Below are positions 1-56,311 of a stretch of 56,311 nucleotides of DNA, piece after piece. This stretch comes from a bacterium (lineage in GTDB: Bacteria; Desulfobacterota; Deferrisomatia; Deferrisomatales; Deferrisomataceae). Below the pieces are notes generated by a model. The model was not told the origin of the DNA, searched no databases, and worked only from the letters and a program-made list of their open reading frames with translations. A program made the translations under genes and the position numbers. Every line of letters begins with the position of its first letter. Within the stretch, counting starts at the first letter, position 1. The DNA lies in assembly GCA_027021615.1 (NCBI GenBank), contig JALUTY010000028.1:1-56311 (forward strand), given 5' to 3'.

Positions 1-7
1 CGGTGCC

Positions 8-985
8 ATGCCGAGGAGCGCAAGGTTGGATGTGCCCGGGGTGCTTCAGCACGTGATGGCTCGGGGGATCGACGGGTACGACATCTTCCAGGATGAAAAG
101 GACCGGGAGACGTTCCTGGAGCGCCTGGCGGCAGTGGTGGAGTGGGCCCGGGCAGATCTTTTGGCGTGGTGCCTGATGTCGAACCACTTCCACCTGCTGA
201 TCCGTCCGCATGAGGTGCTGCTCGCACCGATCATGCGCCGGCTGATGACCGGCTATGCCGTGTGGCACAACCGGCGGCACCAGCGGCGGGGCCATCTGTT
301 TCAGAATCGCTACAAGAGCATTGTTGTGGAGGAGGACCCGTACTTTCTGGAGCTGGTGCGCTACATACACCTGAACCCGGTGCGTGCCGGACTGGTGGAA
401 ACGATGGAGGTCTTGAACCGGTACCCGTATACCGGCCATGCGGTGATCCTGGGTCGCCGGGAGTACCCGTGCCAGAACGTGGACGAGGTTCTTGGGATGT
501 TCGGCCGACGGGTGCGGGAGGCCCGGGCGCGGTACCGGGAGTTCGTGGCGGCGGGGTTCGGGCAGGGGGTGCGGGAGGAGCTTCGGGGTGGGGGGCTGGT
601 CCGGAGCGCCGGGGGGTGGGCGAACCTACTGCGGCGAAAGCGGGAGGAGTGGGAGCTCGGGGACGAGCGGGTTTTGGGGGGCGGGGGGTTCGTGCGGGAG
701 GTGCTGGGCCAGGTAGAGGAGGTGCCGCGGCGTCCGGCAAGGGAGGTGCGGGAGATCCTGGGGGAGGTGTGCCGGGAGCATGGCGTGGGGGAGGAGTTGG
801 TGCTGGGGCGAACGCGCCGCCAGGGGGTGGTGCGGGCCCGGGAGGAGTTTCTGCTGCGGGCGCACGAGGAGGCGGGGGAGAGCTATGCGGCGTTGGGTCG
901 GCTGTGCAAGATGTCGCACACGTCGGTCCGGGCGGCCGTCGAGCGGGCGCGGAGTCGTCGAGCGAAGAAGGCCAAGGCCGTGTGA
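8..985 (+). CDS. REP-associated tyrosine transposase (RAYT, IS200-like Y1 family) with DnaA-like C-terminal tail
   Basis: A 325-residue protein. The N-terminal half has the Y1 transposase core: the HUH-type metal-binding pair in NHFHLLI (His60 and His62) and the likely catalytic tyrosine (Tyr119) in RYIHLNPVRAGL, both diagnostic of TnpA_REP proteins. These enzymes cut and rejoin single-stranded DNA at REP palindromes and are usually single-copy chromosomal genes. Residues about 245-320 end in a helix-turn-helix with a DnaA domain-IV or Arg/Ala-rich character (SHTSVRAAVERARSR), a known add-on in some family members. The ATG lies only 7 bases from the window edge, but MPRSARLDVPGVLQHVMARG matches the usual family N-terminus, so the gene looks complete. 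No clear REP palindromes were seen beside it. Confidence 0.9.
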   Translation: MPRSARLDVPGVLQHVMARGIDGYDIFQDEKDRETFLERLAAVVEWARADLLAWCLMSNHFHLLIRPHEVLLAPIMRRLMTGYAVWHNRRHQRRGHLFQNRYKSIVVEEDPYFLELVRYIHLNPVRAGLVETMEVLNRYPYTGHAVILGRREYPCQNVDEVLGMFGRRVREARARYREFVAAGFGQGVREELRGGGLVRSAGGWANLLRRKREEWELGDERVLGGGGFVREVLGQVEEVPRRPAREVREILGEVCREHGVGEELVLGRTRRQGVVRAREEFLLRAHEEAGESYAALGRLCKMSHTSVRAAVERARSRRAKKAKAV

Positions 986-1023
986 GGAAACCTTCGTCAT
1001 CGACCAGTGTCCCGGATCACCGC

Positions 1024-1047
1024 GCGGGTCACGTCGCGGGTCACGTC
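1024..1047. repeat. Two tandem copies of a 12-bp unit downstream of the RAYT gene
   Basis: The unit GCGGGTCACGTC occurs twice head to tail at 1024-1035 and 1036-1047, in the 184-bp gap between the transposase and the toxin-antitoxin pair. The copies are exact. It could be a degenerate target of the transposase, but it is not a REP hairpin. Nothing else was seen in the gap except a possible promoter. Confidence 0.6.
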
Positions 1048-1098
1048 CGGAATCTCGAATCAACGGATCAGGGGTCGTGCCCTCCACCAAGGGAGGGG

Positions 1099-1127
1099 TT
1101 GAGCCTGTGGATGTAGGATGCTAGCAT
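1099..1127 (+). promoter_or_regulatory. Possible sigma-70 promoter of the vapBC-type operon
   Basis: TTGAGC (-35) and TAGCAT (-10) are separated by 17 bases, about 40 bases upstream of the antitoxin start. The match is partial (4 of 6 in each box). An AT-rich stretch with GATATC follows at about 1131-1136 and could be the antitoxin operator. Confidence 0.35.
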
Positions 1128-1169
1128 TTTGATATCGTTTTGCTGCGGATATACGAAAGGGGTGTTGCC

Positions 1170-1385
1170 GTGCCGAGTATCGTGATTCGCGACGTTCCAG
1201 AAGTCCTCCATCGCATGCTGAAGGATCGTGCGAGGAGGAACCACCGGAGCCTTACGAAAGAGGTGATGGCCATCCTGGAAGAAAGCCTCGCCGGGAAACG
1301 CCGGGCTCTCCCCCCGCCGGTCCCGTTGAAGCGGCGGCTCACGAAAGAGGTGGTGGAGGAGGGCCGCAGGGAGGGGCGGGCGTGA
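1170..1385 (+). CDS. VapB/FitA-like ribbon-helix-helix antitoxin
   Basis: A 71-residue protein. The N-terminus (VPSIVIRDVPEVLHRMLKDR) has the beta-strand and helix pattern of Arc/MetJ-type antitoxins of the FitA/VapB class. Its C-terminal part is basic and Pro-rich, as expected for the segment that wraps the toxin. I chose GTG at 1170, preceded by GAAAGGGGTG, over an ATG-like start 30 bases upstream, because the motif begins right at this GTG. The stop overlaps the toxin start by 4 bases, the standard arrangement for translational coupling of a toxin-antitoxin pair. It should neutralise the PIN toxin and repress its own operon. Confidence 0.85.
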   Translation: MPSIVIRDVPEVLHRMLKDRARRNHRSLTKEVMAILEESLAGKRRALPPPVPLKRRLTKEVVEEGRREGRA

Positions 1386-1786
1386 TCGTGGCGGACGTGA
1401 ACCTCGTTGTGTACCTGCTGACGGAGAACCCATGGAGGGATGCGGCGGTCCGAGTCTGGCAAGGGGATCCGGACTGGGCCATGCCGCCCCTCTGGAGGCA
1501 CGAGTTCCTGAACGTTCTTGCAACCTTGGTGAGACGCGAGTTTCTGGAACAGAAACAGGCGGTTCGGCTTTGGCACGACGCGGTGAGTCTTTTCGGGCCG
1601 ACAGAGATGGAGCCCGACATGGAAGAAGCCCTTGCTTTGGCGTGTGAGTATGGGGTCAGTGCGTACGACGCGCAGTACGTGACGTTGGCGGACCGGTTGG
1701 AATGTCGGTTGGTGACCGGTGACCAGAAGCTCGCGCGTTTGTTTCCGCACAGGGTGGTGCCTCTGGCCCGAGCGACTGGGGCGTGA
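1382..1786 (+). CDS. PIN-domain ribonuclease toxin, VapC-like
   Basis: A 134-residue PIN domain, the usual VapC length. The acidic catalytic residues are present: Asp in VADVNLVVYLL near the start, Glu in HEFLNVL, Asp in SAYDAQYVTLA and Asp in TGDQKLA. These coordinate Mg2+ for single-strand RNA cleavage, in VapC proteins often of tRNA or rRNA. It starts at GTG 1382, inside the antitoxin stop. All key residues are intact, so the toxin is probably active. The class is certain; the RNA target is unknown. Confidence 0.88.
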   Translation: MIVADVNLVVYLLTENPWRDAAVRVWQGDPDWAMPPLWRHEFLNVLATLVRREFLEQKQAVRLWHDAVSLFGPTEMEPDMEEALALACEYGVSAYDAQYVTLADRLECRLVTGDQKLARLFPHRVVPLARATGA

Positions 1787-1789
1787 GCC

Positions 1790-1968
1790 GCCCGATCGAA
1801 GGCCGAAAGTTCTTGTCGAGTCCGCCAAGCGGTACGCTCGGAAGCACGGCGTCGCGGTGACCGCCCTCATCGACCGCTACTTCTCCCGGCTAAGGGCTGC
1901 CGCCCCGGGGCCTGCCCATCCGGAGGTGGAACGGTTCGCAGGTCTGGTGCCGAAGCACATCGATGCCG
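1790..1968 (+). pseudogene. Remnant of a second antitoxin (DUF6364-like)
   Basis: A segment reading KVLVESAKRYARKHGVAVTA then LIDRYFSRL, followed by VERFAGLVPKHIDA, closely resembles the DUF6364-type antitoxins that pair with PIN toxins. No start codon with a ribosome binding site fits it, and the frame runs on into unrelated sequence. It lies directly behind the intact VapC gene and ahead of a matching PIN fragment in another frame, so I read the two as a decayed toxin-antitoxin pair. Confidence 0.6.
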
Positions 1969-2007
1969 GCAGCTCTATCGGGAGCATCGGGTGGGCAAGC
2001 ACCGTTG

Positions 2008-2092
2008 ACGATCACCGTCGATCTGGACGTCGTTCAGAGGCGCGAGCCCCACTATGCAGCGTCCGCCGCGGTGCAGTCTTTGGTGGGTTCCC
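2008..2092 (+). pseudogene. Remnant of a second PIN-domain toxin
   Basis: The reading TVDLDVVQRREPHYAASAAV resembles the first helix of PIN toxins (Asp, then an REPHY-like motif and Ala-rich helix), with a deletion around the Asp-Val-Val step. It is in a different frame from the preceding antitoxin remnant and lacks the rest of the domain. It is probably the toxin half of the same decayed pair. Confidence 0.5.
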
Positions 2093-2292
2093 CCGTGCCA
2101 GCTGCCACCCCCGAGGCGTTTCTGGCGGGCGAAGGGGCTTTCCGGAACGCTGAGTCTTCGGACCGATTCGGGGGTGCGGGAAGAGATGCCGGCCGTGGGG
2201 GATTGGGCCGGCGGTCCCGGGCGTTCTGTGAAGGTCCGGCCGCGAGCGGCCGGGTTCGTTGCGCTCGGCCTCCGCCGGGGCAGGAGAGGGGA

Positions 2293-2545
2293 ATGGGGCT
2301 CGTGGTCGGGCCGGCGGCCACGCCGGCACAGTACGAAGCGGCGCGGGAGATCTTCCGGCGGTACGCGCGGTTCCTCGGCCTGGACCTGGAGTATCGGGGG
2401 TTCACCGACGAGCTGGCCACGCTGGACCGGATGTACGGGCCCCCGCGGGGATGCCTGCTGCTCGCCAGGAAGGGCGAGGAGTTCGTGGGAGCGGTGGGGC
2501 TGCGGGAGTTCGAGCCGGGGGTGGCGGAGGTGAGCGGACGCCGTC
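2293..2545 (+). pseudogene. Truncated GNAT-family acetyltransferase
   Basis: About 84 residues from an ATG at 2293 match the N-terminal half of a GNAT domain: AAREIFRRYARFLGLDLEYR, then DELATLDRMYGPPRGCLLLA, then FVGAVGLREFEPGVAEV. In intact proteins GVAEM is followed by KRLYV and the acetyl-CoA-binding RGxGxG loop. Here the reading turns into low-complexity Gly/Arg sequence, so the cofactor-binding half is missing. The frame stays open into the next gene, but this fusion is unlikely to be made as a functional protein. Confidence 0.6.
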
Positions 2546-2640
2546 TACATGGAGTACCGCCTCTCCTGCCGGGCCGGCCGCGGAACGTGGGGCCCGGCCG
2601 GGGGGCGGAGAGGGATGGGCGCGCCCGGGGGAGGCCGGGG

Positions 2641-3030
2641 ATGAGCTTCGCGACGGTCGTGAACTGCATGGACGGACGGGTCCAGTTGCCGGTCATCCGG
2701 TATCTGCAGGGCCGGTTCGGGGTGGAGCACGTGGACTCGGTCACCGAGGCGGGGCCCTGCCGGATCCTGGCGGAGAACGATCCTCCGGAGCTGTGCCGGT
2801 CCATCCTGAGCCGGGTGGAGATCTCGGTCCGGAAGCACCGCTCCCGAGGCATCGCCGTGGTCGCGCATTTCGACTGCGCCGGAAATCCGGCTCCGAGGGA
2901 CGACCAGGTCGGGCAGGTCCGGGAGGCGGTGCAGCGGCTCCGCGAGCGGTTCGCGGGCGTGGAGACCATCGGGCTGTGGGTCGGCGAGGACTGGCGGGTG
3001 CGGGAGATCCCGGCAGGGGAGGGGCGGTGA
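2641..3030 (+). CDS. Small carbonic-anhydrase-like protein (CMDGR motif)
   Basis: A 129-residue protein from ATG 2641, with a purine-rich stretch (GGGGGAGG) just upstream. It carries the beta-carbonic-anhydrase zinc-site signature in miniature: Cys9, Asp11 and Arg13 in VVNCMDGRVQLPVI, then His76 and Cys79 in VVAHFDCAGNP. It is shorter than classical beta-class enzymes (about 200 residues), and belongs to a poorly characterised group found in anaerobes. Zinc binding is likely; carbonic anhydrase activity is not shown. It converges on the dnaE2 gene with only 7 bases between the stops. Confidence 0.7.
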   Translation: MSFATVVNCMDGRVQLPVIRYLQGRFGVEHVDSVTEAGPCRILAENDPPELCRSILSRVEISVRKHRSRGIAVVAHFDCAGNPAPRDDQVGQVREAVQRLRERFAGVETIGLWVGEDWRVREIPAGEGR

Positions 3031-3037
3031 CCGGCCC

Positions 3038-6000
3038 TCAGTGGAAGTCCCGGCTGGGCGCGGTCTCGGGATGGGCGGGCAGGGGCGGGCGCCACAGCCG
3101 ATCGGCCACCAGGTGCACCACGCCTTCCCGCGACTCCACCCGGCCGCTCACCCCCAGGACCGGCGCTGCCGCCACGAGCGCGGCGTGGCGCTCGATCACC
3201 CGCTTCCACACCACCACGTTCACGAACCCGGTCTCGTCCTCGAGAGTGAGGAACACGGTGCCGCCCGCGGTCCCGGGCCGCTGCCGGCAGATCACGACGC
3301 CGGCGTAGGACGCCCGGGTCCCGTGGGGGAGCCGGGCCAGGGTGCGGGCGTCGGGCAGGCCCCGTTCCCGGAGCCACGGCCGCAGGGGCTCCAGGGGATG
3401 GGCCCGGGGGCTCAGGCCCGAGGCCCGGTAGTCCCAGGCCACCGCCTCCGAGGAGCTGAGGGCCGCGAGGGACGGGGCGGGCTCCGGGCCGAGGGGGAGC
3501 GCGGGGCGGCGGCTCGATCCGGCGCCTTTCGCGGCCCACAGGGCCCGGCGCCGGCCCCGGCACAGGCCCTCGAGGGCCCCGGCCTCGGCGAGCCGGCGCA
3601 GCGCGTTCCGGCCGAGGCCGGTGCGCCGCGCCAGGTCCTCCACCGAGGCGAAGGGCTGCTCGCGCCGGGCCCGCTCGATGCGGGGCCAGTCCCGGGTGGG
3701 GGACAGCCCCTTCACGTACCGCAGCCCCAGCCGCACGGCACTCGGGGCTTCCCAGCCTCTCAGCCTCCCAGCTTTCCAGCCGGAGCGAAGCTCCAGTGTG
3801 CAGTCCCAGTCGCTGAACCGCACGTCCACGGGAAGGATCTCCAGGCCGTGGCGCTTGGCGTCGTCGATGATCGTGGCCGGCGAGTAGAACCCCAGGGGCT
3901 GGGCGTTCAGCAGGGCGCAGGTGAACACGTCGGGGTGGTGGCACCGGAGCCAGGCCGTGCCGTAGGCGATCAGGGCGAAGCTCGCCGCGTGGCTCTCGGG
4001 GAACCCGTACTCCCCGAACCCCCGGATCTGCTCGAACACCCGCTCGGCGAACCGCCGCTCGATCCCCTTGGCGGTCATGCGCGCGATCAGCCGCTCGCGG
4101 TGGCGCTCGATCCGGCCGTGCCGGCGCCAGGCGGCCATGTCGCGCCGGAGCTGGTCGGCCTCGCCCGGGGTGTAGTCGGCCGCCACCACGGCGAGCCGCA
4201 TCACCTGCTCCTGGAACAGGGGCACCCCCAGGGTCTTGGCCAGCACGGGCTCCAGGCACGGGTGGGGGTAGGTCACGGGCTCCTCGCCCCGGCGCCGCCG
4301 GAGGTAGGGGTGGACCATGCCGCCGGTGATCGGCCCGGGCCGCACGATGCTCACCTGGATCACCAGGTCGTAGTACGACCGGGGCCGGAGCCGAGGCAGC
4401 ATGGACATCTGGGCCCGGCTCTCGATCTGGAACACCCCCACGGTGTCGGCCCGGCCGATCATGTCGAAGGTGGCCGGGTCGTCCGGGGGGATGCGGTCCA
4501 GGGAGAGCTCCACCCCGCGGTGCTCCCGGAGCAGCCGGAAGCACCGGTCCAGAAGGGTCAGGGCCCCCAGGCCCAGGAGATCCACTTTGAACAGGCCCAG
4601 GTCCTCCAGGTCCTCCTTGTCCCACTGGATCACGGTGCGGCCCGGCCGGGCCGCGTTCTCCACGGGCACCAGGTCGTGGACCGGCTCGTGGCCCAGGAGG
4701 AACCCGCCGGGGTGGATGGAGAGGTGGCGGGGGAACCCCTGGATCTCCCCCACCAGCCGCCGGAGGAGGGCGTGCAGGGGATTTCCGGGGTCGAGCCCGG
4801 GGCCCTGCCACGGGTCCCCGTCCCCGCCCCGGGACGGCACGAGCCGGGCGAGCCGGTCCACCGCCGTGGCGGGCAGGCCCAGGGCCCGGCCCACGTCCCG
4901 CACGGCCGACCGGGCCCGGTACCGGATCACGTTGGCCACCATGGCGGCCCGGTCCCGGCCGTAGCGCTCGTACACGTGGCGGATCACCTCCTCCCGGCGC
5001 TCGTGCATGATGTCCAGGTCGATGTCCGGGGGCTCGGCCCGCTCCCGCGACAGGAACCGCTCGAACAGGAGCTCCACCCGGGTGGGGTCCACGGCCGTGA
5101 TGCCCAGGCAGTAGCACACCGCCGAGTTGGCGGCCGAGCCCCGGCCCTGGCACAGGATCCCCCGCTCCCGGCAGAACCGCACGATCTCCCACATGGTGAG
5201 GAAGTAGCCCGGGTAGTCGAGCTCCTCAATCAGGGCGAGCTCCCGCTCGATCTGCTCGCGCACCCGGGCCGGCACCCGGCCGCCGAACCGCTGCCGGGCC
5301 CCCTCCCAGGTGAGCCGCCCCAGGAGGTCGGCCGAGGTGGTGCCGTCAGGGAGCCGCTCGGCAGGGTAGCGGTAGCGGATCTCCGCAAGGGAGAAGGCGC
5401 ACCGCTCGGCCACCTCCAGGGTGCGGGCCACCGCGGCCGGGTCGTCGGCGAACAGCTCGCGGAAGGACGGCGGGGTCTTGAGGTCGTGCCCGGCGTTGGG
5501 CTTGAGGCGGGTGCCGGCGGCCTGCACGGCGAGGCCGTGGCGGATGGCGGTGAGCACGTCCTGGAGCGGCCGGCGGTCCGGGGTGGGGTAGAGCACCTCC
5601 ACCGCGGCGACCACCGGCAGGCCCAGCCGGCGGGCCCGCTCCCGGAGCCGAGCCTCCTGGGCCGGCTCGTCGGCTCGGCGGTGGCGGGTCGCCAGGGCGT
5701 AGAGCCGGTCGCCGAAGGCATACTTCAGCAGGCCGGGCACGGGGCCGGGGTCCGCCTCCCGCACCAGCAGGCTCCGGTCGCCGCCCCACAGGGCCACCAG
5801 GCCCGGGGCGTGCTCGCACACCTCGGTCCAGGTGACCCGGCTCGTCCCCTTGGGGCTCCGGAGCCGGCCCCGGGTGAGGAGCCGGCAGAGGTTGGCGTAC
5901 CCGGCCCGGTCGGCGGCCAGGAGCACCAGGGTGGAGTCCGGCTCGCCGGGCCCCGGCCCGGCCACCGTGACCTCGGCCCCCACCAGGAGCTTCACCCCCA

Positions 6001-6166
6001 GCTCCTGGGCCCGCACGTGGGCCCGCACGACCCCGTACACCCCGTCCCGGTCGGTGACCGCCACCGCCGGGAGCCCCAGGCCGTGGGCCCGCTCCACCAG
6101 CTCCTCGGGGTGGGCTGCCCCCTCCAGGAACGAGTAGTTGCTCTTGCACCACAGGGGAACGTACAT
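3038..6166 (-). CDS. dnaE2: Error-prone DNA polymerase III alpha subunit DnaE2 (ImuC)
   Basis: A 1,042-residue C-family polymerase. It begins with the PHP domain ([20 protein letters not shown]), followed by the catalytic palm with PDIDLDI, then a helix-hairpin-helix region and a C-terminal OB fold ([14 protein letters not shown]). Length and the SNYSFLEGA opening are typical of DnaE2 rather than replicative DnaE1. With ImuA and ImuB it forms the SOS mutasome that copies damaged DNA. It is the last gene of a lexA-imuA-imuB-dnaE2 operon, 31 bases after imuB. Residues about 789-808 ([17 protein letters not shown]) are a repeat-derived insert not expected in the family; it keeps the frame. Confidence 0.95.
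3748..3780. repeat. Dispersed low-complexity repeat inside dnaE2
   Basis: A pyrimidine-rich stretch made of CCCAGC/CTCAGC-type units ending in TTTCCAGC. It translates, on the gene's strand, to the Trp/Gly/Arg-rich insert in DnaE2. A similar stretch lies at 43472-43519 ahead of mftA, so it appears to be a dispersed repeat family rather than polymerase sequence. Confidence 0.6.
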
Positions 6167-6197
6167 GGGGGGCTACCCTCCCAGAGCCCAGCCGACC

Positions 6198-7634
6198 TCA
6201 CTCCACCGCGCCCTGCCGGAACCACCGGCCTCGGGCTCGGTCGTGGAACGCCCACAGGATCTCGCCGCCGGCCAGGCGGACGAAGCGGTACTCCCGGTGC
6301 GTCCCCCGGCCCCACCAGCCCCCGCTCACCACGTAGCCGCCCCGCGTCTGGCCGGCCGGCTCCGCCAGGGGCGCGGGCCGGTCCAGGATCCGGCGCACCA
6401 GGGGGCGGAGCGCCACCTCCCGGGGCCGGGCCGGGGGGAGGTCCTCCAGGGGCTCCCAGGCGAACCGGGCCTCGGGAAGGTGCCGGCCCGCCAGCCGGGC
6501 CCGCACCACGGCCCCCTCTCCCAGCTCGGCCCGCACCCGGGCCAGGGCCCGTAGGGCCGCCCCCGGGTCCCGCCGGGGGTCGGCCTGGAACAGGCCGGCC
6601 TGGGTCGGCCGGGCCGGCACGGCCCGGCCGGAGAGGACCACCTCCTCCACCCCGGCGGGGACGCCCGCCCCGGCCAGGCGAAGGTGCACCAGGTTCATGA
6701 GCTGGCGGGCGTCCCCGGTGGGCGCGGCGGGCCGGAGCCGCTCGGTGCGCACCGCACCCCCCTCCAGCCGCAGGTGGACCCCCAGCTCCGCCAGCAGCAT
6801 CCCCCGGCCCCCCATCCGGCCCAGCATCTGGTCCAGGAGGCCCTTGATCCGGAACACCAGCCGGTGCAGGTCGGCCTCGGGCGGCTCGATCACCGCGCCC
6901 ACCCCCAGGGGCTCGGGCGGGGCGATGGGCTGGAGGGGAAGCTCCCCCCGGCCCGAGACGAACCGGTGGAGCGCCCGGGCCGCCGGGCCGAACCGCTCCG
7001 CGAGCGAGGCCGCCGGAAGGGCCAGGAGGTCCCCAGCGGTGCGCACCCCCAGGGCCCCCAACTCCGCCGCCAGGCCCGGCTCCGCGCCGAGCCGCGCAAG
7101 GGGCGCCCCCCGCACCCCGGCCGCCTCCTCGCCGGGGCTCCGGAGCACCCGGATCCGGGCCCTTCCGGAGCGCACGGCCGCCAGGGTGCCGCACCGGGTG
7201 AACCCCACGGCCACCCGGCCGGCCAGGCCCAGCCCGGCCAGCTCCCGCCGGATCCCGGCCGCCCACCGGGCCGGCTCGGGATGGAGCCGGCCCAGGCCGG
7301 AGGCGTCGAGCCAGAACACGCCGGGGTCTGCCTCCCAGGGCTCCACGCCGGGGGTGAACCGCAGGAGCCGCCGCAGGATCCGGTGCCTCCAGCGGGCCAC
7401 CTCGGCCGGGGGCACCGTGGCCGCCCGCAGCCCCGGTTCCGCGGCCAGGGCGGTCACGTAGCGCATGCTCGGCGCCACCCCCTGGTGCCGGGCCCGGGCG
7501 TTGGCCCACAGCACCCGGCCGTGGGGGTGGTCCCGGTCCACCACGGCCACGGGCCCCGTGGTCCAGCCCGGCCGCCGGAGCACGAGGACCTGGAGGGGCA
7601 GGGCCGGCACCTCAACGCAGGCCGTCCGGTCCAC
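6198..7634 (-). CDS. imuB: ImuB-like inactive Y-family polymerase
   Basis: A 478-residue protein with Y-family fold features: palm/fingers at residues 1-240, including the WLDASGLGRL segment, and a little-finger-like part after that. The N-terminus (ACVEVPALPLQVLVLR) lacks the catalytic Asp of active polymerases (DxDxF), as in ImuB proteins that act as a hub rather than an enzyme. A beta-clamp-binding motif, QAGLF, sits at about residues 345-349. The C-terminus (HREYRFVRLAGGEILWAFHD) is typical of the ImuB tail. It overlaps imuA by 23 bases and precedes dnaE2, consistent with the SOS mutasome. Confidence 0.9.
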   Translation of the reverse strand: MDRTACVEVPALPLQVLVLRRPGWTTGPVAVVDRDHPHGRVLWANARARHQGVAPSMRYVTALAAEPGLRAATVPPAEVARWRHRILRRLLRFTPGVEPWEADPGVFWLDASGLGRLHPEPARWAAGIRRELAGLGLAGRVAVGFTRCGTLAAVRSGRARIRVLRSPGEEAAGVRGAPLARLGAEPGLAAELGALGVRTAGDLLALPAASLAERFGPAARALHRFVSGRGELPLQPIAPPEPLGVGAVIEPPEADLHRLVFRIKGLLDQMLGRMGGRGMLLAELGVHLRLEGGAVRTERLRPAAPTGDARQLMNLVHLRLAGAGVPAGVEEVVLSGRAVPARPTQAGLFQADPRRDPGAALRALARVRAELGEGAVVRARLAGRHLPEARFAWEPLEDLPPARPREVALRPLVRRILDRPAPLAEPAGQTRGGYVVSGGWWGRGTHREYRFVRLAGGEILWAFHDRARGRWFRQGAVE

Positions 7635-8244
7635 GGCACACCTCCCCGTGGCCCCAGCCCAGGGGCCGTCGCTTGTCCCGCAGCACCCGCACCCGGCACC
7701 GGAACCGGCCGGGCCCGAGCGGCTCCCGCACCGCCTCGGCCCGTACCGCCACCAGCGAGCCCAGCGAGGGCGCGCCGGCGGGCTTGCGGGTCAGGAACAG
7801 CACGAGCATTCGGTGCTCTCCGGCGAGCCCGGCCAGCCGACCCTGGGCCGCCGCCGGCACCCGGGGCTCCTCCCCCAGGTCCACCACCACGAGCCCGAAC
7901 CCCCCGGACCGGGCCAGCAGCTCCGCCGCCCGCAGGGCCTGGCGGGTCTCCCGGGCCCGCACCACGGCCAGGGCCTCCAGGTCCACGCCCCCCGCGGCCG
8001 CGTCGGGCGGGTAGAAGGAGCTGTCGACCGGGGTGATCCAGGCCGCGGGCTCGCCCCGGCGCTGGGCGTCGAGCACCAGGGAGAAGGCCAGGGTGAGGGC
8101 GGCCGAGGCCCCCCGGGCCGAGAGCTCGGCCAGCCGGCCGGCCAGGGCCGGGAGCTCCCACCGGGCCGGGGGAATCTCCTCCTCCAGCCGGGCCGCGGGC
8201 ACCACGGGGATGCGGGCCAGGCCGCCGGCGGGCATCGCGCTCAC
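7612..8244 (-). CDS. imuA: ImuA-like RecA/SulA-related protein
   Basis: A 210-residue protein related to the RecA fold. The Walker A region is degenerate (ELSARGASAALTLAF, no GKT), as often seen in ImuA. A Walker-B-like strand (FGLVVVDLG) follows. ImuA is needed with ImuB and DnaE2 for damage-induced mutagenesis. It starts at GTG 8244, overlapping the lexA stop by 4 bases, and its end overlaps imuB, so the genes are translationally coupled. Assignment rests on context as much as sequence, because the family is divergent. Confidence 0.82.
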   Translation of the reverse strand: MSAMPAGGLARIPVVPAARLEEEIPPARWELPALAGRLAELSARGASAALTLAFSLVLDAQRRGEPAAWITPVDSSFYPPDAAAGGVDLEALAVVRARETRQALRAAELLARSGGFGLVVVDLGEEPRVPAAAQGRLAGLAGEHRMLVLFLTRKPAGAPSLGSLVAVRAEAVREPLGPGRFRCRVRVLRDKRRPLGWGHGEVCRGPDGLR

Positions 8245-8843
8245 TCCAACCTCCTGCGCACCTCGACCACCTTGCCCAGGATCTCCACCTCGCCCGGGGC
8301 GGGCACGATGGGGGCGAAGGCCGGGTTCTCGGGCAGGAGCTCGACCCGGCCGGACCGGGTGCGCAGGCGCTTCACCGTGGCCTCGTCCCCCACCCGGGCC
8401 ACCACGATGTCGCCGTCCCGGGCCTCGGGCTGGCGCCGCACGATCACCAGGTCCCCCGGCAGGATGCCCGCGCCGGTCATGCTCTCGCCCCGGACCCGCA
8501 GGGCGAACAGGTCCCCGCCCCGGCCGCGGGTCTCCACGGGCAGGTAGCCCTCGGCCTCCTCCACCGCCGTGTCCAGGGGCCCGGCCGGCACCCGGCCCAG
8601 CAGGGGAACGAGCACGGTGGACCCCGGGTGGCCGGGCAGGCGGTACCCCCGGGCCCGGCCCCGCTCCACCACCAGCCGGCCCTCGGCCACCAGCCGCTCC
8701 AGGTGGGCCCGGGCCGTCTGGACCGCCCGGAACCCCAGGGCCTCCTGCACCTCGCGCACCGTGGGGGGCCGGCCGGCGAGGATCCGGTCCCGCACGAACT
8801 CGAACACCTTCTTCCGGGTCTCACCCGGCTGCGTGCGTGGCAT
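8241..8843 (-). CDS. lexA: LexA repressor
   Basis: A 200-residue protein: N-terminal winged helix (residues 1-70) and a C-terminal S24 autoprotease. The Ala87-Gly88 cleavage bond lies in GRVPAGPL, and the Ser121/Lys158 catalytic dyad in VRGESMTGAG and ATVKRL. On DNA damage RecA promotes self-cleavage, which releases the downstream imuA-imuB-dnaE2 genes. The start ATG at 8843 has GGAGGTGG five bases upstream; a longer reading upstream runs through the promoter and was discarded. Length matches the family. The DNA-binding helix differs from E. coli, so a distinct operator is expected. Confidence 0.95.
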   Translation of the reverse strand: MPRTQPGETRKKVFEFVRDRILAGRPPTVREVQEALGFRAVQTARAHLERLVAEGRLVVERGRARGYRLPGHPGSTVLVPLLGRVPAGPLDTAVEEAEGYLPVETRGRGGDLFALRVRGESMTGAGILPGDLVIVRRQPEARDGDIVVARVGDEATVKRLRTRSGRVELLPENPAFAPIVPAPGEVEILGKVVEVRRRLE

Positions 8844-8871
8844 GGTCCACCTCCGGGATGGGGATGGGCTC

Positions 8872-8888
8872 TTTGTATAGCAGACAAA
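8872..8888. promoter_or_regulatory. Candidate LexA operator
   Basis: A perfect palindrome TTTGT-N7-ACAAA lies 29 bases upstream of lexA, overlapping its -10 box and spacer. This is where an autoregulatory LexA site is expected. It does not match the E. coli (CTGT-N8-ACAG) or Bacillus (GAAC-N4-GTTC) boxes, but LexA operators vary widely between phyla. Confidence 0.55.
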
Positions 8889-8902
8889 TGTATGCCTTTC
8901 AA
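8874..8902 (-). promoter_or_regulatory. Sigma-70 promoter of lexA-imuA-imuB-dnaE2
   Basis: On the minus strand TTGAAA (8902-8897) and TATACA (8879-8874) are separated by exactly 17 bases. A TG one base ahead of the -10 gives an extended -10 element. The predicted transcript start is near 8867, about 24 bases before the lexA start codon. Confidence 0.65.
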
Positions 8903-9051
8903 GCGCCCTTCCTCCGACGCCGCTGTCAAGCCGACGGTCCTCCCGCAGCCCCTCCGCCTCCGAGACCTTGGAGACGGGACGGGCACCCTGCCGACTCACG
9001 GTTTTCGACCAACGGCCGAAGACCGAAGGTCCTGGAATCGTCCTTGCCCCC

Positions 9052-9079
9052 TCAAGCCCTCCCTCCCCCCGGCCGATAT
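9052..9079 (+). promoter_or_regulatory. Sigma-28 (FliA)-like promoter of cheV
   Basis: GCCGATAT at 9072-9079 matches the sigma-28 -10 box (GCCGATAA) in 7 of 8 positions. A TCAAG -35-like element begins at 9052, with 16 bases between TCAA and the -10 box (usual spacing 15). It lies 45 bases upstream of a chemotaxis gene, where such a promoter makes sense. Confidence 0.45.
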
Positions 9080-9123
9080 ATCACGTAAAAAAGCGGTCAA
9101 AAGAGCTGAAATCGGAGGAGCCC

Positions 9124-10035
9124 ATGGCGATCGGTTACAACATCCTGACCGAGGTGGGGACGAACGAGTTGGAGGTGGTGGAGTTTCGGGTGGGGGAGGG
9201 GGCCTTTGCGATCAACGTGGCCAAGGTTCGGGAGATCGTGAACCTGGCCCCTGTGACACCGCTCCCGGAAGCCCACCCCTGTGTGCTCGGACTGTTCCGC
9301 AACCGGGACGACGTGGTCCCTTTGGTGGACCTGGGCTCATGGCTCGGCGCGGGTTCTCCCCAGGACGAGCGGCGAAGCAAAGTTATCGTGTGTGAGTTCA
9401 ATGGAAGACGGGTCGGATTTTGGGTGCACGGGGTGGAGCGGATCCATCGCTTGAGTTGGGCGGACATGGAACCGGTGGGGGAGCGTTCCCTGACGGGCTC
9501 GCGTTCGGTGGTGGGCTTGCTACGGATGGGGGAGGCACAGGATCGACTGGTTCTGATGATCGACTTCGAGCGGATCGTGGCCGATCTGCTCCCCGAGGAG
9601 ATCATGGAGGCACCGGTGACCGCGGATGAACGACGGAGGGGGCGGCGGGTGCTCGTGGCCGAGGACTCGGCCATGGTGCGGAAGCTCCTGGTGGACCGGC
9701 TGGGGGCAGCCGGCTACCGTGTGGAGGCTGTGGTGGACGGGGAGTCGGCGTGGGACGCATTGGAGCGCGGACCCCGTCCGGATCTGCTCATCACCGACAT
9801 CGAGATGCCCCGGATGGACGGGCACCACCTCCTCAAGCGCATCCGGCAGAGCGAGGCCTCAAGGGACCTTCCGGTGGTTCTCTACTCTTCGATGATCCAC
9901 GAGGAGATGCGCCGGAAGGGCGAGGCCCTCGGAGCCACGGCGCAGCTCTGCAAACCCGATCTGCCCCAGCTGGTGAGCCTGGTTGACCGGATCCTGCTCG
10001 ATCACGACGTGCAACGGAGCGATCCTGCCGCGTGA
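9124..10035 (+). CDS. cheV: Chemotaxis coupling protein CheV (CheW-REC fusion)
   Basis: A 303-residue protein: a CheW domain (residues about 10-160, [20 protein letters not shown] onward) followed by a receiver domain (about 175-295, [14 protein letters not shown], phospho-acceptor Asp in [13 protein letters not shown]). CheV couples receptors to CheA and can dampen signalling when phosphorylated. The ATG at 9124 has GGAGGAG just upstream; a longer open reading frame starts at 8968 but would place that ribosome binding site inside the gene. It is divergent from lexA. The last bases overlap an upstream GTG of the next receptor gene, though that gene probably starts further down. Confidence 0.9.
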
Positions 10036-10094
10036 GGTGCGGCTTCCGGTCGGATCCCCCTTTTCCTCGATCTTGTTTCGCGGAGGAGTTCTCC

Positions 10095-11927
10095 TTGCGT
10101 ATCGGAATCCAACTCAAAGTGTGCGGTCTTCTAACGGGTCTATTGGTGCTGGCGGTCGGGGGGAGCACGTGGGTAAGCACGTCTCGGTCATCCCGGACCC
10201 TGGAGGCTCTAGGTGAGCGGAGCGCCCAGGCCCTTCGGGACTCTGCGGTCGCCCGGGCTCGAGGTGTGTTCGCGAGCCTGGAGACAGGCACCAAGGGGTC
10301 CGTGGAGCGGGGCGAGATGGACAGGTTCGAGGATCTCCTGGTGGATTTGGGCGCGATAGAGGGCGTAGTGGAGGTCGGCCTTGCCGACGCCGAGGGGACG
10401 ATCATTTACGCGAGCCGGGAATCGTCGGTGAAGACGCGCATCGCCCCGGACGTCTTGCAGAAGGCGGCCGCCTCGTCCGAACCGGTGGGGATCCCCCGAG
10501 GCAACCAGATCACCGTGATCCAAGCGCACCGGTTTCGGAGCGAGTGCCTGGGGTGCCACCGCCGGGCGAAACCCGAGGCCCTGGCCGGGGTGCTCTACCT
10601 GCGCTACAGCCTGGCGGATGCCGAGAGGGCCCAGAAGGAGACCATGGCCTTCGTCTCGGAGGCCCGACGGGCAAGCATCCAGGCCGCCATGACCACGGGG
10701 CTTATGAGCCTCGTGCTGGCGACCCTGGGGACCTGGCTCCTGTATGCCTGGCTCGTGACCCGACGGACGCGGCGCTTCGTGGAGCTTCTCAAGAGCATGG
10801 CACAAGGGGAGGGAGACCTCAGCAAACGGCTGCCGTTGGGGTATGTGGACTGTTCCCGCGTGATCGGGTGCGGCCATGAGCAGTGCGCCTCGTTCGGCAA
10901 ACGGGAGGCCTGTTGGAGCCGCGTGGGGTCCATGCAGCTCATTCGGGAGAACATCCAGTGTCCTGCGGTGCTCTCTGGCGAGATCACCGACTGCTCCACC
11001 TGCGAGGTCTTCCGAGCAGCCGAGCGGGACGAGATCGACGAGCTGGCCAACTGGTTCAACATCTTTGCAGACAAGATCCGGTACATGGTGGAGCGGGTAA
11101 AGGGGTCGGCGGCAGAGATGGCCGCGGTGAGCCAGCAGCTTTCGGCAACCACGACCCAGATCGGGGCCAGCAACGAGGAGGTGTCCCAACAGACCCAAGC
11201 GCTCGCGGCGAGCGGCGAGGAGATGGGGGCCACGGTGCACGAGGTCGCGCGCAACGCGGTGGGGGTGGCCCAGGCGGCGGATCGGGCCCGGGGGAGGGCG
11301 TCGGAAGCCGCAGACAAGGTGCGGGAGACCGGGGCGGCCTTGGAGCGGATCGCTGAGGTGGTGACCGGGGCGGGCCACGTGGTGGAGGGATTGAGCTCGG
11401 AGGCCGAGAAGATCGACGTGGTGATCCGCACGATCGAGGACATCGCGGATCAGACAAACCTCTTGGCATTAAACGCGGCCATCGAGGCGGCACGAGCCGG
11501 CGAGCACGGTAGGGGGTTTGCGGTGGTAGCGGACGAGGTGCGGAAGCTCGCCGAAAAGACGGTGAAGGCCACCCAGGAGATCGCACAAACGATCGACGGC
11601 ATCCAGGGGAAGACGCGCCGGGCCGTGGAGGCGATGGGAGAAGGGGTGTCAGCGGTGGAGCAAGGAAAGGCCCTGGGGCGGGAGGCGGCCGGTGCGATGG
11701 CCGAGGTGGAGGGGGATGTGAGCCACGCCGCAGCGCAGGTGGAGCAGATCGCGGCGGCAACGGAGGAACTGACGGCGACCATCGAGAACCTGGCGATGAA
11801 CCTGGACCAGATCGCCCAGGGGGTGGGGGAGAACACGCGGGCCGGGGAGGAGCTTGCTCGAACGGCCGAGACGGTGGCCCGCAAGGCGGACGAGCTGCGG
11901 GGTCTCACCGACCGGTTCCGGACCTGA
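10095..11927 (+). CDS. Methyl-accepting chemotaxis protein with c-type haem site and Cys-rich insert
   Basis: A 610-residue receptor. TM1 is near residues 6-24, a periplasmic sensor follows to about 195, TM2 is near 200-225, then a HAMP-like linker and the methyl-accepting domain to the end. The sensor has Cys151-Leu-Gly-Cys154-His155, a CxxCH haem c motif, as in haem-PAS receptors of Geobacter-like bacteria, suggesting redox or gas sensing. The cytoplasmic linker holds seven cysteines (253, 259, 264, 273, 289, 300, 303), resembling the CW-type Cys clusters seen in related kinases and receptors. I chose TTG 10095, with GGAGGAG upstream, over GTG 10032, because the membrane segment starts right after it. 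The hairpin tip ([17 protein letters not shown]) is intact. It has no C-terminal CheR-docking peptide. Confidence 0.9.
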
Positions 11928-12164
11928 CGACGAAGCGGCGAGTCCAGGAACGGGCGAGCAAGCCCTCGAGAGCGGCGCGAACCGGGGGCTCGAGGCCCCT
12001 TGCTTGGAGCCTGGTGGTCAAGCGAGACCGTCAGGTGGCGGTGGGGGACGAAGCCGGCCGGCTCCGGGAGGGACTCCTGCCGATCTGCCCGGCCGTCTGG
12101 CCGCCCACGGGGCCGAGGGCCCGAAAACAGACCCACGACCCACCGAACCAGGGAGGAGACGCGC
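11928..12164 (+). other. Gap of 237 bp between receptor and hemerythrin genes
   Basis: No gene, hairpin or convincing promoter was found here. The readings in this stretch have biased Gly/Pro/Arg composition typical of non-coding GC-rich DNA. The only clear element is the ribosome binding site GGGAGGAG at its end. Confidence 0.5.
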
Positions 12165-12569
12165 ATGCGATGGACAGCCCAGATGGCCACGGGGATCTCC
12201 AGGGTGGACGCTCAGCACAAGGAGCTGATTCGGCAGGTGAACGAGCTCCTGAACGCAATGAGAGCCGGCAAGGGGCGCCAGGTCATCGGCGACGTGCTGG
12301 CGTTTCTCGGCAGGTATGCAGAGGAGCACTTCGCCACGGAGGAGGCCCTGATGCGGCGACACGAGTATCCTGGCTATGGGGAGCACAAGGCGATCCACGA
12401 GGCGTTCAAAAGAGACTTCGGGGCCCTGGCGGCCGAGTACGACCGGAGCCCGGAGAAGCTCTCGGTCACGATTCAGGTGCAGCGGCGTGTTTTGGACTGG
12501 CTCCGAAACCACATCCTGAACACCGACCAGAAGATGGGAGTGTTCCTGCGAGAGAAGGGTGTCGCATGA
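12165..12569 (+). CDS. Bacteriohemerythrin
   Basis: A 134-residue four-helix protein with the full di-iron ligand set of hemerythrins: His18, His55, Glu59, His74, His78, His116 and Asp121, in the segments VDAQHKELI, EEHFATEEALM, EHKAIHEAF and NHILNTDQKM. It binds O2 reversibly. Near chemotaxis genes it usually serves oxygen sensing or delivery. The start ATG is preceded by GGGAGGAG. It follows a haem-bearing receptor and precedes a membrane kinase, suggesting an oxygen or redox theme. Confidence 0.92.
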   Translation: MRWTAQMATGISRVDAQHKELIRQVNELLNAMRAGKGRQVIGDVLAFLGRYAEEHFATEEALMRRHEYPGYGEHKAIHEAFKRDFGALAAEYDRSPEKLSVTIQVQRRVLDWLRNHILNTDQKMGVFLREKGVA

Positions 12570-12600
12570 ACAGCCTCCTGCTGCGTGGCAGAAGGAACCG

Positions 12601-15462
12601 GTGTTAGTCATGCCGCTGCCCCTGACCTGGATCATCCCTCCCCTTCTCGGATCCCTCGTCCATGTGGGGGTGTATGGCTACCTGGCCCGCAGGTACCGGG
12701 AGCCTTTTCTGCGTGCCTGGACCTGGGGCTGGGTGACCTACACGTTGCGCTTTGCCGTTCTCGTGCCCGCATCTGTGGGCTCTGGGGCTTCCGGATGGCT
12801 TGCGGCCAGCCAGCTCTTCGCTCTATGGAGCGGCGTTCTGCTCCTTCGGGGGGCCCGGGAGTTCTCGGGGAACCGGTTGGGGCGCGCTTGGGTCTGGGTG
12901 GGGTCGGCTCTCTCCTCGTGGATCTTGGTGGGGAGGTGGTTGTCCGTTTCCTTCGTTGCCTACACGCTGCCCACCTTTGCCTTCCTGGGGTTCGTGAACC
13001 TGGAGGCCGGGCGGGTGCTGCTTCGGGGTGGGCGGCTCCCCGGCGGCGGTGCCGCGGTGCGGTTTGCGGGGATCTCGTTTCTCGTCTGGGGGATCCACAA
13101 GTGGGACTACCCGTTCTTAGCAAGGATCCCGGCGGTGGCTCCGTGGGGGTACACGTTGGGGGCGGCGCTGGGGGTTGCCGCCTCCCTGGGGTTGCTTGTG
13201 GCGTACCTGGAGAGCGAGCGCACCCAGGCGGATCGAAGCCGGCGGTTCCTTCGGGCGGTTCTCGACGCGATTCCGGACCGGGTCCTGGTGGTGGACGCGC
13301 AGCTCAGAGTGCTCGACGGCAATCCGGCGGCCGGGCTGATCCCAGGTCGGCACACCGGCAGGCCCTGCCGCGAGCTCCACGGGCAGATCAGCGGGCCCTG
13401 CGGAGACCCAGGGGGCGACTGCCCGGTGTCCCTGGCAATGGAAAGGGGAGAGACGGTCCGCCTCCTGCGGGACACGACGGGACCAGGGGGGCAGCCCCTG
13501 GCACTCGAGGTCCTGGCAACCCCTTTGAACGACGCTGGCCGGGTGATCGGGGCTGTGGCGGTGGGGCGGGACGTCACGGAACGGGCCGAGCTCATGGCCC
13601 GCCTTGCCCGGGCGAAGGCCCAGTGGGAGTCCACCTTTGACGCGGTGCCCGATGGAGTCGTGGTGGTGGGGGCGGACCGTCGGGTGCGTCGAATCAACCG
13701 CGCCCTGGCAAAGCGTTTGGGCCATACCCCCCGCGAGTTGGTCGGGCGGTCGTTGGACGAGGCACAGCTCGCAGCCCTTGAAAACGTGTCCATGATCCGG
13801 GGGTTCGGCGAGTGGCGCAGCCCCGAGCTGGGAGGCGTGTTCCTCGTCTCGGCCACGCCGGTCGAGTGGGGAGGAGAAGATGCCGAGGGGTGGGTGTACG
13901 TGGCTCGCGATATCACGAGGCAGAAAGAGGCGGAGGGTCGGCTCGCACGGGAGCGGCAGAACCTCCACGCATTGCTGACCACCATGTCCGACGGGGTGGT
14001 GGGTGTGGACCGTCGAGGGACCATCACGTTTGTGAACCGGGCGGTAGTATCCCTTTGGGGCGGTGCAAAAGAAGGGATGGTCGGAAGGCCGTTTCGTAGC
14101 GTGTTCGCCCAATGGGGAAAGAACGAGCTTGCCGAAGCGGTTGAACGGGTCCTGACCACCGGAGATCCGTGGGCCGGGGAGAGCACCCTCGTGGTCGAGG
14201 GGCGGATCAAACGAGAGATGGACGTACGGATACTGCCCCTTCGACCGGACGGCGGTGCCGTCCGCGGTGGGGTGGTGGTGTTCCGGGACATCACAGACAC
14301 CCGTGCCCTGGAGCGGGAACGGGTCCGTATCCAACACCTGGAGGCGTTGGGCGTGTTCGCGGGGGGCATCGCCCACGATTTCAATAACCTTCTCATGGGG
14401 ATCTCAGGAAACCTGGAGCTGGCGGAGCGGCGGCTGGACCGCTCGCCGGAGAGCGCCGCAAGAATGATCCGTGGGGCGCGGGATGCCTGTGCTCGCGGGG
14501 CCGGGATCGCGCGACAGCTTCTGACGTTCGCCCGCGGGGGAGAGCCGGCGCTCAAACGGGTGGACCTGACGGGCATGATTGAAGACTGGGTTCGGTTCCC
14601 CTTGGCCGGATCGGCCGTGACCCCGGAGGTCAGGGTCGCCCCGGGCCTCCCAGAGGTGGAGATCGATGTGGAGCAGGTCCACCAGGTGGTCACCAATCTG
14701 GTGGTGAACGCCCGGCAGGCCATGCCAGCGGGGGGGCGGATTCGGGTGCGTGCGGAGACCGTGGAGGTGAGCGAGGACCCGGCCGGGTCCTTCCTCCAGC
14801 CGGGGACGTACGTACGAATCACGGTGGCTGACCAGGGGTGCGGTATCCCCCCAGACCATCTGGGACGGATCTTTGACCCCTATTTCACGACAAAGCCGAG
14901 CGGGAGCGGCCTCGGGCTGGCAACGGCCCATTCCGTGATCCGACGCCACGGGGGAGCCATCGATGTAGCCTCCCAGGTGGGAGTCGGAACGACGTTTTCC
15001 GTATACCTTCCGGTTGCGCAGGGAGAGGCCGAACCGGAGGAGGGCCTGCCCTCGACCCCCGGGGGCTGCGACCTGCAGGGTCGTAGAGTTCTGGCCATGG
15101 ACGACGACCCGGTGCTCCAGGAGATCCTATGGGAGAACCTGGCATCCACCGGCTGTCGGGCCGTGGTGGTCTCCGACGGGGAGCAGGCCGTCACAGCGTT
15201 TCACGAGGCACTGGATCAGGGCGAGCCGTACGAGGCCGTGATCCTCGACCTGACGGTGCAAGGGGGAATGGGGGGGCTCGAAACGGTCGGCCGGATCCGG
15301 GAGCTGAAGCCGGACGCCTTTGTGGTGGCCGTGAGCGGCTACGCCGAGGCCCCGGTGATGACGCGGCCCGCAGCGTTCGGCTTTGACGCGTCGCTCCCCA
15401 AACCCTACGCATTTTCCGATCTTTGTCGTGTGATCGGGGAGGGGATCGGGAGCTCCACGTAA
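12601..15462 (+). CDS. Membrane PAS-PAS-PAS hybrid histidine kinase with C-terminal receiver
   Basis: A protein of about 953 residues. The first 205 residues contain six or seven hydrophobic segments (a 7TM-like sensor). Three PAS domains follow (about 210-335, 340-450, 455-575), then HisKA with phospho-acceptor His592 in GGIAHDFNNLLMGI, an HATPase, and a receiver with acceptor Asp883. The first PAS has a Cys-rich loop (GRPCRELHGQISGPC...CPV), common in anaerobe kinases and possibly redox-active. GTG 12601 and ATG 12610 are the best starts, behind AAGGAA; an upstream GTG at 12559 overlaps the hemerythrin gene. The FNNLL form of the H-box is typical of kinases paired with their own receiver. 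No separate output protein adjoins it. Confidence 0.88.
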   Translation: MLVMPLPLTWIIPPLLGSLVHVGVYGYLARRYREPFLRAWTWGWVTYTLRFAVLVPASVGSGASGWLAASQLFALWSGVLLLRGAREFSGNRLGRAWVWVGSALSSWILVGRWLSVSFVAYTLPTFAFLGFVNLEAGRVLLRGGRLPGGGAAVRFAGISFLVWGIHKWDYPFLARIPAVAPWGYTLGAALGVAASLGLLVAYLESERTQADRSRRFLRAVLDAIPDRVLVVDAQLRVLDGNPAAGLIPGRHTGRPCRELHGQISGPCGDPGGDCPVSLAMERGETVRLLRDTTGPGGQPLALEVLATPLNDAGRVIGAVAVGRDVTERAELMARLARAKAQWESTFDAVPDGVVVVGADRRVRRINRALAKRLGHTPRELVGRSLDEAQLAALENVSMIRGFGEWRSPELGGVFLVSATPVEWGGEDAEGWVYVARDITRQKEAEGRLARERQNLHALLTTMSDGVVGVDRRGTITFVNRAVVSLWGGAKEGMVGRPFRSVFAQWGKNELAEAVERVLTTGDPWAGESTLVVEGRIKREMDVRILPLRPDGGAVRGGVVVFRDITDTRALERERVRIQHLEALGVFAGGIAHDFNNLLMGISGNLELAERRLDRSPESAARMIRGARDACARGAGIARQLLTFARGGEPALKRVDLTGMIEDWVRFPLAGSAVTPEVRVAPGLPEVEIDVEQVHQVVTNLVVNARQAMPAGGRIRVRAETVEVSEDPAGSFLQPGTYVRITVADQGCGIPPDHLGRIFDPYFTTKPSGSGLGLATAHSVIRRHGGAIDVASQVGVGTTFSVYLPVAQGEAEPEEGLPSTPGGCDLQGRRVLAMDDDPVLQEILWENLASTGCRAVVVSDGEQAVTAFHEALDQGEPYEAVILDLTVQGGMGGLETVGRIRELKPDAFVVAVSGYAEAPVMTRPAAFGFDASLPKPYAFSDLCRVIGEGIGSST

Positions 15463-16062
15463 GCCGGTTGCGGCCCCCGTGCCCGGCCGAAGGCAGGCCC
15501 CATGCCCGCCCCTGCTCTCCATGCCCCATGGCCTGCGAGCTACGGGGGCTACCCGGCGGCTCCCCAGCCCCCCCAAAACCCACCCAGCGTCTACCCAGCC
15601 CTCCTCGTCTTCCGGCGGGCAGAGCCCCACCGGCTGGGCTCGGCGGGTGAGGTCCGCGAGCGTGAGACCCAGATCCAGGGCCTCCCCATGAAAGCCCCAC
15701 AGCACCCCGGGAGCGCGGTCGGCAAAGCGCTCCCGCGGTCGGGGCCCTACCACCCCCACGGCATCTCTTCCGCGCAGTCCAAGGGCGATACCAGCGCTTC
15801 GAAGTGGACGACGGCTCGGTCACGAATCTCCCTCCCCATTCGCAGCAGGGGCGCACCGGCACCCTTCTTGCCGCGGGGAAGTTGATCCGGCAGGGCCTTG
15901 CTGCACCGTTCTCATCGGGAGCCTGGGGGGCCAGAAAACACAATACTGTTCTTATTTAGGAACGGAAAGGCTCCATGGGGCTCAAGGGAGCCGTCTGGTG
16001 GCCGATCCGAACAAGAAATGAGAACGAATGCCCCTGCAAGAGAACGCTTAGGAGGTCCCGCC
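15463..16062. other. 600-bp gap; possible decayed minus-strand gene
   Basis: No intact gene was found. On the minus strand about 15,650-15,830 reads like real protein when one frame change is allowed: IRDRAVVHFEALVSPLDC, then VVGPRPRERFADRAPGVLWG and FHGEALDLGLTLADL. There is no start signal and stops interrupt it, so it may be a relic of unknown family. The last 130 bases are less GC-rich, with GTTC-N8-GAAC near 15949 and a sigma-28-like promoter for the downstream operon. Confidence 0.4.
15982..16008 (+). promoter_or_regulatory. Sigma-28-like promoter of the main chemosensory operon
   Basis: TCAAG at 15982 and GCCGATCC at 16001-16008 are spaced by exactly 15 bases counted from TCAA, the sigma-28 geometry. 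The -10 box matches 6 of 8. It has the same TCAAG/GCCGAT pair as the site ahead of cheV and lies 54 bases before the first gene of the operon. Confidence 0.4.
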
Positions 16063-16497
16063 ATGTCCGATCCTGGGCCGTTTCGAGTCCTTGTGATCGA
16101 CGACGAGCCCGCGGTGGGAAGGACCCTGTGTCTCCACCTGCGCCTTCACGGCTACGAGTGCCAGGCATGCCACGACCCGGCCGAGGCCTTGGGGCTTCTG
16201 GAGGACGGGGGCGAGGAGCCCTTCCATCTGGTGATCACCGACATCGTGATGCCGGGCCTCGATGGGCTGTCCCTGATCCGACGGTGCCGGGACGAGGGGA
16301 ACCCGGTCCAGTTCGTGGTGATCACGGCCTACCACCAGCTCGATCGGGTGGTCGAGGCGTACCGGCTCGGGGTGCTCGACTACCTGGTGAAGCCTTTCGA
16401 GGGGTTGGACCAGGTCACCGACCTCGTGCGGCGAGCCGAGACCCGGTACCGACGGTGGCGGGAGCTCCTTGCGCAGGCATTGGAGACAGGCCCATGA
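16063..16497 (+). CDS. Stand-alone response regulator receiver protein
   Basis: A 144-residue CheY-like receiver with the acidic pair in VLVIDDEPAVG, phospho-acceptor Asp60 (HLVITDIVMPGLDG), Thr in VVITAYHQ and Lys in DYLVKPFEG. It has no output domain, only a short helical tail. The ATG has GGAGG six bases upstream. Its stop overlaps the next gene's ATG, so it is coupled to the winged-helix protein, which may be its partner. The kinase REC-HK two genes on is a plausible phosphodonor. Confidence 0.88.
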   Translation: MSDPGPFRVLVIDDEPAVGRTLCLHLRLHGYECQACHDPAEALGLLEDGGEEPFHLVITDIVMPGLDGLSLIRRCRDEGNPVQFVVITAYHQLDRVVEAYRLGVLDYLVKPFEGLDQVTDLVRRAETRYRRWRELLAQALETGP

Positions 16498-17090
16498 ACT
16501 GGCTCGATCAGGTGTTCTCGTCACCGGTGAAGGTAAAGGTGCTACGGATCGTGATCCGGCGTGGGGGGCTTTCGGGCCGGAGCATCGCGTCCGCGGCCGG
16601 GGTGGCACCGTCGGCCGCAAAACGGGCCTTGGACGCCCTGGTCCGGTTGGGGGTGGTTCGGCGAGGAGGATCCCCGGGGCGTCACCGATTCTACCTTTCC
16701 AGGACCCACTGGCTCGGCCGTGATCTCCAACGGCTGTTCGAGGCGGAGGCCGGGCTGGCCCACCGCGCTGCCGTGGTGGTGGAGCGGGAGCTGCGGGCTG
16801 CTCGCGTGGCGACCGATGTCGTGGCGGTTGGGATAGAGGAGGCGGGTCGAATCCAGGTGGCGTGTGGCCCCAGGGCGCCGATCCCGGAGGGGTTTCTCGA
16901 GCACCTGCAAAAGGTCCTGGCCGAGGAGGTAGGGCTGAGCTTCGGAGAGATCCACTGGGATCCCTCGGGGTCGCCTGAGATCGAATGGGTGTGGGTCTCG
17001 CGCTCCTTGGGCCCCCCCAGCCCCCCCGGCCCCACGTTTCTGCGCTATTTCGGCATCGGACCCGGCCCGGAGGGAGACCAGGATGACTGA
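16494..17090 (+). CDS. Winged helix-turn-helix protein of unknown target
   Basis: A 198-residue protein. Residues 1-80 form a winged helix of MarR/ArsR type (SPVKVKVLRIVIRRGGLSGR, then ASAAGVAPSAAKRALDALVR and VVRRGGSPGRHRFYLS). The remainder (VATDVVAVGIEEAGRIQVAC and on) recalls the nucleotidyltransferase-like regulators that follow such DNA-binding heads, but no catalytic motif is clear. It is coupled by overlaps to the receiver gene before it and to the REC-kinase after it. It is likely a transcription factor in the same signalling unit. The family is not firmly identified. Confidence 0.65.
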   Translation: MNWLDQVFSSPVKVKVLRIVIRRGGLSGRSIASAAGVAPSAAKRALDALVRLGVVRRGGSPGRHRFYLSRTHWLGRDLQRLFEAEAGLAHRAAVVVERELRAARVATDVVAVGIEEAGRIQVACGPRAPIPEGFLEHLQKVLAEEVGLSFGEIHWDPSGSPEIEWVWVSRSLGPPSPPGPTFLRYFGIGPGPEGDQDD

Positions 17091-18312
17091 ACCCGCCAAC
17101 GGAAGGACCACGGTTGCGGAGCCGTATGTGCCCACCGTGCTGGTGGTGGACGACGAGGAGAGCGTCCGGTGCTTTGTGGCGGAGGCGGCCAGGGGGTCGG
17201 GATGCAACGTGTTGGAAGCGGCCGACGGCCTTCAGGCCTGGATGCTCTTTCGGAAGGAGCGGCCGGAGATCGTGGTGTCGGACATCCGGATGCCGGGCCT
17301 GAGCGGCGTGGATCTCCTCCGTGAGATCCGCAACGTGAGCTCCGACACCGAGGTCCTGCTAATGACGGGGTTCTCCGACACGGGCACGGTGATCGAGGCC
17401 CTGCGGGCCCGAGCGACAGACTACGTGGAGAAGCCCGTTGACCTGGAGACCCTCCGGCAGCACCTGCGTCCGGCGATCGAGCGTTGCTTTCTGCGGCACG
17501 AAGCAGCGGTGCTCCAGGAGGAGGTGGCGCGTCTCCGGGAGCAAGAGGTGCGGGAGTCTCGGCTCGCGACGCTGGGCCGGTTGCTAGCGGGGTTGGCCCA
17601 CGAGCTTCGCAATCCGCTGACCTTCGCGAAGGGGAATGTGGAGGTCTTGGAGCGGTGCCTGGTCGGGGTTGCGGACCCGGACCCCTCGGCGCCCGCTGTG
17701 TTGCCGGGGCTAACCTTCGGGGATCTGGAGACTCTGGTGCGGGATCTCGGCGACGGGCTGCGGAGAGTGGAGGAGCTGGTGATGGGCCTGCACGCCTTTG
17801 CCCGGCCACGGGACGAGGAGAAGGAGACGGTGGATCTGAGAGAGGTGTTCGAGTCGTCCACCCGATTGGTCCGGCACCGTGTACCAGCCCACGCCGTGTT
17901 CCACGTGAAGGAGCCGGAGGTGCCTGTCTTCGTGTTCGGGACCCGGAGGGACCTGGAGACCGCCTTGGTCAACGTGCTCGTGAACGCGGCCGAGGCTGTG
18001 GCGGACACAGGGGGCCGGATAGGAGGGCGGGTGGAGCTCGGGCCGTTTCCCACACCGGGGTACGACGGCATCGCCGACGTGATCGTGGAGGACGACGGTC
18101 CGGGCATCCCCCAAGGGATCCTGGACGAGGTGTTCATGCCGTTCTTCTCCCGGAAGAAAGGGGGCACGGGTTTAGGCCTAAGCTTGGCCTACGAGGCCGT
18201 CAAACGCTGTGGGGGGCAGATGGAGATCCAAACGGAGGAGGGGCGGGGCACGCGGGTCGTGATCCGGCTCCCATACCGGTCCGAGCCGGACACCGGAGTA
18301 AGCCAGAGATGA
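17083..18312 (+). CDS. REC-HisKA-HATPase sensor kinase (soluble)
   Basis: A 409-residue kinase that begins with a receiver (Asp67 in EIVVSDIRMPG), followed by HisKA with His173 (LLAGLAHELRNPLTF) and an HATPase domain with an N-box (NVLVNAAEAV) and G-boxes (VEDDGPGIP, GGTGLGLSLAYEAV). There are no membrane segments. Receiver-first kinases relay signals from another kinase or act as phosphate hubs. It overlaps the winged-helix gene by 8 bases and the following MCP-like gene by 4, so all are co-translated. Confidence 0.88.
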   Translation: MTEPANGRTTVAEPYVPTVLVVDDEESVRCFVAEAARGSGCNVLEAADGLQAWMLFRKERPEIVVSDIRMPGLSGVDLLREIRNVSSDTEVLLMTGFSDTGTVIEALRARATDYVEKPVDLETLRQHLRPAIERCFLRHEAAVLQEEVARLREQEVRESRLATLGRLLAGLAHELRNPLTFAKGNVEVLERCLVGVADPDPSAPAVLPGLTFGDLETLVRDLGDGLRRVEELVMGLHAFARPRDEEKETVDLREVFESSTRLVRHRVPAHAVFHVKEPEVPVFVFGTRRDLETALVNVLVNAAEAVADTGGRIGGRVELGPFPTPGYDGIADVIVEDDGPGIPQGILDEVFMPFFSRKKGGTGLGLSLAYEAVKRCGGQMEIQTEEGRGTRVVIRLPYRSEPDTGVSQR

Positions 18313-20009
18313 ACCATTCGCCGCTTCCCCTCGAAGACCTCGGCGCCCGCCTGTCCCAGGCGGCTCAGTCCGTGACAGAGGCCGCCCAGGCCTCGGAGGA
18401 CCGGTTCATGGCTTACCTGGGCCGGGTCCAGGCGCTCCTCGAGGCGTGCCTGGACCTGGCCAGCCAGGCCGAAGCGGCCTCGGCCCGGTTGGACGGGGAA
18501 GGGCTCGAGGTCCTGGGCTCGGAGCTTCGGCAGGGGCTCCAGGCGTTGGGCCAGTGGGATACGGGAGCGCACGCGGCGACCGGCCTGGACCGGCTGGTCT
18601 CTCCTCTCGGCGATGTGCTTGCGGCGGCAGAAGGGGCGAAGCACTCCGTACGGTATTTGCGGGCTCTCGCGGTCTCGACCCGTATCGAGGTGGCGAGGTT
18701 CGGCGCGGACCGGAGCGATCTGCTGGTTCTTCCCGAGGTGGTTGCCCGCCTCTCCGTTCGGATTGGGGAGCTGTTCGACACCGTGCACGGCCGGTCCCTC
18801 CGCCTGGAGGAGGCTCTCCGGGAGCGAAGGGAGCGGCTGCGAGGGCTCGAGGTCCAGGGGGTGGAGAACCTGCGCCGAGCCGCCACGCATCTGAGCGAGG
18901 CGTTGACCGCGGTGACGAAGGCCTGCTCCCAGGCCCGCTCCGCAGCGCAAGGGGTGGAACGAGCCGCTCGAAGGGCCGGGAACGCTGCAAGCCGGATCCT
19001 CACCTCACTCCAGTCCCAGGACATCACTCGCCAACGGCTGGAGCAGGTGGGGCTGGCCCTGGAAGCTGCCGCGGAGTATGCCCGGCGCCACGACGCCGGC
19101 GAGGAGTCGACGGCCGCAGAGCTTGTCGCGGTCCTTTCCTTGGAAATAGCCCAACTGGATGAGGCCCTGTCGAGCTACGCCGGGGCACTGAAGGCCCTGG
19201 GGCGGGAGTTCGAGGAGATCTCCGGCGCGGCCGCGGGCCTTCGCAGTTCGCTGGAAGGGGTTGGGGTCGCCTCGTGCGAGTCGGCCGTCGCGGGGGACGA
19301 GGGGCTGGGGGCACACATCCAGTCGCTCCAGGACACGAAGAGGGAGGTGGACCAGATGCTCCGGCAGGCGGCGGAGGAGGCAGACGCCCTGACGGAGCAC
19401 GTGGACACCATTGATGAGATCGTTTCCGACCTCGATCTCATCGCCTTGAACGCGATCATCCAGGCGGCCGGGGTGGGCAGCGAGGGCCGAACCCTGGCCG
19501 TGATCGCCTCCGAGATCCAGCGGGAGGCCTCGGAGGCCGGGGAGGTAGGGCGCTGCTTGGCGGGGGCCCTCCGGCGCGTGGGGGAGGAGTCGGCAGCACT
19601 GGGGCGGTGCGGGGAGGCAGGGGAAGGGGGTGACACCCTCGAGATGCTCGCCTCCTTACCCCAGAGGTTCTCGGAGGAGATCCGGGCGTTCAAGGAGACC
19701 CGGCAAGAGGTGGAGGCCGAGCTGGGGGCCCGGTTGGGGCGGCTGGAGGAGGTCCTCCACGAGGCCCACCAGGAGTCGCCGGCCGTGCGCGTGAGAGACG
19801 AGGTGGCGTCGATCCGGCGGGAGATGGCGCTGCTGCTGGAGGCGGCCCGAACTCTGGCTTCCGAAGGGAAGCCGGGCCCAGGGGACCTCCTGAGCCGTGT
19901 ACAGAACGACTACACGATGGAGAAGCAGCGCCTCGTGCACGACGAGGTGGTGGGAGACGGCGTGGAGACGAGCCGGGACGGGTTCGGGGGCAATGTCGAG
20001 CTGTTCTGA
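18309..20009 (+). CDS. Soluble, degenerate MCP-like coiled-coil protein
   Basis: A 566-residue protein with no membrane segment, nearly all alpha-helical with long coiled coils. The segment ILTSLQSQDITRQRLEQV is common in MCP-like and CheZ-like signalling proteins. Near residues 368-410 it has a faint version of the receptor hairpin tip: DLDLIALNAIIQAAGVGSEG instead of [17 protein letters not shown], so the contact residues for CheA and CheW are largely changed. It may bind the array weakly or act in another complex. It begins at ATG 18309, overlapping the kinase stop. The role is unknown. Confidence 0.7.
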   Translation: MNHSPLPLEDLGARLSQAAQSVTEAAQASEDRFMAYLGRVQALLEACLDLASQAEAASARLDGEGLEVLGSELRQGLQALGQWDTGAHAATGLDRLVSPLGDVLAAAEGAKHSVRYLRALAVSTRIEVARFGADRSDLLVLPEVVARLSVRIGELFDTVHGRSLRLEEALRERRERLRGLEVQGVENLRRAATHLSEALTAVTKACSQARSAAQGVERAARRAGNAASRILTSLQSQDITRQRLEQVGLALEAAAEYARRHDAGEESTAAELVAVLSLEIAQLDEALSSYAGALKALGREFEEISGAAAGLRSSLEGVGVASCESAVAGDEGLGAHIQSLQDTKREVDQMLRQAAEEADALTEHVDTIDEIVSDLDLIALNAIIQAAGVGSEGRTLAVIASEIQREASEAGEVGRCLAGALRRVGEESAALGRCGEAGEGGDTLEMLASLPQRFSEEIRAFKETRQEVEAELGARLGRLEEVLHEAHQESPAVRVRDEVASIRREMALLLEAARTLASEGKPGPGDLLSRVQNDYTMEKQRLVHDEVVGDGVETSRDGFGGNVELF

Positions 20010-20028
20010 AAAGGGTTCGGAGGGAGGA

Positions 20029-20322
20029 ATGAAGACGGTGCGCATCGAAGGGAAGGTAACCGTGGATCGGGTCGGGGACGTTTTCCGGCTCCTGAACGAC
20101 GCCTTTGCGGAGGGCGCGGAGGTGCATTTGGATGCGTCAGGAGTGGGTGAGGCGGACTCTGCATTCCTCCAGCTGCTGGCGGCGTGCTGCCGCACGGCAG
20201 AGGTCAGGGGCGGCGCGTTTCGGGTGACGGGGGTCTCCGAGCCCCTGGTCCGAACGGCCGAGGCGGCGGGTTTTTCGCTGGAAGCGTTTGCGCAAGGCGC
20301 GGAGGAGGGAGGGGATGGCTAA
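20029..20322 (+). CDS. STAS-domain protein
   Basis: A 97-residue STAS (anti-anti-sigma-like) domain: MKTVRIEGKVTVDRVGDV, then EVHLDASGVGEADSAFLQLL, where the Ser following Asp-Ala/Ala-Asp is the position usually phosphorylated in SpoIIAA-like proteins. STAS proteins occur in several chemosensory operons and may act as phospho-switches or scaffolds. The ATG follows GGGAGGA. Its stop lies inside the cheY start region, an 8-base overlap, indicating coupling. Confidence 0.85.
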   Translation: MKTVRIEGKVTVDRVGDVFRLLNDAFAEGAEVHLDASGVGEADSAFLQLLAACCRTAEVRGGAFRVTGVSEPLVRTAEAAGFSLEAFAQGAEEGGDG

Positions 20323-20686
20323 ACGGATCCTCGCAGCCGATGATTCGGCCAGCATGCGGCAGGTGATCTCTTTCACCCTGAAGCGGGCGGGGTACGAGGT
20401 GGTTACGGCCAACGACGGAAATGACGCGGCCGCAAAGCTCGATACCGACGGCCCGTTCGACCTCGTGCTCACCGACCTCAACATGCCGGGCATGGACGGG
20501 GTCGGGCTGATCCGGGCGGTGCGGGCCCACTGCCGACACCGGTTCGTCCCGGTGGTCATGGTCACGACCGAGTCGGCGGCGGCCAAGAAGGCCGAAGGCA
20601 AAGCGGCTGGGGCGACGGGTTGGATCGTCAAGCCCTTCCAGCCCCAGCAGCTGGTGGCTGTCGTGGCCAAGCTCATCGGTAAATAG
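20315..20686 (+). CDS. cheY: Response regulator CheY
   Basis: A 123-residue single receiver domain: acidic pair in ILAADDSASMRQ, phospho-acceptor in VLTDLNMPGMDG, Thr in VMVTTES and Lys in WIVKPFQP. It lies directly ahead of cheA and after the STAS gene. It probably carries the CheA phosphate to the flagellar motor or another output. The AADDSASMRQ start and the IVKPFQPQQL end are typical CheY. Confidence 0.92.
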   Translation: MAKRILAADDSASMRQVISFTLKRAGYEVVTANDGNDAAAKLDTDGPFDLVLTDLNMPGMDGVGLIRAVRAHCRHRFVPVVMVTTESAAAKKAEGKAAGATGWIVKPFQPQQLVAVVAKLIGK

Positions 20687-20701
20687 ACGGGAGACAGACC
20701 C

Positions 20702-22768
20702 ATGAGCGACGCGTACAGGGAGGTGTTTCTCCAGGAAGCGGGCGAGCTCCTTGCCGAGCTGGAGGAGGTCCTCCTCGAGCTCGAGCAGACCCCTGAGGAG
20801 CCGGACCTGGTGGCCCGCGCCTTCCGGGCGCTTCACACGATCAAGGGTTCCGGTGCGATGTTTGGGTTCGAGGACGTCGCTGCCTTCACCCACGAGGTGG
20901 AGAACGCCTTCGACCGGGTCCGGAGCGGCGAGTCGCGGGTCACCCCCCAGTTGATCGATCTTGGGCTCCGAAGCCGGGACCACATCCGGGCGCTTCTCGA
21001 CGGCACGGCGCACCCAGCAGAGGGCGAGTCGATCCTCGGGGGGCTGCGGGGCGTCCCTGCGGGCGGGGGGGCGGCGGCAGCGCCGGCACATTCCCCCGCA
21101 CCCGGGCCGGAGGCCGAAGGCGGGGCCGGCCCTTGCGTGTACCGGATCCGGTTCGTTCCTCCGGCACACCTCTGGATCACCGGCACCGACCCCCTCCGGC
21201 TCCTGGACGAGCTGCGGGACCTGGGGGAGTGCCGCGTGGTGTGCCACACGGATCGTGTGCCGCCCGTTGATGAGCTCGATCCGGAGGACTGCCACCTTTA
21301 CTGGGACGTGGTCCTCAGCACCGAGCGCGGGGAGAACGCGATCCGGGACGTGTTCCTGTTCGTGGAGGGCGAAAGCGACCTGCGGATCGACCGGATCGCC
21401 TGCGCGGACGGCGATGCAGAGGGGGTGGCTCGGATCGGCGACATCCTGCTCGAGCGGGGCGACGTCTCGGACGAGGATCTCCAGGAAGCTTTGAGCCAAC
21501 AAAAGCGCCTGGGCGAGATCCTCGTGGAAAGAGGAAGGATCTCCCCCTCCAAGGTTGCCTCGGCGCTCGCCGAGCAGGAGGTGCTTCGGAAGGGGCGCGA
21601 GGCGTCGGCACCCGAAGCCACCGTGCGCGTGAGCGCGGACAAGCTCGATCGGCTGGTGGACCTGGTGGGGGAGCTAGTCATCGCCCAGGCCCGCCTGGCC
21701 CAGCGGGCCGAGCGGGGGGACGACGGGGAGCTCCTGTCCATCTCCGAGGAGATGGACAGGCTCACCGCAGAGCTGCGGGACAACGCGCTCAACATCCGGA
21801 TGATGCCGATCGGTACCACCTTCAGCCGGTTTCGAAGGCTCGTGCGGGACCTCTCGGCCGAGCTCGGGAAGGAGGTGGCCCTGGTGACCGAGGGGGCAGA
21901 GACCGAGCTCGACAAGACCGTGATCGAGCGCTTGGGAGACCCCCTCGTGCACCTCATCCGCAACAGTCTCGACCACGGCATCGAACCGCCGGGTGAGCGA
22001 GAGCGGCTCGGAAAGTCTCCCCGGGGTACGGTGGCGCTGGCGGCTCGCCACGCCGAGGCCAACGTGGTGATCGAGATCACCGACGACGGCAGGGGGCTTG
22101 ACCCCGAGGGGATCCGGGCGAAGGCCGTGGAGCGGGGCTTGCTGGCGCCGGACGCTCGTCCATCGGACCGGGAGCTCTTCGATCTCGTGTTCGAGCCGGG
22201 GTTTTCCACGGCCGAAGCGGTCTCCAGCGTGTCGGGCCGCGGAGTGGGTATGGATGTGGTGCGTCGGTCCATCGAGGCCCTGCGGGGAACGGTGGAGCTC
22301 GACAGTGCACCGGGCCGGGGCACCCGGGTGACGATCCGGCTGCCCCTTACCCTGGCCATCATAGAGGGACTCCTCGTGGAGACGGGGAGCAGCTCGTTCG
22401 TGGTGCCCCTGGACCTTGTGGAGGAGTGCGTGGAGCTCGGCCGAGCCGAGCGCACGCGCTCCCACGGCCGGCGGATCATCGAGGTTCGAGGTCACCTGGT
22501 GCCTTACGTGCGACTGCGCGAGTGGTTCGGCCTCGGCGGCGAGCTCCCCGAGATGGAGCAGGTCGTGATCGTGGACCTCGACGGTACCCGGTTCGGCTTG
22601 GTGGTGGACCAGGTGGTGGGCCAGCACCAGACCGTGATCAAGACCTTGGGCCGGGTGTACCGGCACGTGGAGGGGCTTTCCGGCGCCACGATCCTGGGAG
22701 ACGGAAGCGTGGCGCTCATCCTGGATCCGCAGAAAATTCACAACGGGGCCGCTGCCGAGGCGGCCTGA
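20702..22768 (+). CDS. cheA: Chemotaxis histidine kinase CheA
   Basis: A 688-residue CheA. Domains: HPt with phospho-His45 ([16 protein letters not shown]), a P2-like CheY-binding domain (about 140-240), a short tandem helical repeat ([17 protein letters not shown] and [16 protein letters not shown], about 243-292) related to the N-terminal module of GspE/MshE proteins, a dimerisation domain (305-370), HATPase (N-box [13 protein letters not shown] near 418, G-box DDGRGLDP near 461) and a CheW-like P5 (545-680). All catalytic boxes are intact. It lies between cheY and the receptors, 15 bases after cheY. The GspE-like repeat also occurs in other CheA proteins of this broad group. Confidence 0.95.
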
Positions 22769-22784
22769 CCCCGGAGGGAGGACC

Positions 22785-25622
22785 ATGACACTTCGCCTCA
22801 AGGACGTGCGGATGAAACCCAAGCTCATCTCGCTCTTTCTGGTGACCGGCCTCGTGCCGCTCGCCCTGACCGGTTACTGGTCGGCTCGGAAGGCCGGTCA
22901 GAGCCTCAAGGCGACCGCAGTAGAGAAGCTCGTGGCCGTTCGGGACATCAAAGAGAAGGAGGTCGAGGACCTGTTCAAGACCTGGCGGTCGGATCTCCAC
23001 AGCCTTGTGCAGGCCTCGGCGAACCTGCGGCAACAGGCCTTGGGCAAGCTCCGGGCGATCACGGGGCTCAAGGGACGCCAGGTTTCGGATTACCTGGAGA
23101 AACAGATCGCAGACATCGAGGCCTTTTCCCGGAATCCCGTCGTGATTGACGCGGCCCACAAGTTCGGCCAGATCTTCAATGTTGACGGCTCCGTGGACGA
23201 GAAGCTGGAGGCCTTCTTCCGCGACAAGTACCACGGGGCGTTCGCATCCTACGCCGAGCGCAACGGGTACGCCGACGTGATCCTCCTCGGCCCCGAGGGC
23301 CGGGTGGTCTACTCGGTGACAGGGCAGTTCCCCCCCGGAACCTCGGTTGCGGGTCCGCCCCTGGCCGGGACAGGGCTTGCCCGGGTGTTTGCAAGCACGG
23401 CTGACAGGGCCGGCTTCGAGGACTACGACGCGTTCGAGGCGGCTGGCGGTGCCCAAGCCCTGTTCGTGGGGGCGCCGGTACGGGACGGGGATGGAGCGGA
23501 TCTAGGCCGGCTCGTCTACCAGATCGCCCCGGGGGCGATCGACGCCATCGTGCAGAACCGCCTGGGCCTGGGGGAGACCGGCGAGACGTATCTCGTGGGC
23601 CGGGAAGGAAGCCGCACGGAGCTCCGGAGCGACCTCGTGGTGTACGCGAAGAAGAACGCCAACCTCAAGGTTGGCTATGCCGTATCGAGCCCCTACATCG
23701 ATGCCGCCCTCGCCGGCGAGACCGGGGCCGGCATCTTCACCAACACCTTGGGCCAGTTGATCATGGCCTCCTTCCAACCCATTGAAGCGCCGGGGCTCCG
23801 ATGGGGCATTGTGACCATCATGAACCTGGAGGAGGCCCTGACGTCCCGCCTCGAAGGGAGCGACAAAGATTTCCTCACCGATTTCGTGAAGGGCAAAGGG
23901 TACCCGGATCTCCTCCTCGTACACCCCGAAGGTAAGGTGTTCTACAGCGTGGCCCGTGGCAAGGACTACGGGCAGAACGTGCTGAAGGGGGATCTGGCGG
24001 ACTCGCCCCTGGGTATGGCGGTACGAACGGCCATCGAGACCCGGTCGGCCGCCGTGGGAGATCTCGCCCCCTACAAGCCCTTGGGGGGGGAACCGGCCGG
24101 GTTCCTGGCCGAGCCCCTGGTGTACCAGGGTGAGGTGGAGCTCGTGGCTGCCGTGCGCCTGCCCCTCGAGGCCGTAAACCGCATCATGCAGCAGCGGGCC
24201 GGCATGGGCCGCACCGGCGAGACCTACCTCGTGGGGTCGGACAAGCGGATGCGCTCGGACTCGTTCCTGGATCCGGAGGGGCACTCGGTCCGGGCCTCGT
24301 TTGCCGGAACCGTGGAGCGGAACGGTGTCGACACAGAGGGGGTCCGGGAGGCTCTGGCCGGCCGAAAAGGCGCCCGGTTGATCGCGGACTACCGCGGGAG
24401 CCCCGTCTACAGCGCGTTCACCCCGTTAAAGCTCGAGGGGGTGAAGTGGGCCCTGCTTGCCGAGGTAGACGAGGCCGAGGTCCAGGCGCCGGTCCGGTCA
24501 CTGGCTCTGTCGATCCTGATCACCGGCGGCGCCCTGGCGGCGGGCGTGGTGGTCTTGGCCCTGGTGGTGGCCTCGGGGATCGCCCGACCCCTCGCCCACG
24601 GGGTGGCCTTCGCAAAGGCCGTGGCCAGCGGCGAGCTGGAGGCCGATCTCGACGTGGACCAGAAGGACGAGGTGGGGGATCTGGCCCGGGCCCTCAAGGA
24701 CATGGTGGCCAAGCTTCGGGATGTGATCGAGGGGGTGAGGTCGGCATCGGCGCAGGTGGCCGCCGGCAGCCAGGAGATGAGCTCGGGAGCGCAGCAGCTG
24801 AGCCAGGGGGCGACGGAGCAGGCGGCCTCGATCGAGGAGGTGACCTCCAGCATGGAGGAGATGGCGGCGAACGTTCGCCAGAACGCCGAGAACGCGAAGG
24901 AGACGGAGCGGATCGCCGGCCAGGCTGCGGAGGATGCCCAGAAGGGGGGCGAGGCGGTGGACGAGACGGTGGGGGCGATGAAGGAGATCGCGGAGAAGAT
25001 CTCAATCATCGAGGAGATCGCCCGGCAGACGAACCTGCTGGCGCTGAACGCGGCCATCGAGGCGGCGCGGGCGGGGGACGCGGGCAAGGGGTTCGCGGTG
25101 GTGGCGGCGGAGGTTCGCAAGCTTGCCGAGCGCAGCGGCAAGGCGGCCACGGAGATCAGCGAGCTTTCGCGCTCGAGCGTGGAGGTGGCGGAGCGTGCGG
25201 GGCAGATGCTCGAAAAGATCGTGCCGGACATTCAACGCACGGCCGAGCTGGTGCAGGAGATCAGCGCGGCGTCGGCCGAGCAGAACGCGGGGGCGGAGCA
25301 GATCAACAAAGCGATCCAGCAGCTCGACCGGGTAATTCAGCAGAATGCTTCGGCGTCGGAGGAGATGGCATCGACGGCGGAGGAGCTGGCAGGGCAGTCG
25401 GAGCGGCTGCGGGAGGCGGTGGCGTTCTTCAAGCTGGCCGAGGGGGGGTTGAGCCCGACGCAGCCGGCGGCTCCGGCGAAGGTGAGTCGGGTCCAGCCGT
25501 TGCCTGCTCGCCGGGAGGCCACCGCGGCCGCGCCGCCCCGGGCTGTTGCTGCTGGGGAAGAGGGGGGTGGGATCGCGTTGGCGTTGGAGGACACGGAGGA
25601 CGAGGAGTTCCAGCCCTACTGA
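22785..25622 (+). CDS. Methyl-accepting chemotaxis protein with tandem Cache-type sensors
   Basis: A 945-residue receptor. TM1 is near residues 13-30. The periplasmic part (35-575) seems to hold two similar Cache modules: each has a [17 protein letters not shown] / [17 protein letters not shown] segment and a GETYLVG segment. TM2 lies near 583-605, followed by HAMP and the methyl-accepting domain with an intact tip ([17 protein letters not shown]). A Pro/Ala-rich linker leads to a C-terminal EFQPY, which fits the x-aromatic-x-x-aromatic form of CheR/CheB docking peptides. The ligand is unknown; Cache domains often bind small acids or amines. The last 900 bases are part of the duplicated block. 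Confidence 0.92.
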
Positions 25623-26182
25623 CCGAGGCGAGGGGAGGGGGTCCGGGGCCCAGGGCCGTGCCCCCGTGGAGAGGGAGAGGGATCCGATGGCCGAACGGGC
25701 GCAGGAACGAGGCGTGGGAGGGCAGTACCTGACGTTCACGCTGGAGGGGGAGCGGTTTGCGCTGGAGATCGGGCGTGTGCGGGAGGTGTTGGAGTTTCGG
25801 GGGGCAACGCGGGTGCCGCGGACACCGGAGTTCATGCGGGGTGTGATCAACTTGCGGGGGAACGTGGTGCCGGTGGTGGATCTGAAGGCGAAGTTCGGGA
25901 TGGGCGTGACGGAGAGCACGGTGGACACGTGCGTGGTGATCGTGGAGGTGGAGATCGACGGAGAGGCCACGGTGCTGGGGGCGCTGGCGGACTCGGTGCA
26001 GGAGGTGATCGAGCTGGATGCCGGGCAGGTGGAGCCGCCGCCGCGGATGGGGGCGGGGCTGGACACGGCGTTCATCCGGGGGGTGGGGAAGCTGGGGGAG
26101 GAGTTCGTGATCTTGGTGGACATCGACCGGGTGTTCTCGGCCGAGGAGCTCGTGGCGGTGACGGCCGGGACCGGAGAAGCCG
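24711..26182 (+). repeat. Copy 1 of a 1,472-bp direct repeat (receptor signalling domain + cheW)
   Basis: From AAGCTTCGGG at 24711 through most of cheW to 26182, the sequence reappears at 27540-29011, offset by 2,829 bases. The copies look identical at every stretch compared. The border is sharp on both sides. It covers the receptor's methyl-accepting domain, its tail, the spacer and all but the last few codons of cheW. Confidence 0.9.
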
Positions 26183-26202
26183 GGGCGCGAACGGGCGAGT
26201 GA
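25687..26202 (+). CDS. cheW: Chemotaxis coupling protein CheW, copy 1
   Basis: A 171-residue CheW: two beta-barrel subdomains with the usual [20 protein letters not shown] and [19 protein letters not shown] segments. It joins receptors to CheA. It follows the first receptor by 64 bases; GGGAGAGGGA precedes the ATG. It is identical to the second CheW except for its last ten residues (GARTGE end rather than DVGAED), because the duplication border falls just before the stop. Confidence 0.93.
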
Positions 26203-26294
26203 GGCTCGGAGGCGAGAGACGTCCTCGACCCGGGCCGGTCTGCCGACCTCAAGAATCGACGATCCCTCGAACATGGATAACGAGAATCAGGGAG

Positions 26295-26319
26295 CGGCGA
26301 AACGGTGACGGTTTCGCCG
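26295..26319 (+). terminator. 9-bp perfect hairpin after cheW copy 1
   Basis: CGGCGAAAC (26295-26303) pairs exactly with GTTTCGCCG (26311-26319) across a 7-base loop. It lies in the 167-bp space between cheW and the second receptor. There is only a short T run after it (CTTTC), so it may be a weak terminator, a transcript-stability element or an attenuator. Confidence 0.45.
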
Positions 26320-26369
26320 TCGGGGCTTTCCAAGTCATGACCCGACGAGCTCGGGCAGGAGGATCAACG

Positions 26370-28451
26370 ATGTTGAGCAACGTGAAGGTCGGCACGAAGT
26401 TGATGGGGGGCTTTTTGTTGGTGAGCGCGGTCACGCTCGTGGTGGGCCTCGTGGGGTATCGGGGCATGGGCCAGATCATGGCCGCGTACGACGACGCCGC
26501 AGAGGTCCGGCTGCCTGGGGTGACCGCGTTGCTCACCATTCAGGAGAAGACGACAGCGCTCAAATCGGCGGAGAGAACGTTGCTCAACCCCACCTTGGGG
26601 TTGGATGAGAAGGTGCGTGAGTACGAAAACTTCGAGAAGCGCACCGCGAAGGCGGAAGAAGCCATAAAGGCGTACGAAGCGCTACCACGGGAACCGGAAG
26701 AGGAGAAGCTGTGGCAGGAGTTCCTGGGGCGGTGGGAGGCGTACGGGGCCGAGCTCGGGCGTTTTCAATCCCTTTCGAAGGAAATGGATCGGTTCGGAAT
26801 CCTGAACCCGACGGCACTGCGGGTGGAGCTGAAGGACCGGGAGATCGAGCACTGGCAGTGGCTCTTCGATCTCAACGAGACCGTGGTGGAGATGGTGCCG
26901 TTCGAGAGGACCACCGATCCGTCCCTGTGCGCCATGGGGCGCTGGCTCGCCACCTACACCACGACCAACCCGCGGTTCGCCGCTGCCATGAAGGACTTTG
27001 CCGTACCCCATGCCCGGCTGCACAAAAGCGCAGAGAAGGTCATGGAGATCCTAAACGGCCCCGGGTCCGAAGAGGAGAAGAAGCGGGGGATGATGGGGGT
27101 CTTCGACGAGGAAGCCATGCCGGCGTTCCGGGGGGTGTTGGCCGTTTTCGGCCGCATGCACCAGGTGGTGGCCGAAGCAGACAAGATGCTGGCGGCGATG
27201 AACGAGCAGGCCAAGACCAAGAACCGAGAGGCCTACGAGGCCGTAGAAGGCAGCTTGGGCAACCTCGTGACGCTGAATCGGAAGGTGACAGCACAAAGGA
27301 TGCGCCAGATGGACCGGAAGACCCAGACGGCCAGGAGGGTTTTGATCGGGGCGATCGGGGTGGGGGTGCTGGCCGCTGCACTGCTCGGCTTCCTCTTGTC
27401 CCGGGCGATCACCCGGCCCCTTCAGCACGGGGTGAGGTTCGCCGAGCGGCTGGCTGACGGCGACCTCACCGTGGACGTCGTCGTCTCGGGCCGTGACGAG
27501 GTGGGGCAGGTGATGGCGGCTTTGAAGACGGCCATCGGGAAGCTTCGGGATGTGATCGAGGGGGTGAGGTCGGCATCGGCGCAGGTGGCCGCCGGCAGCC
27601 AGGAGATGAGCTCGGGAGCGCAGCAGCTGAGCCAGGGGGCGACGGAGCAGGCGGCCTCGATCGAGGAGGTGACCTCCAGCATGGAGGAGATGGCGGCGAA
27701 CGTTCGCCAGAACGCCGAGAACGCGAAGGAGACGGAGCGGATCGCCGGCCAGGCTGCGGAGGATGCCCAGAAGGGGGGCGAGGCGGTGGACGAGACGGTG
27801 GGGGCGATGAAGGAGATCGCGGAGAAGATCTCAATCATCGAGGAGATCGCCCGGCAGACGAACCTGCTGGCGCTGAACGCGGCCATCGAGGCGGCGCGGG
27901 CGGGGGACGCGGGCAAGGGGTTCGCGGTGGTGGCGGCGGAGGTTCGCAAGCTTGCCGAGCGCAGCGGCAAGGCGGCCACGGAGATCAGCGAGCTTTCGCG
28001 CTCGAGCGTGGAGGTGGCGGAGCGTGCGGGGCAGATGCTCGAAAAGATCGTGCCGGACATTCAACGCACGGCCGAGCTGGTGCAGGAGATCAGCGCGGCG
28101 TCGGCCGAGCAGAACGCGGGGGCGGAGCAGATCAACAAAGCGATCCAGCAGCTCGACCGGGTAATTCAGCAGAATGCTTCGGCGTCGGAGGAGATGGCAT
28201 CGACGGCGGAGGAGCTGGCAGGGCAGTCGGAGCGGCTGCGGGAGGCGGTGGCGTTCTTCAAGCTGGCCGAGGGGGGGTTGAGCCCGACGCAGCCGGCGGC
28301 TCCGGCGAAGGTGAGTCGGGTCCAGCCGTTGCCTGCTCGCCGGGAGGCCACCGCGGCCGCGCCGCCCCGGGCTGTTGCTGCTGGGGAAGAGGGGGGTGGG
28401 ATCGCGTTGGCGTTGGAGGACACGGAGGACGAGGAGTTCCAGCCCTACTGA
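26370..28451 (+). CDS. Methyl-accepting chemotaxis protein with CZB-like zinc site in the sensor
   Basis: A 693-residue receptor. TM1 is near 12-30 and TM2 near 323-345, bracketing a helical periplasmic sensor. In that sensor His161 (EHWQWLF), Cys187 (LCAMGRWL), His214 and His218 (PHARLHK) reproduce the His-Cys-His-His ligand pattern of CZB zinc-binding domains. CZB is best known in soluble receptors such as TlpD, where it responds to oxidants. After TM2 come HAMP and a methyl-accepting domain that is identical to that of the preceding receptor, including the C-terminal EFQPY. The ATG follows AGGAGG. Confidence 0.92.
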
Positions 28452-29011
28452 CCGAGGCGAGGGGAGGGGGTCCGGGGCCCAGGGCCGTGCCCCCGTGGAG
28501 AGGGAGAGGGATCCGATGGCCGAACGGGCGCAGGAACGAGGCGTGGGAGGGCAGTACCTGACGTTCACGCTGGAGGGGGAGCGGTTTGCGCTGGAGATCG
28601 GGCGTGTGCGGGAGGTGTTGGAGTTTCGGGGGGCAACGCGGGTGCCGCGGACACCGGAGTTCATGCGGGGTGTGATCAACTTGCGGGGGAACGTGGTGCC
28701 GGTGGTGGATCTGAAGGCGAAGTTCGGGATGGGCGTGACGGAGAGCACGGTGGACACGTGCGTGGTGATCGTGGAGGTGGAGATCGACGGAGAGGCCACG
28801 GTGCTGGGGGCGCTGGCGGACTCGGTGCAGGAGGTGATCGAGCTGGATGCCGGGCAGGTGGAGCCGCCGCCGCGGATGGGGGCGGGGCTGGACACGGCGT
28901 TCATCCGGGGGGTGGGGAAGCTGGGGGAGGAGTTCGTGATCTTGGTGGACATCGACCGGGTGTTCTCGGCCGAGGAGCTCGTGGCGGTGACGGCCGGGAC
29001 CGGAGAAGCCG
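27540..29011 (+). repeat. Copy 2 of the 1,472-bp direct repeat
   Basis: Matches 24711-26182. The first differing base downstream (29012) creates the ATG of cheR, while copy 1 has G there. The likely ancestral order is cheW-cheR, with copy 1 inserted upstream by tandem duplication; the two sensors then differ. Confidence 0.9.
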
Positions 29012-29031
29012 ATGTCGGAGCCGAAGACTGA
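28516..29031 (+). CDS. cheW: Chemotaxis coupling protein CheW, copy 2
   Basis: A 171-residue CheW identical to copy 1 up to residue about 165, then ending in DVGAED. It overlaps the cheR start by 20 bases. Having two equal CheW genes behind two receptors with equal signalling domains would raise array components without changing their contacts. The same ribosome binding site precedes it. Confidence 0.93.
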   Translation: MAERAQERGVGGQYLTFTLEGERFALEIGRVREVLEFRGATRVPRTPEFMRGVINLRGNVVPVVDLKAKFGMGVTESTVDTCVVIVEVEIDGEATVLGALADSVQEVIELDAGQVEPPPRMGAGLDTAFIRGVGKLGEEFVILVDIDRVFSAEELVAVTAGTGEADVGAED

Positions 29032-29892
29032 GGCCGGAGGAGCCCTCGGGGGCGCATGGGCCCAGGCGCGGTTGTCCGAGCGGGACTTCGAGCGGATTGC
29101 TCGGTTCATCCAGGACTACGCCGGCATCCGGCTGCCTCCTGCCAAGCACCTCATGGTGGAGGGACGGGTGCGAAAGCGCCTCCGGGAGCTTCGGATCCCG
29201 GCGTTCGAGGCGTACTGTGACCTCGTGTTCGGACCAGACGGCGCCGACGAGCGGCTGCGGCTCGTCGACGCGCTGACAACGAACAAGACGGACTTCTTCC
29301 GGGAGCCGGACCACTTCCGTTTTCTCGCGGCCCGTGCCGTTCCCGACCGGATACAGGCGGACGGGGCTGGGATCCGCCGTCCCCTCACGGTGTGGAGCGC
29401 GGGATGTTCCACGGGAGAGGAGCCTTACACCCTGGTGATGGTGCTGCTGGACGCGGTGGTGTCGAGGCTGCCGGGATTCCGGTTCGATGTGCTTGCCACG
29501 GATCTTTCAACGCGGGTGCTGGAGGTCGCCCGCCGGGCAGTGTACCCGGAGGAGCGGATCGGCCCGGTGCCGCCGGAGATGCGGCGGCGCCACCTTCTCA
29601 GGAGCCGGGACCCTTCGCGCGGGTTGGTGCGGATGGCCCCCCACGTTCGACGTCGCGTGCGGTTCCGGCGCCTCAACCTCATGGAGGATCCCCGATTTCG
29701 CGAGCCCATGGACATCGTGTTTTGCCGCAACGTGATGATCTATTTCGAACGCCCTATCCAGGCCGCCCTGCTGGAGAAGTTCTGGCGGGTCCTAGCCCCT
29801 GGGGGGTACCTCTTCCTGGGGCACTCGGAGACGCTGACCGGAGAGAACGATCGGTTCCGGCCGGTGGCGCCCACGGTTTATCAGCGCCTTCC

Positions 29893-29896
<4 letters not shown>
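29012..29896 (+). CDS. cheR: Chemoreceptor methyltransferase CheR
   Basis: A 294-residue protein with the N-terminal helical CheR domain (FERIARFIQDYAGIRLPPAK, NKTDFFREPDHF) and the SAM-binding domain (VWSAGCSTGEEPYTLVMVLL, then DIVFCRNVMIYFERP). It methylates glutamates on receptors using S-adenosylmethionine. The ATG lies within the end of cheW copy 2. The FCRNVMIYF motif is diagnostic. It may dock on the EFQPY tails of the two receptors upstream. Confidence 0.95.
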
Positions 29897-31490
<1,594 letters not shown>

Positions 31491-31510
31491 TGGAACTCGG
31501 GAGGAAGAGC

Positions 31511-33100
31511 ATGGGCAACGGATGGCTCGAGCGGTTCCGGAGTCTGACATGGATCGAGCAGATCGAGGAGATCGACCGAGTGGAGCGGGAGGGCGAGGTA
31601 GAGAGGGTCTCGGAGCTCGCGGCTCTGTCCCACGACCCCACGCTTTCCGGCACGGTGGAACGGGCGCTGCACGAGGCGGTTCTTGCGCTCCTGTCGTCCG
31701 ATGCGGTGAGGCTGAGAGACGAGCTCGAGCGGGCGGACGAGGTTCTCCTCCCGTTTTGCCTCCAGGCCGCCCTCCGGGCTGGGGATCCAGGGCTCGAGGC
31801 CGGTCTCCTGTCGGCGTTTCGGCGTGCGCAAGACCCCAAGGACGGCACGGCCGCCCTGATGGCGCTCTCCCGGATCGGAAGCAGAGAGGCGATGCCCGTG
31901 TTCCGCGAGGCGGTCTCCAACCCGGACCCGCTGGTCCGATCGGTGGCGATCGACGCGCTGGGAAGAATCGGGGACAGACAGAGCGTTGAGACCCTCCAGG
32001 ATCTCGTGCGGAGGGAGACCGCGGGGGTTTGCAGCCTGGACACCGCGCAGGCGGTGGAAGCCTTGGGCCGAATCGGATCGACGGAGGCCCTGGTCTTTCT
32101 TGTCGACAATGTCCACCACCCCAACCCGACCGTGCGGAGGCTCGTCCAGGAGGCGCTGGTCGCCCGGGGAGACGACGCCGTTCCCCACCTGCTCGCGGTG
32201 ATGGAAACGGGCGGCACGGACGAGCGGGTCTTGGCTGCCAACGCACTAGGCCTGATCGGAACCCGGTGTGCTTCCGATGCCCTGGTCGATGCCATGGACC
32301 GGGGGTGGGCGGACCACCCCAACGTGAGGGCTGCAGTATACGAGGGGTTGGGAGGGGTCGCATCCCTCAAGGCAATCGTGTGCCTGATAGACGGCCTGCT
32401 GGAGCCCGACGAGATCACCCTTCTGGCCGTGGTGTCGGCCCTGGAGCGGGACCCCACCGACCTGGTCGTGGACAAGGTGGCCCAGGTGCTCGGAGCCCCC
32501 GAGCAGGGGGAGCGGGTGGCGAGGGCCCTCGTGACGACCGGTTGCGGGAGGCTGGTGGCTCGGCTGTACGAACGGGAACAGACCCGACAGGCTCTGGACC
32601 GGGCCCTCGATCACGTGGCCTCGCCCGACGCCGCCGAGGCCTTGGCCCAGGCCCTGGAACGAAGCGGGGCCCCGGGGGCGGCCCAGGCCGCCGCCCGTCT
32701 TCGTTGTGATGTGGGCGGCTCCACAAAGGGACGGGTCCTCATCGCCGACGACGCCCGGTCGGTCCGGTACTTTTATGAGGCGGTGCTCCGGCAGGAGGGC
32801 TGGGAGGTCATCACCGTCGAGGACGGCAAGGCGGCCTGGGACCGGATCTCGAGGGGGGAGCCCTTTGACCTGCTCATCACGGACCTCAACATGCCGCGGA
32901 TGGACGGCATCGAGCTGGTGACCCGCCTCCGGAACTCGCAGGTGGAGGCGTCGACCCCTGTGGTCATGGTGACCACAGAGTCTGAGTCAGACCAGATCCA
33001 CCTTGCCCGCACCGCAGGTGTCGACGCCTTCCTCACCAAACCGGTGGCCGCGGACGTTTTAAGCGAGACCGTGGAGCGGCTGGCCTCCCAAAGGAGCTGA
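31511..33100 (+). CDS. HEAT-repeat protein fused to a receiver domain
   Basis: A 529-residue protein. Residues about 90-390 are HEAT/PBS-lyase-like repeats (units such as ALMALSRIGSREAMPVFREA, AIDALGRIGDRQSVETL and VLAANALGLIGTRCASDAL). The end is a receiver (about 410-529, VLIADDARSVRYFYEA, Asp in LLITDLNMPRMDG). A CheA-phosphorylated receiver on a protein-binding scaffold suggests an output or adaptor for the pathway. ATG 31511, behind GGGAGGAAG, is preferred to an ATG at 31490 that overlaps cheB. HEAT-REC proteins are found near chemosensory operons, but their function is not established. Confidence 0.85.
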   Translation: MGNGWLERFRSLTWIEQIEEIDRVEREGEVERVSELAALSHDPTLSGTVERALHEAVLALLSSDAVRLRDELERADEVLLPFCLQAALRAGDPGLEAGLLSAFRRAQDPKDGTAALMALSRIGSREAMPVFREAVSNPDPLVRSVAIDALGRIGDRQSVETLQDLVRRETAGVCSLDTAQAVEALGRIGSTEALVFLVDNVHHPNPTVRRLVQEALVARGDDAVPHLLAVMETGGTDERVLAANALGLIGTRCASDALVDAMDRGWADHPNVRAAVYEGLGGVASLKAIVCLIDGLLEPDEITLLAVVSALERDPTDLVVDKVAQVLGAPEQGERVARALVTTGCGRLVARLYEREQTRQALDRALDHVASPDAAEALAQALERSGAPGAAQAAARLRCDVGGSTKGRVLIADDARSVRYFYEAVLRQEGWEVITVEDGKAAWDRISRGEPFDLLITDLNMPRMDGIELVTRLRNSQVEASTPVVMVTTESESDQIHLARTAGVDAFLTKPVAADVLSETVERLASQRS

Positions 33101-33102
33101 TC

Positions 33103-33582
33103 GTGGACGTTCGGTTCATCAACCCTTTCCTTTCCGCGACGGCCAACGCGTTTTCCACCATGCTCGGGATCCCGGTGCACCGGGATCCGCCCCAGGTGGA
33201 CCGGTCGTTCCGGGCCCTTGCGGATGTGAGCGGGATCATCGGGATCACCGGGCAGGTTCGGGGCGCCGTGGTGCTCTCGTTTCCGGGCGGCCTCGCTCGC
33301 AGGGTCACCGAGGGCCTGATCGGGGAACCGGTCGGGGAGGACGACCCGGCGATCGGTGATACCGTGGGCGAGCTCGCGAACATCGTGGCGGGCGGCGTCA
33401 AGAAGGAGTATGCGGATATGGGGCTGGATTTCCAGATTTCGACCCCCACGATCGCGGCGGGCCGAAACCACCAAATTGTGCACAAGAGCGAGCACCCGGT
33501 GATCATCATCCCTTTCGAGGCGGACGGAGATACCTTTTGGGTGCAGGTGTCGCTGGTGCTAGACAGCGCGGAGGCCGCGTAG
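33103..33582 (+). CDS. cheX: CheX-like CheY-phosphate phosphatase
   Basis: A 159-residue CheC/CheX-family protein. The catalytic signature (Glu90 and Asn93 in GDTVGELANIVAGGVKKE) is present once, as in CheX. It should dephosphorylate CheY-type receivers and so reset the signal. It starts at GTG 33103 behind AAAGGAG, right after the HEAT-REC gene, and is the last gene of the operon. In the 84 bases to the converging sigma-54 regulator only a short GGGGG/CCCCC hairpin is seen (33626-33639). Confidence 0.88.
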   Translation: MDVRFINPFLSATANAFSTMLGIPVHRDPPQVDRSFRALADVSGIIGITGQVRGAVVLSFPGGLARRVTEGLIGEPVGEDDPAIGDTVGELANIVAGGVKKEYADMGLDFQISTPTIAAGRNHQIVHKSEHPVIIIPFEADGDTFWVQVSLVLDSAEAA

Positions 33583-33666
33583 GGGAACGCGCGCGTCGGG
33601 GGGGCGGTTGCGGGGCGCGAGCCTGGGGGGCGCTCCCCCGAGACGGGATCAGCCGTCGAGGGCCGG

Positions 33667-35012
33667 TCAGGGGGGGCGTAGGTCGTACTTGGAGATCTTC
33701 GCGTAGAGTGTTTTTCTGTCCACTCCTAAGAGCTCCGCCGCACGACTCTTGTTCCAACCGGTTGCCTCTAGCACGTCTCGGATGTGTTCCCGCTCCACCA
33801 TCCACAGTGACGCCAAGCCGCGGCGCCTGGGGGAAGACCGGACGCGAGCGTCCATTTCAAAAGGGAGTAGATCGGGGGTGAGGAGAGGGCGTTCCGCAAG
33901 GATGCACGCACGGCGCACCACGTTCTTGAGCTCGCGGACATTGCCCGGCCACCGGTAGGCTTCCATGGCTCGCAGCGTCTCTGGGGCGACCATCCACTCC
34001 CCTCCCTTCCGAGGAGGGATCGAACGGAGAAAGTGGTAGGTCAACGGTTCGATGTCGGGAACCCGTTCCCGAAGCGGCGGAAGCCTCACGGCGAACAGAT
34101 TGATCCGATAGTATAGGTCCTCTCGAAATAATCCACACCGGACCCTCTCTTCCAGGCTCCGGTTCGAAGCGAACATGAGCCGGACACTGACCCGGATGTC
34201 CCGGTTTCCCCCGAGACGTCGAAAGGTTTGTGTCTCGAGGACCCGTAGTAGTTTTACCTGCACGTCCAGCGGCATCTCCGAGACCTCGTCCAGGAACAGG
34301 GTGCCCCCGTCTGCGAGCTCGAAGGCGCCCGCTCTGTTTTTCGTGGCCCCGGTAAAGGCCCCCGCTGTGTGCCCAAACAGCTCGCTTTCGGCCGTGTGTA
34401 CATCCAGTCGGCCGCAGTTGACGGCTACGAAAGGGCGGTTAGCACGGGAGCTGCCAGCGTGGAGTGCCCGGGCGACCATCTCTTTGCCGGTCCCGCTCTC
34501 TCCGAGGATCAACACCGGCTCCATGGTGTTGGCCACCCGCTCCACCAACTCCACCGTCTTCAGGAACGCCGGGCTCCTCCCGACCAGGAGGTGTCCCGTA
34601 GATCGCTCCGCTTCAATGCGCAGATTTATGTTCTGGAGTCGGAGTCTATTTTTTTCGTGAGCCTTGTTTACGACCAGCTCGAGCTCTGTGAGCTTGATGG
34701 GCTTGGTCAGATAGTCGTATGCTCCCAATTTGATGCATTCGACGGCCGACTCAATGGTGCCATGGCCGGTCAGTATGACGATCTCTGGAATGGTAGTTTC
34801 CTTTCTCATCTCCTTCAGCGTCTGAACCCCGTCCAGGCCGGGCATCCGGATGTCGAGCAGGACCACGTTGAAGATCTCTTCTCGGTACCGGGCGAGCCCC
34901 TCCTCGCCGTCCCTGGCGGTCTCCACGAGATGTCCGGCCCGGCCGAACTCCTTGCTGAGAAGCCGGCGCAACGGTTCCTCGTCGTCCACCACGAGGATCT
35001 TTGCCCGATCCA

Positions 35013-35016
<4 letters not shown>
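33667..35016 (-). CDS. Sigma-54-dependent response regulator (NtrC family)
   Basis: A 449-residue protein: receiver (Asp55 in VVLLDIRMPGLDG), AAA+ domain with Walker A GESGTGKE (172-179), the sigma-54 contact loop GAFTGA (219-224) and Walker B GTLFLDEV, then a Fis-type helix-turn-helix at the end (AAELLGVDRKTLYAKISKYD). It activates sigma-54 RNA polymerase from distant enhancer sites. It is the last gene of an alcohol dehydrogenase-kinase-regulator operon and overlaps the kinase stop. The most likely targets are the two sigma-54 promoters at 37444 and 37707. Confidence 0.95.
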
Positions 35017-36215
<1,199 letters not shown>

Positions 36216-36225
36216 CGCGTCCTAA

Positions 36226-37389
36226 TCAAAACGCCCGGACTAGGATCTCCCGCAGGTCCTCGGGGCCGGCCTCCCGGGGCGCGGTGAGAATGCAGGTGTC
36301 CTCCATGGCCCGTTGAGCCACCAGGTCCAGATCCTCCTCGCGGACGCCGAGCCGGCGAAGGGATCGAGGGGCTCCGGAGCGATCGATGAGCAGGCCCACC
36401 TGCTCCTGCACGATGTCCGAGGCACGGGACGCGTTCCCTTCGGAACGATGCCCCAATCCCCAGGCAAGCTCCGGCAGCTTCTCCATGACCGCGGGTAGGT
36501 TGTAGCGAATGACCCGGGGCAGCAAGACCGCGTTGATGCTTCCGTGCCCCACGCCGTAGAGGCCGCCGATCGGGTGAGCCAGGGCGTGGACGATCCCCAG
36601 GAGAGCGTTGGAGAACGCCATGCCCGCGTGAAGACTGGCCCTAGCCAGGTTCTCCAGGTCCTCGTCCTTGTGTTCTCGCACCGCCGGGACGAGGCTGGCC
36701 GAGAGGAGCCGGACGGCCTTGATCGCGTGCACGTCGGTGAGGCTGGTGGCCGCCACCGAGAAAAAGGCCTCCACGGCGTGGCTCAGGGCGTCGAACGCGG
36801 TGCTACAGACGTAGTCCTCGGGCAGCGTGCGGAGCGTGTCAGGATCGGTGAGGCTGATGTCCGGCGCCACGGTACGACTCATGATGGTCATCTTGCAGCG
36901 TCGTTCGGTGTCGTTGATGATGGCGAACTGGGACACGTCCGATCCGGTTCCGCAGGTCGTGGGGCACAGCACGATCGGTGGCAGCGGCCTGTGGATCCGG
37001 TCGGATCCCTCGTAGTCCTGGATCCTTCCCCCGTTGGCCGCCAGGATGGCGATGCCCTTGGCAGCGTCCATCGGGCTCCCGCCCCCCAGTCCGACGATCA
37101 CGTCGGCCCCCTGCCTCCGGTACTCCTCGGCGCCCCGCGCCACCTCCATGTCTTTCGGGTTCTCCGTCACGTCATCGAAGCAGATCACCTCCAGGCCGGC
37201 CTCCCGAAGGCTCCGGATCGCCACGTCCGCCCACCCCGCCCGGCGCACTCCGGGGTCGGTGACCAGCAGAACCTTCCGTCCCCCCAGGCGACGTGCGCAG
37301 AGCCCTACCCGCGAGAGGAGGCCTCGGCCAAACACGATTTCCGGGACCTCGAACTTGTAGTGTGAGAGATAGGTCTTCCCCGCTTCCAC
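36226..37389 (-). CDS. Iron-type (group III) alcohol dehydrogenase
   Basis: A 387-residue protein of the Fe-ADH family. It has the nucleotide-binding GGGSPMDAAK motif (residues 102-111), Gly-rich TTCGTGSDVS, and metal ligands Asp200, His204, His268 and His282 (DALSHAVEAF, IVHALAHPIG, GVGHGSINAV). It oxidises primary alcohols or reduces aldehydes using NAD(P) in most members. Some relatives, such as NDMA-dependent methanol dehydrogenase, depend on mycofactocin for re-oxidation. GTG 37389 is the best start, with AGGAGG nine bases upstream. It has its own sigma-54-type promoter and leads the kinase-regulator operon. The substrate is not known. Confidence 0.92.
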   Translation of the reverse strand: MEAGKTYLSHYKFEVPEIVFGRGLLSRVGLCARRLGGRKVLLVTDPGVRRAGWADVAIRSLREAGLEVICFDDVTENPKDMEVARGAEEYRRQGADVIVGLGGGSPMDAAKGIAILAANGGRIQDYEGSDRIHRPLPPIVLCPTTCGTGSDVSQFAIINDTERRCKMTIMSRTVAPDISLTDPDTLRTLPEDYVCSTAFDALSHAVEAFFSVAATSLTDVHAIKAVRLLSASLVPAVREHKDEDLENLARASLHAGMAFSNALLGIVHALAHPIGGLYGVGHGSINAVLLPRVIRYNLPAVMEKLPELAWGLGHRSEGNASRASDIVQEQVGLLIDRSGAPRSLRRLGVREEDLDLVAQRAMEDTCILTAPREAGPEDLREILVRAF

Positions 37390-37443
37390 GTCGTTCCTCC
37401 TGTTTCGCTTGTGGGAACCAAGGTAGGAGATGAGGTGGCGCCG

Positions 37444-37459
37444 TGCAAGTGGGGTGCCC
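37444..37459 (-). promoter_or_regulatory. Sigma-54 promoter of the alcohol dehydrogenase-kinase-regulator operon
   Basis: Read on the minus strand: GGGCAC-CCCAC-TTGCA. The -24 GG and -12 GC dinucleotides are at the required spacing, and only the first base differs from the TGGCAC-N5-TTGC consensus. The expected transcript start is near 37433, leaving a 44-base leader. Confidence 0.7.
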
Positions 37460-37493
37460 GCGTTTGGGGCTCGGCTCGGCGCAGATCCTACTG

Positions 37494-37560
37494 TTTCCAC
37501 TGGAAAATGGCTTCCGCAGTGGAAAGGGGCGTTCCGGTGATGTGGAGAGATTCCCCACTG
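37494..37560. promoter_or_regulatory. Candidate enhancer sites for the sigma-54 regulator
   Basis: TTTCCACTG (37494-37502) is repeated inverted as CAGTGGAAA (37517-37525) across 14 bases, and CCACTG occurs again at 37555-37560. TTTCCA-C-TGGAAA (37494-37506) is also a palindrome in itself. The sites lie about 60-130 bases upstream of the minus-strand start and 170-240 bases upstream of the plus-strand start, the usual enhancer distance for NtrC-type activators. Confidence 0.6.
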
Positions 37561-37706
37561 TCCAGGAACTCCCCAGGTAGCGGACCGCGTGGCTCTGCCG
37601 GGTGGGGAGCGAAGGTGTCCGGTTTCTCCACACGCTCCCCTTTTCGGGGCCGGCGGTTCGGATGCGGAAACCCCGTGATCATGGGAAAAGAAGACCCCGT
37701 TTTGGG

Positions 37707-37721
37707 TGGCACGCTAGTTGC
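37707..37721 (+). promoter_or_regulatory. Sigma-54 promoter of the plus-strand mycofactocin operon
   Basis: TGGCACG-CTAG-TTGC is a full match to the sigma-54 consensus (TGGCACG-N4-TTGC). The expected transcript start is near 37733, about 59 bases upstream of the first gene. Confidence 0.85.
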
Positions 37722-37791
37722 GTACCCATGAGGCAACCCGAACCGGAGTTCTTGCTTCTGCCCCCATCCTGCACCCCCCGGAGGTACGCCC

Positions 37792-38064
37792 ATGCCGAAA
37801 TTTCTCATCGAACGGGACATCCCAGGAGCCGGCAGTCTCTCCCCCGCCGAACTCGCGGCGATCTCCAGAAAGTCCTGTGGGGTGCTGGCGGAGATGGGGC
37901 CCAGGGTCCAGTGGGTCCACAGCTATGTCACGGATGACAAGGTCTACTGCGTGTACATCGCAGACAGCGAGGAGACCGTGCGTCGCCACGCCGAAAAAGG
38001 CGGGTTTCCCGCCAACCGCGTCTCACAAGTGCGCGGGATCATCGATCCGACCACCGCAGAGTGA
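37792..38064 (+). CDS. DUF4242-family small protein
   Basis: A 90-residue protein: MPKFLIERDIPGAGSLSPAE, then VQWVHSYVTDDKVYCVYIAD, matching the ferredoxin-like-fold DUF4242 family (SCO4226-like, a nickel-binding relative is known). Biochemical role unknown; nickel binding would fit the nickel-cofactor genes later in the operon, but this is speculative. It is the first gene after the sigma-54 promoter. GGAGG precedes the ATG by 8 bases. Confidence 0.75.
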   Translation: MPKFLIERDIPGAGSLSPAELAAISRKSCGVLAEMGPRVQWVHSYVTDDKVYCVYIADSEETVRRHAEKGGFPANRVSQVRGIIDPTTAE

Positions 38065-38273
38065 GAGAGGGCGCGAGGCGGATGCCTTGGATCCATTAGC
38101 CAGAATGCCGCGCGAGGCGAGAGCCGGCCGAGTCCGGAAGAGAAAGGAGGGTTGCTCACCCCCGAAGGTCCGGAGCACACCGGCGGGAAAGGGATCTTCG
38201 GGCGTTCCAGCCGGCCCCGACTCCCGTGAGTCCCGCCGTCCTTCACTGAAGTCAAGGCGCAAAGGAGTCTGCG

Positions 38274-39770
38274 ATGAGTGAACCCAAATGCGAGCCGACC
38301 AAGTGGCACGAGCTCACAGCACCCGTGGTGGGTGACCGGGAACACTACCAAAAGAAGAGCTGGAACCCGGTCAAACACACCTGGGGACCCTACACCCAAA
38401 AGGGCCCCGCCCCCGTCTGGTTCGCGGATGCCAACGCCACGAACTGGACCGAGTCCATGATCGCCAAGACCAAGGACCTCTTCTACGAAGCCAAGCTGAA
38501 CGAGTGCTTCGAGAAGGGTGACGAGGTGGCCATCAAGATCCACTACGGCGAGTGGAACCGCACGGCCGTGCTGCGCCCCGAGTACATCGCGGCCATCGTG
38601 GAGGAGGTCCGCGCGTGCGGCGGCCATCCCTACGTGGTGAACGACACCACCCTGAGCTACCACATCTTCAATAGCATGGCCTACTCCAGCTACCAGATGG
38701 AGGGGGCCATCCGGCACGGCTATACCTCAGCAACCTTCAAGTGCCCCGTGATCGTGGCGGACGGTTTCTCCGGCGAGGACGACTACCGCGTGGAGCTCCC
38801 GGAGGGGCTGATCCTCAAGGAGACCTATATCGGCCGCGCGGTGGCAGAGGCTGACGCCATGATCGTGATCGCCCACGCCCGGGGTCACGCGATCACCATG
38901 TACGGCGGGGTGTTGAAGCAACTGGGCATCGGCTGCCAGTCCAAGCGGGGCAAGTACATCACCCATCTGGCCCACTGGGGCGACCCCCATGACGCCATCG
39001 GGTGGCCCAAGTTCACGGACCAGTGCCCGGGCAAGGCCTGCAAGTTCCACGAGATGTGCGACAACTCCTGCCCACGCCAGGCCCATCGGGTGCTGGAGCA
39101 CGGCAAGGAGTGGTACCCGGAGCGCTGCCGTCTCTGCTACTCCTGCCAGGTGACGTGCATTTTCTCGGGCATGGGCGGGATCACGTTCGAGGAGAACTAC
39201 TTCCCCAACGCCATGATCGCCCACGCGGACGCGGCCCTCGGCGCTTTGAAGTGCTTCGAGCGGGGCAAGGTGGGGTTCATCAACTGTGCCATTGACGTGG
39301 TGCCCGAGTGCGACTGCTTCCCGTGGGCCAACAAAGCCATCTGCCCGGACGTGGGCATCCTGGCCAGCAAGGACCTGGTGGCCCTGGAGGAGGCCACCCT
39401 TGACCTGATCGACCAGGCCCCGGTGAGCCCGGGATCGGTGGCCGAGGAGAAAGGGTGCAAGGTGGGCGACGACAAGTTCCGGGTCGTGAACGGGTTCAGC
39501 CCCCGGATCACCATGGCGGCCGCCGAGAAGATCGGTCTGGGCACCCGCCAGTACCAACTGACCCACCACGAGCCGGTGCTCACCCCTGAAAACGCCGCCA
39601 AGTGGCAGATCCGGCCCGACCAGCCCACCACCGTGCGGCTGCGCGAGACCTTCCACCGCAACGACTTGGCCACAGAGGTCATGCCTTTCCGACGGGAGGC
39701 GTACAACAAGGAGTGGGTCTGGAACGAGTGGAAGAAGTTCGATCCGTTCAAAGGCGAGCCCGCGGGCTGA
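38274..39770 (+). CDS. DUF362-domain iron-sulfur protein
   Basis: A 498-residue protein of the DUF362 family. It starts with a DUF362 segment (VAIKIHYGEWNRTAVLRPEY) and has two Cys clusters near residues 250-300: CPGKACKFHEMCDNSCP and CRLCYSCQVTC, likely ferredoxin-like 4Fe-4S sites. DUF362 proteins are common in anaerobes, often with metabolic oxidoreductases, but their reactions are unknown. The 209-bp space before it shows no promoter; AAAGGAG precedes the ATG. A smaller paralogue follows directly. It may transfer electrons in the operon's pathway. Confidence 0.8.
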   Translation: MSEPKCEPTKWHELTAPVVGDREHYQKKSWNPVKHTWGPYTQKGPAPVWFADANATNWTESMIAKTKDLFYEAKLNECFEKGDEVAIKIHYGEWNRTAVLRPEYIAAIVEEVRACGGHPYVVNDTTLSYHIFNSMAYSSYQMEGAIRHGYTSATFKCPVIVADGFSGEDDYRVELPEGLILKETYIGRAVAEADAMIVIAHARGHAITMYGGVLKQLGIGCQSKRGKYITHLAHWGDPHDAIGWPKFTDQCPGKACKFHEMCDNSCPRQAHRVLEHGKEWYPERCRLCYSCQVTCIFSGMGGITFEENYFPNAMIAHADAALGALKCFERGKVGFINCAIDVVPECDCFPWANKAICPDVGILASKDLVALEEATLDLIDQAPVSPGSVAEEKGCKVGDDKFRVVNGFSPRITMAAAEKIGLGTRQYQLTHHEPVLTPENAAKWQIRPDQPTTVRLRETFHRNDLATEVMPFRREAYNKEWVWNEWKKFDPFKGEPAG

Positions 39771-39845
39771 GGGCGCGCGGTGGGTGGGGGTCGAGGGACC
39801 TCCGCCCACCTTTTCCCGTACTCGCGAACGATCCGAGAGAACGCC

Positions 39846-40793
39846 ATGGGTGAGGTGATCTGGGTGGACATGCAGGCCATTGGGCCGGAGAACTCCGTGG
39901 GCCACAAAATCCGCCGGCTGCTGCAGGAGGCAGGGGTTTTGGGTGGGCTCGACGCCGGGGCCCGGGTCGCCCTCAAGATCAACACGGCGGAGGAGGGATA
40001 CGAGTACGGCCTGCGACCGGCGTTCCTTCGCACCGTGGCCGAGGCGGTGACGAACGCGACGGAGCAGATCCCCACCCTGTGTGACGGGCTCAAGCTGGTG
40101 GACTACTGGCGCCGCATGTCCGGGAGCTCGTTCATGGACGTGGTGAGCCGGCAGGGCTACTCGTCCGACACCCTTGGGGGAAACTTTGTCATCAATGGGG
40201 GGTTCAGCGGGGACGAGGGCAACATCTACCCCTGTGGGGGTGCCGACACCGTGCTCGGCGGGGTGGAGGTGGGAGCGGCGGTGTGTCGTTCGGACCGGGT
40301 ATGGGTTCTGGCCCACGTGACCCTCCACCCTCTGCTCGGGGTGGCAGGCGCCCTGGTCAACGGGGGATTCGAGTGTCTGGTGGGGCGCGAGCGCACCCGG
40401 GTGCTCGCCGGGATAGATCCGTATCCCTTCAACGGGTCCCGCCCCGGGCGGTCGGCCTTGTCCGGCTTCCGGCACCGGGCCCTCGAGGGGCACCTGGGGG
40501 TGCGCCAGGCACTCGAGGGGCGCGTGTTCTACGTGAACTATGTCTGGGACGTAACCCCCCAGCCCGAGTATTTCCCGTTCAGCGAGGCTCCCGTGGGCCC
40601 GAGCCAGGGATTTTTGGCCTCGCGCGACCCGGTGGCGTTGGACGCCGTCACTTTCGACGTGGTGGCAGAGACGGCCTCCCCAGGAGGGCGGACGGCGGTG
40701 GAGAGCGCGAGGGAAGCCGTGGAGGAGCTGTTGTCCGTGGCCGAGGCCCTGGGCCTGGGGAGCCGAACCTACACGCTGAGGCGTCTCTCCTGA
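39846..40793 (+). CDS. DUF362-domain protein, no Cys cluster
   Basis: A 315-residue paralogue of the preceding protein: VALKINTAEEGYEYGLRPAF corresponds to the DUF362 core, and DPVALDAVTFDVVAE to the family's C-terminal motif. The ferredoxin-like Cys clusters are missing. The two may form a complex. It starts at ATG 39846, 76 bases after the first. The function is unknown. Confidence 0.75.
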   Translation: MGEVIWVDMQAIGPENSVGHKIRRLLQEAGVLGGLDAGARVALKINTAEEGYEYGLRPAFLRTVAEAVTNATEQIPTLCDGLKLVDYWRRMSGSSFMDVVSRQGYSSDTLGGNFVINGGFSGDEGNIYPCGGADTVLGGVEVGAAVCRSDRVWVLAHVTLHPLLGVAGALVNGGFECLVGRERTRVLAGIDPYPFNGSRPGRSALSGFRHRALEGHLGVRQALEGRVFYVNYVWDVTPQPEYFPFSEAPVGPSQGFLASRDPVALDAVTFDVVAETASPGGRTAVESAREAVEELLSVAEALGLGSRTYTLRRLS

Positions 40794-40836
40794 CCCTGGG
40801 GGACGAGCTCGGCGCAACTTCGACGAGGAGGAGCCA

Positions 40837-41790
40837 ATGGACGCGACGCACAGCGAGTTCCTGGAGATGCAGAGGCGCCAGCTTGCGGGTGAGAAAGGGG
40901 CCATCGCCGAGTCGCTCCGGTACGTGCGCTACAAGATCGCGGTGCTCTCCGGCAAGGGGGGGGTGGGCAAGACCGCGACCACGGTGAGCCTCGCTGCCGC
41001 GCTGCAGAGCGCAGGGCACCGGGTGGGTGTGTTCGACGCCGACCTCCACGGCCCGAGCACGCCCAAGATGCTGGGGATCAAGAACGAGGCCAAGCTCAAC
41101 GGCGCCTTCTGGCTGGACCCCGTGGTCACGCCCTCCGGGATCAAGGCCCTGTCGGTGGCCCTGTTCTGGCCCGGCGACATGACCCCGGTGATGTGGCGGG
41201 GCCAGGCCAAGAGCCGCGCGATCCGCCAGCTTCTGTCGGCGGCCAAGTGGGGGGGGCTGGACTTCCTGCTGGTGGACCTGCCCCCCGGTACCGGAGACGA
41301 GCCCATCGCGATCCTCAAGTCGATCCCGGACCTGGATGGGGTGGTCATCGTAACCACACCCCAGGAGGTCTCCACCCTGGTGTGCTCCAAGGCCATCAAC
41401 GCCGCCCTGTCCCTGGGGGCGAAGGTCCTGGGCCTCATCGAGAACATGAGCGCCTACACCTGCCGGTGCTGCGGCGACACGGTACACCTGTTCGGCAAGG
41501 ACAAGGGCAGGGTGCTCGCCCGGATGATGGAGGTGCCGTTCCTCGGGTCGATCCCCCTGGATCCCCAGTTCTCCGAGGCGGCCGACTCCGGCGTGCCCAT
41601 CGTGGACCTGCACCCCGAGAGCCTCACGGCCCGGGCGTTCCGGGAGATCTCCGAGACCCTGTGCCGGGAGCTCCCCCCCAAGGAGGTGCCCGACGCTCCG
41701 CCGGAGGTGAGCCGGCCGTGCCCGGGCGCGGGCCACCACCACGGGCCCGAGTGCGGTCACGGCGGCCATCACCACCATCACCACGGCTAA
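40837..41790 (+). CDS. Mrp/NBP35-type P-loop ATPase with His-rich tail
   Basis: A 317-residue protein with a deviant Walker A SGKGGVGKT (39-46) and the Mrp motifs DADLHGPSTPKMLG and LLVDLPPGTGDEP. A CxxC-type Cys set (Cys209, Cys211, Cys212 in YTCRCCGD) fits Fe-S carrier function in the Mrp/ApbC/NBP35 family. The last 30 residues are His-rich (GHHHGPECGHGGHHHHHHG), a metal-binding tail found in some metal-handling members. It could deliver Fe-S clusters or nickel to the enzymes of this operon. It lies between the DUF362 genes and two unknown small genes. Confidence 0.88.
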   Translation: MDATHSEFLEMQRRQLAGEKGAIAESLRYVRYKIAVLSGKGGVGKTATTVSLAAALQSAGHRVGVFDADLHGPSTPKMLGIKNEAKLNGAFWLDPVVTPSGIKALSVALFWPGDMTPVMWRGQAKSRAIRQLLSAAKWGGLDFLLVDLPPGTGDEPIAILKSIPDLDGVVIVTTPQEVSTLVCSKAINAALSLGAKVLGLIENMSAYTCRCCGDTVHLFGKDKGRVLARMMEVPFLGSIPLDPQFSEAADSGVPIVDLHPESLTARAFREISETLCRELPPKEVPDAPPEVSRPCPGAGHHHGPECGHGGHHHHHHG

Positions 41791-41821
41791 CTCCGATTCC
41801 CATGGAAAGGAGAGAAGAGAA

Positions 41822-42148
41822 ATGTCCCAACAGAAGATGGGAACCCATTACGTCCGCGAGGTGGTCGCCATGTTCCGGGATGCGGCAGCCGACTGCCCCG
41901 TTCCCCCGGTGAGGGAGAAGCTCGTGGCCCTGGCGGACGAGCTCGAGCCGCTGGCCGCGAAGCTGTACTTCAAGACCCAGAAGGGCACCTCGGACATGGA
42001 GAAGATCGTGGCCGACATGGGCGATCTGAAGGCGGCCCTGGCGGGGTGCGCGGACGAGGCCGCGGCCATGGCCCTGTGCGAGCCGGTTTTCACGAGGCTC
42101 GAGAAGATCGTCCACCACGTGAAGACCATGAAGGTCCGCATGACCTGA
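41822..42148 (+). CDS. Unknown small helical protein
   Basis: A 108-residue protein, predicted all-helical by eye: MGTHYVREVVAMFRDAAADC, then VREKLVALADELEPLAAKLY and MGDLKAALAGCADEAAAM. It has three Cys (33rd, 81st and 93rd residues or nearby) but no known motif. It lies 31 bases after the Mrp gene, with AGGAGAG before the ATG, and ahead of another unknown gene. I do not recognise the family. Conservation with the neighbour elsewhere would support a function in this pathway. Confidence 0.7.
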   Translation: MSQQKMGTHYVREVVAMFRDAAADCPVPPVREKLVALADELEPLAAKLYFKTQKGTSDMEKIVADMGDLKAALAGCADEAAAMALCEPVFTRLEKIVHHVKTMKVRMT

Positions 42149-42158
42149 GGAGGCAGCC

Positions 42159-42521
42159 ATGGATGTGGACGGGGCCGACCGCAGGATGATCGAGGAGGTG
42201 ATGCTGGCAGGGCTTCGGGCCGCGGTGCTTCTGCGGGGGGTGATGCTCCAGAGGGTGGACCGGGAGACCCTGGAGTGGGGGCTGGCCGAGCTGCGAGCCG
42301 GGGAGCTCATGGAGCGTTATCTGCCCCGGCTGGTGGAGAAGCCCGAGTGGGTGGACCTGCTCAACATCCTCCACCTGCTTTACAGCCTGGAGGGGCAGCT
42401 GGACTACCAGATCCGGGAGTACGGGATCGACTCCCTCAAGGACGACCTGCAGGAGATCAACGCGAGCCTCCACGGGATCGGTGGGCTCTTCGACCTGCCT
42501 GCTGCACGCCAGGCGGTGTGA
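42159..42521 (+). CDS. Unknown small helical protein
   Basis: A 120-residue acidic, helical protein: MIEEVMLAGLRAAVLLRGVM, then WVDLLNILHLLYSLEGQLDY. No Cys, membrane segment or known motif was seen. It lies 10 bases after the previous unknown gene, behind GAGGAGG. The pair probably act together. I do not recognise the family. Confidence 0.7.
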   Translation: MDVDGADRRMIEEVMLAGLRAAVLLRGVMLQRVDRETLEWGLAELRAGELMERYLPRLVEKPEWVDLLNILHLLYSLEGQLDYQIREYGIDSLKDDLQEINASLHGIGGLFDLPAARQAV

Positions 42522-42570
42522 CCGCGGGCGGTTCCGGCGAGAGGCTCGATCCACACCAGAGGAGAACACC

Positions 42571-43380
42571 ATGAAGCTCAAGGATCAGGTGGCCATCGTG
42601 ACCGGAGGCGCCCGGGGCAACGGGCTGGCCATTGCCAAGACCCTGGCCGGCGAAGGGTGCCACGTGGTCCTGGCGGACATCTGCCGGGACATCGACACGG
42701 TGCCCTACCCCCTGGCCACCCCGGAGGCCCTGGGGAAGGCGGTAAAGGAGCTTGAGGCCCTCGGGGTGAGATCGCTGGGCGTGGAGTGCGACGTGCGCTC
42801 CGCAGCGTCGGTGAAGGGGATGGTGGACCGGGTGAAGGAAGAGTTCGGCAAGATCGACATCCTGGTGAACAACGCCGGGGTCACGAGCCTCGTGCCGGTG
42901 GTGGACATGGACGAGGCCACCTGGGACGACACCCTGGACACCCACCTCAAGGGCACGTTCCTGTGCTGCCACTACGTGGTGCCCCACATGATCGAGGCCC
43001 ACTACGGCAAGGTGGTCTCCATCTCCAGCGTGGGGGGGCAGCGGGGGTTCGGGATGGGAGCCCACTACTGCGCCGCCAAGCACGGCATCCTGGGGTTCAC
43101 CAAGAGCCTGGCCATGGAGGTGGCCGACCACAACATCAACGTCAACGCCGTGTGCCCCGGCACCGTGTGGACCGCCATGATGCAGGGCCTGGCCGAGTAC
43201 TTCGGCATGGACCAGGGGGAGGCCAAGGAGCAGTTCTGCGAGGGCCACCTGTTCAAGGACCGGGAGATCACCCCGGAGGACGTGGCCCAGGCCGTGCTGT
43301 GGCTGTGCCTGCCCGAGAGCCGCTGCGTCACCGGCAGCATGATCACCGTGGACTCGGGCTGGACCGCGGCAGCCGGCTAG
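42571..43380 (+). CDS. Mycofactocin-coupled short-chain dehydrogenase
   Basis: A 269-residue SDR: TGGARGNG cofactor motif (11-18), NNAG (100-103), catalytic Ser153, Tyr166 and Lys170. Between strand 2 and helix 3 it carries the insert DICRDIDTVPYPLATPEALG (37-56), the hallmark of mycofactocin-system SDRs, in which NAD is held tightly and re-oxidised by mycofactocin. It oxidises an alcohol to a carbonyl; the substrate is unknown. The start ATG at 42571 follows GAGGAG. It lies directly before mftA, which supports the assignment. Confidence 0.92.
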   Translation: MKLKDQVAIVTGGARGNGLAIAKTLAGEGCHVVLADICRDIDTVPYPLATPEALGKAVKELEALGVRSLGVECDVRSAASVKGMVDRVKEEFGKIDILVNNAGVTSLVPVVDMDEATWDDTLDTHLKGTFLCCHYVVPHMIEAHYGKVVSISSVGGQRGFGMGAHYCAAKHGILGFTKSLAMEVADHNINVNAVCPGTVWTAMMQGLAEYFGMDQGEAKEQFCEGHLFKDREITPEDVAQAVLWLCLPESRCVTGSMITVDSGWTAAAG

Positions 43381-43537
43381 AGATTAGAAAAAAACGGGAG
43401 GAGCAGACGTTTGGAGGCGGTCTTGCGCAGGGAATGCTGGCACTGAGGACGGCATGAAGGGAGCTCTTGACGTCCCAACCTCTCAACGTCCCAGCCTTCT
43501 AGCCTTCCAACTTTCCAGCACCGAAAAGGAGCAAACC
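43381..43537 (+). other. mftA leader with repeats and a weak sigma-54-like site
   Basis: The stretch starts with GAGATTAGAAAAAAACGG directly after the SDR stop, a motif seen again after mftA. At 43412-43426 TGGAGGCGGTCTTGC has the sigma-54 -24 GG and -12 GC with correct spacing but a poor -24 box. Then comes the CCCAAC/CCCAGC-type repeat. No hairpin terminator was seen. Confidence 0.4.
43472..43519. repeat. Dispersed low-complexity repeat upstream of mftA
   Basis: GTCCCAACCTCTCAAC-type units ending in CTTTCCAGC; it resembles the stretch at 3748-3780 inside dnaE2. Units of 7-9 bases (CCCAGCC, TCTAGCC, TTCCAAC) drift in sequence. It is probably a dispersed repeat family of this genome. Confidence 0.55.
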
Positions 43538-43666
43538 ATGGAAGAGATCCTGAAGACCCCGGAACCCATGGTGGTCCACGATGAGACGCACGCCGAGGAG
43601 CCCGAGATCCTGGAGGAGATCGAGGTGGAGGAGCTCGCCATCGACGGGATCTGCGGGGTCTACTAG
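43538..43666 (+). CDS. mftA: Mycofactocin precursor peptide MftA
   Basis: A 42-residue acidic peptide ending in IDGICGVY, the diagnostic MftA C-terminus. The radical SAM enzyme MftC acts on the last two residues (Val41-Tyr42), decarboxylating and crosslinking them; the core is then released and glycosylated to give the redox cofactor mycofactocin. The leader (VEVEEL-type Glu-rich part) binds MftB. A good AAAAGGAG precedes the ATG. It lies between the SDR and mftB, as in classic loci. Confidence 0.96.
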   Translation: MEEILKTPEPMVVHDETHAEEPEILEEIEVEELAIDGICGVY

Positions 43667-43699
43667 AGACCAGAGACTAGAAACTAGAGACTAGAAAAA
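43663..43699. repeat. AGAGACTAGA-type tandem repeat after mftA
   Basis: Variants of AGAGACTAGAA occur four times, beginning at the mftA stop codon, and a single related copy follows the SDR stop at 43378. The stretch lies in the 47-base gap before mftB. It may be a dispersed repeat or an RNA feature that separates expression of the precursor from the enzymes. Confidence 0.5.
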
Positions 43700-43713
43700 C
43701 GGAGGGAGCCGCA

Positions 43714-43971
43714 GTGGAGACGAGGTGTCACGTTCTTCACCCCTCGTGCCGGGTGCGGCAGGAGGCCTTCGGGCTCCTGTTCTACGACATGCAGGGCCCC
43801 CGGCTCCTGTTCGCCCGCACGGGGGACATGCTCGACGCGGGCGTCATCGCCCGGGGCCTGCCGGTGGAGCAGGCCCTGCGGGCCCGGGCCCCGTCGTCGC
43901 GTGCGGCTGCCGAACGGCTGATCCTCCATCTCGTGGAGAAGGGGTTTCTTCGTGAGCAACCGGTTTGTTGA
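43714..43971 (+). CDS. mftB: Mycofactocin biosynthesis chaperone MftB
   Basis: An 85-residue PqqD-like protein (HPSCRVRQEAFGLLFYDMQG, then LIARG-type helix and LILHLVEKGFL). MftB binds the MftA leader and presents it to MftC. It starts at GTG 43714 behind GGAGGGAG and overlaps mftC by 20 bases. Sequence and context agree. Confidence 0.9.
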   Translation: METRCHVLHPSCRVRQEAFGLLFYDMQGPRLLFARTGDMLDAGVIARGLPVEQALRARAPSSRAAAERLILHLVEKGFLREQPVC

Positions 43972-45007
43972 GGCCGGCCTCTCGGCCCCGGTGAACGTGA
44001 CCTGGGAGGTCACCCTGGCGTGCAACCTGCGGTGCCGCCACTGCCTGTCGGCGGCCGGCCCGCCCGCCCCCCGGGAGCTGACCACCCAAGAGGCGGTGGG
44101 CCTGGTGGACGAGCTCCACCGGATGGGGGTGTTCCAGGTGAACTTCGGGGGGGGCGAGCCGTTCCTGCGGCCGGACTTCGAGGACATCCTGGCCGCGTGC
44201 CACCGCAGGGGCATCGTGACCTGCATCTCCACCAACGGCACCCTGCTCGACCGCGCCCGGGTGGAGCGGCTGGCCCGCAGCGGCATGGTGGCGGTCCAGG
44301 TGAGCCTGGACGGGGCCCGACGGGAGACCTGCGACGCCATCCGGGGGGAGGGCACCTACGAGCGGGCCCTGGAGGCCCTGGGGCTCCTGGCGGCGAGCCC
44401 GATCCCCACCAGCATCAACGCCGTGCTTACCTCGGCCAACGCCGACGAGATCCCCGAGCTCCACGACCTGGCCGGGGCCCTGGGGGTGGCGTTGCGGGTG
44501 AGCCGGTTCCGGCCCTCGGGCCGGGGCGCCGGTGCGTGGGACGAGCTCCGGCCCGACGCGGCCCAGCTGCTGGGGTTCGGCACGTGGCTCGCCGGTCGGG
44601 GGGACGTGCGCACCGGCGACAGCTTCTTCTCCCTGACCCCCCAGGAGCGGATGGGACTGGGCCTGAACCTGTGCGGGGCGGCCAAGCTCACCTGCTGCGT
44701 GGGGCCGGAAGGGGACGTCTACCCCTGCGCCTTCCTCCAGATGCCCGAGTTCCGGGCCGGGTCGGTGCGGGAGGAGCCCTTCGCCGGGATCTGGGAGGGC
44801 TCCCGGGTGTTCCGGGCCCTGCGGCGGCTTCGCATCCGCTCGTGCGAGTCGTGCCACCGGTTCGACCGGTGCCACGGCGGGTGCCCGGCGGTGGCGTACC
44901 ACCTGGGCCGGGACCTGGGCCGGGGCGACCCGGAGTGCCTGGAGCGGTGCGTCAGCGCTGTGGCCGCCGGCGGGCCCGGCCGGGCCCGCGAGGAGCTGGA
45001 ACCATGA
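43952..45007 (+). CDS. mftC: Mycofactocin radical SAM maturase MftC
   Basis: A 351-residue radical SAM enzyme. The CxxxCxxC motif is Cys24, Cys28, Cys31 in ACNLRCRHC. The C-terminal SPASM domain provides more Cys ligands (LCGAAKLTCCV, YPCAFLQM, SCESCHRFDRCHGGCP). The start PVNVTWEVTLACN matches MftC closely. It oxidatively decarboxylates the MftA C-terminal Tyr and forms the Val-Tyr crosslink. It starts at GTG 43952 inside mftB and its stop overlaps the OYE start. Confidence 0.96.
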   Translation: MSNRFVEAGLSAPVNVTWEVTLACNLRCRHCLSAAGPPAPRELTTQEAVGLVDELHRMGVFQVNFGGGEPFLRPDFEDILAACHRRGIVTCISTNGTLLDRARVERLARSGMVAVQVSLDGARRETCDAIRGEGTYERALEALGLLAASPIPTSINAVLTSANADEIPELHDLAGALGVALRVSRFRPSGRGAGAWDELRPDAAQLLGFGTWLAGRGDVRTGDSFFSLTPQERMGLGLNLCGAAKLTCCVGPEGDVYPCAFLQMPEFRAGSVREEPFAGIWEGSRVFRALRRLRIRSCESCHRFDRCHGGCPAVAYHLGRDLGRGDPECLERCVSAVAAGGPGRAREELEP

Positions 45008-46965
45008 CCTTCAAGCACCTGTTCTCGCCCCTGAAGATCGGGAAGGTGGAGGTGAGGAACCGCATCTCCTTCCAGCCCCACCTCACCAACTTCGCGGTGG
45101 ACTGCCTGCCCACCGAGCGCCACATGCACTACTGGGGCGAGCGGGCCCGGGGAGGGGTGGGGCTCATCATCACCGAGGAGATGAGCGTCCACCCCACCGA
45201 CCGGGCCTACGAGAAGCTCGTGGAGGTGTTCCATCCCGAGGTGATCCCCCACTTCCGCCGGATCGCCGACCGGGTGCACGAGTTCGAGGCCAGGATCTTC
45301 GCCCAGCTCAACCACAACGGCCAGCAGTGCGACGGCACGATCTCCAGGCTCCCGGTGTGGGCCCCGAGCCCCGTGCCGGACGTCCTGTTCCGGGAGACCC
45401 CCAAGGAGATGGAGCCCGAGGACATCGAGGAGGTGGCCCGGTACTTCGGCCGGTGCGCCGTGCACGTGCGGGAAGGGGGGTTCGACGGGGTGGAGCTCCA
45501 GTTCGGCCACTCCAGCCTGGCGCGTCAGTTCCTGAGCCCGCTCACGAACTTCCGCACCGACGAGTTCGGCGGGAGCCTCGAGAACCGCATGCGCGCGCCC
45601 CTCATGTTCATCGAGGCCGTGCGCCGGGCCGTGGGGGACGACTACACCGTGGGCATCCGGCTGTGCGCCGACGAGATGATCCCCGGGGGGCTCGACCTGG
45701 CCCAGGTCCAGGAGATCGCCCGGAGGTTCGAGGCCACGGGGCTCATCGACTTCATGGACCTATCCATCGCCACCTTCTACAACCTGTACCTGGTGGAGGG
45801 GTCGATGCACACCCCCCTCGGGTACACGGTCCCCCTGGCCGCGGGCATCCGGGAGAGCGTGAAGCTCCCGGTGTTCTGCACGGGCCGGATCAACGACCCG
45901 GTCATGGCCGAGAAGGTGCTGGCCGCCGGCCAGGCCGACATGATCGGCATGTGCCGGGCGCTGATCTGCGACCCGTTCCTCCCGAAGAAGGCCGAGGAGG
46001 GGCGTATGGAGGAGATCCGCTACTGCGTGGCCGACAACCAGGGGTGCATCGGCCGGATGGGGGTGAACAAGCTCCTGGGGTGCATCCAGAACCCGGCCGT
46101 GGGCCTGGAGGCCCGGTGGGGCGAGGGGAGCCTCCGGCCCGCCGCGGTGAAGAAGCGGGTGATGGTGGTGGGGGGTGGCCCGGCCGGGATGTGGGCGGCC
46201 AAGATGGCCGCGCTCCGGGGCCACCGGGTGGACCTGTACGAGCGGGGCGACGAGCTCGGGGGCCAGGTCCTGATCGCCATGAAAGGCGCGGGCCGGGACG
46301 AGTTCGGGGTGATCGCCCGCAACGAGAAGGCCCAGCTCGACCGGCTCGGGGTCACCGTGCACCTGGGGGTGGAGGTGACCGAGGCCATGGTGTTGGAGCA
46401 GGCCCCCGACGCGGTGATCGTGGCCACCGGGAGCGTGCCCAAGGCCCACCCCGTGGCCGGCGCGGACGGCCCGGCCGTGTTCAACGTGTGGCAGGTGCTC
46501 GAGGGGGAGGCCGAGGTGGGCCAGAGCGTGTGCCTCATCGACTACGACGGCCACCACCGGGCCACCTCCACGGCGGAGCACCTGGCGGACCGGGGGGTCG
46601 AGGTGCACATCATCACCTCGAGCCTGTTCGTGGGCGCCGAGCTGGGGCCGCTCCAGGACCTGTACCTCACCCGCCAGCGGCTCCTCCAGAAGGGGGTGAC
46701 CTTCACCCCGGACATCGCGGTGATGGAGGTCACGGGGGAGGCCGGCGACAAGCGGGTCAAGGGCTTCAACGTGTACTCCAACGAGTGGGGGGAGTGGGGG
46801 CCCTACGACTCCCTGGTGCTCGCCATGGGCCAGGAGGTGGACGACCGCCTGTACAAGGCTCTCAAGGGCAAGGTGAAGGAGCTCCACCGGATCGGCGACT
46901 GCGTGGCCCCCCGCAAAGTGGACATGGCCATCTGGGAGGGCCACAAGGTGGGGAGGGAGATCTGA
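45004..46965 (+). CDS. OYE/FadH-family flavoprotein of the mycofactocin system
   Basis: A 653-residue protein like 2,4-dienoyl-CoA reductase: an FMN TIM barrel (1-340), an Fe-S linker, and an FAD/NAD(P) domain (VMVVGGGPAGMWAAKMAALR near 385). OYE/FadH proteins recur in mycofactocin loci, but their role there is not settled; reducing or oxidising the cofactor is a possibility. In the Fe-S site the usual C-x2-C-x3-C-x11-C reads Cys341, Asp344, Cys348, Cys360: the second Cys is Asp (CVADNQGC). It overlaps mftC and etfA. Confidence 0.9.
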   Translation: MTFKHLFSPLKIGKVEVRNRISFQPHLTNFAVDCLPTERHMHYWGERARGGVGLIITEEMSVHPTDRAYEKLVEVFHPEVIPHFRRIADRVHEFEARIFAQLNHNGQQCDGTISRLPVWAPSPVPDVLFRETPKEMEPEDIEEVARYFGRCAVHVREGGFDGVELQFGHSSLARQFLSPLTNFRTDEFGGSLENRMRAPLMFIEAVRRAVGDDYTVGIRLCADEMIPGGLDLAQVQEIARRFEATGLIDFMDLSIATFYNLYLVEGSMHTPLGYTVPLAAGIRESVKLPVFCTGRINDPVMAEKVLAAGQADMIGMCRALICDPFLPKKAEEGRMEEIRYCVADNQGCIGRMGVNKLLGCIQNPAVGLEARWGEGSLRPAAVKKRVMVVGGGPAGMWAAKMAALRGHRVDLYERGDELGGQVLIAMKGAGRDEFGVIARNEKAQLDRLGVTVHLGVEVTEAMVLEQAPDAVIVATGSVPKAHPVAGADGPAVFNVWQVLEGEAEVGQSVCLIDYDGHHRATSTAEHLADRGVEVHIITSSLFVGAELGPLQDLYLTRQRLLQKGVTFTPDIAVMEVTGEAGDKRVKGFNVYSNEWGEWGPYDSLVLAMGQEVDDRLYKALKGKVKELHRIGDCVAPRKVDMAIWEGHKVGREI

Positions 46966-47993
46966 TGCCCCCGGCCCGCGAGGACCTCCTGGTGCTCGTG
47001 ACCCCCGGGAAGGACGGGCTCGGGGACACGGCCAAGGGGATGGTCTCGGTGGGGCGCCGGGCTGCCGCGCGCCTGGGGCTCGCCTGGGCGGCCGCGGTGC
47101 TCGCCGACGGCGAGGACCCGGAGCTGCCGGAGGCCGCCCTGGAGACCCTGGCGGACCACGGCGTCCCCGGGGTCCTGGTGATCCGGGCCGGCCGCCCCCT
47201 GGCCGACTTCCCCGAGGCCCGGGCCGAGGCCCTGGCCGGGGCGGCCCGGGCCCGGGCCGCCCGGCTCGTGCTCATGGCCCACGACAGCGCGGGGGCCTCC
47301 CTGGCCCCCCGGGTGGCCGCGGCCCTGGGGGGGGCCGTCCTCACCGAGTGCGTCTCGGTGGAGCCGGGGGGCGGGGGGGTGCGGGTCTCCCGCAGGGCCC
47401 TGGGGGACCGGCTGGCCGAGACCTTCCTGTGGGACCGGGCCTCGCCCCTGGTGCTCACGGTGCACCCGGGGTGCCTGAGCCCGGTGCCCCCGGCCGGGCC
47501 GGCCGGGGGGCGCCCGGTCGTGGAGGCCGTGGAGGCGCCGGTGCCCGACGGGGCGTTCCGGTCCCGGGTGGTGGAGCGCATCCCCCCGGATCCGCGCACC
47601 GTGGACGTGTCGGAGGCCGAGGTCATCTTCTGTGCGGGCAAGGGGTTCGACCGGGAGAGCTTCGAGCGGTTCCGGGAGCTCGCCGGGCTCCTGAACGCGA
47701 GCCTCGGGGTGTCCCGCCCGGTCTACGACCTGGGGTGGGCCGGGTTCGAGCGCATGATCGGCCAGACCGGGAAGACCGTGGCACCCCGGCTGTACCTGGG
47801 GGTGGGCATCTCGGGGTCCATGCACCACGTGGGGGGCATCCGGGACGCCCGGCGGATCGTGTGCCTGAACCTCGACCCCCGGGCCCCCATGTTCGCCGCG
47901 TCCGACGAGGGGTTCGTGGCGGACCTGCGCGAGGTGATCCCGCTGCTCCTCGACCGGGTCCGGGCCCGGGTGGCCGGGGGAGGTGCCCCGTGA
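46965..47993 (+). CDS. etfA: Electron transfer flavoprotein alpha subunit
   Basis: A 342-residue EtfA. The C-terminal FAD domain is clear: GISGSMHHVGGIRDARRIVC, then DPRAPMFAASDEGFVADL. With EtfB (49605) it forms a two-subunit flavoprotein that passes electrons from dehydrogenases to the membrane. It overlaps the OYE and fixC-like genes, so the ETF is made with the mycofactocin proteins and is probably their dedicated outlet. Confidence 0.92.
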   Translation: MPPAREDLLVLVTPGKDGLGDTAKGMVSVGRRAAARLGLAWAAAVLADGEDPELPEAALETLADHGVPGVLVIRAGRPLADFPEARAEALAGAARARAARLVLMAHDSAGASLAPRVAAALGGAVLTECVSVEPGGGGVRVSRRALGDRLAETFLWDRASPLVLTVHPGCLSPVPPAGPAGGRPVVEAVEAPVPDGAFRSRVVERIPPDPRTVDVSEAEVIFCAGKGFDRESFERFRELAGLLNASLGVSRPVYDLGWAGFERMIGQTGKTVAPRLYLGVGISGSMHHVGGIRDARRIVCLNLDPRAPMFAASDEGFVADLREVIPLLLDRVRARVAGGGAP

Positions 47994-49288
47994 GGAGGTC
48001 CTTCGAGGCGGTGGTGGTGGGGGCCGGCCCGGCCGGGGCGGCAGCGGCCCTGGGCCTGGCGCGCTCCGGGGTGGACGTGGCCCTGCTGGAGCGGGGCGCG
48101 TTCGCCGGCGAGAAGAACATGTTCGGGGGCCTTCTCCACCGGATGCCGGCCCTGGAGGCCGTGTTCCCGGACTTCTGGGACCGGGCGCCCCTGGAGCGCC
48201 ACGTGGTGCGAAAGAGCCTGTGCTTCCTGACCGGGGAGGCGGGCTTCACGGTCCAGTTCGAGACCGGGGCCTTCGACCGGCCCCCCTACAACGGGTACAC
48301 CGTGCTCCGGCCGGTGTACGACGCGTGGCTGGCCGAGGAGGCCCGCCGCGCCGGTGCCGCCTGCCTCACCCGGTGCACGGTGGACGACCTGATCCTGGAG
48401 GGGGATGCGGTGCGGGGGGTGCGGGTGCTCCGGGACGGGGGGGAGATCCGGGCCCCCGTGGTGATCGCGGCCGACGGGGTGCTCTCGCTCACGGCCCTCA
48501 AGGCGGGGCTCCGGCAGCCTCGGCTCGACCCGGACGGGATGGCCGTGGGGGTGAAGGCCCTGATCGACCTTCCCCGGCCGGCGATCGAGGACCGGTTCGG
48601 CCTCGTGCGGGACCAGGGGGCCTCCATGGAGTTCGTGGGGTGCACGGCGGGCGTGCGGGGCGGGGGGTTCCTGTACACCAACCGGGACAGCGTCTCGGTG
48701 GGGCTCGTGCTCCACATCGGGAGCCTCCGGGACAGCGGAAGGACCCCCTACGACCTGCTCAACGCCTTCCTGGAGCACCCCATGATGGCGAAGCTCCTGC
48801 GGGGCGGGCGCCTCCTGGAGTACTCGGCCCACGTGATCCCCGAGGGGGGCTACGACGCCATGCCCCGGCTCTGCGGGGACGGCATCCTGGTGGCCGGGGA
48901 CGCCGCCGGGCTGTGCTACGCCACCGGGCTCAACCTGGAGGGGATCAACCTGGCCGTCCACTCCGGGCTGCTCGCGGCCGAGACCGTGGCGGAGGCCCGG
49001 CAGAGCGGGGACCTCTCCGCCCGGGCCCTGGGGCGCTACCGGGAGAAGCTCGAGGGGAGCTTCGTGCTCCAGGACCTCAAGCTCTTCCGCCGGGCCCCGC
49101 GGATGCTCCATATCGACCGGCTGTACGGGGCCTACCCCGAGGTGATCTGCGAGCTCATGGAGCGGGTGTACCGGATCGACGGCAGCCCCAAGCGCCGGCT
49201 CGGGAGGCTCCTCGCCGGGACCACCCGGGAGAAGGTGGGGCTCCGGGCCCTGCTGGCCGACGCCCTTACCGCGTGGAGGTCGGTATGA
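47990..49288 (+). CDS. FixC-like ETF:quinone oxidoreductase flavoprotein
   Basis: A 432-residue FAD protein of the FixC/ETF-QO family: VVVGAGPAGAAAALGLARSG at the start, GDAAGLCYATGLNLEGINLA as the second FAD motif, and the FixC ending (LFRRAPRMLHIDRLYGAYPE). It oxidises reduced ETF and passes electrons to quinone at the membrane, or bifurcates in FixABCX complexes. It starts at GTG 47990, overlapping etfA, and ends on the fixX start. Confidence 0.92.
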   Translation: MRRSFEAVVVGAGPAGAAAALGLARSGVDVALLERGAFAGEKNMFGGLLHRMPALEAVFPDFWDRAPLERHVVRKSLCFLTGEAGFTVQFETGAFDRPPYNGYTVLRPVYDAWLAEEARRAGAACLTRCTVDDLILEGDAVRGVRVLRDGGEIRAPVVIAADGVLSLTALKAGLRQPRLDPDGMAVGVKALIDLPRPAIEDRFGLVRDQGASMEFVGCTAGVRGGGFLYTNRDSVSVGLVLHIGSLRDSGRTPYDLLNAFLEHPMMAKLLRGGRLLEYSAHVIPEGGYDAMPRLCGDGILVAGDAAGLCYATGLNLEGINLAVHSGLLAAETVAEARQSGDLSARALGRYREKLEGSFVLQDLKLFRRAPRMLHIDRLYGAYPEVICELMERVYRIDGSPKRRLGRLLAGTTREKVGLRALLADALTAWRSV

Positions 49289-49572
49289 GACGGGTCAACG
49301 TGGAGGACATTTTCGACCTCACCGGGTTCGCCGTGGACCAGGAGCCCCACATCGTCCTGGACCCGCAGATCTGCCGGTCGTGCGACCACCGGGGCTGCGT
49401 CACGGCCTGTCCGGCCGGGTGCTACACCTGGTCCGAGGAGGACCGGCAGATGGGCTTTGTGTACGACGGCTGCCTGGAGTGCGGCACCTGCTACATCGTG
49501 TGCGACAAGGGGGCCTTCACCCGGTGGCGCTACCCCCGGGGCGGCTTCGGGGTGTCGTACCGGATGACGTGA
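49285..49572 (+). CDS. FixX-like ferredoxin
   Basis: A 95-residue ferredoxin with Cys30, 33, 38, 42 (CRSCDHRGCVTAC) and Cys63, 66, 69, 73 (CLECGTCYIVC), plus the FixX tail (WRYPRGGFGVSYR). FixX is the Fe-S subunit paired with FixC. It starts at ATG 49285, overlapping the fixC-like gene. Confidence 0.93.
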   Translation: MRRVNVEDIFDLTGFAVDQEPHIVLDPQICRSCDHRGCVTACPAGCYTWSEEDRQMGFVYDGCLECGTCYIVCDKGAFTRWRYPRGGFGVSYRMT

Positions 49573-49604
49573 GGGGCTCCACGAAGGGGTTGGGGAGCTG
49601 GAAG

Positions 49605-50504
49605 ATGACCGCAAACGGCTTGAGCGTCGTGGTGCTCCTCCGGGAGGTTCTGGACCCCCGGCCCCCGGTCCGGCTTGCCGGGGGGGGCGTCATGGTCCGG
49701 GAGCCTGGGCCCCGGCGGCTGGTGAACCCGGCGGACCTGGAGGCCCTGGAGGAGGCGATGCTCCTGGCCGAGGGGCGCGGCGCCCGGGTCACGGCCGTGG
49801 CCGTGGGGCCCGGTCGGCGCCTGGAGGACGGCCTTAGGCTCGCCCTGGCCATGGGGGCCCACCGGGCCGTCAGGGTGGACGGCCCCGGCCTGTGGGAGGG
49901 CGACGCCGTGGCCCGGGCCCGGGTGCTGGCCCGGGTGGTGGAGATCCTGTCCCCCTCCCTGGTCCTGGCCGGGGCGCGGCTCCTGGACCGGGGGGACGAC
50001 CCGGCTCCGGCCCTTGCCGCGGCCGGTCTGGGGCTGCCGTGCTGCACGCCGGTGGTCTCGGCCCGGGTGGGGGACGGGGAGGCCACGGCCACCCGCAAGG
50101 CCGACCGGGGCGCCCGGGACGTGGTAGCCCTGCCCCTGCCGTGCGTGCTCCTGATGGAGGGCGGGGCTCGGGAGCCCCGGTACCCGGACCTGGACGCGGT
50201 GCTGGCGGCCCTGGGGGCTCCAGTGGAGACTTGGGGCCTTCCCGAGCTGGGCCTGCCGGAGCGGGCGGTGGGGGAGCACGCCGCGCTGCTGCGCCCCGAG
50301 CGGCTCGTCCACCCCCGGCCGGACCCGACGCCGGTGCCCACCCCGGACCCGGACGCCCCGGCGTTCGAGCGGATCCGGACGCTCCTGTCCGGGGGCATCC
50401 GGGCCCGAGCGGGCCGGGTGCACGAGGGGAGCGCCGGGGAGGTGGTGGAGGGTCTGCTCCGGATCCTCGAGGAGGAGGGGCTCCTCCAGGGGGCGGCGCC
50501 GTGA
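49605..50504 (+). CDS. etfB: Electron transfer flavoprotein beta subunit, divergent
   Basis: A 299-residue EtfB: LSVVVLLREVLDPR, VNPADLEALEEAMLLAE, VTAVAVGP and TATRKADRGARDVVALP segments. It has about 40 extra residues at the end (SGGIRARAGRVHEGSAGEVV and on), like EtfB proteins of other mycofactocin loci. The alpha and beta genes are separated by fixC- and fixX-like genes, an unusual order. It overlaps mftF by 4 bases. Confidence 0.85.
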   Translation: MTANGLSVVVLLREVLDPRPPVRLAGGGVMVREPGPRRLVNPADLEALEEAMLLAEGRGARVTAVAVGPGRRLEDGLRLALAMGAHRAVRVDGPGLWEGDAVARARVLARVVEILSPSLVLAGARLLDRGDDPAPALAAAGLGLPCCTPVVSARVGDGEATATRKADRGARDVVALPLPCVLLMEGGAREPRYPDLDAVLAALGAPVETWGLPELGLPERAVGEHAALLRPERLVHPRPDPTPVPTPDPDAPAFERIRTLLSGGIRARAGRVHEGSAGEVVEGLLRILEEEGLLQGAAP

Positions 50505-51937
50505 GGTACGCCCTGGCCCCCCGGGTGAAGGTGCGCCCCGCGCCCGAAGGCGCGTGCCTGGTGCTGGAGCGCCCCCTGCGGGTGGTGCGGGTCAACCGGG
50601 CCCTGGCCGCCCTGGTGGACCGGTGCAGCCGGGAGCCGGTGACCCCCGCGGATCCCGGGCAGGAGCAGGCCCTGGCGGCCCTGGCCCGGGGGGGGATCCT
50701 GGAGCGGGTCCCGGAGGCCGGAGACCCGGAGGCGCTCCCCTCGGTGAGCGTGGTGATCCCGGTCCGGGACCGTGCCGGCGAGCTCGCCCGGTGCCTGGAG
50801 TCCCTGGGGAGGGTGAGGTACCCCCGCGACCGGCTCGAGGTGATCGTGGTGGACGACGGGAGCCGTGATGAGACCCCCCGGGTGGCCCGGGAGCACGGGG
50901 CCCGGGTGGTGGGGTCGGGGGGGAGCGGCCTGGGCCCGGCCGCGGCCCGCAACCGGGGGGTGGCCGCGGCCTGGGGGGAGATCCTGGCCTTTCTCGACTC
51001 CGACTGCACCGCGTCGGCGGGCTGGCTCGCCGACCTGGTGGGCCGGTTCGCCGACCCGGCCGTGGCCGCCGTGGGGGGGCGGGTGGAGGGCATGCACGTG
51101 GCCTCGCGCCTCGACCGGTACGAGGCGGCCATGTCGAGCTTGAGCCTGGGCACGCGGTGCCGCTCGGCCCAGGGGGGAGACGACACGTTCTACCTGCCCA
51201 GCTGCAACCTGTTGGTGCGCCGCAGCGCGTTCCTGGAGGTGGGAGGGTTTCGGGACGGGATGCACGTGGGGGAGGACGTGGACCTCACCTGGCGTCTCCG
51301 GGACCGGGGATGGCGGGTGGAGTACACCCCCACGGGCTGGGTGTGGCACGAGCACCGAAGCCGGCTCCGGGCGTTCCTGCGGCGGCGGTTCGAGTACGGC
51401 ACCTCCGAGGCGGCGCTCCAGGCCCTGCACCCGCGCCGCCGGAAACGCATGGCGCTTCCCCCGGCGCTTACCGCGGCCCTGGTGCTCCTGGCGGCCGCGG
51501 CCCTGGGCGCGGGCCGGGTCCCGGCCGCCGGGGCGGCCGCGCTCGTGGGGGCCGACGCCCTGCGGGTGCGGGTCCGGCTGGCCCGACGCCAGGTCCCCGT
51601 GGGGTGGGCCCGGGTGCTGAGGGCCAGGCTCCGGGCCCTGGGGAGCCTCGCCTACTATCTGGGGGCCCACGGGGTGCGCTACTACGGGCTTCCCGCGGTG
51701 CTCGCCGGGGTCCTGTGGCCCGCGGCTGGGGCCCTGGGGCTCGCGGTGCTGGCCGGGGTGGGGTGGGTGGAGCACCGCACCCGCAGGCCGGCGCTCCCGT
51801 ACCCCGTGTTCCTGGCCCTGTACGCGGCCGAGAGCCTGGCCTACGGCCTGGGGGTCCTGTGGGGGTGCATGAGGCGAGGGAGCTTCTCGTCCTACCGGCC
51901 CGTCCTGCACCGCCATTTGAAAATGCCCCTCGGGTAG
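50501..51937 (+). CDS. mftF: Mycofactocin glycosyltransferase MftF
   Basis: A 478-residue membrane-linked family 2 glycosyltransferase. Residues 1-75 form a short PqqD-like head. The GT2 core has SVVIPVRDRAGELARCLESL, VVDDGSRDET (near 116) and FLDSDCT (near 166), then GEDVDLTWRLRDRGW. Three or more hydrophobic segments follow at about 325-450. MftF adds glucose units to the crosslinked mycofactocin core. It starts at GTG 50501, overlapping etfB. Confidence 0.9.
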   Translation: MRYALAPRVKVRPAPEGACLVLERPLRVVRVNRALAALVDRCSREPVTPADPGQEQALAALARGGILERVPEAGDPEALPSVSVVIPVRDRAGELARCLESLGRVRYPRDRLEVIVVDDGSRDETPRVAREHGARVVGSGGSGLGPAAARNRGVAAAWGEILAFLDSDCTASAGWLADLVGRFADPAVAAVGGRVEGMHVASRLDRYEAAMSSLSLGTRCRSAQGGDDTFYLPSCNLLVRRSAFLEVGGFRDGMHVGEDVDLTWRLRDRGWRVEYTPTGWVWHEHRSRLRAFLRRRFEYGTSEAALQALHPRRRKRMALPPALTAALVLLAAAALGAGRVPAAGAAALVGADALRVRVRLARRQVPVGWARVLRARLRALGSLAYYLGAHGVRYYGLPAVLAGVLWPAAGALGLAVLAGVGWVEHRTRRPALPYPVFLALYAAESLAYGLGVLWGCMRRGSFSSYRPVLHRHLKMPLG

Positions 51938-52008
51938 GGCCGGCCCAGAGCTCGGCAGGCCGGGCGGGAGCGGGGCGCCGGAAGGCCACAACCTAGGGAG
52001 GTCGCGAC

Positions 52009-52842
52009 ATGAGCACCGATCTTGGGGACAAGAGGCAACGCCTGTACGACATCTTGAGGGAAATGGGCGGGGTGGTGGTGGGGTTCTCCGGCGGGGTGGA
52101 CTCTTCGTACCTGTTCGCCGCCGCGGTGGAGGTGCTCGGGGATCGGGCCCTCGGGGTCACGGCCTGCTCCGAGACCTTTCCGGAGCGGGAGCGCCGGGAG
52201 GCCGAGGCCCTGGCCCGGCGCCTGGGCGGGCGGCACCGGCTGGTCGCGTCGGAGGAGCTCGACGTGCCGGGCTTCGCGGAGAACCCTAGGAACCGGTGCT
52301 ACTTCTGCAAGAAAGAGCTCTTCGCCAGGCTCTGGGAGGTGGCCCGGGAGGAGGGGCTTCCCCACGTGGCCGACGGGTCCAACGTGGACGACCGGGGGGA
52401 TTACCGGCCGGGCCGCCAGGCGGCCCGGGAGCTCGGGGTCCGAAGCCCCCTGGACGAGGCCGGGCTCACCAAGGACGACATCCGGGCCCTGTCCAAGGAG
52501 ATGGGGCTCCCCACCTGGGACAAGCCGGCCTTCGCGTGCCTGTCGTCCCGGTTCCCCTACGGAACCCCGATCACCCGGGAGAAGGTCTCCCAGGTGGGCC
52601 GGGCCGAGGACGCCCTGTGGCGGCTCGGGCTCCGGGTGCTCCGGGTGCGCCACCACGGGGACGTGGCCCGTCTCGAGCTCGGGCCGGAGGAGTTCGAACG
52701 GGTCGTGAACGGCCTGCGCGACGAGGTGGTCCGGGCGGTCAAGGGGGCCGGGTACACCTACGTGGCCCTGGACCTCCAGGGGTACCGCACCGGCGCCATG
52801 AACGAGACCCTCTCGGACCTCGGCCCCGGGGGCGGCCCGTGA
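52009..52842 (+). CDS. larE: LarE, sulfur transferase for the nickel-pincer cofactor
   Basis: A 277-residue PP-loop enzyme: SGGVDSS (28-33) binds ATP, and Cys177 in FACLSSRFPYG is the sulfur-donor position of LarE. Cys97 and Cys100 (NRCYFCKKEL) are also present; the three-Cys version is known in LarE proteins that hold a 4Fe-4S cluster and act repeatedly rather than sacrificing their Cys. It makes the dithio-carboxylate arms of the nickel-pincer nucleotide cofactor. Its start, ATG 52009 behind GGAGG, is 71 bases after mftF. Confidence 0.92.
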   Translation: MSTDLGDKRQRLYDILREMGGVVVGFSGGVDSSYLFAAAVEVLGDRALGVTACSETFPERERREAEALARRLGGRHRLVASEELDVPGFAENPRNRCYFCKKELFARLWEVAREEGLPHVADGSNVDDRGDYRPGRQAARELGVRSPLDEAGLTKDDIRALSKEMGLPTWDKPAFACLSSRFPYGTPITREKVSQVGRAEDALWRLGLRVLRVRHHGDVARLELGPEEFERVVNGLRDEVVRAVKGAGYTYVALDLQGYRTGAMNETLSDLGPGGGP

Positions 52843-53615
52843 GCCCGGAGAGCCTGCGCCGGCTCCTGGAGAGCCTGCGGCGCGGGGAGGTGACCACCGA
52901 GGAGGTCCTCGATCGGGTCAAGGCCATGTCCTTCGAGGACGTGGGGTTCGCCAAGATCGACCACCACCGCCGCATCCGAAACGGGTACCCGGAGGTGGTC
53001 TACGGCGAGGGGAAGACCCCGGAGCAGGTGGCCGAGATCTTCTCGCGCCTAGCTAGGGAGAACGCCAACGTGCTGTGCACCCGGGCCAGCCGCCCCATCG
53101 CCGATGCCGTGCAACAGCGGGTGCCCGAGGCGCGCTACCACGAGCTGTGCCGACTCCTGGAGGTGCGGAGGGACCCGAGCCAGGTGGTGGGGGGGGTGGC
53201 GGTGGCGGCCGCCGGCACGTCGGACCTGCCCGTGGCCGAGGAGGCGGCGATCTCCCTGGAGGTGTTCGGCAGCCGGGTGGAGCGGCTCTACGACGTGGGG
53301 GTTGCGGGGATCCACCGGCTGTTCGCCCACGCTGACGTCCTCCGGCAGGTCAACTGCGTGGTGGCCGTGGCGGGCATGGAGGGGGCGCTGCCGTCGGTGA
53401 TCGCTGGGCTCGTGGACGTACCCGTGATCGCGGTGCCCACCAGCGTGGGCTACGGGGCGAGCTTCGGGGGGATCACGGCGCTCCTGGCCATGCTCAACTC
53501 CTGCGCCTCGGGCATCAGCGTGGTGAACATCGACAACGGGTTCGGGGCCGCCTACCAGGCCGACATGATCAACAAGCTCGTGACCCGTGGAGGTCGGAAG
53601 GAGTCGCCATCATGA
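52839..53615 (+). CDS. larB: LarB, nicotinic acid adenine dinucleotide carboxylase
   Basis: A 258-residue protein of the PurE-like LarB family: a helical N-terminus (LRRLLESLRRGEVTTEEVL), then DHHRRIRNGYPEVVYGEGKT, and a PurE-like core (VVGGVAVAAAGTSDLPVAEE, VIAVPTSVGYGASFGGITAL). LarB carboxylates and hydrolyses nicotinic acid adenine dinucleotide in the first step of the nickel-pincer cofactor pathway. GTG 52839 overlaps larE; its stop overlaps larC. Confidence 0.93.
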   Translation: MSPESLRRLLESLRRGEVTTEEVLDRVKAMSFEDVGFAKIDHHRRIRNGYPEVVYGEGKTPEQVAEIFSRLARENANVLCTRASRPIADAVQQRVPEARYHELCRLLEVRRDPSQVVGGVAVAAAGTSDLPVAEEAAISLEVFGSRVERLYDVGVAGIHRLFAHADVLRQVNCVVAVAGMEGALPSVIAGLVDVPVIAVPTSVGYGASFGGITALLAMLNSCASGISVVNIDNGFGAAYQADMINKLVTRGGRKESPS

Positions 53616-54448
53616 AGCGGATCCTGTACCTGGACGCCCGTGCCGGGGTGAGCGGTGACATGTTCGTAGGGGCGCTGCTCGACGCCGGGGCGAGCCTGGG
53701 GGTGATACGCGAGCACGTGGCCGGCCTGGGAGTCGGTGGGATTCGGCTCGAGGCCCGGAAGGTCACCCGGAGGGGGGTCGTGGGCACGAAGTTCCACGTT
53801 CTGGACCCGGAGACCCGCGCCCCGGTGGACCAGGCGCCGTCCGCCCATCCGGGGCACCACCACGGGGGCCGCCACCACGGCCACGGGCATCCCCACCACC
53901 CCCGGCGGGGGCTCCGTGAGATCCTGGCGATCATCGGGGAGGCCCCCCTGCCGGAGCCGGTGGGCCGGGACGCGGCCGGGGTGTTCCGGCTCCTGGCCGC
54001 TGCCGAGGCCCGGGTCCACGGGACGACTCCGGACGAGGTGCACTTCCACGAGGTGGGCGCCCTGGACGCCATCGCCGACATCGTGGCCGGGTGCTCGGCG
54101 TTCCACCAGCTCGGCGTGGACGAGGCCTGGTGCTCCCCCGTGCACGTGGGAAGCGGCACCGTGCGGTGCGCCCACGGGGTGCTCCCGGTGCCGGCCCCGG
54201 CCACCGCCGAGATCCTGCGGGGCGTGCCCGTGTACTCCGATGGCACGCGCGGGGAGCTGGCAACCCCGACGGGGGCGGCCCTGATCCGCTACCTCTGCCA
54301 AAGCTTCGGGGCCATGCCTCCCATGGAGATCGAGGGGTCGGGCTGGGGCGCCGGAGCAAGGGACCATGGCGTCCCCAACATGCTTCGGGCGACGGTGGGG
54401 ACCCTGGCGGAGCGCGAGGACGGGGCCCGCATCGCTTGTGCCTGCTGA
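53612..54448 (+). CDS. larC: LarC N-terminal half (LarC1); C-terminal half absent
   Basis: A 278-residue protein: LYLDARAGVSGDMFVGALLD start, a His-rich loop (AHPGHHHGGRHHGHGHPHH) for nickel, and VHFHEVGALDAIADIVAG. This is the LarC1 part of the nickel insertase. Complete LarC is about 400-430 residues, in lactobacilli joined by a programmed frameshift to LarC2, which binds CTP. Here the frame ends in ARIACAC and only 117 bases follow before the next gene, so LarC2 is not here. Either LarC2 lies elsewhere or this short form works alone. Confidence 0.9.
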   Translation: MKRILYLDARAGVSGDMFVGALLDAGASLGVIREHVAGLGVGGIRLEARKVTRRGVVGTKFHVLDPETRAPVDQAPSAHPGHHHGGRHHGHGHPHHPRRGLREILAIIGEAPLPEPVGRDAAGVFRLLAAAEARVHGTTPDEVHFHEVGALDAIADIVAGCSAFHQLGVDEAWCSPVHVGSGTVRCAHGVLPVPAPATAEILRGVPVYSDGTRGELATPTGAALIRYLCQSFGAMPPMEIEGSGWGAGARDHGVPNMLRATVGTLAEREDGARIACAC

Positions 54449-54485
54449 TTCCAGCTCGTAGTCAAGATGAGGCACCCCAAGAGGC

Positions 54486-54525
54486 GCGTTTGGGGCCATC
54501 GGTCCCGGCCAACGGCCCCAAACGC
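54486..54525 (+). terminator. 12-bp perfect hairpin between larC and the aldehyde oxidoreductase
   Basis: GCGTTTGGGGCC (54486-54497) pairs with GGCCCCAAACGC (54514-54525) across a 16-base loop. No T run follows, so it is not a classic terminator; it could partly stop or stabilise the transcript between larC and the next gene. Confidence 0.5.
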
Positions 54526-54565
54526 GATGCCTTGCATGCCGTGAACCCCAACCGAGGAGGACACC

Positions 54566-56311
54566 ATGAGTGAGCGGATCGTGCGAGTGAACATGCGGAC
54601 CCAGGAGGTGAAGGAGGAGCCGGTGCCGGAGAGGTGGAAGCTGTTCGGCGGCCGGGCCATGACCTCGGCGGTGGTGGCCGAGGAGGTGCCGCCCACCTGC
54701 ACGGCTTTGGGGCCGGCGAACAAGCTGGTGTTCGCCGGGGGGCTGTTGGGCGGGTCGGCCGCGCCGATCTCGGGCCGGATCTCGGTGGGGGCGAAGAGCC
54801 CCTTGACCGGCACCATCAAGGAGTCGAACGCGGGGGGCCAGGCGGGTCAGATCCTGGCTCGCCTGGGCATCCGGGCGCTGGTGATCGAGGACCAGCCGGC
54901 GGACCCGGACAAGCGCTACACCCTGGAGGTACGCAAGGGCTCGGTGAGGCTGGTGGAGAGCCCGGAGCTCAAGGGGCTGGGCAACTACGACACCGTGGCC
55001 GAGCTGGTGGAGAGGTACGGGGAGAAGAAGGTGGGGTTCATCACCATCGGCCAGGCCGGGGAGATGGGGCTCACCGCGGCGTCGGTGGCGTGCACGGACC
55101 GGGAGATGCGGCCGACCCGGCACGCGGGGCGGGGGGGGCTGGGGGCGGTGATGGGGTCGAAGGGGCTAAAGGCCGTCGTGCTGGACGACTCCGAGACCCA
55201 GATGCGCCAGCCCGGGGACAAGGAGGCGTTTCGGGAGGCGTCGAAGAAGTTTGCCAAGGCCCTGAAGGAGCACCCGGTCACGGGGGAGGGGCTTCCCACG
55301 TATGGGACGAACGTGCTGCAGAACATCATCAACGAGGCCGGGGGGCTTCCGACCCGGAACTTCCGGGAGGGGCGGTTCGAGGGGGCGTCGAAGATCTCGG
55401 GGGAGGCGCAGCACGACGTGATCCTGGAGCGGGGGGGCAAGATCGCGCACGGGTGCCACTCGGGGTGCGTGATCCAGTGCTCTCGGATCTACATGGACAA
55501 GGACGGCAACTACAAGACGAAGGGTCCGGAGTACGAGACGATCTGGAGCTTCGGCACGGACTGCTGCATCGACGACCTGGACGCGATCGCGGAGATGGAC
55601 CGTTTGTCGGACGACATCGGGCTGGACACGATCGAGATGGGGGCGACCCTGGCCGTGGCGATGGAGGCGGGGCTGGCGAAGTTTGGGGACGCGAACGCGG
55701 CGATCGAGCTGATGAAGGAGGTGGGTCGGGGCACGCCGTTGGGGCGGATCCTGGGGTGTGGGGCCAAGGTGACGGGCCAGTGCTTTGGGGTGGCGCACGT
55801 GCCGGTGGTGAAGGGTCAGGCCATGCCTGCCTACGAGCCGCGGGCGATCCAGGGGATCGGGGTGACGTATGCGACCTCCACGATGGGGGCGGACCACACG
55901 GCGGGCTACGCGATCGCGACGAACATCCTGAAGGTGGGCGGCTACGTGGACCCGCTGAAGCCGGAGGGGCAGGTGGAGCTGAGCCGGAACCTGCAGATCG
56001 CCACGGCAGCGATCGACTCCACGGGGCTGTGCCTGTTCGTGGCGTTTGCGGTGATGGACAAGCCGGAGGCGTTCGAGGCGGTCTACGAGATGATCAACGC
56101 GTTCTACGGCACGAGCCTGGGGCCGGACGACGTGACGGAGCTGGGCAAGGCGGTGCTGGCGATGGAGCGCAGGTGGAACGAGGCGGCCGGGTTTACAAGC
56201 GCGGACGACCGGTTGCCGGACTGGATGTACCGGGAGCCGCTGCCCCCCCACAACACGGTGTTCATGGTGCCCGACGAGGAGCTCGACCAAGTGTTCAACT
56301 TCGTCGAGTAG
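54566..56311 (+). CDS. aor: Tungsten-containing aldehyde:ferredoxin oxidoreductase
   Basis: A 581-residue protein of the AOR family, complete with its stop at the last base of the window. The N-terminal beta domain includes RISVGAKSPLTGTIKESNAG for the pterin cofactor. The 4Fe-4S ligands are Cys297, Cys301, Cys305 (GCHSGCVIQC) and Cys489 (DSTGLC), the standard set. The enzyme oxidises aldehydes to acids with ferredoxin as electron acceptor, or reduces acids. It ends the operon, after a hairpin, behind GAGGAGG. It is a natural partner for the alcohol-oxidising enzymes upstream. Confidence 0.94.
   Translation: MSERIVRVNMRTQEVKEEPVPERWKLFGGRAMTSAVVAEEVPPTCTALGPANKLVFAGGLLGGSAAPISGRISVGAKSPLTGTIKESNAGGQAGQILARLGIRALVIEDQPADPDKRYTLEVRKGSVRLVESPELKGLGNYDTVAELVERYGEKKVGFITIGQAGEMGLTAASVACTDREMRPTRHAGRGGLGAVMGSKGLKAVVLDDSETQMRQPGDKEAFREASKKFAKALKEHPVTGEGLPTYGTNVLQNIINEAGGLPTRNFREGRFEGASKISGEAQHDVILERGGKIAHGCHSGCVIQCSRIYMDKDGNYKTKGPEYETIWSFGTDCCIDDLDAIAEMDRLSDDIGLDTIEMGATLAVAMEAGLAKFGDANAAIELMKEVGRGTPLGRILGCGAKVTGQCFGVAHVPVVKGQAMPAYEPRAIQGIGVTYATSTMGADHTAGYAIATNILKVGGYVDPLKPEGQVELSRNLQIATAAIDSTGLCLFVAFAVMDKPEAFEAVYEMINAFYGTSLGPDDVTELGKAVLAMERRWNEAAGFTSADDRLPDWMYREPLPPHNTVFMVPDEELDQVFNFVE

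Follow-up and report, generated by a model that had tools for sequence, protein, structure and literature searches.

A question of general reach is how chemoreceptors gain new inputs and yet still fit the signalling array that is already there, and Campylobacter provides a known precedent. In Campylobacter jejuni, Tlp2, Tlp3 (CcmL), and Tlp4 carry identical signalling domains beneath sensors that are about 30% alike (PMC9769880). A recent swap of domains has been described for Tlp11 (CcrG; PMC5080441), and extensive recombination among Campylobacter Tlps has been reported (PMC6433261). In the open-access literature on chemoreceptor gene conversion and domain swapping, with most subscription papers falling outside this scope, no bacterial report was found outside Campylobacter. 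Working hybrids of P. aeruginosa sensors and E. coli Tar have been engineered with joints within TM2 or right after HAMP (PMC10653921). In Geobacter, many receptors with diverse sensing domains are tied to several che clusters (PMC2577667); neither gene conversion nor signalling domains identical to one another came up in a term search of the main text of that paper.

The window analysed here (positions 1 to 56,311 of contig JALUTY010000028.1 of a Deferrisomataceae genome) holds a homogenisation event that is recent and clearly bounded, and for which Campylobacter offers a known counterpart. As in Tlp2, Tlp3, Tlp4, and Tlp11, sensors of low identity stand over identical or nearly identical signalling domains. 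Whereas two such Campylobacter receptors can lie far apart, bounding invertible elements of ~92 kb, the window pair is arranged in tandem within a che operon. Its sensors come from two separate families, dCache and 4HB-CZB, and its copied block includes cheW; this inclusion, together with recurrence across a phylum, is the added interest over the Campylobacter case. The setting is similar to that of the Geobacter clusters described in PMC2577667, in that many receptors with diverse sensing domains are tied to che clusters. The engineered hybrids were made in the laboratory, whereas the window case is natural and carried cheW along; its junction is of the after-HAMP type, and a second genome considered below (G106) has one joint near TM2/HAMP and one after HAMP. 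By their position in the sequence, these natural joints, one type beside TM2 and the other immediately behind HAMP, are similar to those of working laboratory hybrids, and natural copying would use the same joints as the engineers.

The operon and its repeated block

The genes follow in the order cheA, receptor 1, cheW1, receptor 2, cheW2, cheR, cheD, cheB, and a gene for a HEAT-repeat protein with a receiver domain (Table 1). Both receptors are transmembrane methyl-accepting chemotaxis proteins, with PF00015, PF00672, and their sensor domains above cut-off, and both CheW copies contain the CheW-like domain PF01584 (E 1.8e-36). The two sensors, which the initial annotation had called unrelated (tandem Cache and CZB-like), were assigned by Pfam, in agreement with that description, to dCache_1 in receptor 1 and to 4HB_MCP_1 plus CZB in receptor 2. 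The CZB assignment is marginal (PF13682, 30.1 bits vs a cut-off of 29.4), and its zinc ligands and zinc binding are putative. The start of receptor 2 was placed at the ATG at 26370, which follows an AGGAGG motif. A regulatory fold in the inter-unit gap was considered and dropped: the gap had no significant overall fold, shuffled sequences being as stable (z −0.32), and no clear T-tract was seen within it.

Table 1. Coordinates of the features discussed (window positions unless a contig is named).
Feature	Position	Strand	Content
cheA	20702..22768	+	Pfam Hpt, H-kinase_dim, HATPase_c, CheW; orthologs 63-66% in G004, G005, G007
Receptor 1	22785..25622	+	dCache_1 sensor, HAMP, MCP signalling domain (Pfam); 945 aa
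cheW1	25687..26202	+	171 aa; predicted start MAERAQERG; Pfam CheW and translation
Inter-unit gap	26203..26369	+	unique sequence; short stem at 26295-26319
Receptor 2	26370..28451	+	4HB_MCP_1 and CZB sensor, HAMP, MCP signalling domain (Pfam)
cheW2	28516..29031	+	overlaps cheR start
cheR	29012..29896	+	Pfam CheR, CheR_N
cheD	29893..30429	+	Pfam CheD; exact start uncertain
cheB	30426..31490	+	Pfam CheB_methylest, Response_reg
HEAT-repeat and receiver protein	31487..33100	+	conserved in G005 and G007 operons
Repeat copy 1	24711..26182	+	receptor 1 signalling half from HAMP end, 64-bp gap, cheW1 without last 7 codons
Repeat copy 2	27540..29011	+	position ancestral by comparison, joined to cheR; G004 shows matching gene order
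G106 shared stretches	L153 3797-6049, L153 7395-9647, L154 3095-5214		2.1-2.25 kb, 99.2-99.96%

The two copies of the block had been noted as apparently identical at an offset of 2829 bases, and base-by-base comparison bore this out: 1472 of 1472 positions agreed, with no mismatch and with exact edges. The same 1472-bp block was recovered by repeat search and by blastn, as the sole such pair in the window, and is genuinely present in this assembly. Searched against the whole genome, it returned its two copies and otherwise only short matches of 69–85% to other receptors. The alignment also answered the initial annotation's question of silent differences, since ~356 synonymous sites and the 64-bp non-coding gap were unchanged between the copies. 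By the rule of three, zero differences over ~356 synonymous sites place dS between the copies below about 0.8%, while dS between the repeat and its nearest relative, in genome G004, was ~1.

In receptor 1 the repeat sets in at residue 643, where HAMP ends, and it breaks off seven codons (20 bases including the stop) short of the end of cheW. The block had been described as signalling domain plus cheW; the signalling half and most of cheW are indeed inside it, but the last seven cheW codons are not, and the C-terminal tail is the sole difference between the CheW1 and CheW2 proteins (...GEAGARTGE vs ...GEADVGAED). Copy 2 passes directly into the start of cheR. The first base beyond each edge was already mismatched between the copies. 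The last 150 nt of the 5′ flank, which are homologous HAMP-coding sequence, aligned ungapped and in register at 0.547 identity (random placements: mean 0.295, maximum 0.48); identity in the 3′ flank was ~0.3, the background level.

Several features of the surrounding region were also observed. A few genes upstream of cheA, at 18315–20009, lies the gene for a receptor-like protein whose MCPsignal match falls below threshold and which is conserved at 21–31% in the operons of relatives; at 8968–11927, a CheV-like protein (CheW plus receiver) is followed by a receptor of a different signalling class. The entire chemosensory region, 8909–33683, is missing at this site in G002, a genome of the same genus that matches the window at 96% up to 8908 and again at about 85% from 33684; the match to G001 likewise picks up at 33684. 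Between flanks conserved with the window, G002 carries a different 10.6 kb, with ORFs (named by eye) resembling BCCT transporters and MttB-like, corrinoid, and RACo-like proteins. The region 8909–33683 is a variable island, gained in the window organism or lost in G002. A comparison of sister strains drew on these two same-genus genomes, G001 and G002, both without the operon, the window genome being the sole one of its species compared.

Origin of the identical copies

In G004, which belongs to the same order, the locus reads cheA-receptor-cheW-cheR with a single 4HB-CZB receptor that matches receptor 2 at 48% from end to end (the CZB match of this G004 receptor does not reach the Pfam cut-off). 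At the same locus, G005 and G007 each carry one receptor, with no recognised sensor domain in G005 and a 4HB sensor in G007. In the tree of signalling domains, the repeat grouped with G004 (support 100/97) and next with G005 and G007, and its sequence therefore belongs to the lineage of receptor 2. On these three lines of comparison (gene order in G004, the match to receptor 2, and the tree), copy 2 occupies the ancestral position, and it is likely the source of the copied sequence. Since the single receptors of G004, G005, and G007 differ in their sensors, the comparison indicates a turnover of sensors here, above a signalling half and a cheW that stayed in place.

The dCache sensor of receptor 1 has full-length homologs (32–41%) in distant families, where most of them are joined to signalling domains of another class. 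In G213, however, a homologous dCache sensor on the same signalling class lies directly after an orthologous cheA, so the order cheA-dCache exists independently. The HAMP of receptor 1 agreed with that of the G213 dCache receptor at 28/52, with G004 at 27/52, and with receptor 2 at 22/52. Because its HAMP is nearer to those of same-class receptors than to the HAMP of receptor 2, receptor 1 did not arise recently by copying receptor 2 and giving it a new tip; most likely it derived from a same-class receptor whose signalling half was replaced.

The initial annotation had read the copies as a recent duplication or as ongoing gene conversion beneath unrelated sensors. The identity and the sharp edges support a recent homogenising event, while ongoing exchange in this organism is hypothetical. 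As to the mechanism of the event, we lean towards gene conversion, in which the neighbouring pair would recently have overwritten an older dCache receptor-cheW pair in its signalling half and its cheW. The sequence of events would be as follows: the operon held two tandem receptor-cheW pairs serving one CheA, pair one being an older dCache receptor with its own cheW and pair two consisting of the ancestral 4HB-CZB receptor and the cheW beside it. Conversion of the RecA type would then recently have replaced the dCache pair's signalling half and cheW with those of its CZB neighbour, along a tract that began where HAMP ends and stopped near the 3′ end of cheW, at the limit of homology. The former, separate signalling domain of receptor 1 would have been lost in the process. 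The outcome would be two receptors that differ in their sensors but are alike in their methylation sites and in the tip that binds CheA and CheW. From established receptor biology, both should join one mixed array and be adapted alike by CheR, CheB, and CheD.

Zero differences between the copies are the picture left by a single copying event of either kind, conversion or duplication, and the choice between the two turns on the flanks. Older homology beyond the tract was found on the 5′ side, in the HAMP alignment given above. On the 3′ side, the non-copied tail of cheW1 stops in exact register with cheW2, a property noticed post hoc that 1.1% of window 20-mers would share (p 0.011), and there was no significant alignment past this edge, where a 16-nt match did not exceed chance and the local score was attained by 24.5% of random placements. 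Because of the in-register HAMP homology and the in-register cheW1 stop, conversion is favoured over a single duplication with sensor capture, on discriminating evidence that is modest.

Under that alternative, which we consider possible but unlikely, the signalling half of receptor 2 and its cheW were copied upstream once, by a recent partial duplication, and fused in frame at HAMP to a dCache sensor captured from another receptor, with no prior dCache receptor-cheW pair at the site. The identity and the HAMP joint are accommodated equally well by this course; same-order relatives carry one receptor at the locus, as it would have them, and the window genome has no second copy of this dCache sensor bar one very weak match. 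However, the insertion would need to fall exactly between cheA and receptor 2, and a junction seven codons before the cheW stop would need to be followed by an in-register stop by chance (the 1.1% above). Furthermore, a simple head-to-tail duplication would predict a match to the cheA-receptor junction in the gap at 26183–26351, and none was found.

Any reading of exact identity also depends on the assembly. The window genome is a 134-contig draft and, since no 16S match was found in it, is probably a short-read MAG, in which case the exact identity may be partly due to assembly collapse. Metagenome assemblers merge small variants; a 1,472-bp exact repeat is longer than short reads reach, and where it was resolved as a loop, small differences between the copies could have merged. 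That the repeat is altogether such an effect, one collapsed graph node walked twice, with true copies that differ or are of another number, is nevertheless improbable. The contig contains no N, the unique junction from the repeat through 26183 to receptor 2 requires real reads joining the two, and a like pattern is present in G106, which is a single contig. Both contig flanks match the single-contig, same-genus G002 at 93–96%, so the binning is right, and a mis-binned contig was rejected. High similarity of the copies is required even if exactness is unproven.

Finally, an old duplication held identical by strong protein-level selection has a negligible claim: receptor signalling tips are conserved in general, but ~356 synonymous sites and 64 non-coding bases unchanged, where dS to G004 is ~1, rule out protein-level constraint as the cause, unless the synonymous identity is itself wholly a product of the assembly.

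Signalling domains and sensors across the phylum

Among 395 genomes of the phylum, this signalling class was present in 57. The single contig of G106 encodes three receptors with 4HB, CZB, and 4HB sensors and common cytoplasmic halves. Their shared stretches (2250 nt with 1 difference; 2086 nt with 9–10 differences) lie below different sensors, including arrays of HAMP_2 domains, with one joint near the TM2/HAMP border and one at the HAMP end, at the HAMP/signalling border. In G206, G301, and G152, signalling domains were 92–96% identical in the closest pairs, so that near-identical signalling domains under unrelated sensors are found in these three genomes and in G106, as in the window pair (100%). 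In the signalling-domain tree, many paralogs clustered by genome. Among testable receptors, 37/64, in 20/25 genomes, had a signalling domain nearer to that of a paralog in their own genome, whose sensor is less related, than to that of their sensor's homolog elsewhere, although many margins were small and cross-genome partners often distant; the widest margins belonged to the window pair and G106. Receptors of G217, G390, and G278, which share a genus, and of G016 and G087 showed ordinary orthology, and homogenisation is therefore frequent but not universal.

Natural swapping of sensors on one scaffold, raised in the initial annotation, is thus backed by the comparative data as a recurring outcome in the phylum. 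Judged from these sequences, receptors seem to have acquired new inputs repeatedly in nature through the copying of signalling halves from one receptor to another, and the locus and its relatives suggest that such copying from neighbour to neighbour is a common route in this phylum, whose genomes each carry many receptors. One caution follows for phylogeny: signalling-domain trees in such genomes can track conversion and not receptor descent.

A more ambitious reading, which we regard as doubtful, is that the direct repeats, being identical and in frame, serve as a cassette for sensors, the cheW-linked block being a phylum-wide shuttle for new ones. Recombination between the repeats in silico removed 2,829 bp, comprising receptor 2 and cheW1, and left the dCache receptor 1 intact, with cheW and cheR unchanged and in frame. 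RecA recombination would delete a unit in this manner, and unequal exchange between sister chromosomes would add one. If this were so, populations would contain operons with one sensor alongside operons with two, and the block with cheW would serve across the phylum as a general means of fitting new sensors to existing arrays.

Draft contigs L159 and L160 (G301) and L171 and L172 (G342) were observed to break inside or near this signalling domain. Near-identical receptor pairs are probably under-counted, contig breaks being expected if such copies defeat assembly. The reverse pattern was seen in G065 (L212, L211), where sensors 87–90% identical are carried on signalling domains 77% identical.

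Follow-up and report, generated by a model that had tools for sequence, protein, structure and literature searches.

An OYE–ETF–quinone oxidoreductase module conserved in mycofactocin loci and its probable role as an electron relay

The locus described here raises the question of why 2 ETF subunit genes, etfA and etfB, are split around fixC- and fixX-like genes inside a mycofactocin cluster. A sequence-only reading of the window (i.e. the whole 56,311-nt stretch of DNA analyzed, contig JALUTY010000028.1) had proposed a dedicated mycofactocin:quinone oxidoreductase. We find a conserved, mycofactocin-linked ETF with a quinone oxidoreductase, as that reading had it, but the likely contact with mycofactocin is the upstream flavoenzyme OYE2, which it missed. 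Our best explanation, which we hold to be reasonably probable, is that the genes from etfA to etfB encode the relay of an electron-exit chain dedicated to mycofactocin. The cluster would thus carry its own electron relay, very probably to membrane quinones, in organisms without 2 of the usual mycofactocin enzymes.

A mycofactocin locus with a conserved module

Scores for mftA, mftB, mftC, OYE_2, mftF, and the SDR of the window all exceed curated cutoffs, which identifies a real mycofactocin locus. The features are:

42481..43380, +, mycofactocin-coupled SDR dehydrogenase, likely an alcohol dehydrogenase using mycofactocin (NF040490, 503 bits, cutoff 385)
43454..43666, +, mftA, variant-type mycofactocin precursor ending in IDGICGVY (NF040489, 38 bits, cutoff 30; TIGR03969, 32.8 bits, cutoff 25)
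43714..43971, +, mftB chaperone (TIGR03967, 57.6 bits, cutoff 33)
43952..45007, +, mftC radical SAM maturase (TIGR03962, 358 bits, cutoff 265)
45004..46965, +, OYE2 (TIGR03997, 966 bits, cutoff 793)
46965..47993, +, etfA, ETF alpha subunit with FAD loop IGQTGKTVAP (PF00766, PF01012)
47990..49288, +, fixC-like ETF:quinone oxidoreductase flavoprotein (PRK10015, 1e-108; PF21162, 32.4 bits, cutoff 27.7)
49285..49572, +, fixX-like ferredoxin with two 4Fe-4S motifs (PRK15449, 1e-19, below the equivalog cutoff)
49605..50504, +, etfB, ETF beta subunit with a C-terminal insert (PF01012, 1.8e-28)
50322..50420, +, EtfB C-terminal insert, about residues 240–272 (alignments)
50501..51937, +, mftF glycosyltransferase (TIGR03965, 398 bits, cutoff 280)
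52009..54448, +, larE, larB, and larC, nickel-pincer cofactor genes directly 3' of mftF (TIGR00268, NF033503, and TIGR00299, above cutoff)
54566..56311, +, aldehyde:ferredoxin oxidoreductase (AOR) running off the contig end (PF01314, 290 bits; PF02730, 203 bits)

AOR matches are found in 12 of the 18 regions examined.

The order mftA-mftB-mftC-OYE2-etfA-fixC-fixX-etfB-mftF is confirmed in the sequence, with overlaps of 1 nt between OYE2 and etfA and of 4 nt each at etfA/fixC, fixC/fixX, and etfB/mftF. The earlier description of an unusual order with overlapping ends is exact as to the order, which differs from the fixA-B-C-X order of Rhizobium, but it fails at fixX/etfB, where a 32-nt gap replaces the overlap. 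Nor is the order a local oddity. OYE-etfA-fixC-fixX-etfB recurs in 16 mycofactocin loci (8 from this phylum, 6 on Streptomyces plasmids, and 2 on plasmids of haloarchaea), i.e. it is conserved across 3 phyla and 2 domains and is the standard order for the mycofactocin module. In bacteria of 2 phyla the module is flanked by mftC and mftF, and in haloarchaea it lies beside mftF; one Streptomyces locus (NBC_00564, L087) has no mftF annotated behind it.

OYE2 scores above cutoff in 15 of 395 genomes of the phylum, and 14 of these are among the 17 genomes with MftC (Fisher 5e-22, not tree-corrected), while in the 15th (G392) an mftC fragment adjoins OYE2. Among plasmids, the 8 top-scoring OYE2 records coincide with the 8 mycofactocin plasmids that bear the module. 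Two genomes harbor an additional mycofactocin locus that lacks the module (L048 and L055, not counted as separate genomes). The phylum also has operons without mftC in which OYE and ETF are combined with FixCX or an EMO-like partner (L129, L130, L132, L133, L135, and L137).

The genes themselves are already known, as NCBIfam names mycofactocin OYE and ETF families (TIGR03997 and TIGR03996, i.e. OYE_2 and OYE_1; NF038209, mft_etfA; TIGR04503, mft_etfB). Streptomyces loci pass the 2 ETF models, while the window, EMO-type, and haloarchaeal EtfA and EtfB tested score well below cutoff. These models are nevertheless the best matches of the window EtfA (146 bits, cutoff 240) and EtfB (89 bits, cutoff 200), and the family-model scan gave no match of the window FixC or FixX to a mycofactocin-specific model. 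No description of the OYE2-EtfAB-FixCX chain, the EtfB insert, or the MftD exclusivity was found in the literature searched.

OYE2, the EtfB insert, and the quinone-side slot

OYE2 is an FMN/Fe-S/dinucleotide-domain flavoenzyme of the TMADH-FadH-NCR family. Its full-length fold matches are NCR (Z 36.6), FadH (35.0), and TMADH (34.0), as well as histamine dehydrogenase; the reductases NCR and FadH score slightly closer than TMADH, and the fold comparison gave no separation of TMADH-like from FadH/NCR-like full-length matches. In alignments, the second Rossmann glycine motif is degenerate, i.e. the NAD(P)H glycine motif is absent, as in TMADH. The window OYE2 also has Asp in place of one cluster cysteine. 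A plain TMADH is rejected, because the cysteinyl-FMN cysteine is missing (Leu at the aligned place). A single branch (SH-aLRT 100) separates all 32 mycofactocin OYEs from 11 others, in a tree that excludes 3 incomplete or frame-shifted rows. Among the components, OYE is the one whose mycofactocin copies form one clade. The electron donor to EtfAB is likely this adjacent enzyme, which lies outside the etfA–etfB interval; most likely OYE2 makes the contact with mycofactocin or its precursor, and EtfAB with FixCX is the relay behind it.

By its domains the FixC/FixX pair is of the ETF:quinone oxidoreductase type, with an FAD domain, a quinone-binding domain (PF21162, ETF-QO ubiquinone-binding), and a FixX-type ferredoxin, and quinone reduction is predicted. 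The best solved relative of the window FixC is 7koe_C, the FixC of T. maritima EtfABCX, and aligned mycofactocin FixX copies keep both cysteine sets. In 7 further loci, a multiheme cytochrome and a membrane iron-sulfur/CCG protein replace fixC-fixX between etfA and etfB. This pair, scanned against Pfam only, resembles ETF:menaquinone oxidoreductases, and we take its membrane enzyme to be the EMO type, which fills the same slot in sister loci yet is not homologous to FixC/FixX. Since the slot is variable, the constant is an ETF plus a quinone-side enzyme. In the close relative L053, a 1.3-kb insertion of 507-nt-period repeats lies between fixX and etfB.

The extra C-terminal stretch claimed for EtfB (299 aa) is present. 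It comprises a Pro-rich linker and a predicted helix (253–262, in a low-confidence region), is missing in ordinary EtfB, and is conserved among relatives in alignments. We find it in 17 of 18 readable mycofactocin EtfBs (sole miss, L089; L050, which has no C-terminus, is excluded) and in 5/5 EtfBs from nonmycofactocin OYE-ETF operons, versus 0/9 intact other EtfBs (L098, with an unreadable tail, and L119, which is cut, are excluded). Because all intact OYE-linked EtfBs but one carry the insert and none of the 9 intact others does, it is probably a docking element for OYE2. Specificity to mycofactocin is rejected, given the nonmycofactocin carriers, and the presence of the insert in EMO-type and partnerless OYE-ETF operons weakens the case for docking to FixC. 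It is a sequence marker of OYE-coupled ETFs generally, and can serve as such beyond mycofactocin. At 264 residues, the ETF beta subunit in the TMADH complex seems to have no room for the insert, which thus need not be essential for an OYE-type donor.

The sequence-only reading had also asked whether FixC groups with its counterparts from other mycofactocin loci. This is the case within the phylum (8 rows, support 100/99; for EtfA, 8 rows, 98/93), but across phyla neither the EtfA nor the FixC tree gives a single mycofactocin clade (FixC one-clade test, p-AU 0.098). Placement in nitrogen-fixation clades, which it had named as grounds for refutation, was not found, as the window FixC and EtfA lie outside the nif-linked clade in the best trees and the FixC rows linked to nif group on a separate starred branch; for EtfA, the AU test does not reject joining the window type to the nif type (p-AU 0.249). 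Both trees were rebuilt without very long rows, and all trees exclude L084, a near-copy of L083.

MftD, MftG, and MftE in module carriers

The gene mftD is found in 0 of 23 module carriers and in 5/5 mycofactocin carriers without the module. Wherever a mycofactocin genome or plasmid locus lacks MftD and can be read far enough, the module is there, bar second loci of module-bearing genomes. Among the 17 MftC genomes, MftD exceeds its cutoff in G380 only. G142, whose contig ends ~310 nt past mftC, is left out of this comparison; its MftD-family fragments score 162.6 and 52.7 bits, below cutoff. MftG above cutoff is absent from all 17 MftC genomes and from all 15 module genomes. Neither MftG nor the module is present in G380 or in a Thermomicrobium locus, and given G380, loss of MftG alone does not demand the module. 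No MftE above cutoff occurs in 19 genomes, where distant creatininases reach 127.7 bits.

Both absences have precedents. Mycofactocin clusters with TIGR03997 and without mftD are known in Saccharopolyspora, and S. erythraea is said, in an excerpt of PMC11162802, to make methylated mycofactocin. An excerpt of PMC11778925 puts the share of MftC genomes without MftG at ~25% and leaves open whether other enzymes do its work. For both gaps the module offers a specific candidate that can be assayed.

A candidate electron-exit chain and its rivals

The MftD and MftG steps both act on C3 of the mycofactocin ring: the first turns the C3 amine of AHDP into a ketone, and the second does so with the C3 alcohol of mycofactocinol. 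Because the same carbon is oxidized in both steps, we propose that one chain could replace both enzymes. We infer that OYE2, a TMADH-like iron-sulfur flavoenzyme with no obvious NAD(P)H site, would take 2 electrons as hydride from C3 and pass them singly to EtfAB, which would reduce FixC/FixX and through it the membrane (mena)quinone. The chain would make the MftD flavoenzyme dispensable for premycofactocin synthesis and would reoxidize the mycofactocinol formed by the mycofactocin-coupled SDR, whose aldehyde product would go to the neighboring AOR.

That an OYE2-EtfAB-FixCX-quinone chain serves mycofactocin we regard as quite probable, and the best reading is that it does so in premycofactocin synthesis, mycofactocinol reoxidation, or both. 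Replacement of the MftD step is slightly favored, and for the MftG step the balance is even. More tentative is the full proposal, in which OYE2-EtfAB-FixCX (or OYE-EtfAB-EMO) would be an O2-independent premycofactocin synthase and mycofactocinol dehydrogenase replacing MftD and MftG across at least 3 phyla, with the EtfB insert docking OYE. Speaking for the chain are the spread of the module, the association of OYE2 with MftC, the variable quinone-side slot, the EtfB insert, the clade of mycofactocin OYEs, the mftD exclusion, the MftD-less Saccharopolyspora clusters, and the PMFT and menaquinone potentials quoted below. Counting against the chain are the NCR/FadH-nearer fold of OYE2, its missing cysteinyl-FMN cysteine and Asp at a cluster cysteine, the short TMADH ETF beta, the module-free second loci, and the lack of a single mycofactocin clade for EtfA and FixC; a dedicated respiratory relay also seems overbuilt for a one-turnover biosynthetic step.

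The closest known parallel is the TMADH-ETF-ETF:quinone oxidoreductase chain of Methylophilus, in which an OYE-type flavoenzyme with flavin and 4Fe-4S gives single electrons to ETF; the TMADH-ETF complex 1o94 is the first match of the mycofactocin EtfB profile (171.9 bits vs 169.8 for the next). The mycofactocin chain differs in the OYE2 cysteine, the EtfB insert, a quinone enzyme split into FixC and FixX, and, presumably, the substrate.

Narrower roles are rather unlikely. The chain might replace MftD only, deaminating AHDP oxidatively to premycofactocin while another enzyme reoxidizes mycofactocinol. Such a role would suit the perfect mftD exclusion, set beside the 2 loci that lack both MftG and the module, and also the transfer of electrons to ETF by TMADH and histamine dehydrogenase (according to an excerpt of PMC6502838) and the mycofactocin reported for MftD-less S. 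erythraea. However, an ETF, a quinone oxidoreductase, and sometimes a multiheme cytochrome are much capacity for one turnover per cofactor, and MftG is missing from all module genomes too. Somewhat less likely still is a replacement of MftG only, with OYE2 feeding mycofactocinol electrons to EtfAB-FixCX and premycofactocin coming from an unrelated, unlinked enzyme. The absence of MftG from all 17 MftC genomes, the substitutes left open in the literature, and AOR neighbors that suggest alcohol-oxidation flux speak for it, but the MftD step then goes unexplained even though absence of mftD is the stricter correlate, and no other flavoenzyme is constant across module loci.

Two further readings detach the module from mycofactocin. 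In one, the module encodes a catabolic OYE-ETF dehydrogenase that acts on an external substrate and only neighbors the mycofactocin genes. It would resemble the operons without mftC, yet it is improbable given the position of the module between mftC and mftF or, in haloarchaea, beside mftF, the separate clade of mycofactocin OYEs, and the strict mftD exclusion. Least credible is a bifurcating FixABCX-type complex moving electrons from NADH to ferredoxin and menaquinone that happens to lie in the locus. FixABCX/EtfABCX complexes have homologous EtfA, EtfB, FixC, and FixX, FixC/FixX are related to those of bifurcating T. maritima EtfABCX, and FixX keeps 2 cluster motifs, but the module has another gene order and its ETF is always paired with an OYE. 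Two group-2 bifurcating motifs given in an excerpt of PMC10734219 are RxGV in EtfB (the paper's EtfA) and RPxFGG in EtfA (the paper's EtfB); they are absent from 18/18 mycofactocin EtfBs and 23/23 EtfAs, respectively, and present in 2/2 and 3/3 nif-type or nif-neighboring controls. A third motif, GxxSPTxV, was dropped as it also failed in nif-type controls.

The dedicated chain resembles MftG, a GMC mycofactocinol dehydrogenase of an unrelated protein family, in that mycofactocinol electrons are proposed, in an excerpt of PMC11778925, to reach the respiratory chain; the same paper quotes -255 mV for the PMFT couple vs -74 mV for menaquinone.

The four-gene interval and its mycofactocin locus

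The interval previously read as an ETF split around FixC- and FixX-like genes has coordinates that agree with our gene calls, and its family assignments are clear:

46965-47993, + strand, etfA, ETF alpha
47990-49288, + strand, fixC-like gene
49285-49572, + strand, fixX-like gene
49605-50504, + strand, etfB, 299 aa

The overlapping ends described for these genes are present from OYE2 (TIGR03997; 45004-46965, + strand) through fixX and at etfB/mftF, at 1 to 4 nt each, but fixX and etfB are separated by a 32-nt gap. The mycofactocin setting also holds, as curated models match a variant MftA, MftB, MftC, OYE_2, MftF, and a mycofactocin-coupled SDR. Likewise, the 299-aa EtfB does carry an extra stretch, about 30 to 40 residues beyond ordinary EtfBs.

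NCBIfam includes the families mft_etfA, mft_etfB, OYE_1, and OYE_2, so the association of ETF and OYE with mycofactocin is already known to curators. By full-text search, however, we found no paper treating mycofactocin together with electron transfer flavoprotein, the MftD/MftM papers and the Latham reviews lying outside that search, and in a wider search (mycofactocin, ETF terms, FixC) mycofactocin appeared in none of the best 10 of 448 matches. Passages on 17 Saccharopolyspora clusters report TIGR03997 as present and mftD as missing; these same passages call the TIGR03997 function unknown and leave ETF genes unmentioned (PMC11162802). The individual parts are ordinary, while their assembly—i.e. 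OYE, EtfAB, and a quinone-side partner—is unusual and widely conserved. This module represents a testable answer to two gaps in mycofactocin biology.

Distribution of the module and of mftD

Among 395 genomes sampled from the phylum, 17 have MftC above cut-off, and neighborhoods were compared in 18 regions around these mftC genes, plus further stretches. OYE and ETF genes lie in a mycofactocin locus in 15 of the 17, a count that takes in the fragmented genome G113 and also G295, where they sit on another piece of contig or some 20 kb away from mftC. Of the remaining two genomes, G380 has MftD, and in G142 the contig stops just behind mftC. The order OYE2-etfA-fixC-fixX-etfB is found in 8 loci (the window, L045, L049, L051, L052, L053, L054, and L057). 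In 7 others (L041, L042, L043, L047, L050, L081, and L138), the genes after etfA encode a multihaem cytochrome c and a membrane protein of 624 residues that contains 4Fe-4S and two CCG domains, a pair that we take to resemble EMO-type ETF:menaquinone oxidoreductases; etfB lies downstream of this pair in the 4 loci where the contig continues (L042, L043, L050, and L138). In G295 (locus L080) the contig ends at etfA.

Two genomes, G047 (L041, L048) and G265 (L052, L055), each carry two mycofactocin loci, one with and one without the module. In the near relative G021, a GC-rich repeat array of about 1.3 kb and 507-nt period (L053:15611-16765) lies between fixX and etfB; it is absent from the window.

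Among plasmids, 12 records hold an mftC that shares at least 43% identity with that of the window. The module is present in 8 of these (six Streptomyces, one of them an unannotated record, and the haloarchaea Haloterrigena turkmenica and Halolamina, the last with an SDR between fixX and etfB), while the other 4 have mftD without the module (Thermomicrobium, Streptomyces NBC_00080, Tsukamurella, and Mycolicibacterium chubuense); direct tblastn found MftD in those module-free plasmids only. The eight best-ranked plasmid records for OYE2 coincide with the eight that bear the module. In a set of 437 plasmid records, S. lavendulae supplies the closest FixC relative, a mycofactocin-linked copy.

With genomes searched whole and plasmids within 25-kb loci only, mftD is found in 0 of 23 module carriers (15 genomes and 8 plasmid loci) and in all 5 carriers without the module (G380 and the four plasmids). 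Fisher tests that ignore kinship give P = 1e-5 for the pooled data; taken separately, plasmids give 0.002 and genomes 0.06. Both states occur within Actinomycetota and within the window's phylum. MftG is above cut-off in none of the 17 MftC genomes of the phylum, and is annotated in 2 of the 4 mftD plasmid loci. G380 and the Thermomicrobium locus lack both MftG and the module, which makes MftD the module's stricter counterpart.

OYE2, the EtfB insert, and the phylogeny of FixC and EtfA

OYE2 lies immediately upstream of etfA in all 8 FixCX loci of the phylum and in all module plasmids. In a quick tree without bootstrap, 32 of 32 mycofactocin OYEs (three phyla) fall on one side of a branch (SH-aLRT 100), opposite 11 others drawn from the window's phylum, some of them from OYE-ETF operons outside mycofactocin loci. 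In contrast to FadH, mycofactocin OYEs have no GxGxxG in their second Rossmann domain, which looks like that of TMADH and histamine dehydrogenase. According to sections of PMC6502838, the latter two use ETF as acceptor via a 4Fe-4S cluster, and NCR has no NADPH site; given NCR, the missing GxGxxG alone is no proof that OYE2 uses ETF. The predicted OYE2 model (pLDDT 80.5) has full-length fold matches to NCR (Z = 36.6), FadH (35.0), TMADH (34.0), HisD amine oxidase (33.2), and histamine dehydrogenase (32.9). These scores do not separate an oxidase-like from a reductase-like role.

Across the window's 45004-46965 and the OYE rows of L040-L057, L079, and L080, Asp replaces the second Cys of the 4Fe-4S motif (CxxDxxxC...C) in 7 of the 8 phylum loci with a single OYE; in two-OYE loci, the first OYE has this Asp and the second keeps Cys. 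Asp may ligate the cluster in these OYEs.

The EtfB insert (about residues 240-272) occurs in 17 of the 18 mycofactocin EtfBs whose C-terminus could be read, in 5 of 5 EtfBs of non-mycofactocin OYE-ETF operons whatever their quinone partner (FixCX, EMO-like, or none seen), and in 0 of 9 intact EtfBs from other contexts. It therefore tracks the OYE partner, not mycofactocin or FixC, and probably helps dock the OYE. With just 264 residues, the ETF beta of the TMADH complex suggests that some OYE-type donors can do without the insert. OYE-ETF operons outside mycofactocin loci were seen in L129, L130, L132, L133, L135, and L137, with FixCX, an EMO-like partner, or none visible.

A reading of mycofactocin EtfAB as a bifurcating, group-2 ETF was also considered. 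Portions of PMC10734219 describe RxGV and RPxFGG as motifs of this group. RxGV is found in 2/2 EtfBs and RPxFGG in 3/3 EtfAs of nif-type or nif-neighboring controls, against 0/18 and 0/23 of the mycofactocin subunits, with a near motif, RPAYGG, in one haloarchaeal EtfA. The beta-nucleotide-binding loop of EtfB (NQ-type) is altered in window-type EtfBs and, together with the missing motifs, argues against bifurcation.

The sequence-only reading asked whether FixC groups with other mycofactocin-linked copies and not within nitrogen-fixation clades. Inside single phyla the grouping is firm: FixC of the eight phylum loci forms one clade (support 100/99), and the FixC proteins of five Streptomyces form a second (100/100). 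Across phyla it weakens: 13 bacterial mycofactocin FixC rows lie on one side of a branch in the best tree with weak support (63/79), and a single clade including haloarchaea is not rejected (p-AU = 0.098). FixC of nif type sits on a separate, starred branch, joined by one relative from the window's phylum. EtfA groups are firm inside phyla with no resolution between them, and the test does not reject a tree that joins window-type to nif-type EtfA (p-AU = 0.249).

Proposed electron route and neighboring genes

In the mechanism we propose, the SDR with mycofactocin would convert an alcohol to an aldehyde, OYE2 would oxidize mycofactocinol at C3 (plus AHDP during biosynthesis), electrons would pass from OYE2 through EtfAB and FixC/FixX to menaquinone, and the aldehyde would go to the adjacent AOR. 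The OYE2 substrate, the direction of flow, and the acceptor of the chain are those we infer. Electron flow from premycofactocin to menaquinone would be favorable given their potentials of -255 mV and -74 mV, as quoted in one part of PMC11778925.

Genes for aldehyde:ferredoxin oxidoreductase lie near mycofactocin loci in the window (54566-56311) and in 12 of 18 regions (L040-L057), which suggests alcohol-to-acid pathways. MftE is above cut-off in none of the 19 phylum genomes with mycofactocin loci, where only distant creatininase-family proteins were found. The nickel-pincer genes larE, larB, and larC adjoin mycofactocin loci in the window (52009-54448), L044, L052, and L057, with larB and larC only in L048. 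One idea is that a LarA-type racemase acts on the alcohol substrate. These lar genes accompany mycofactocin loci both with and without the ETF module.
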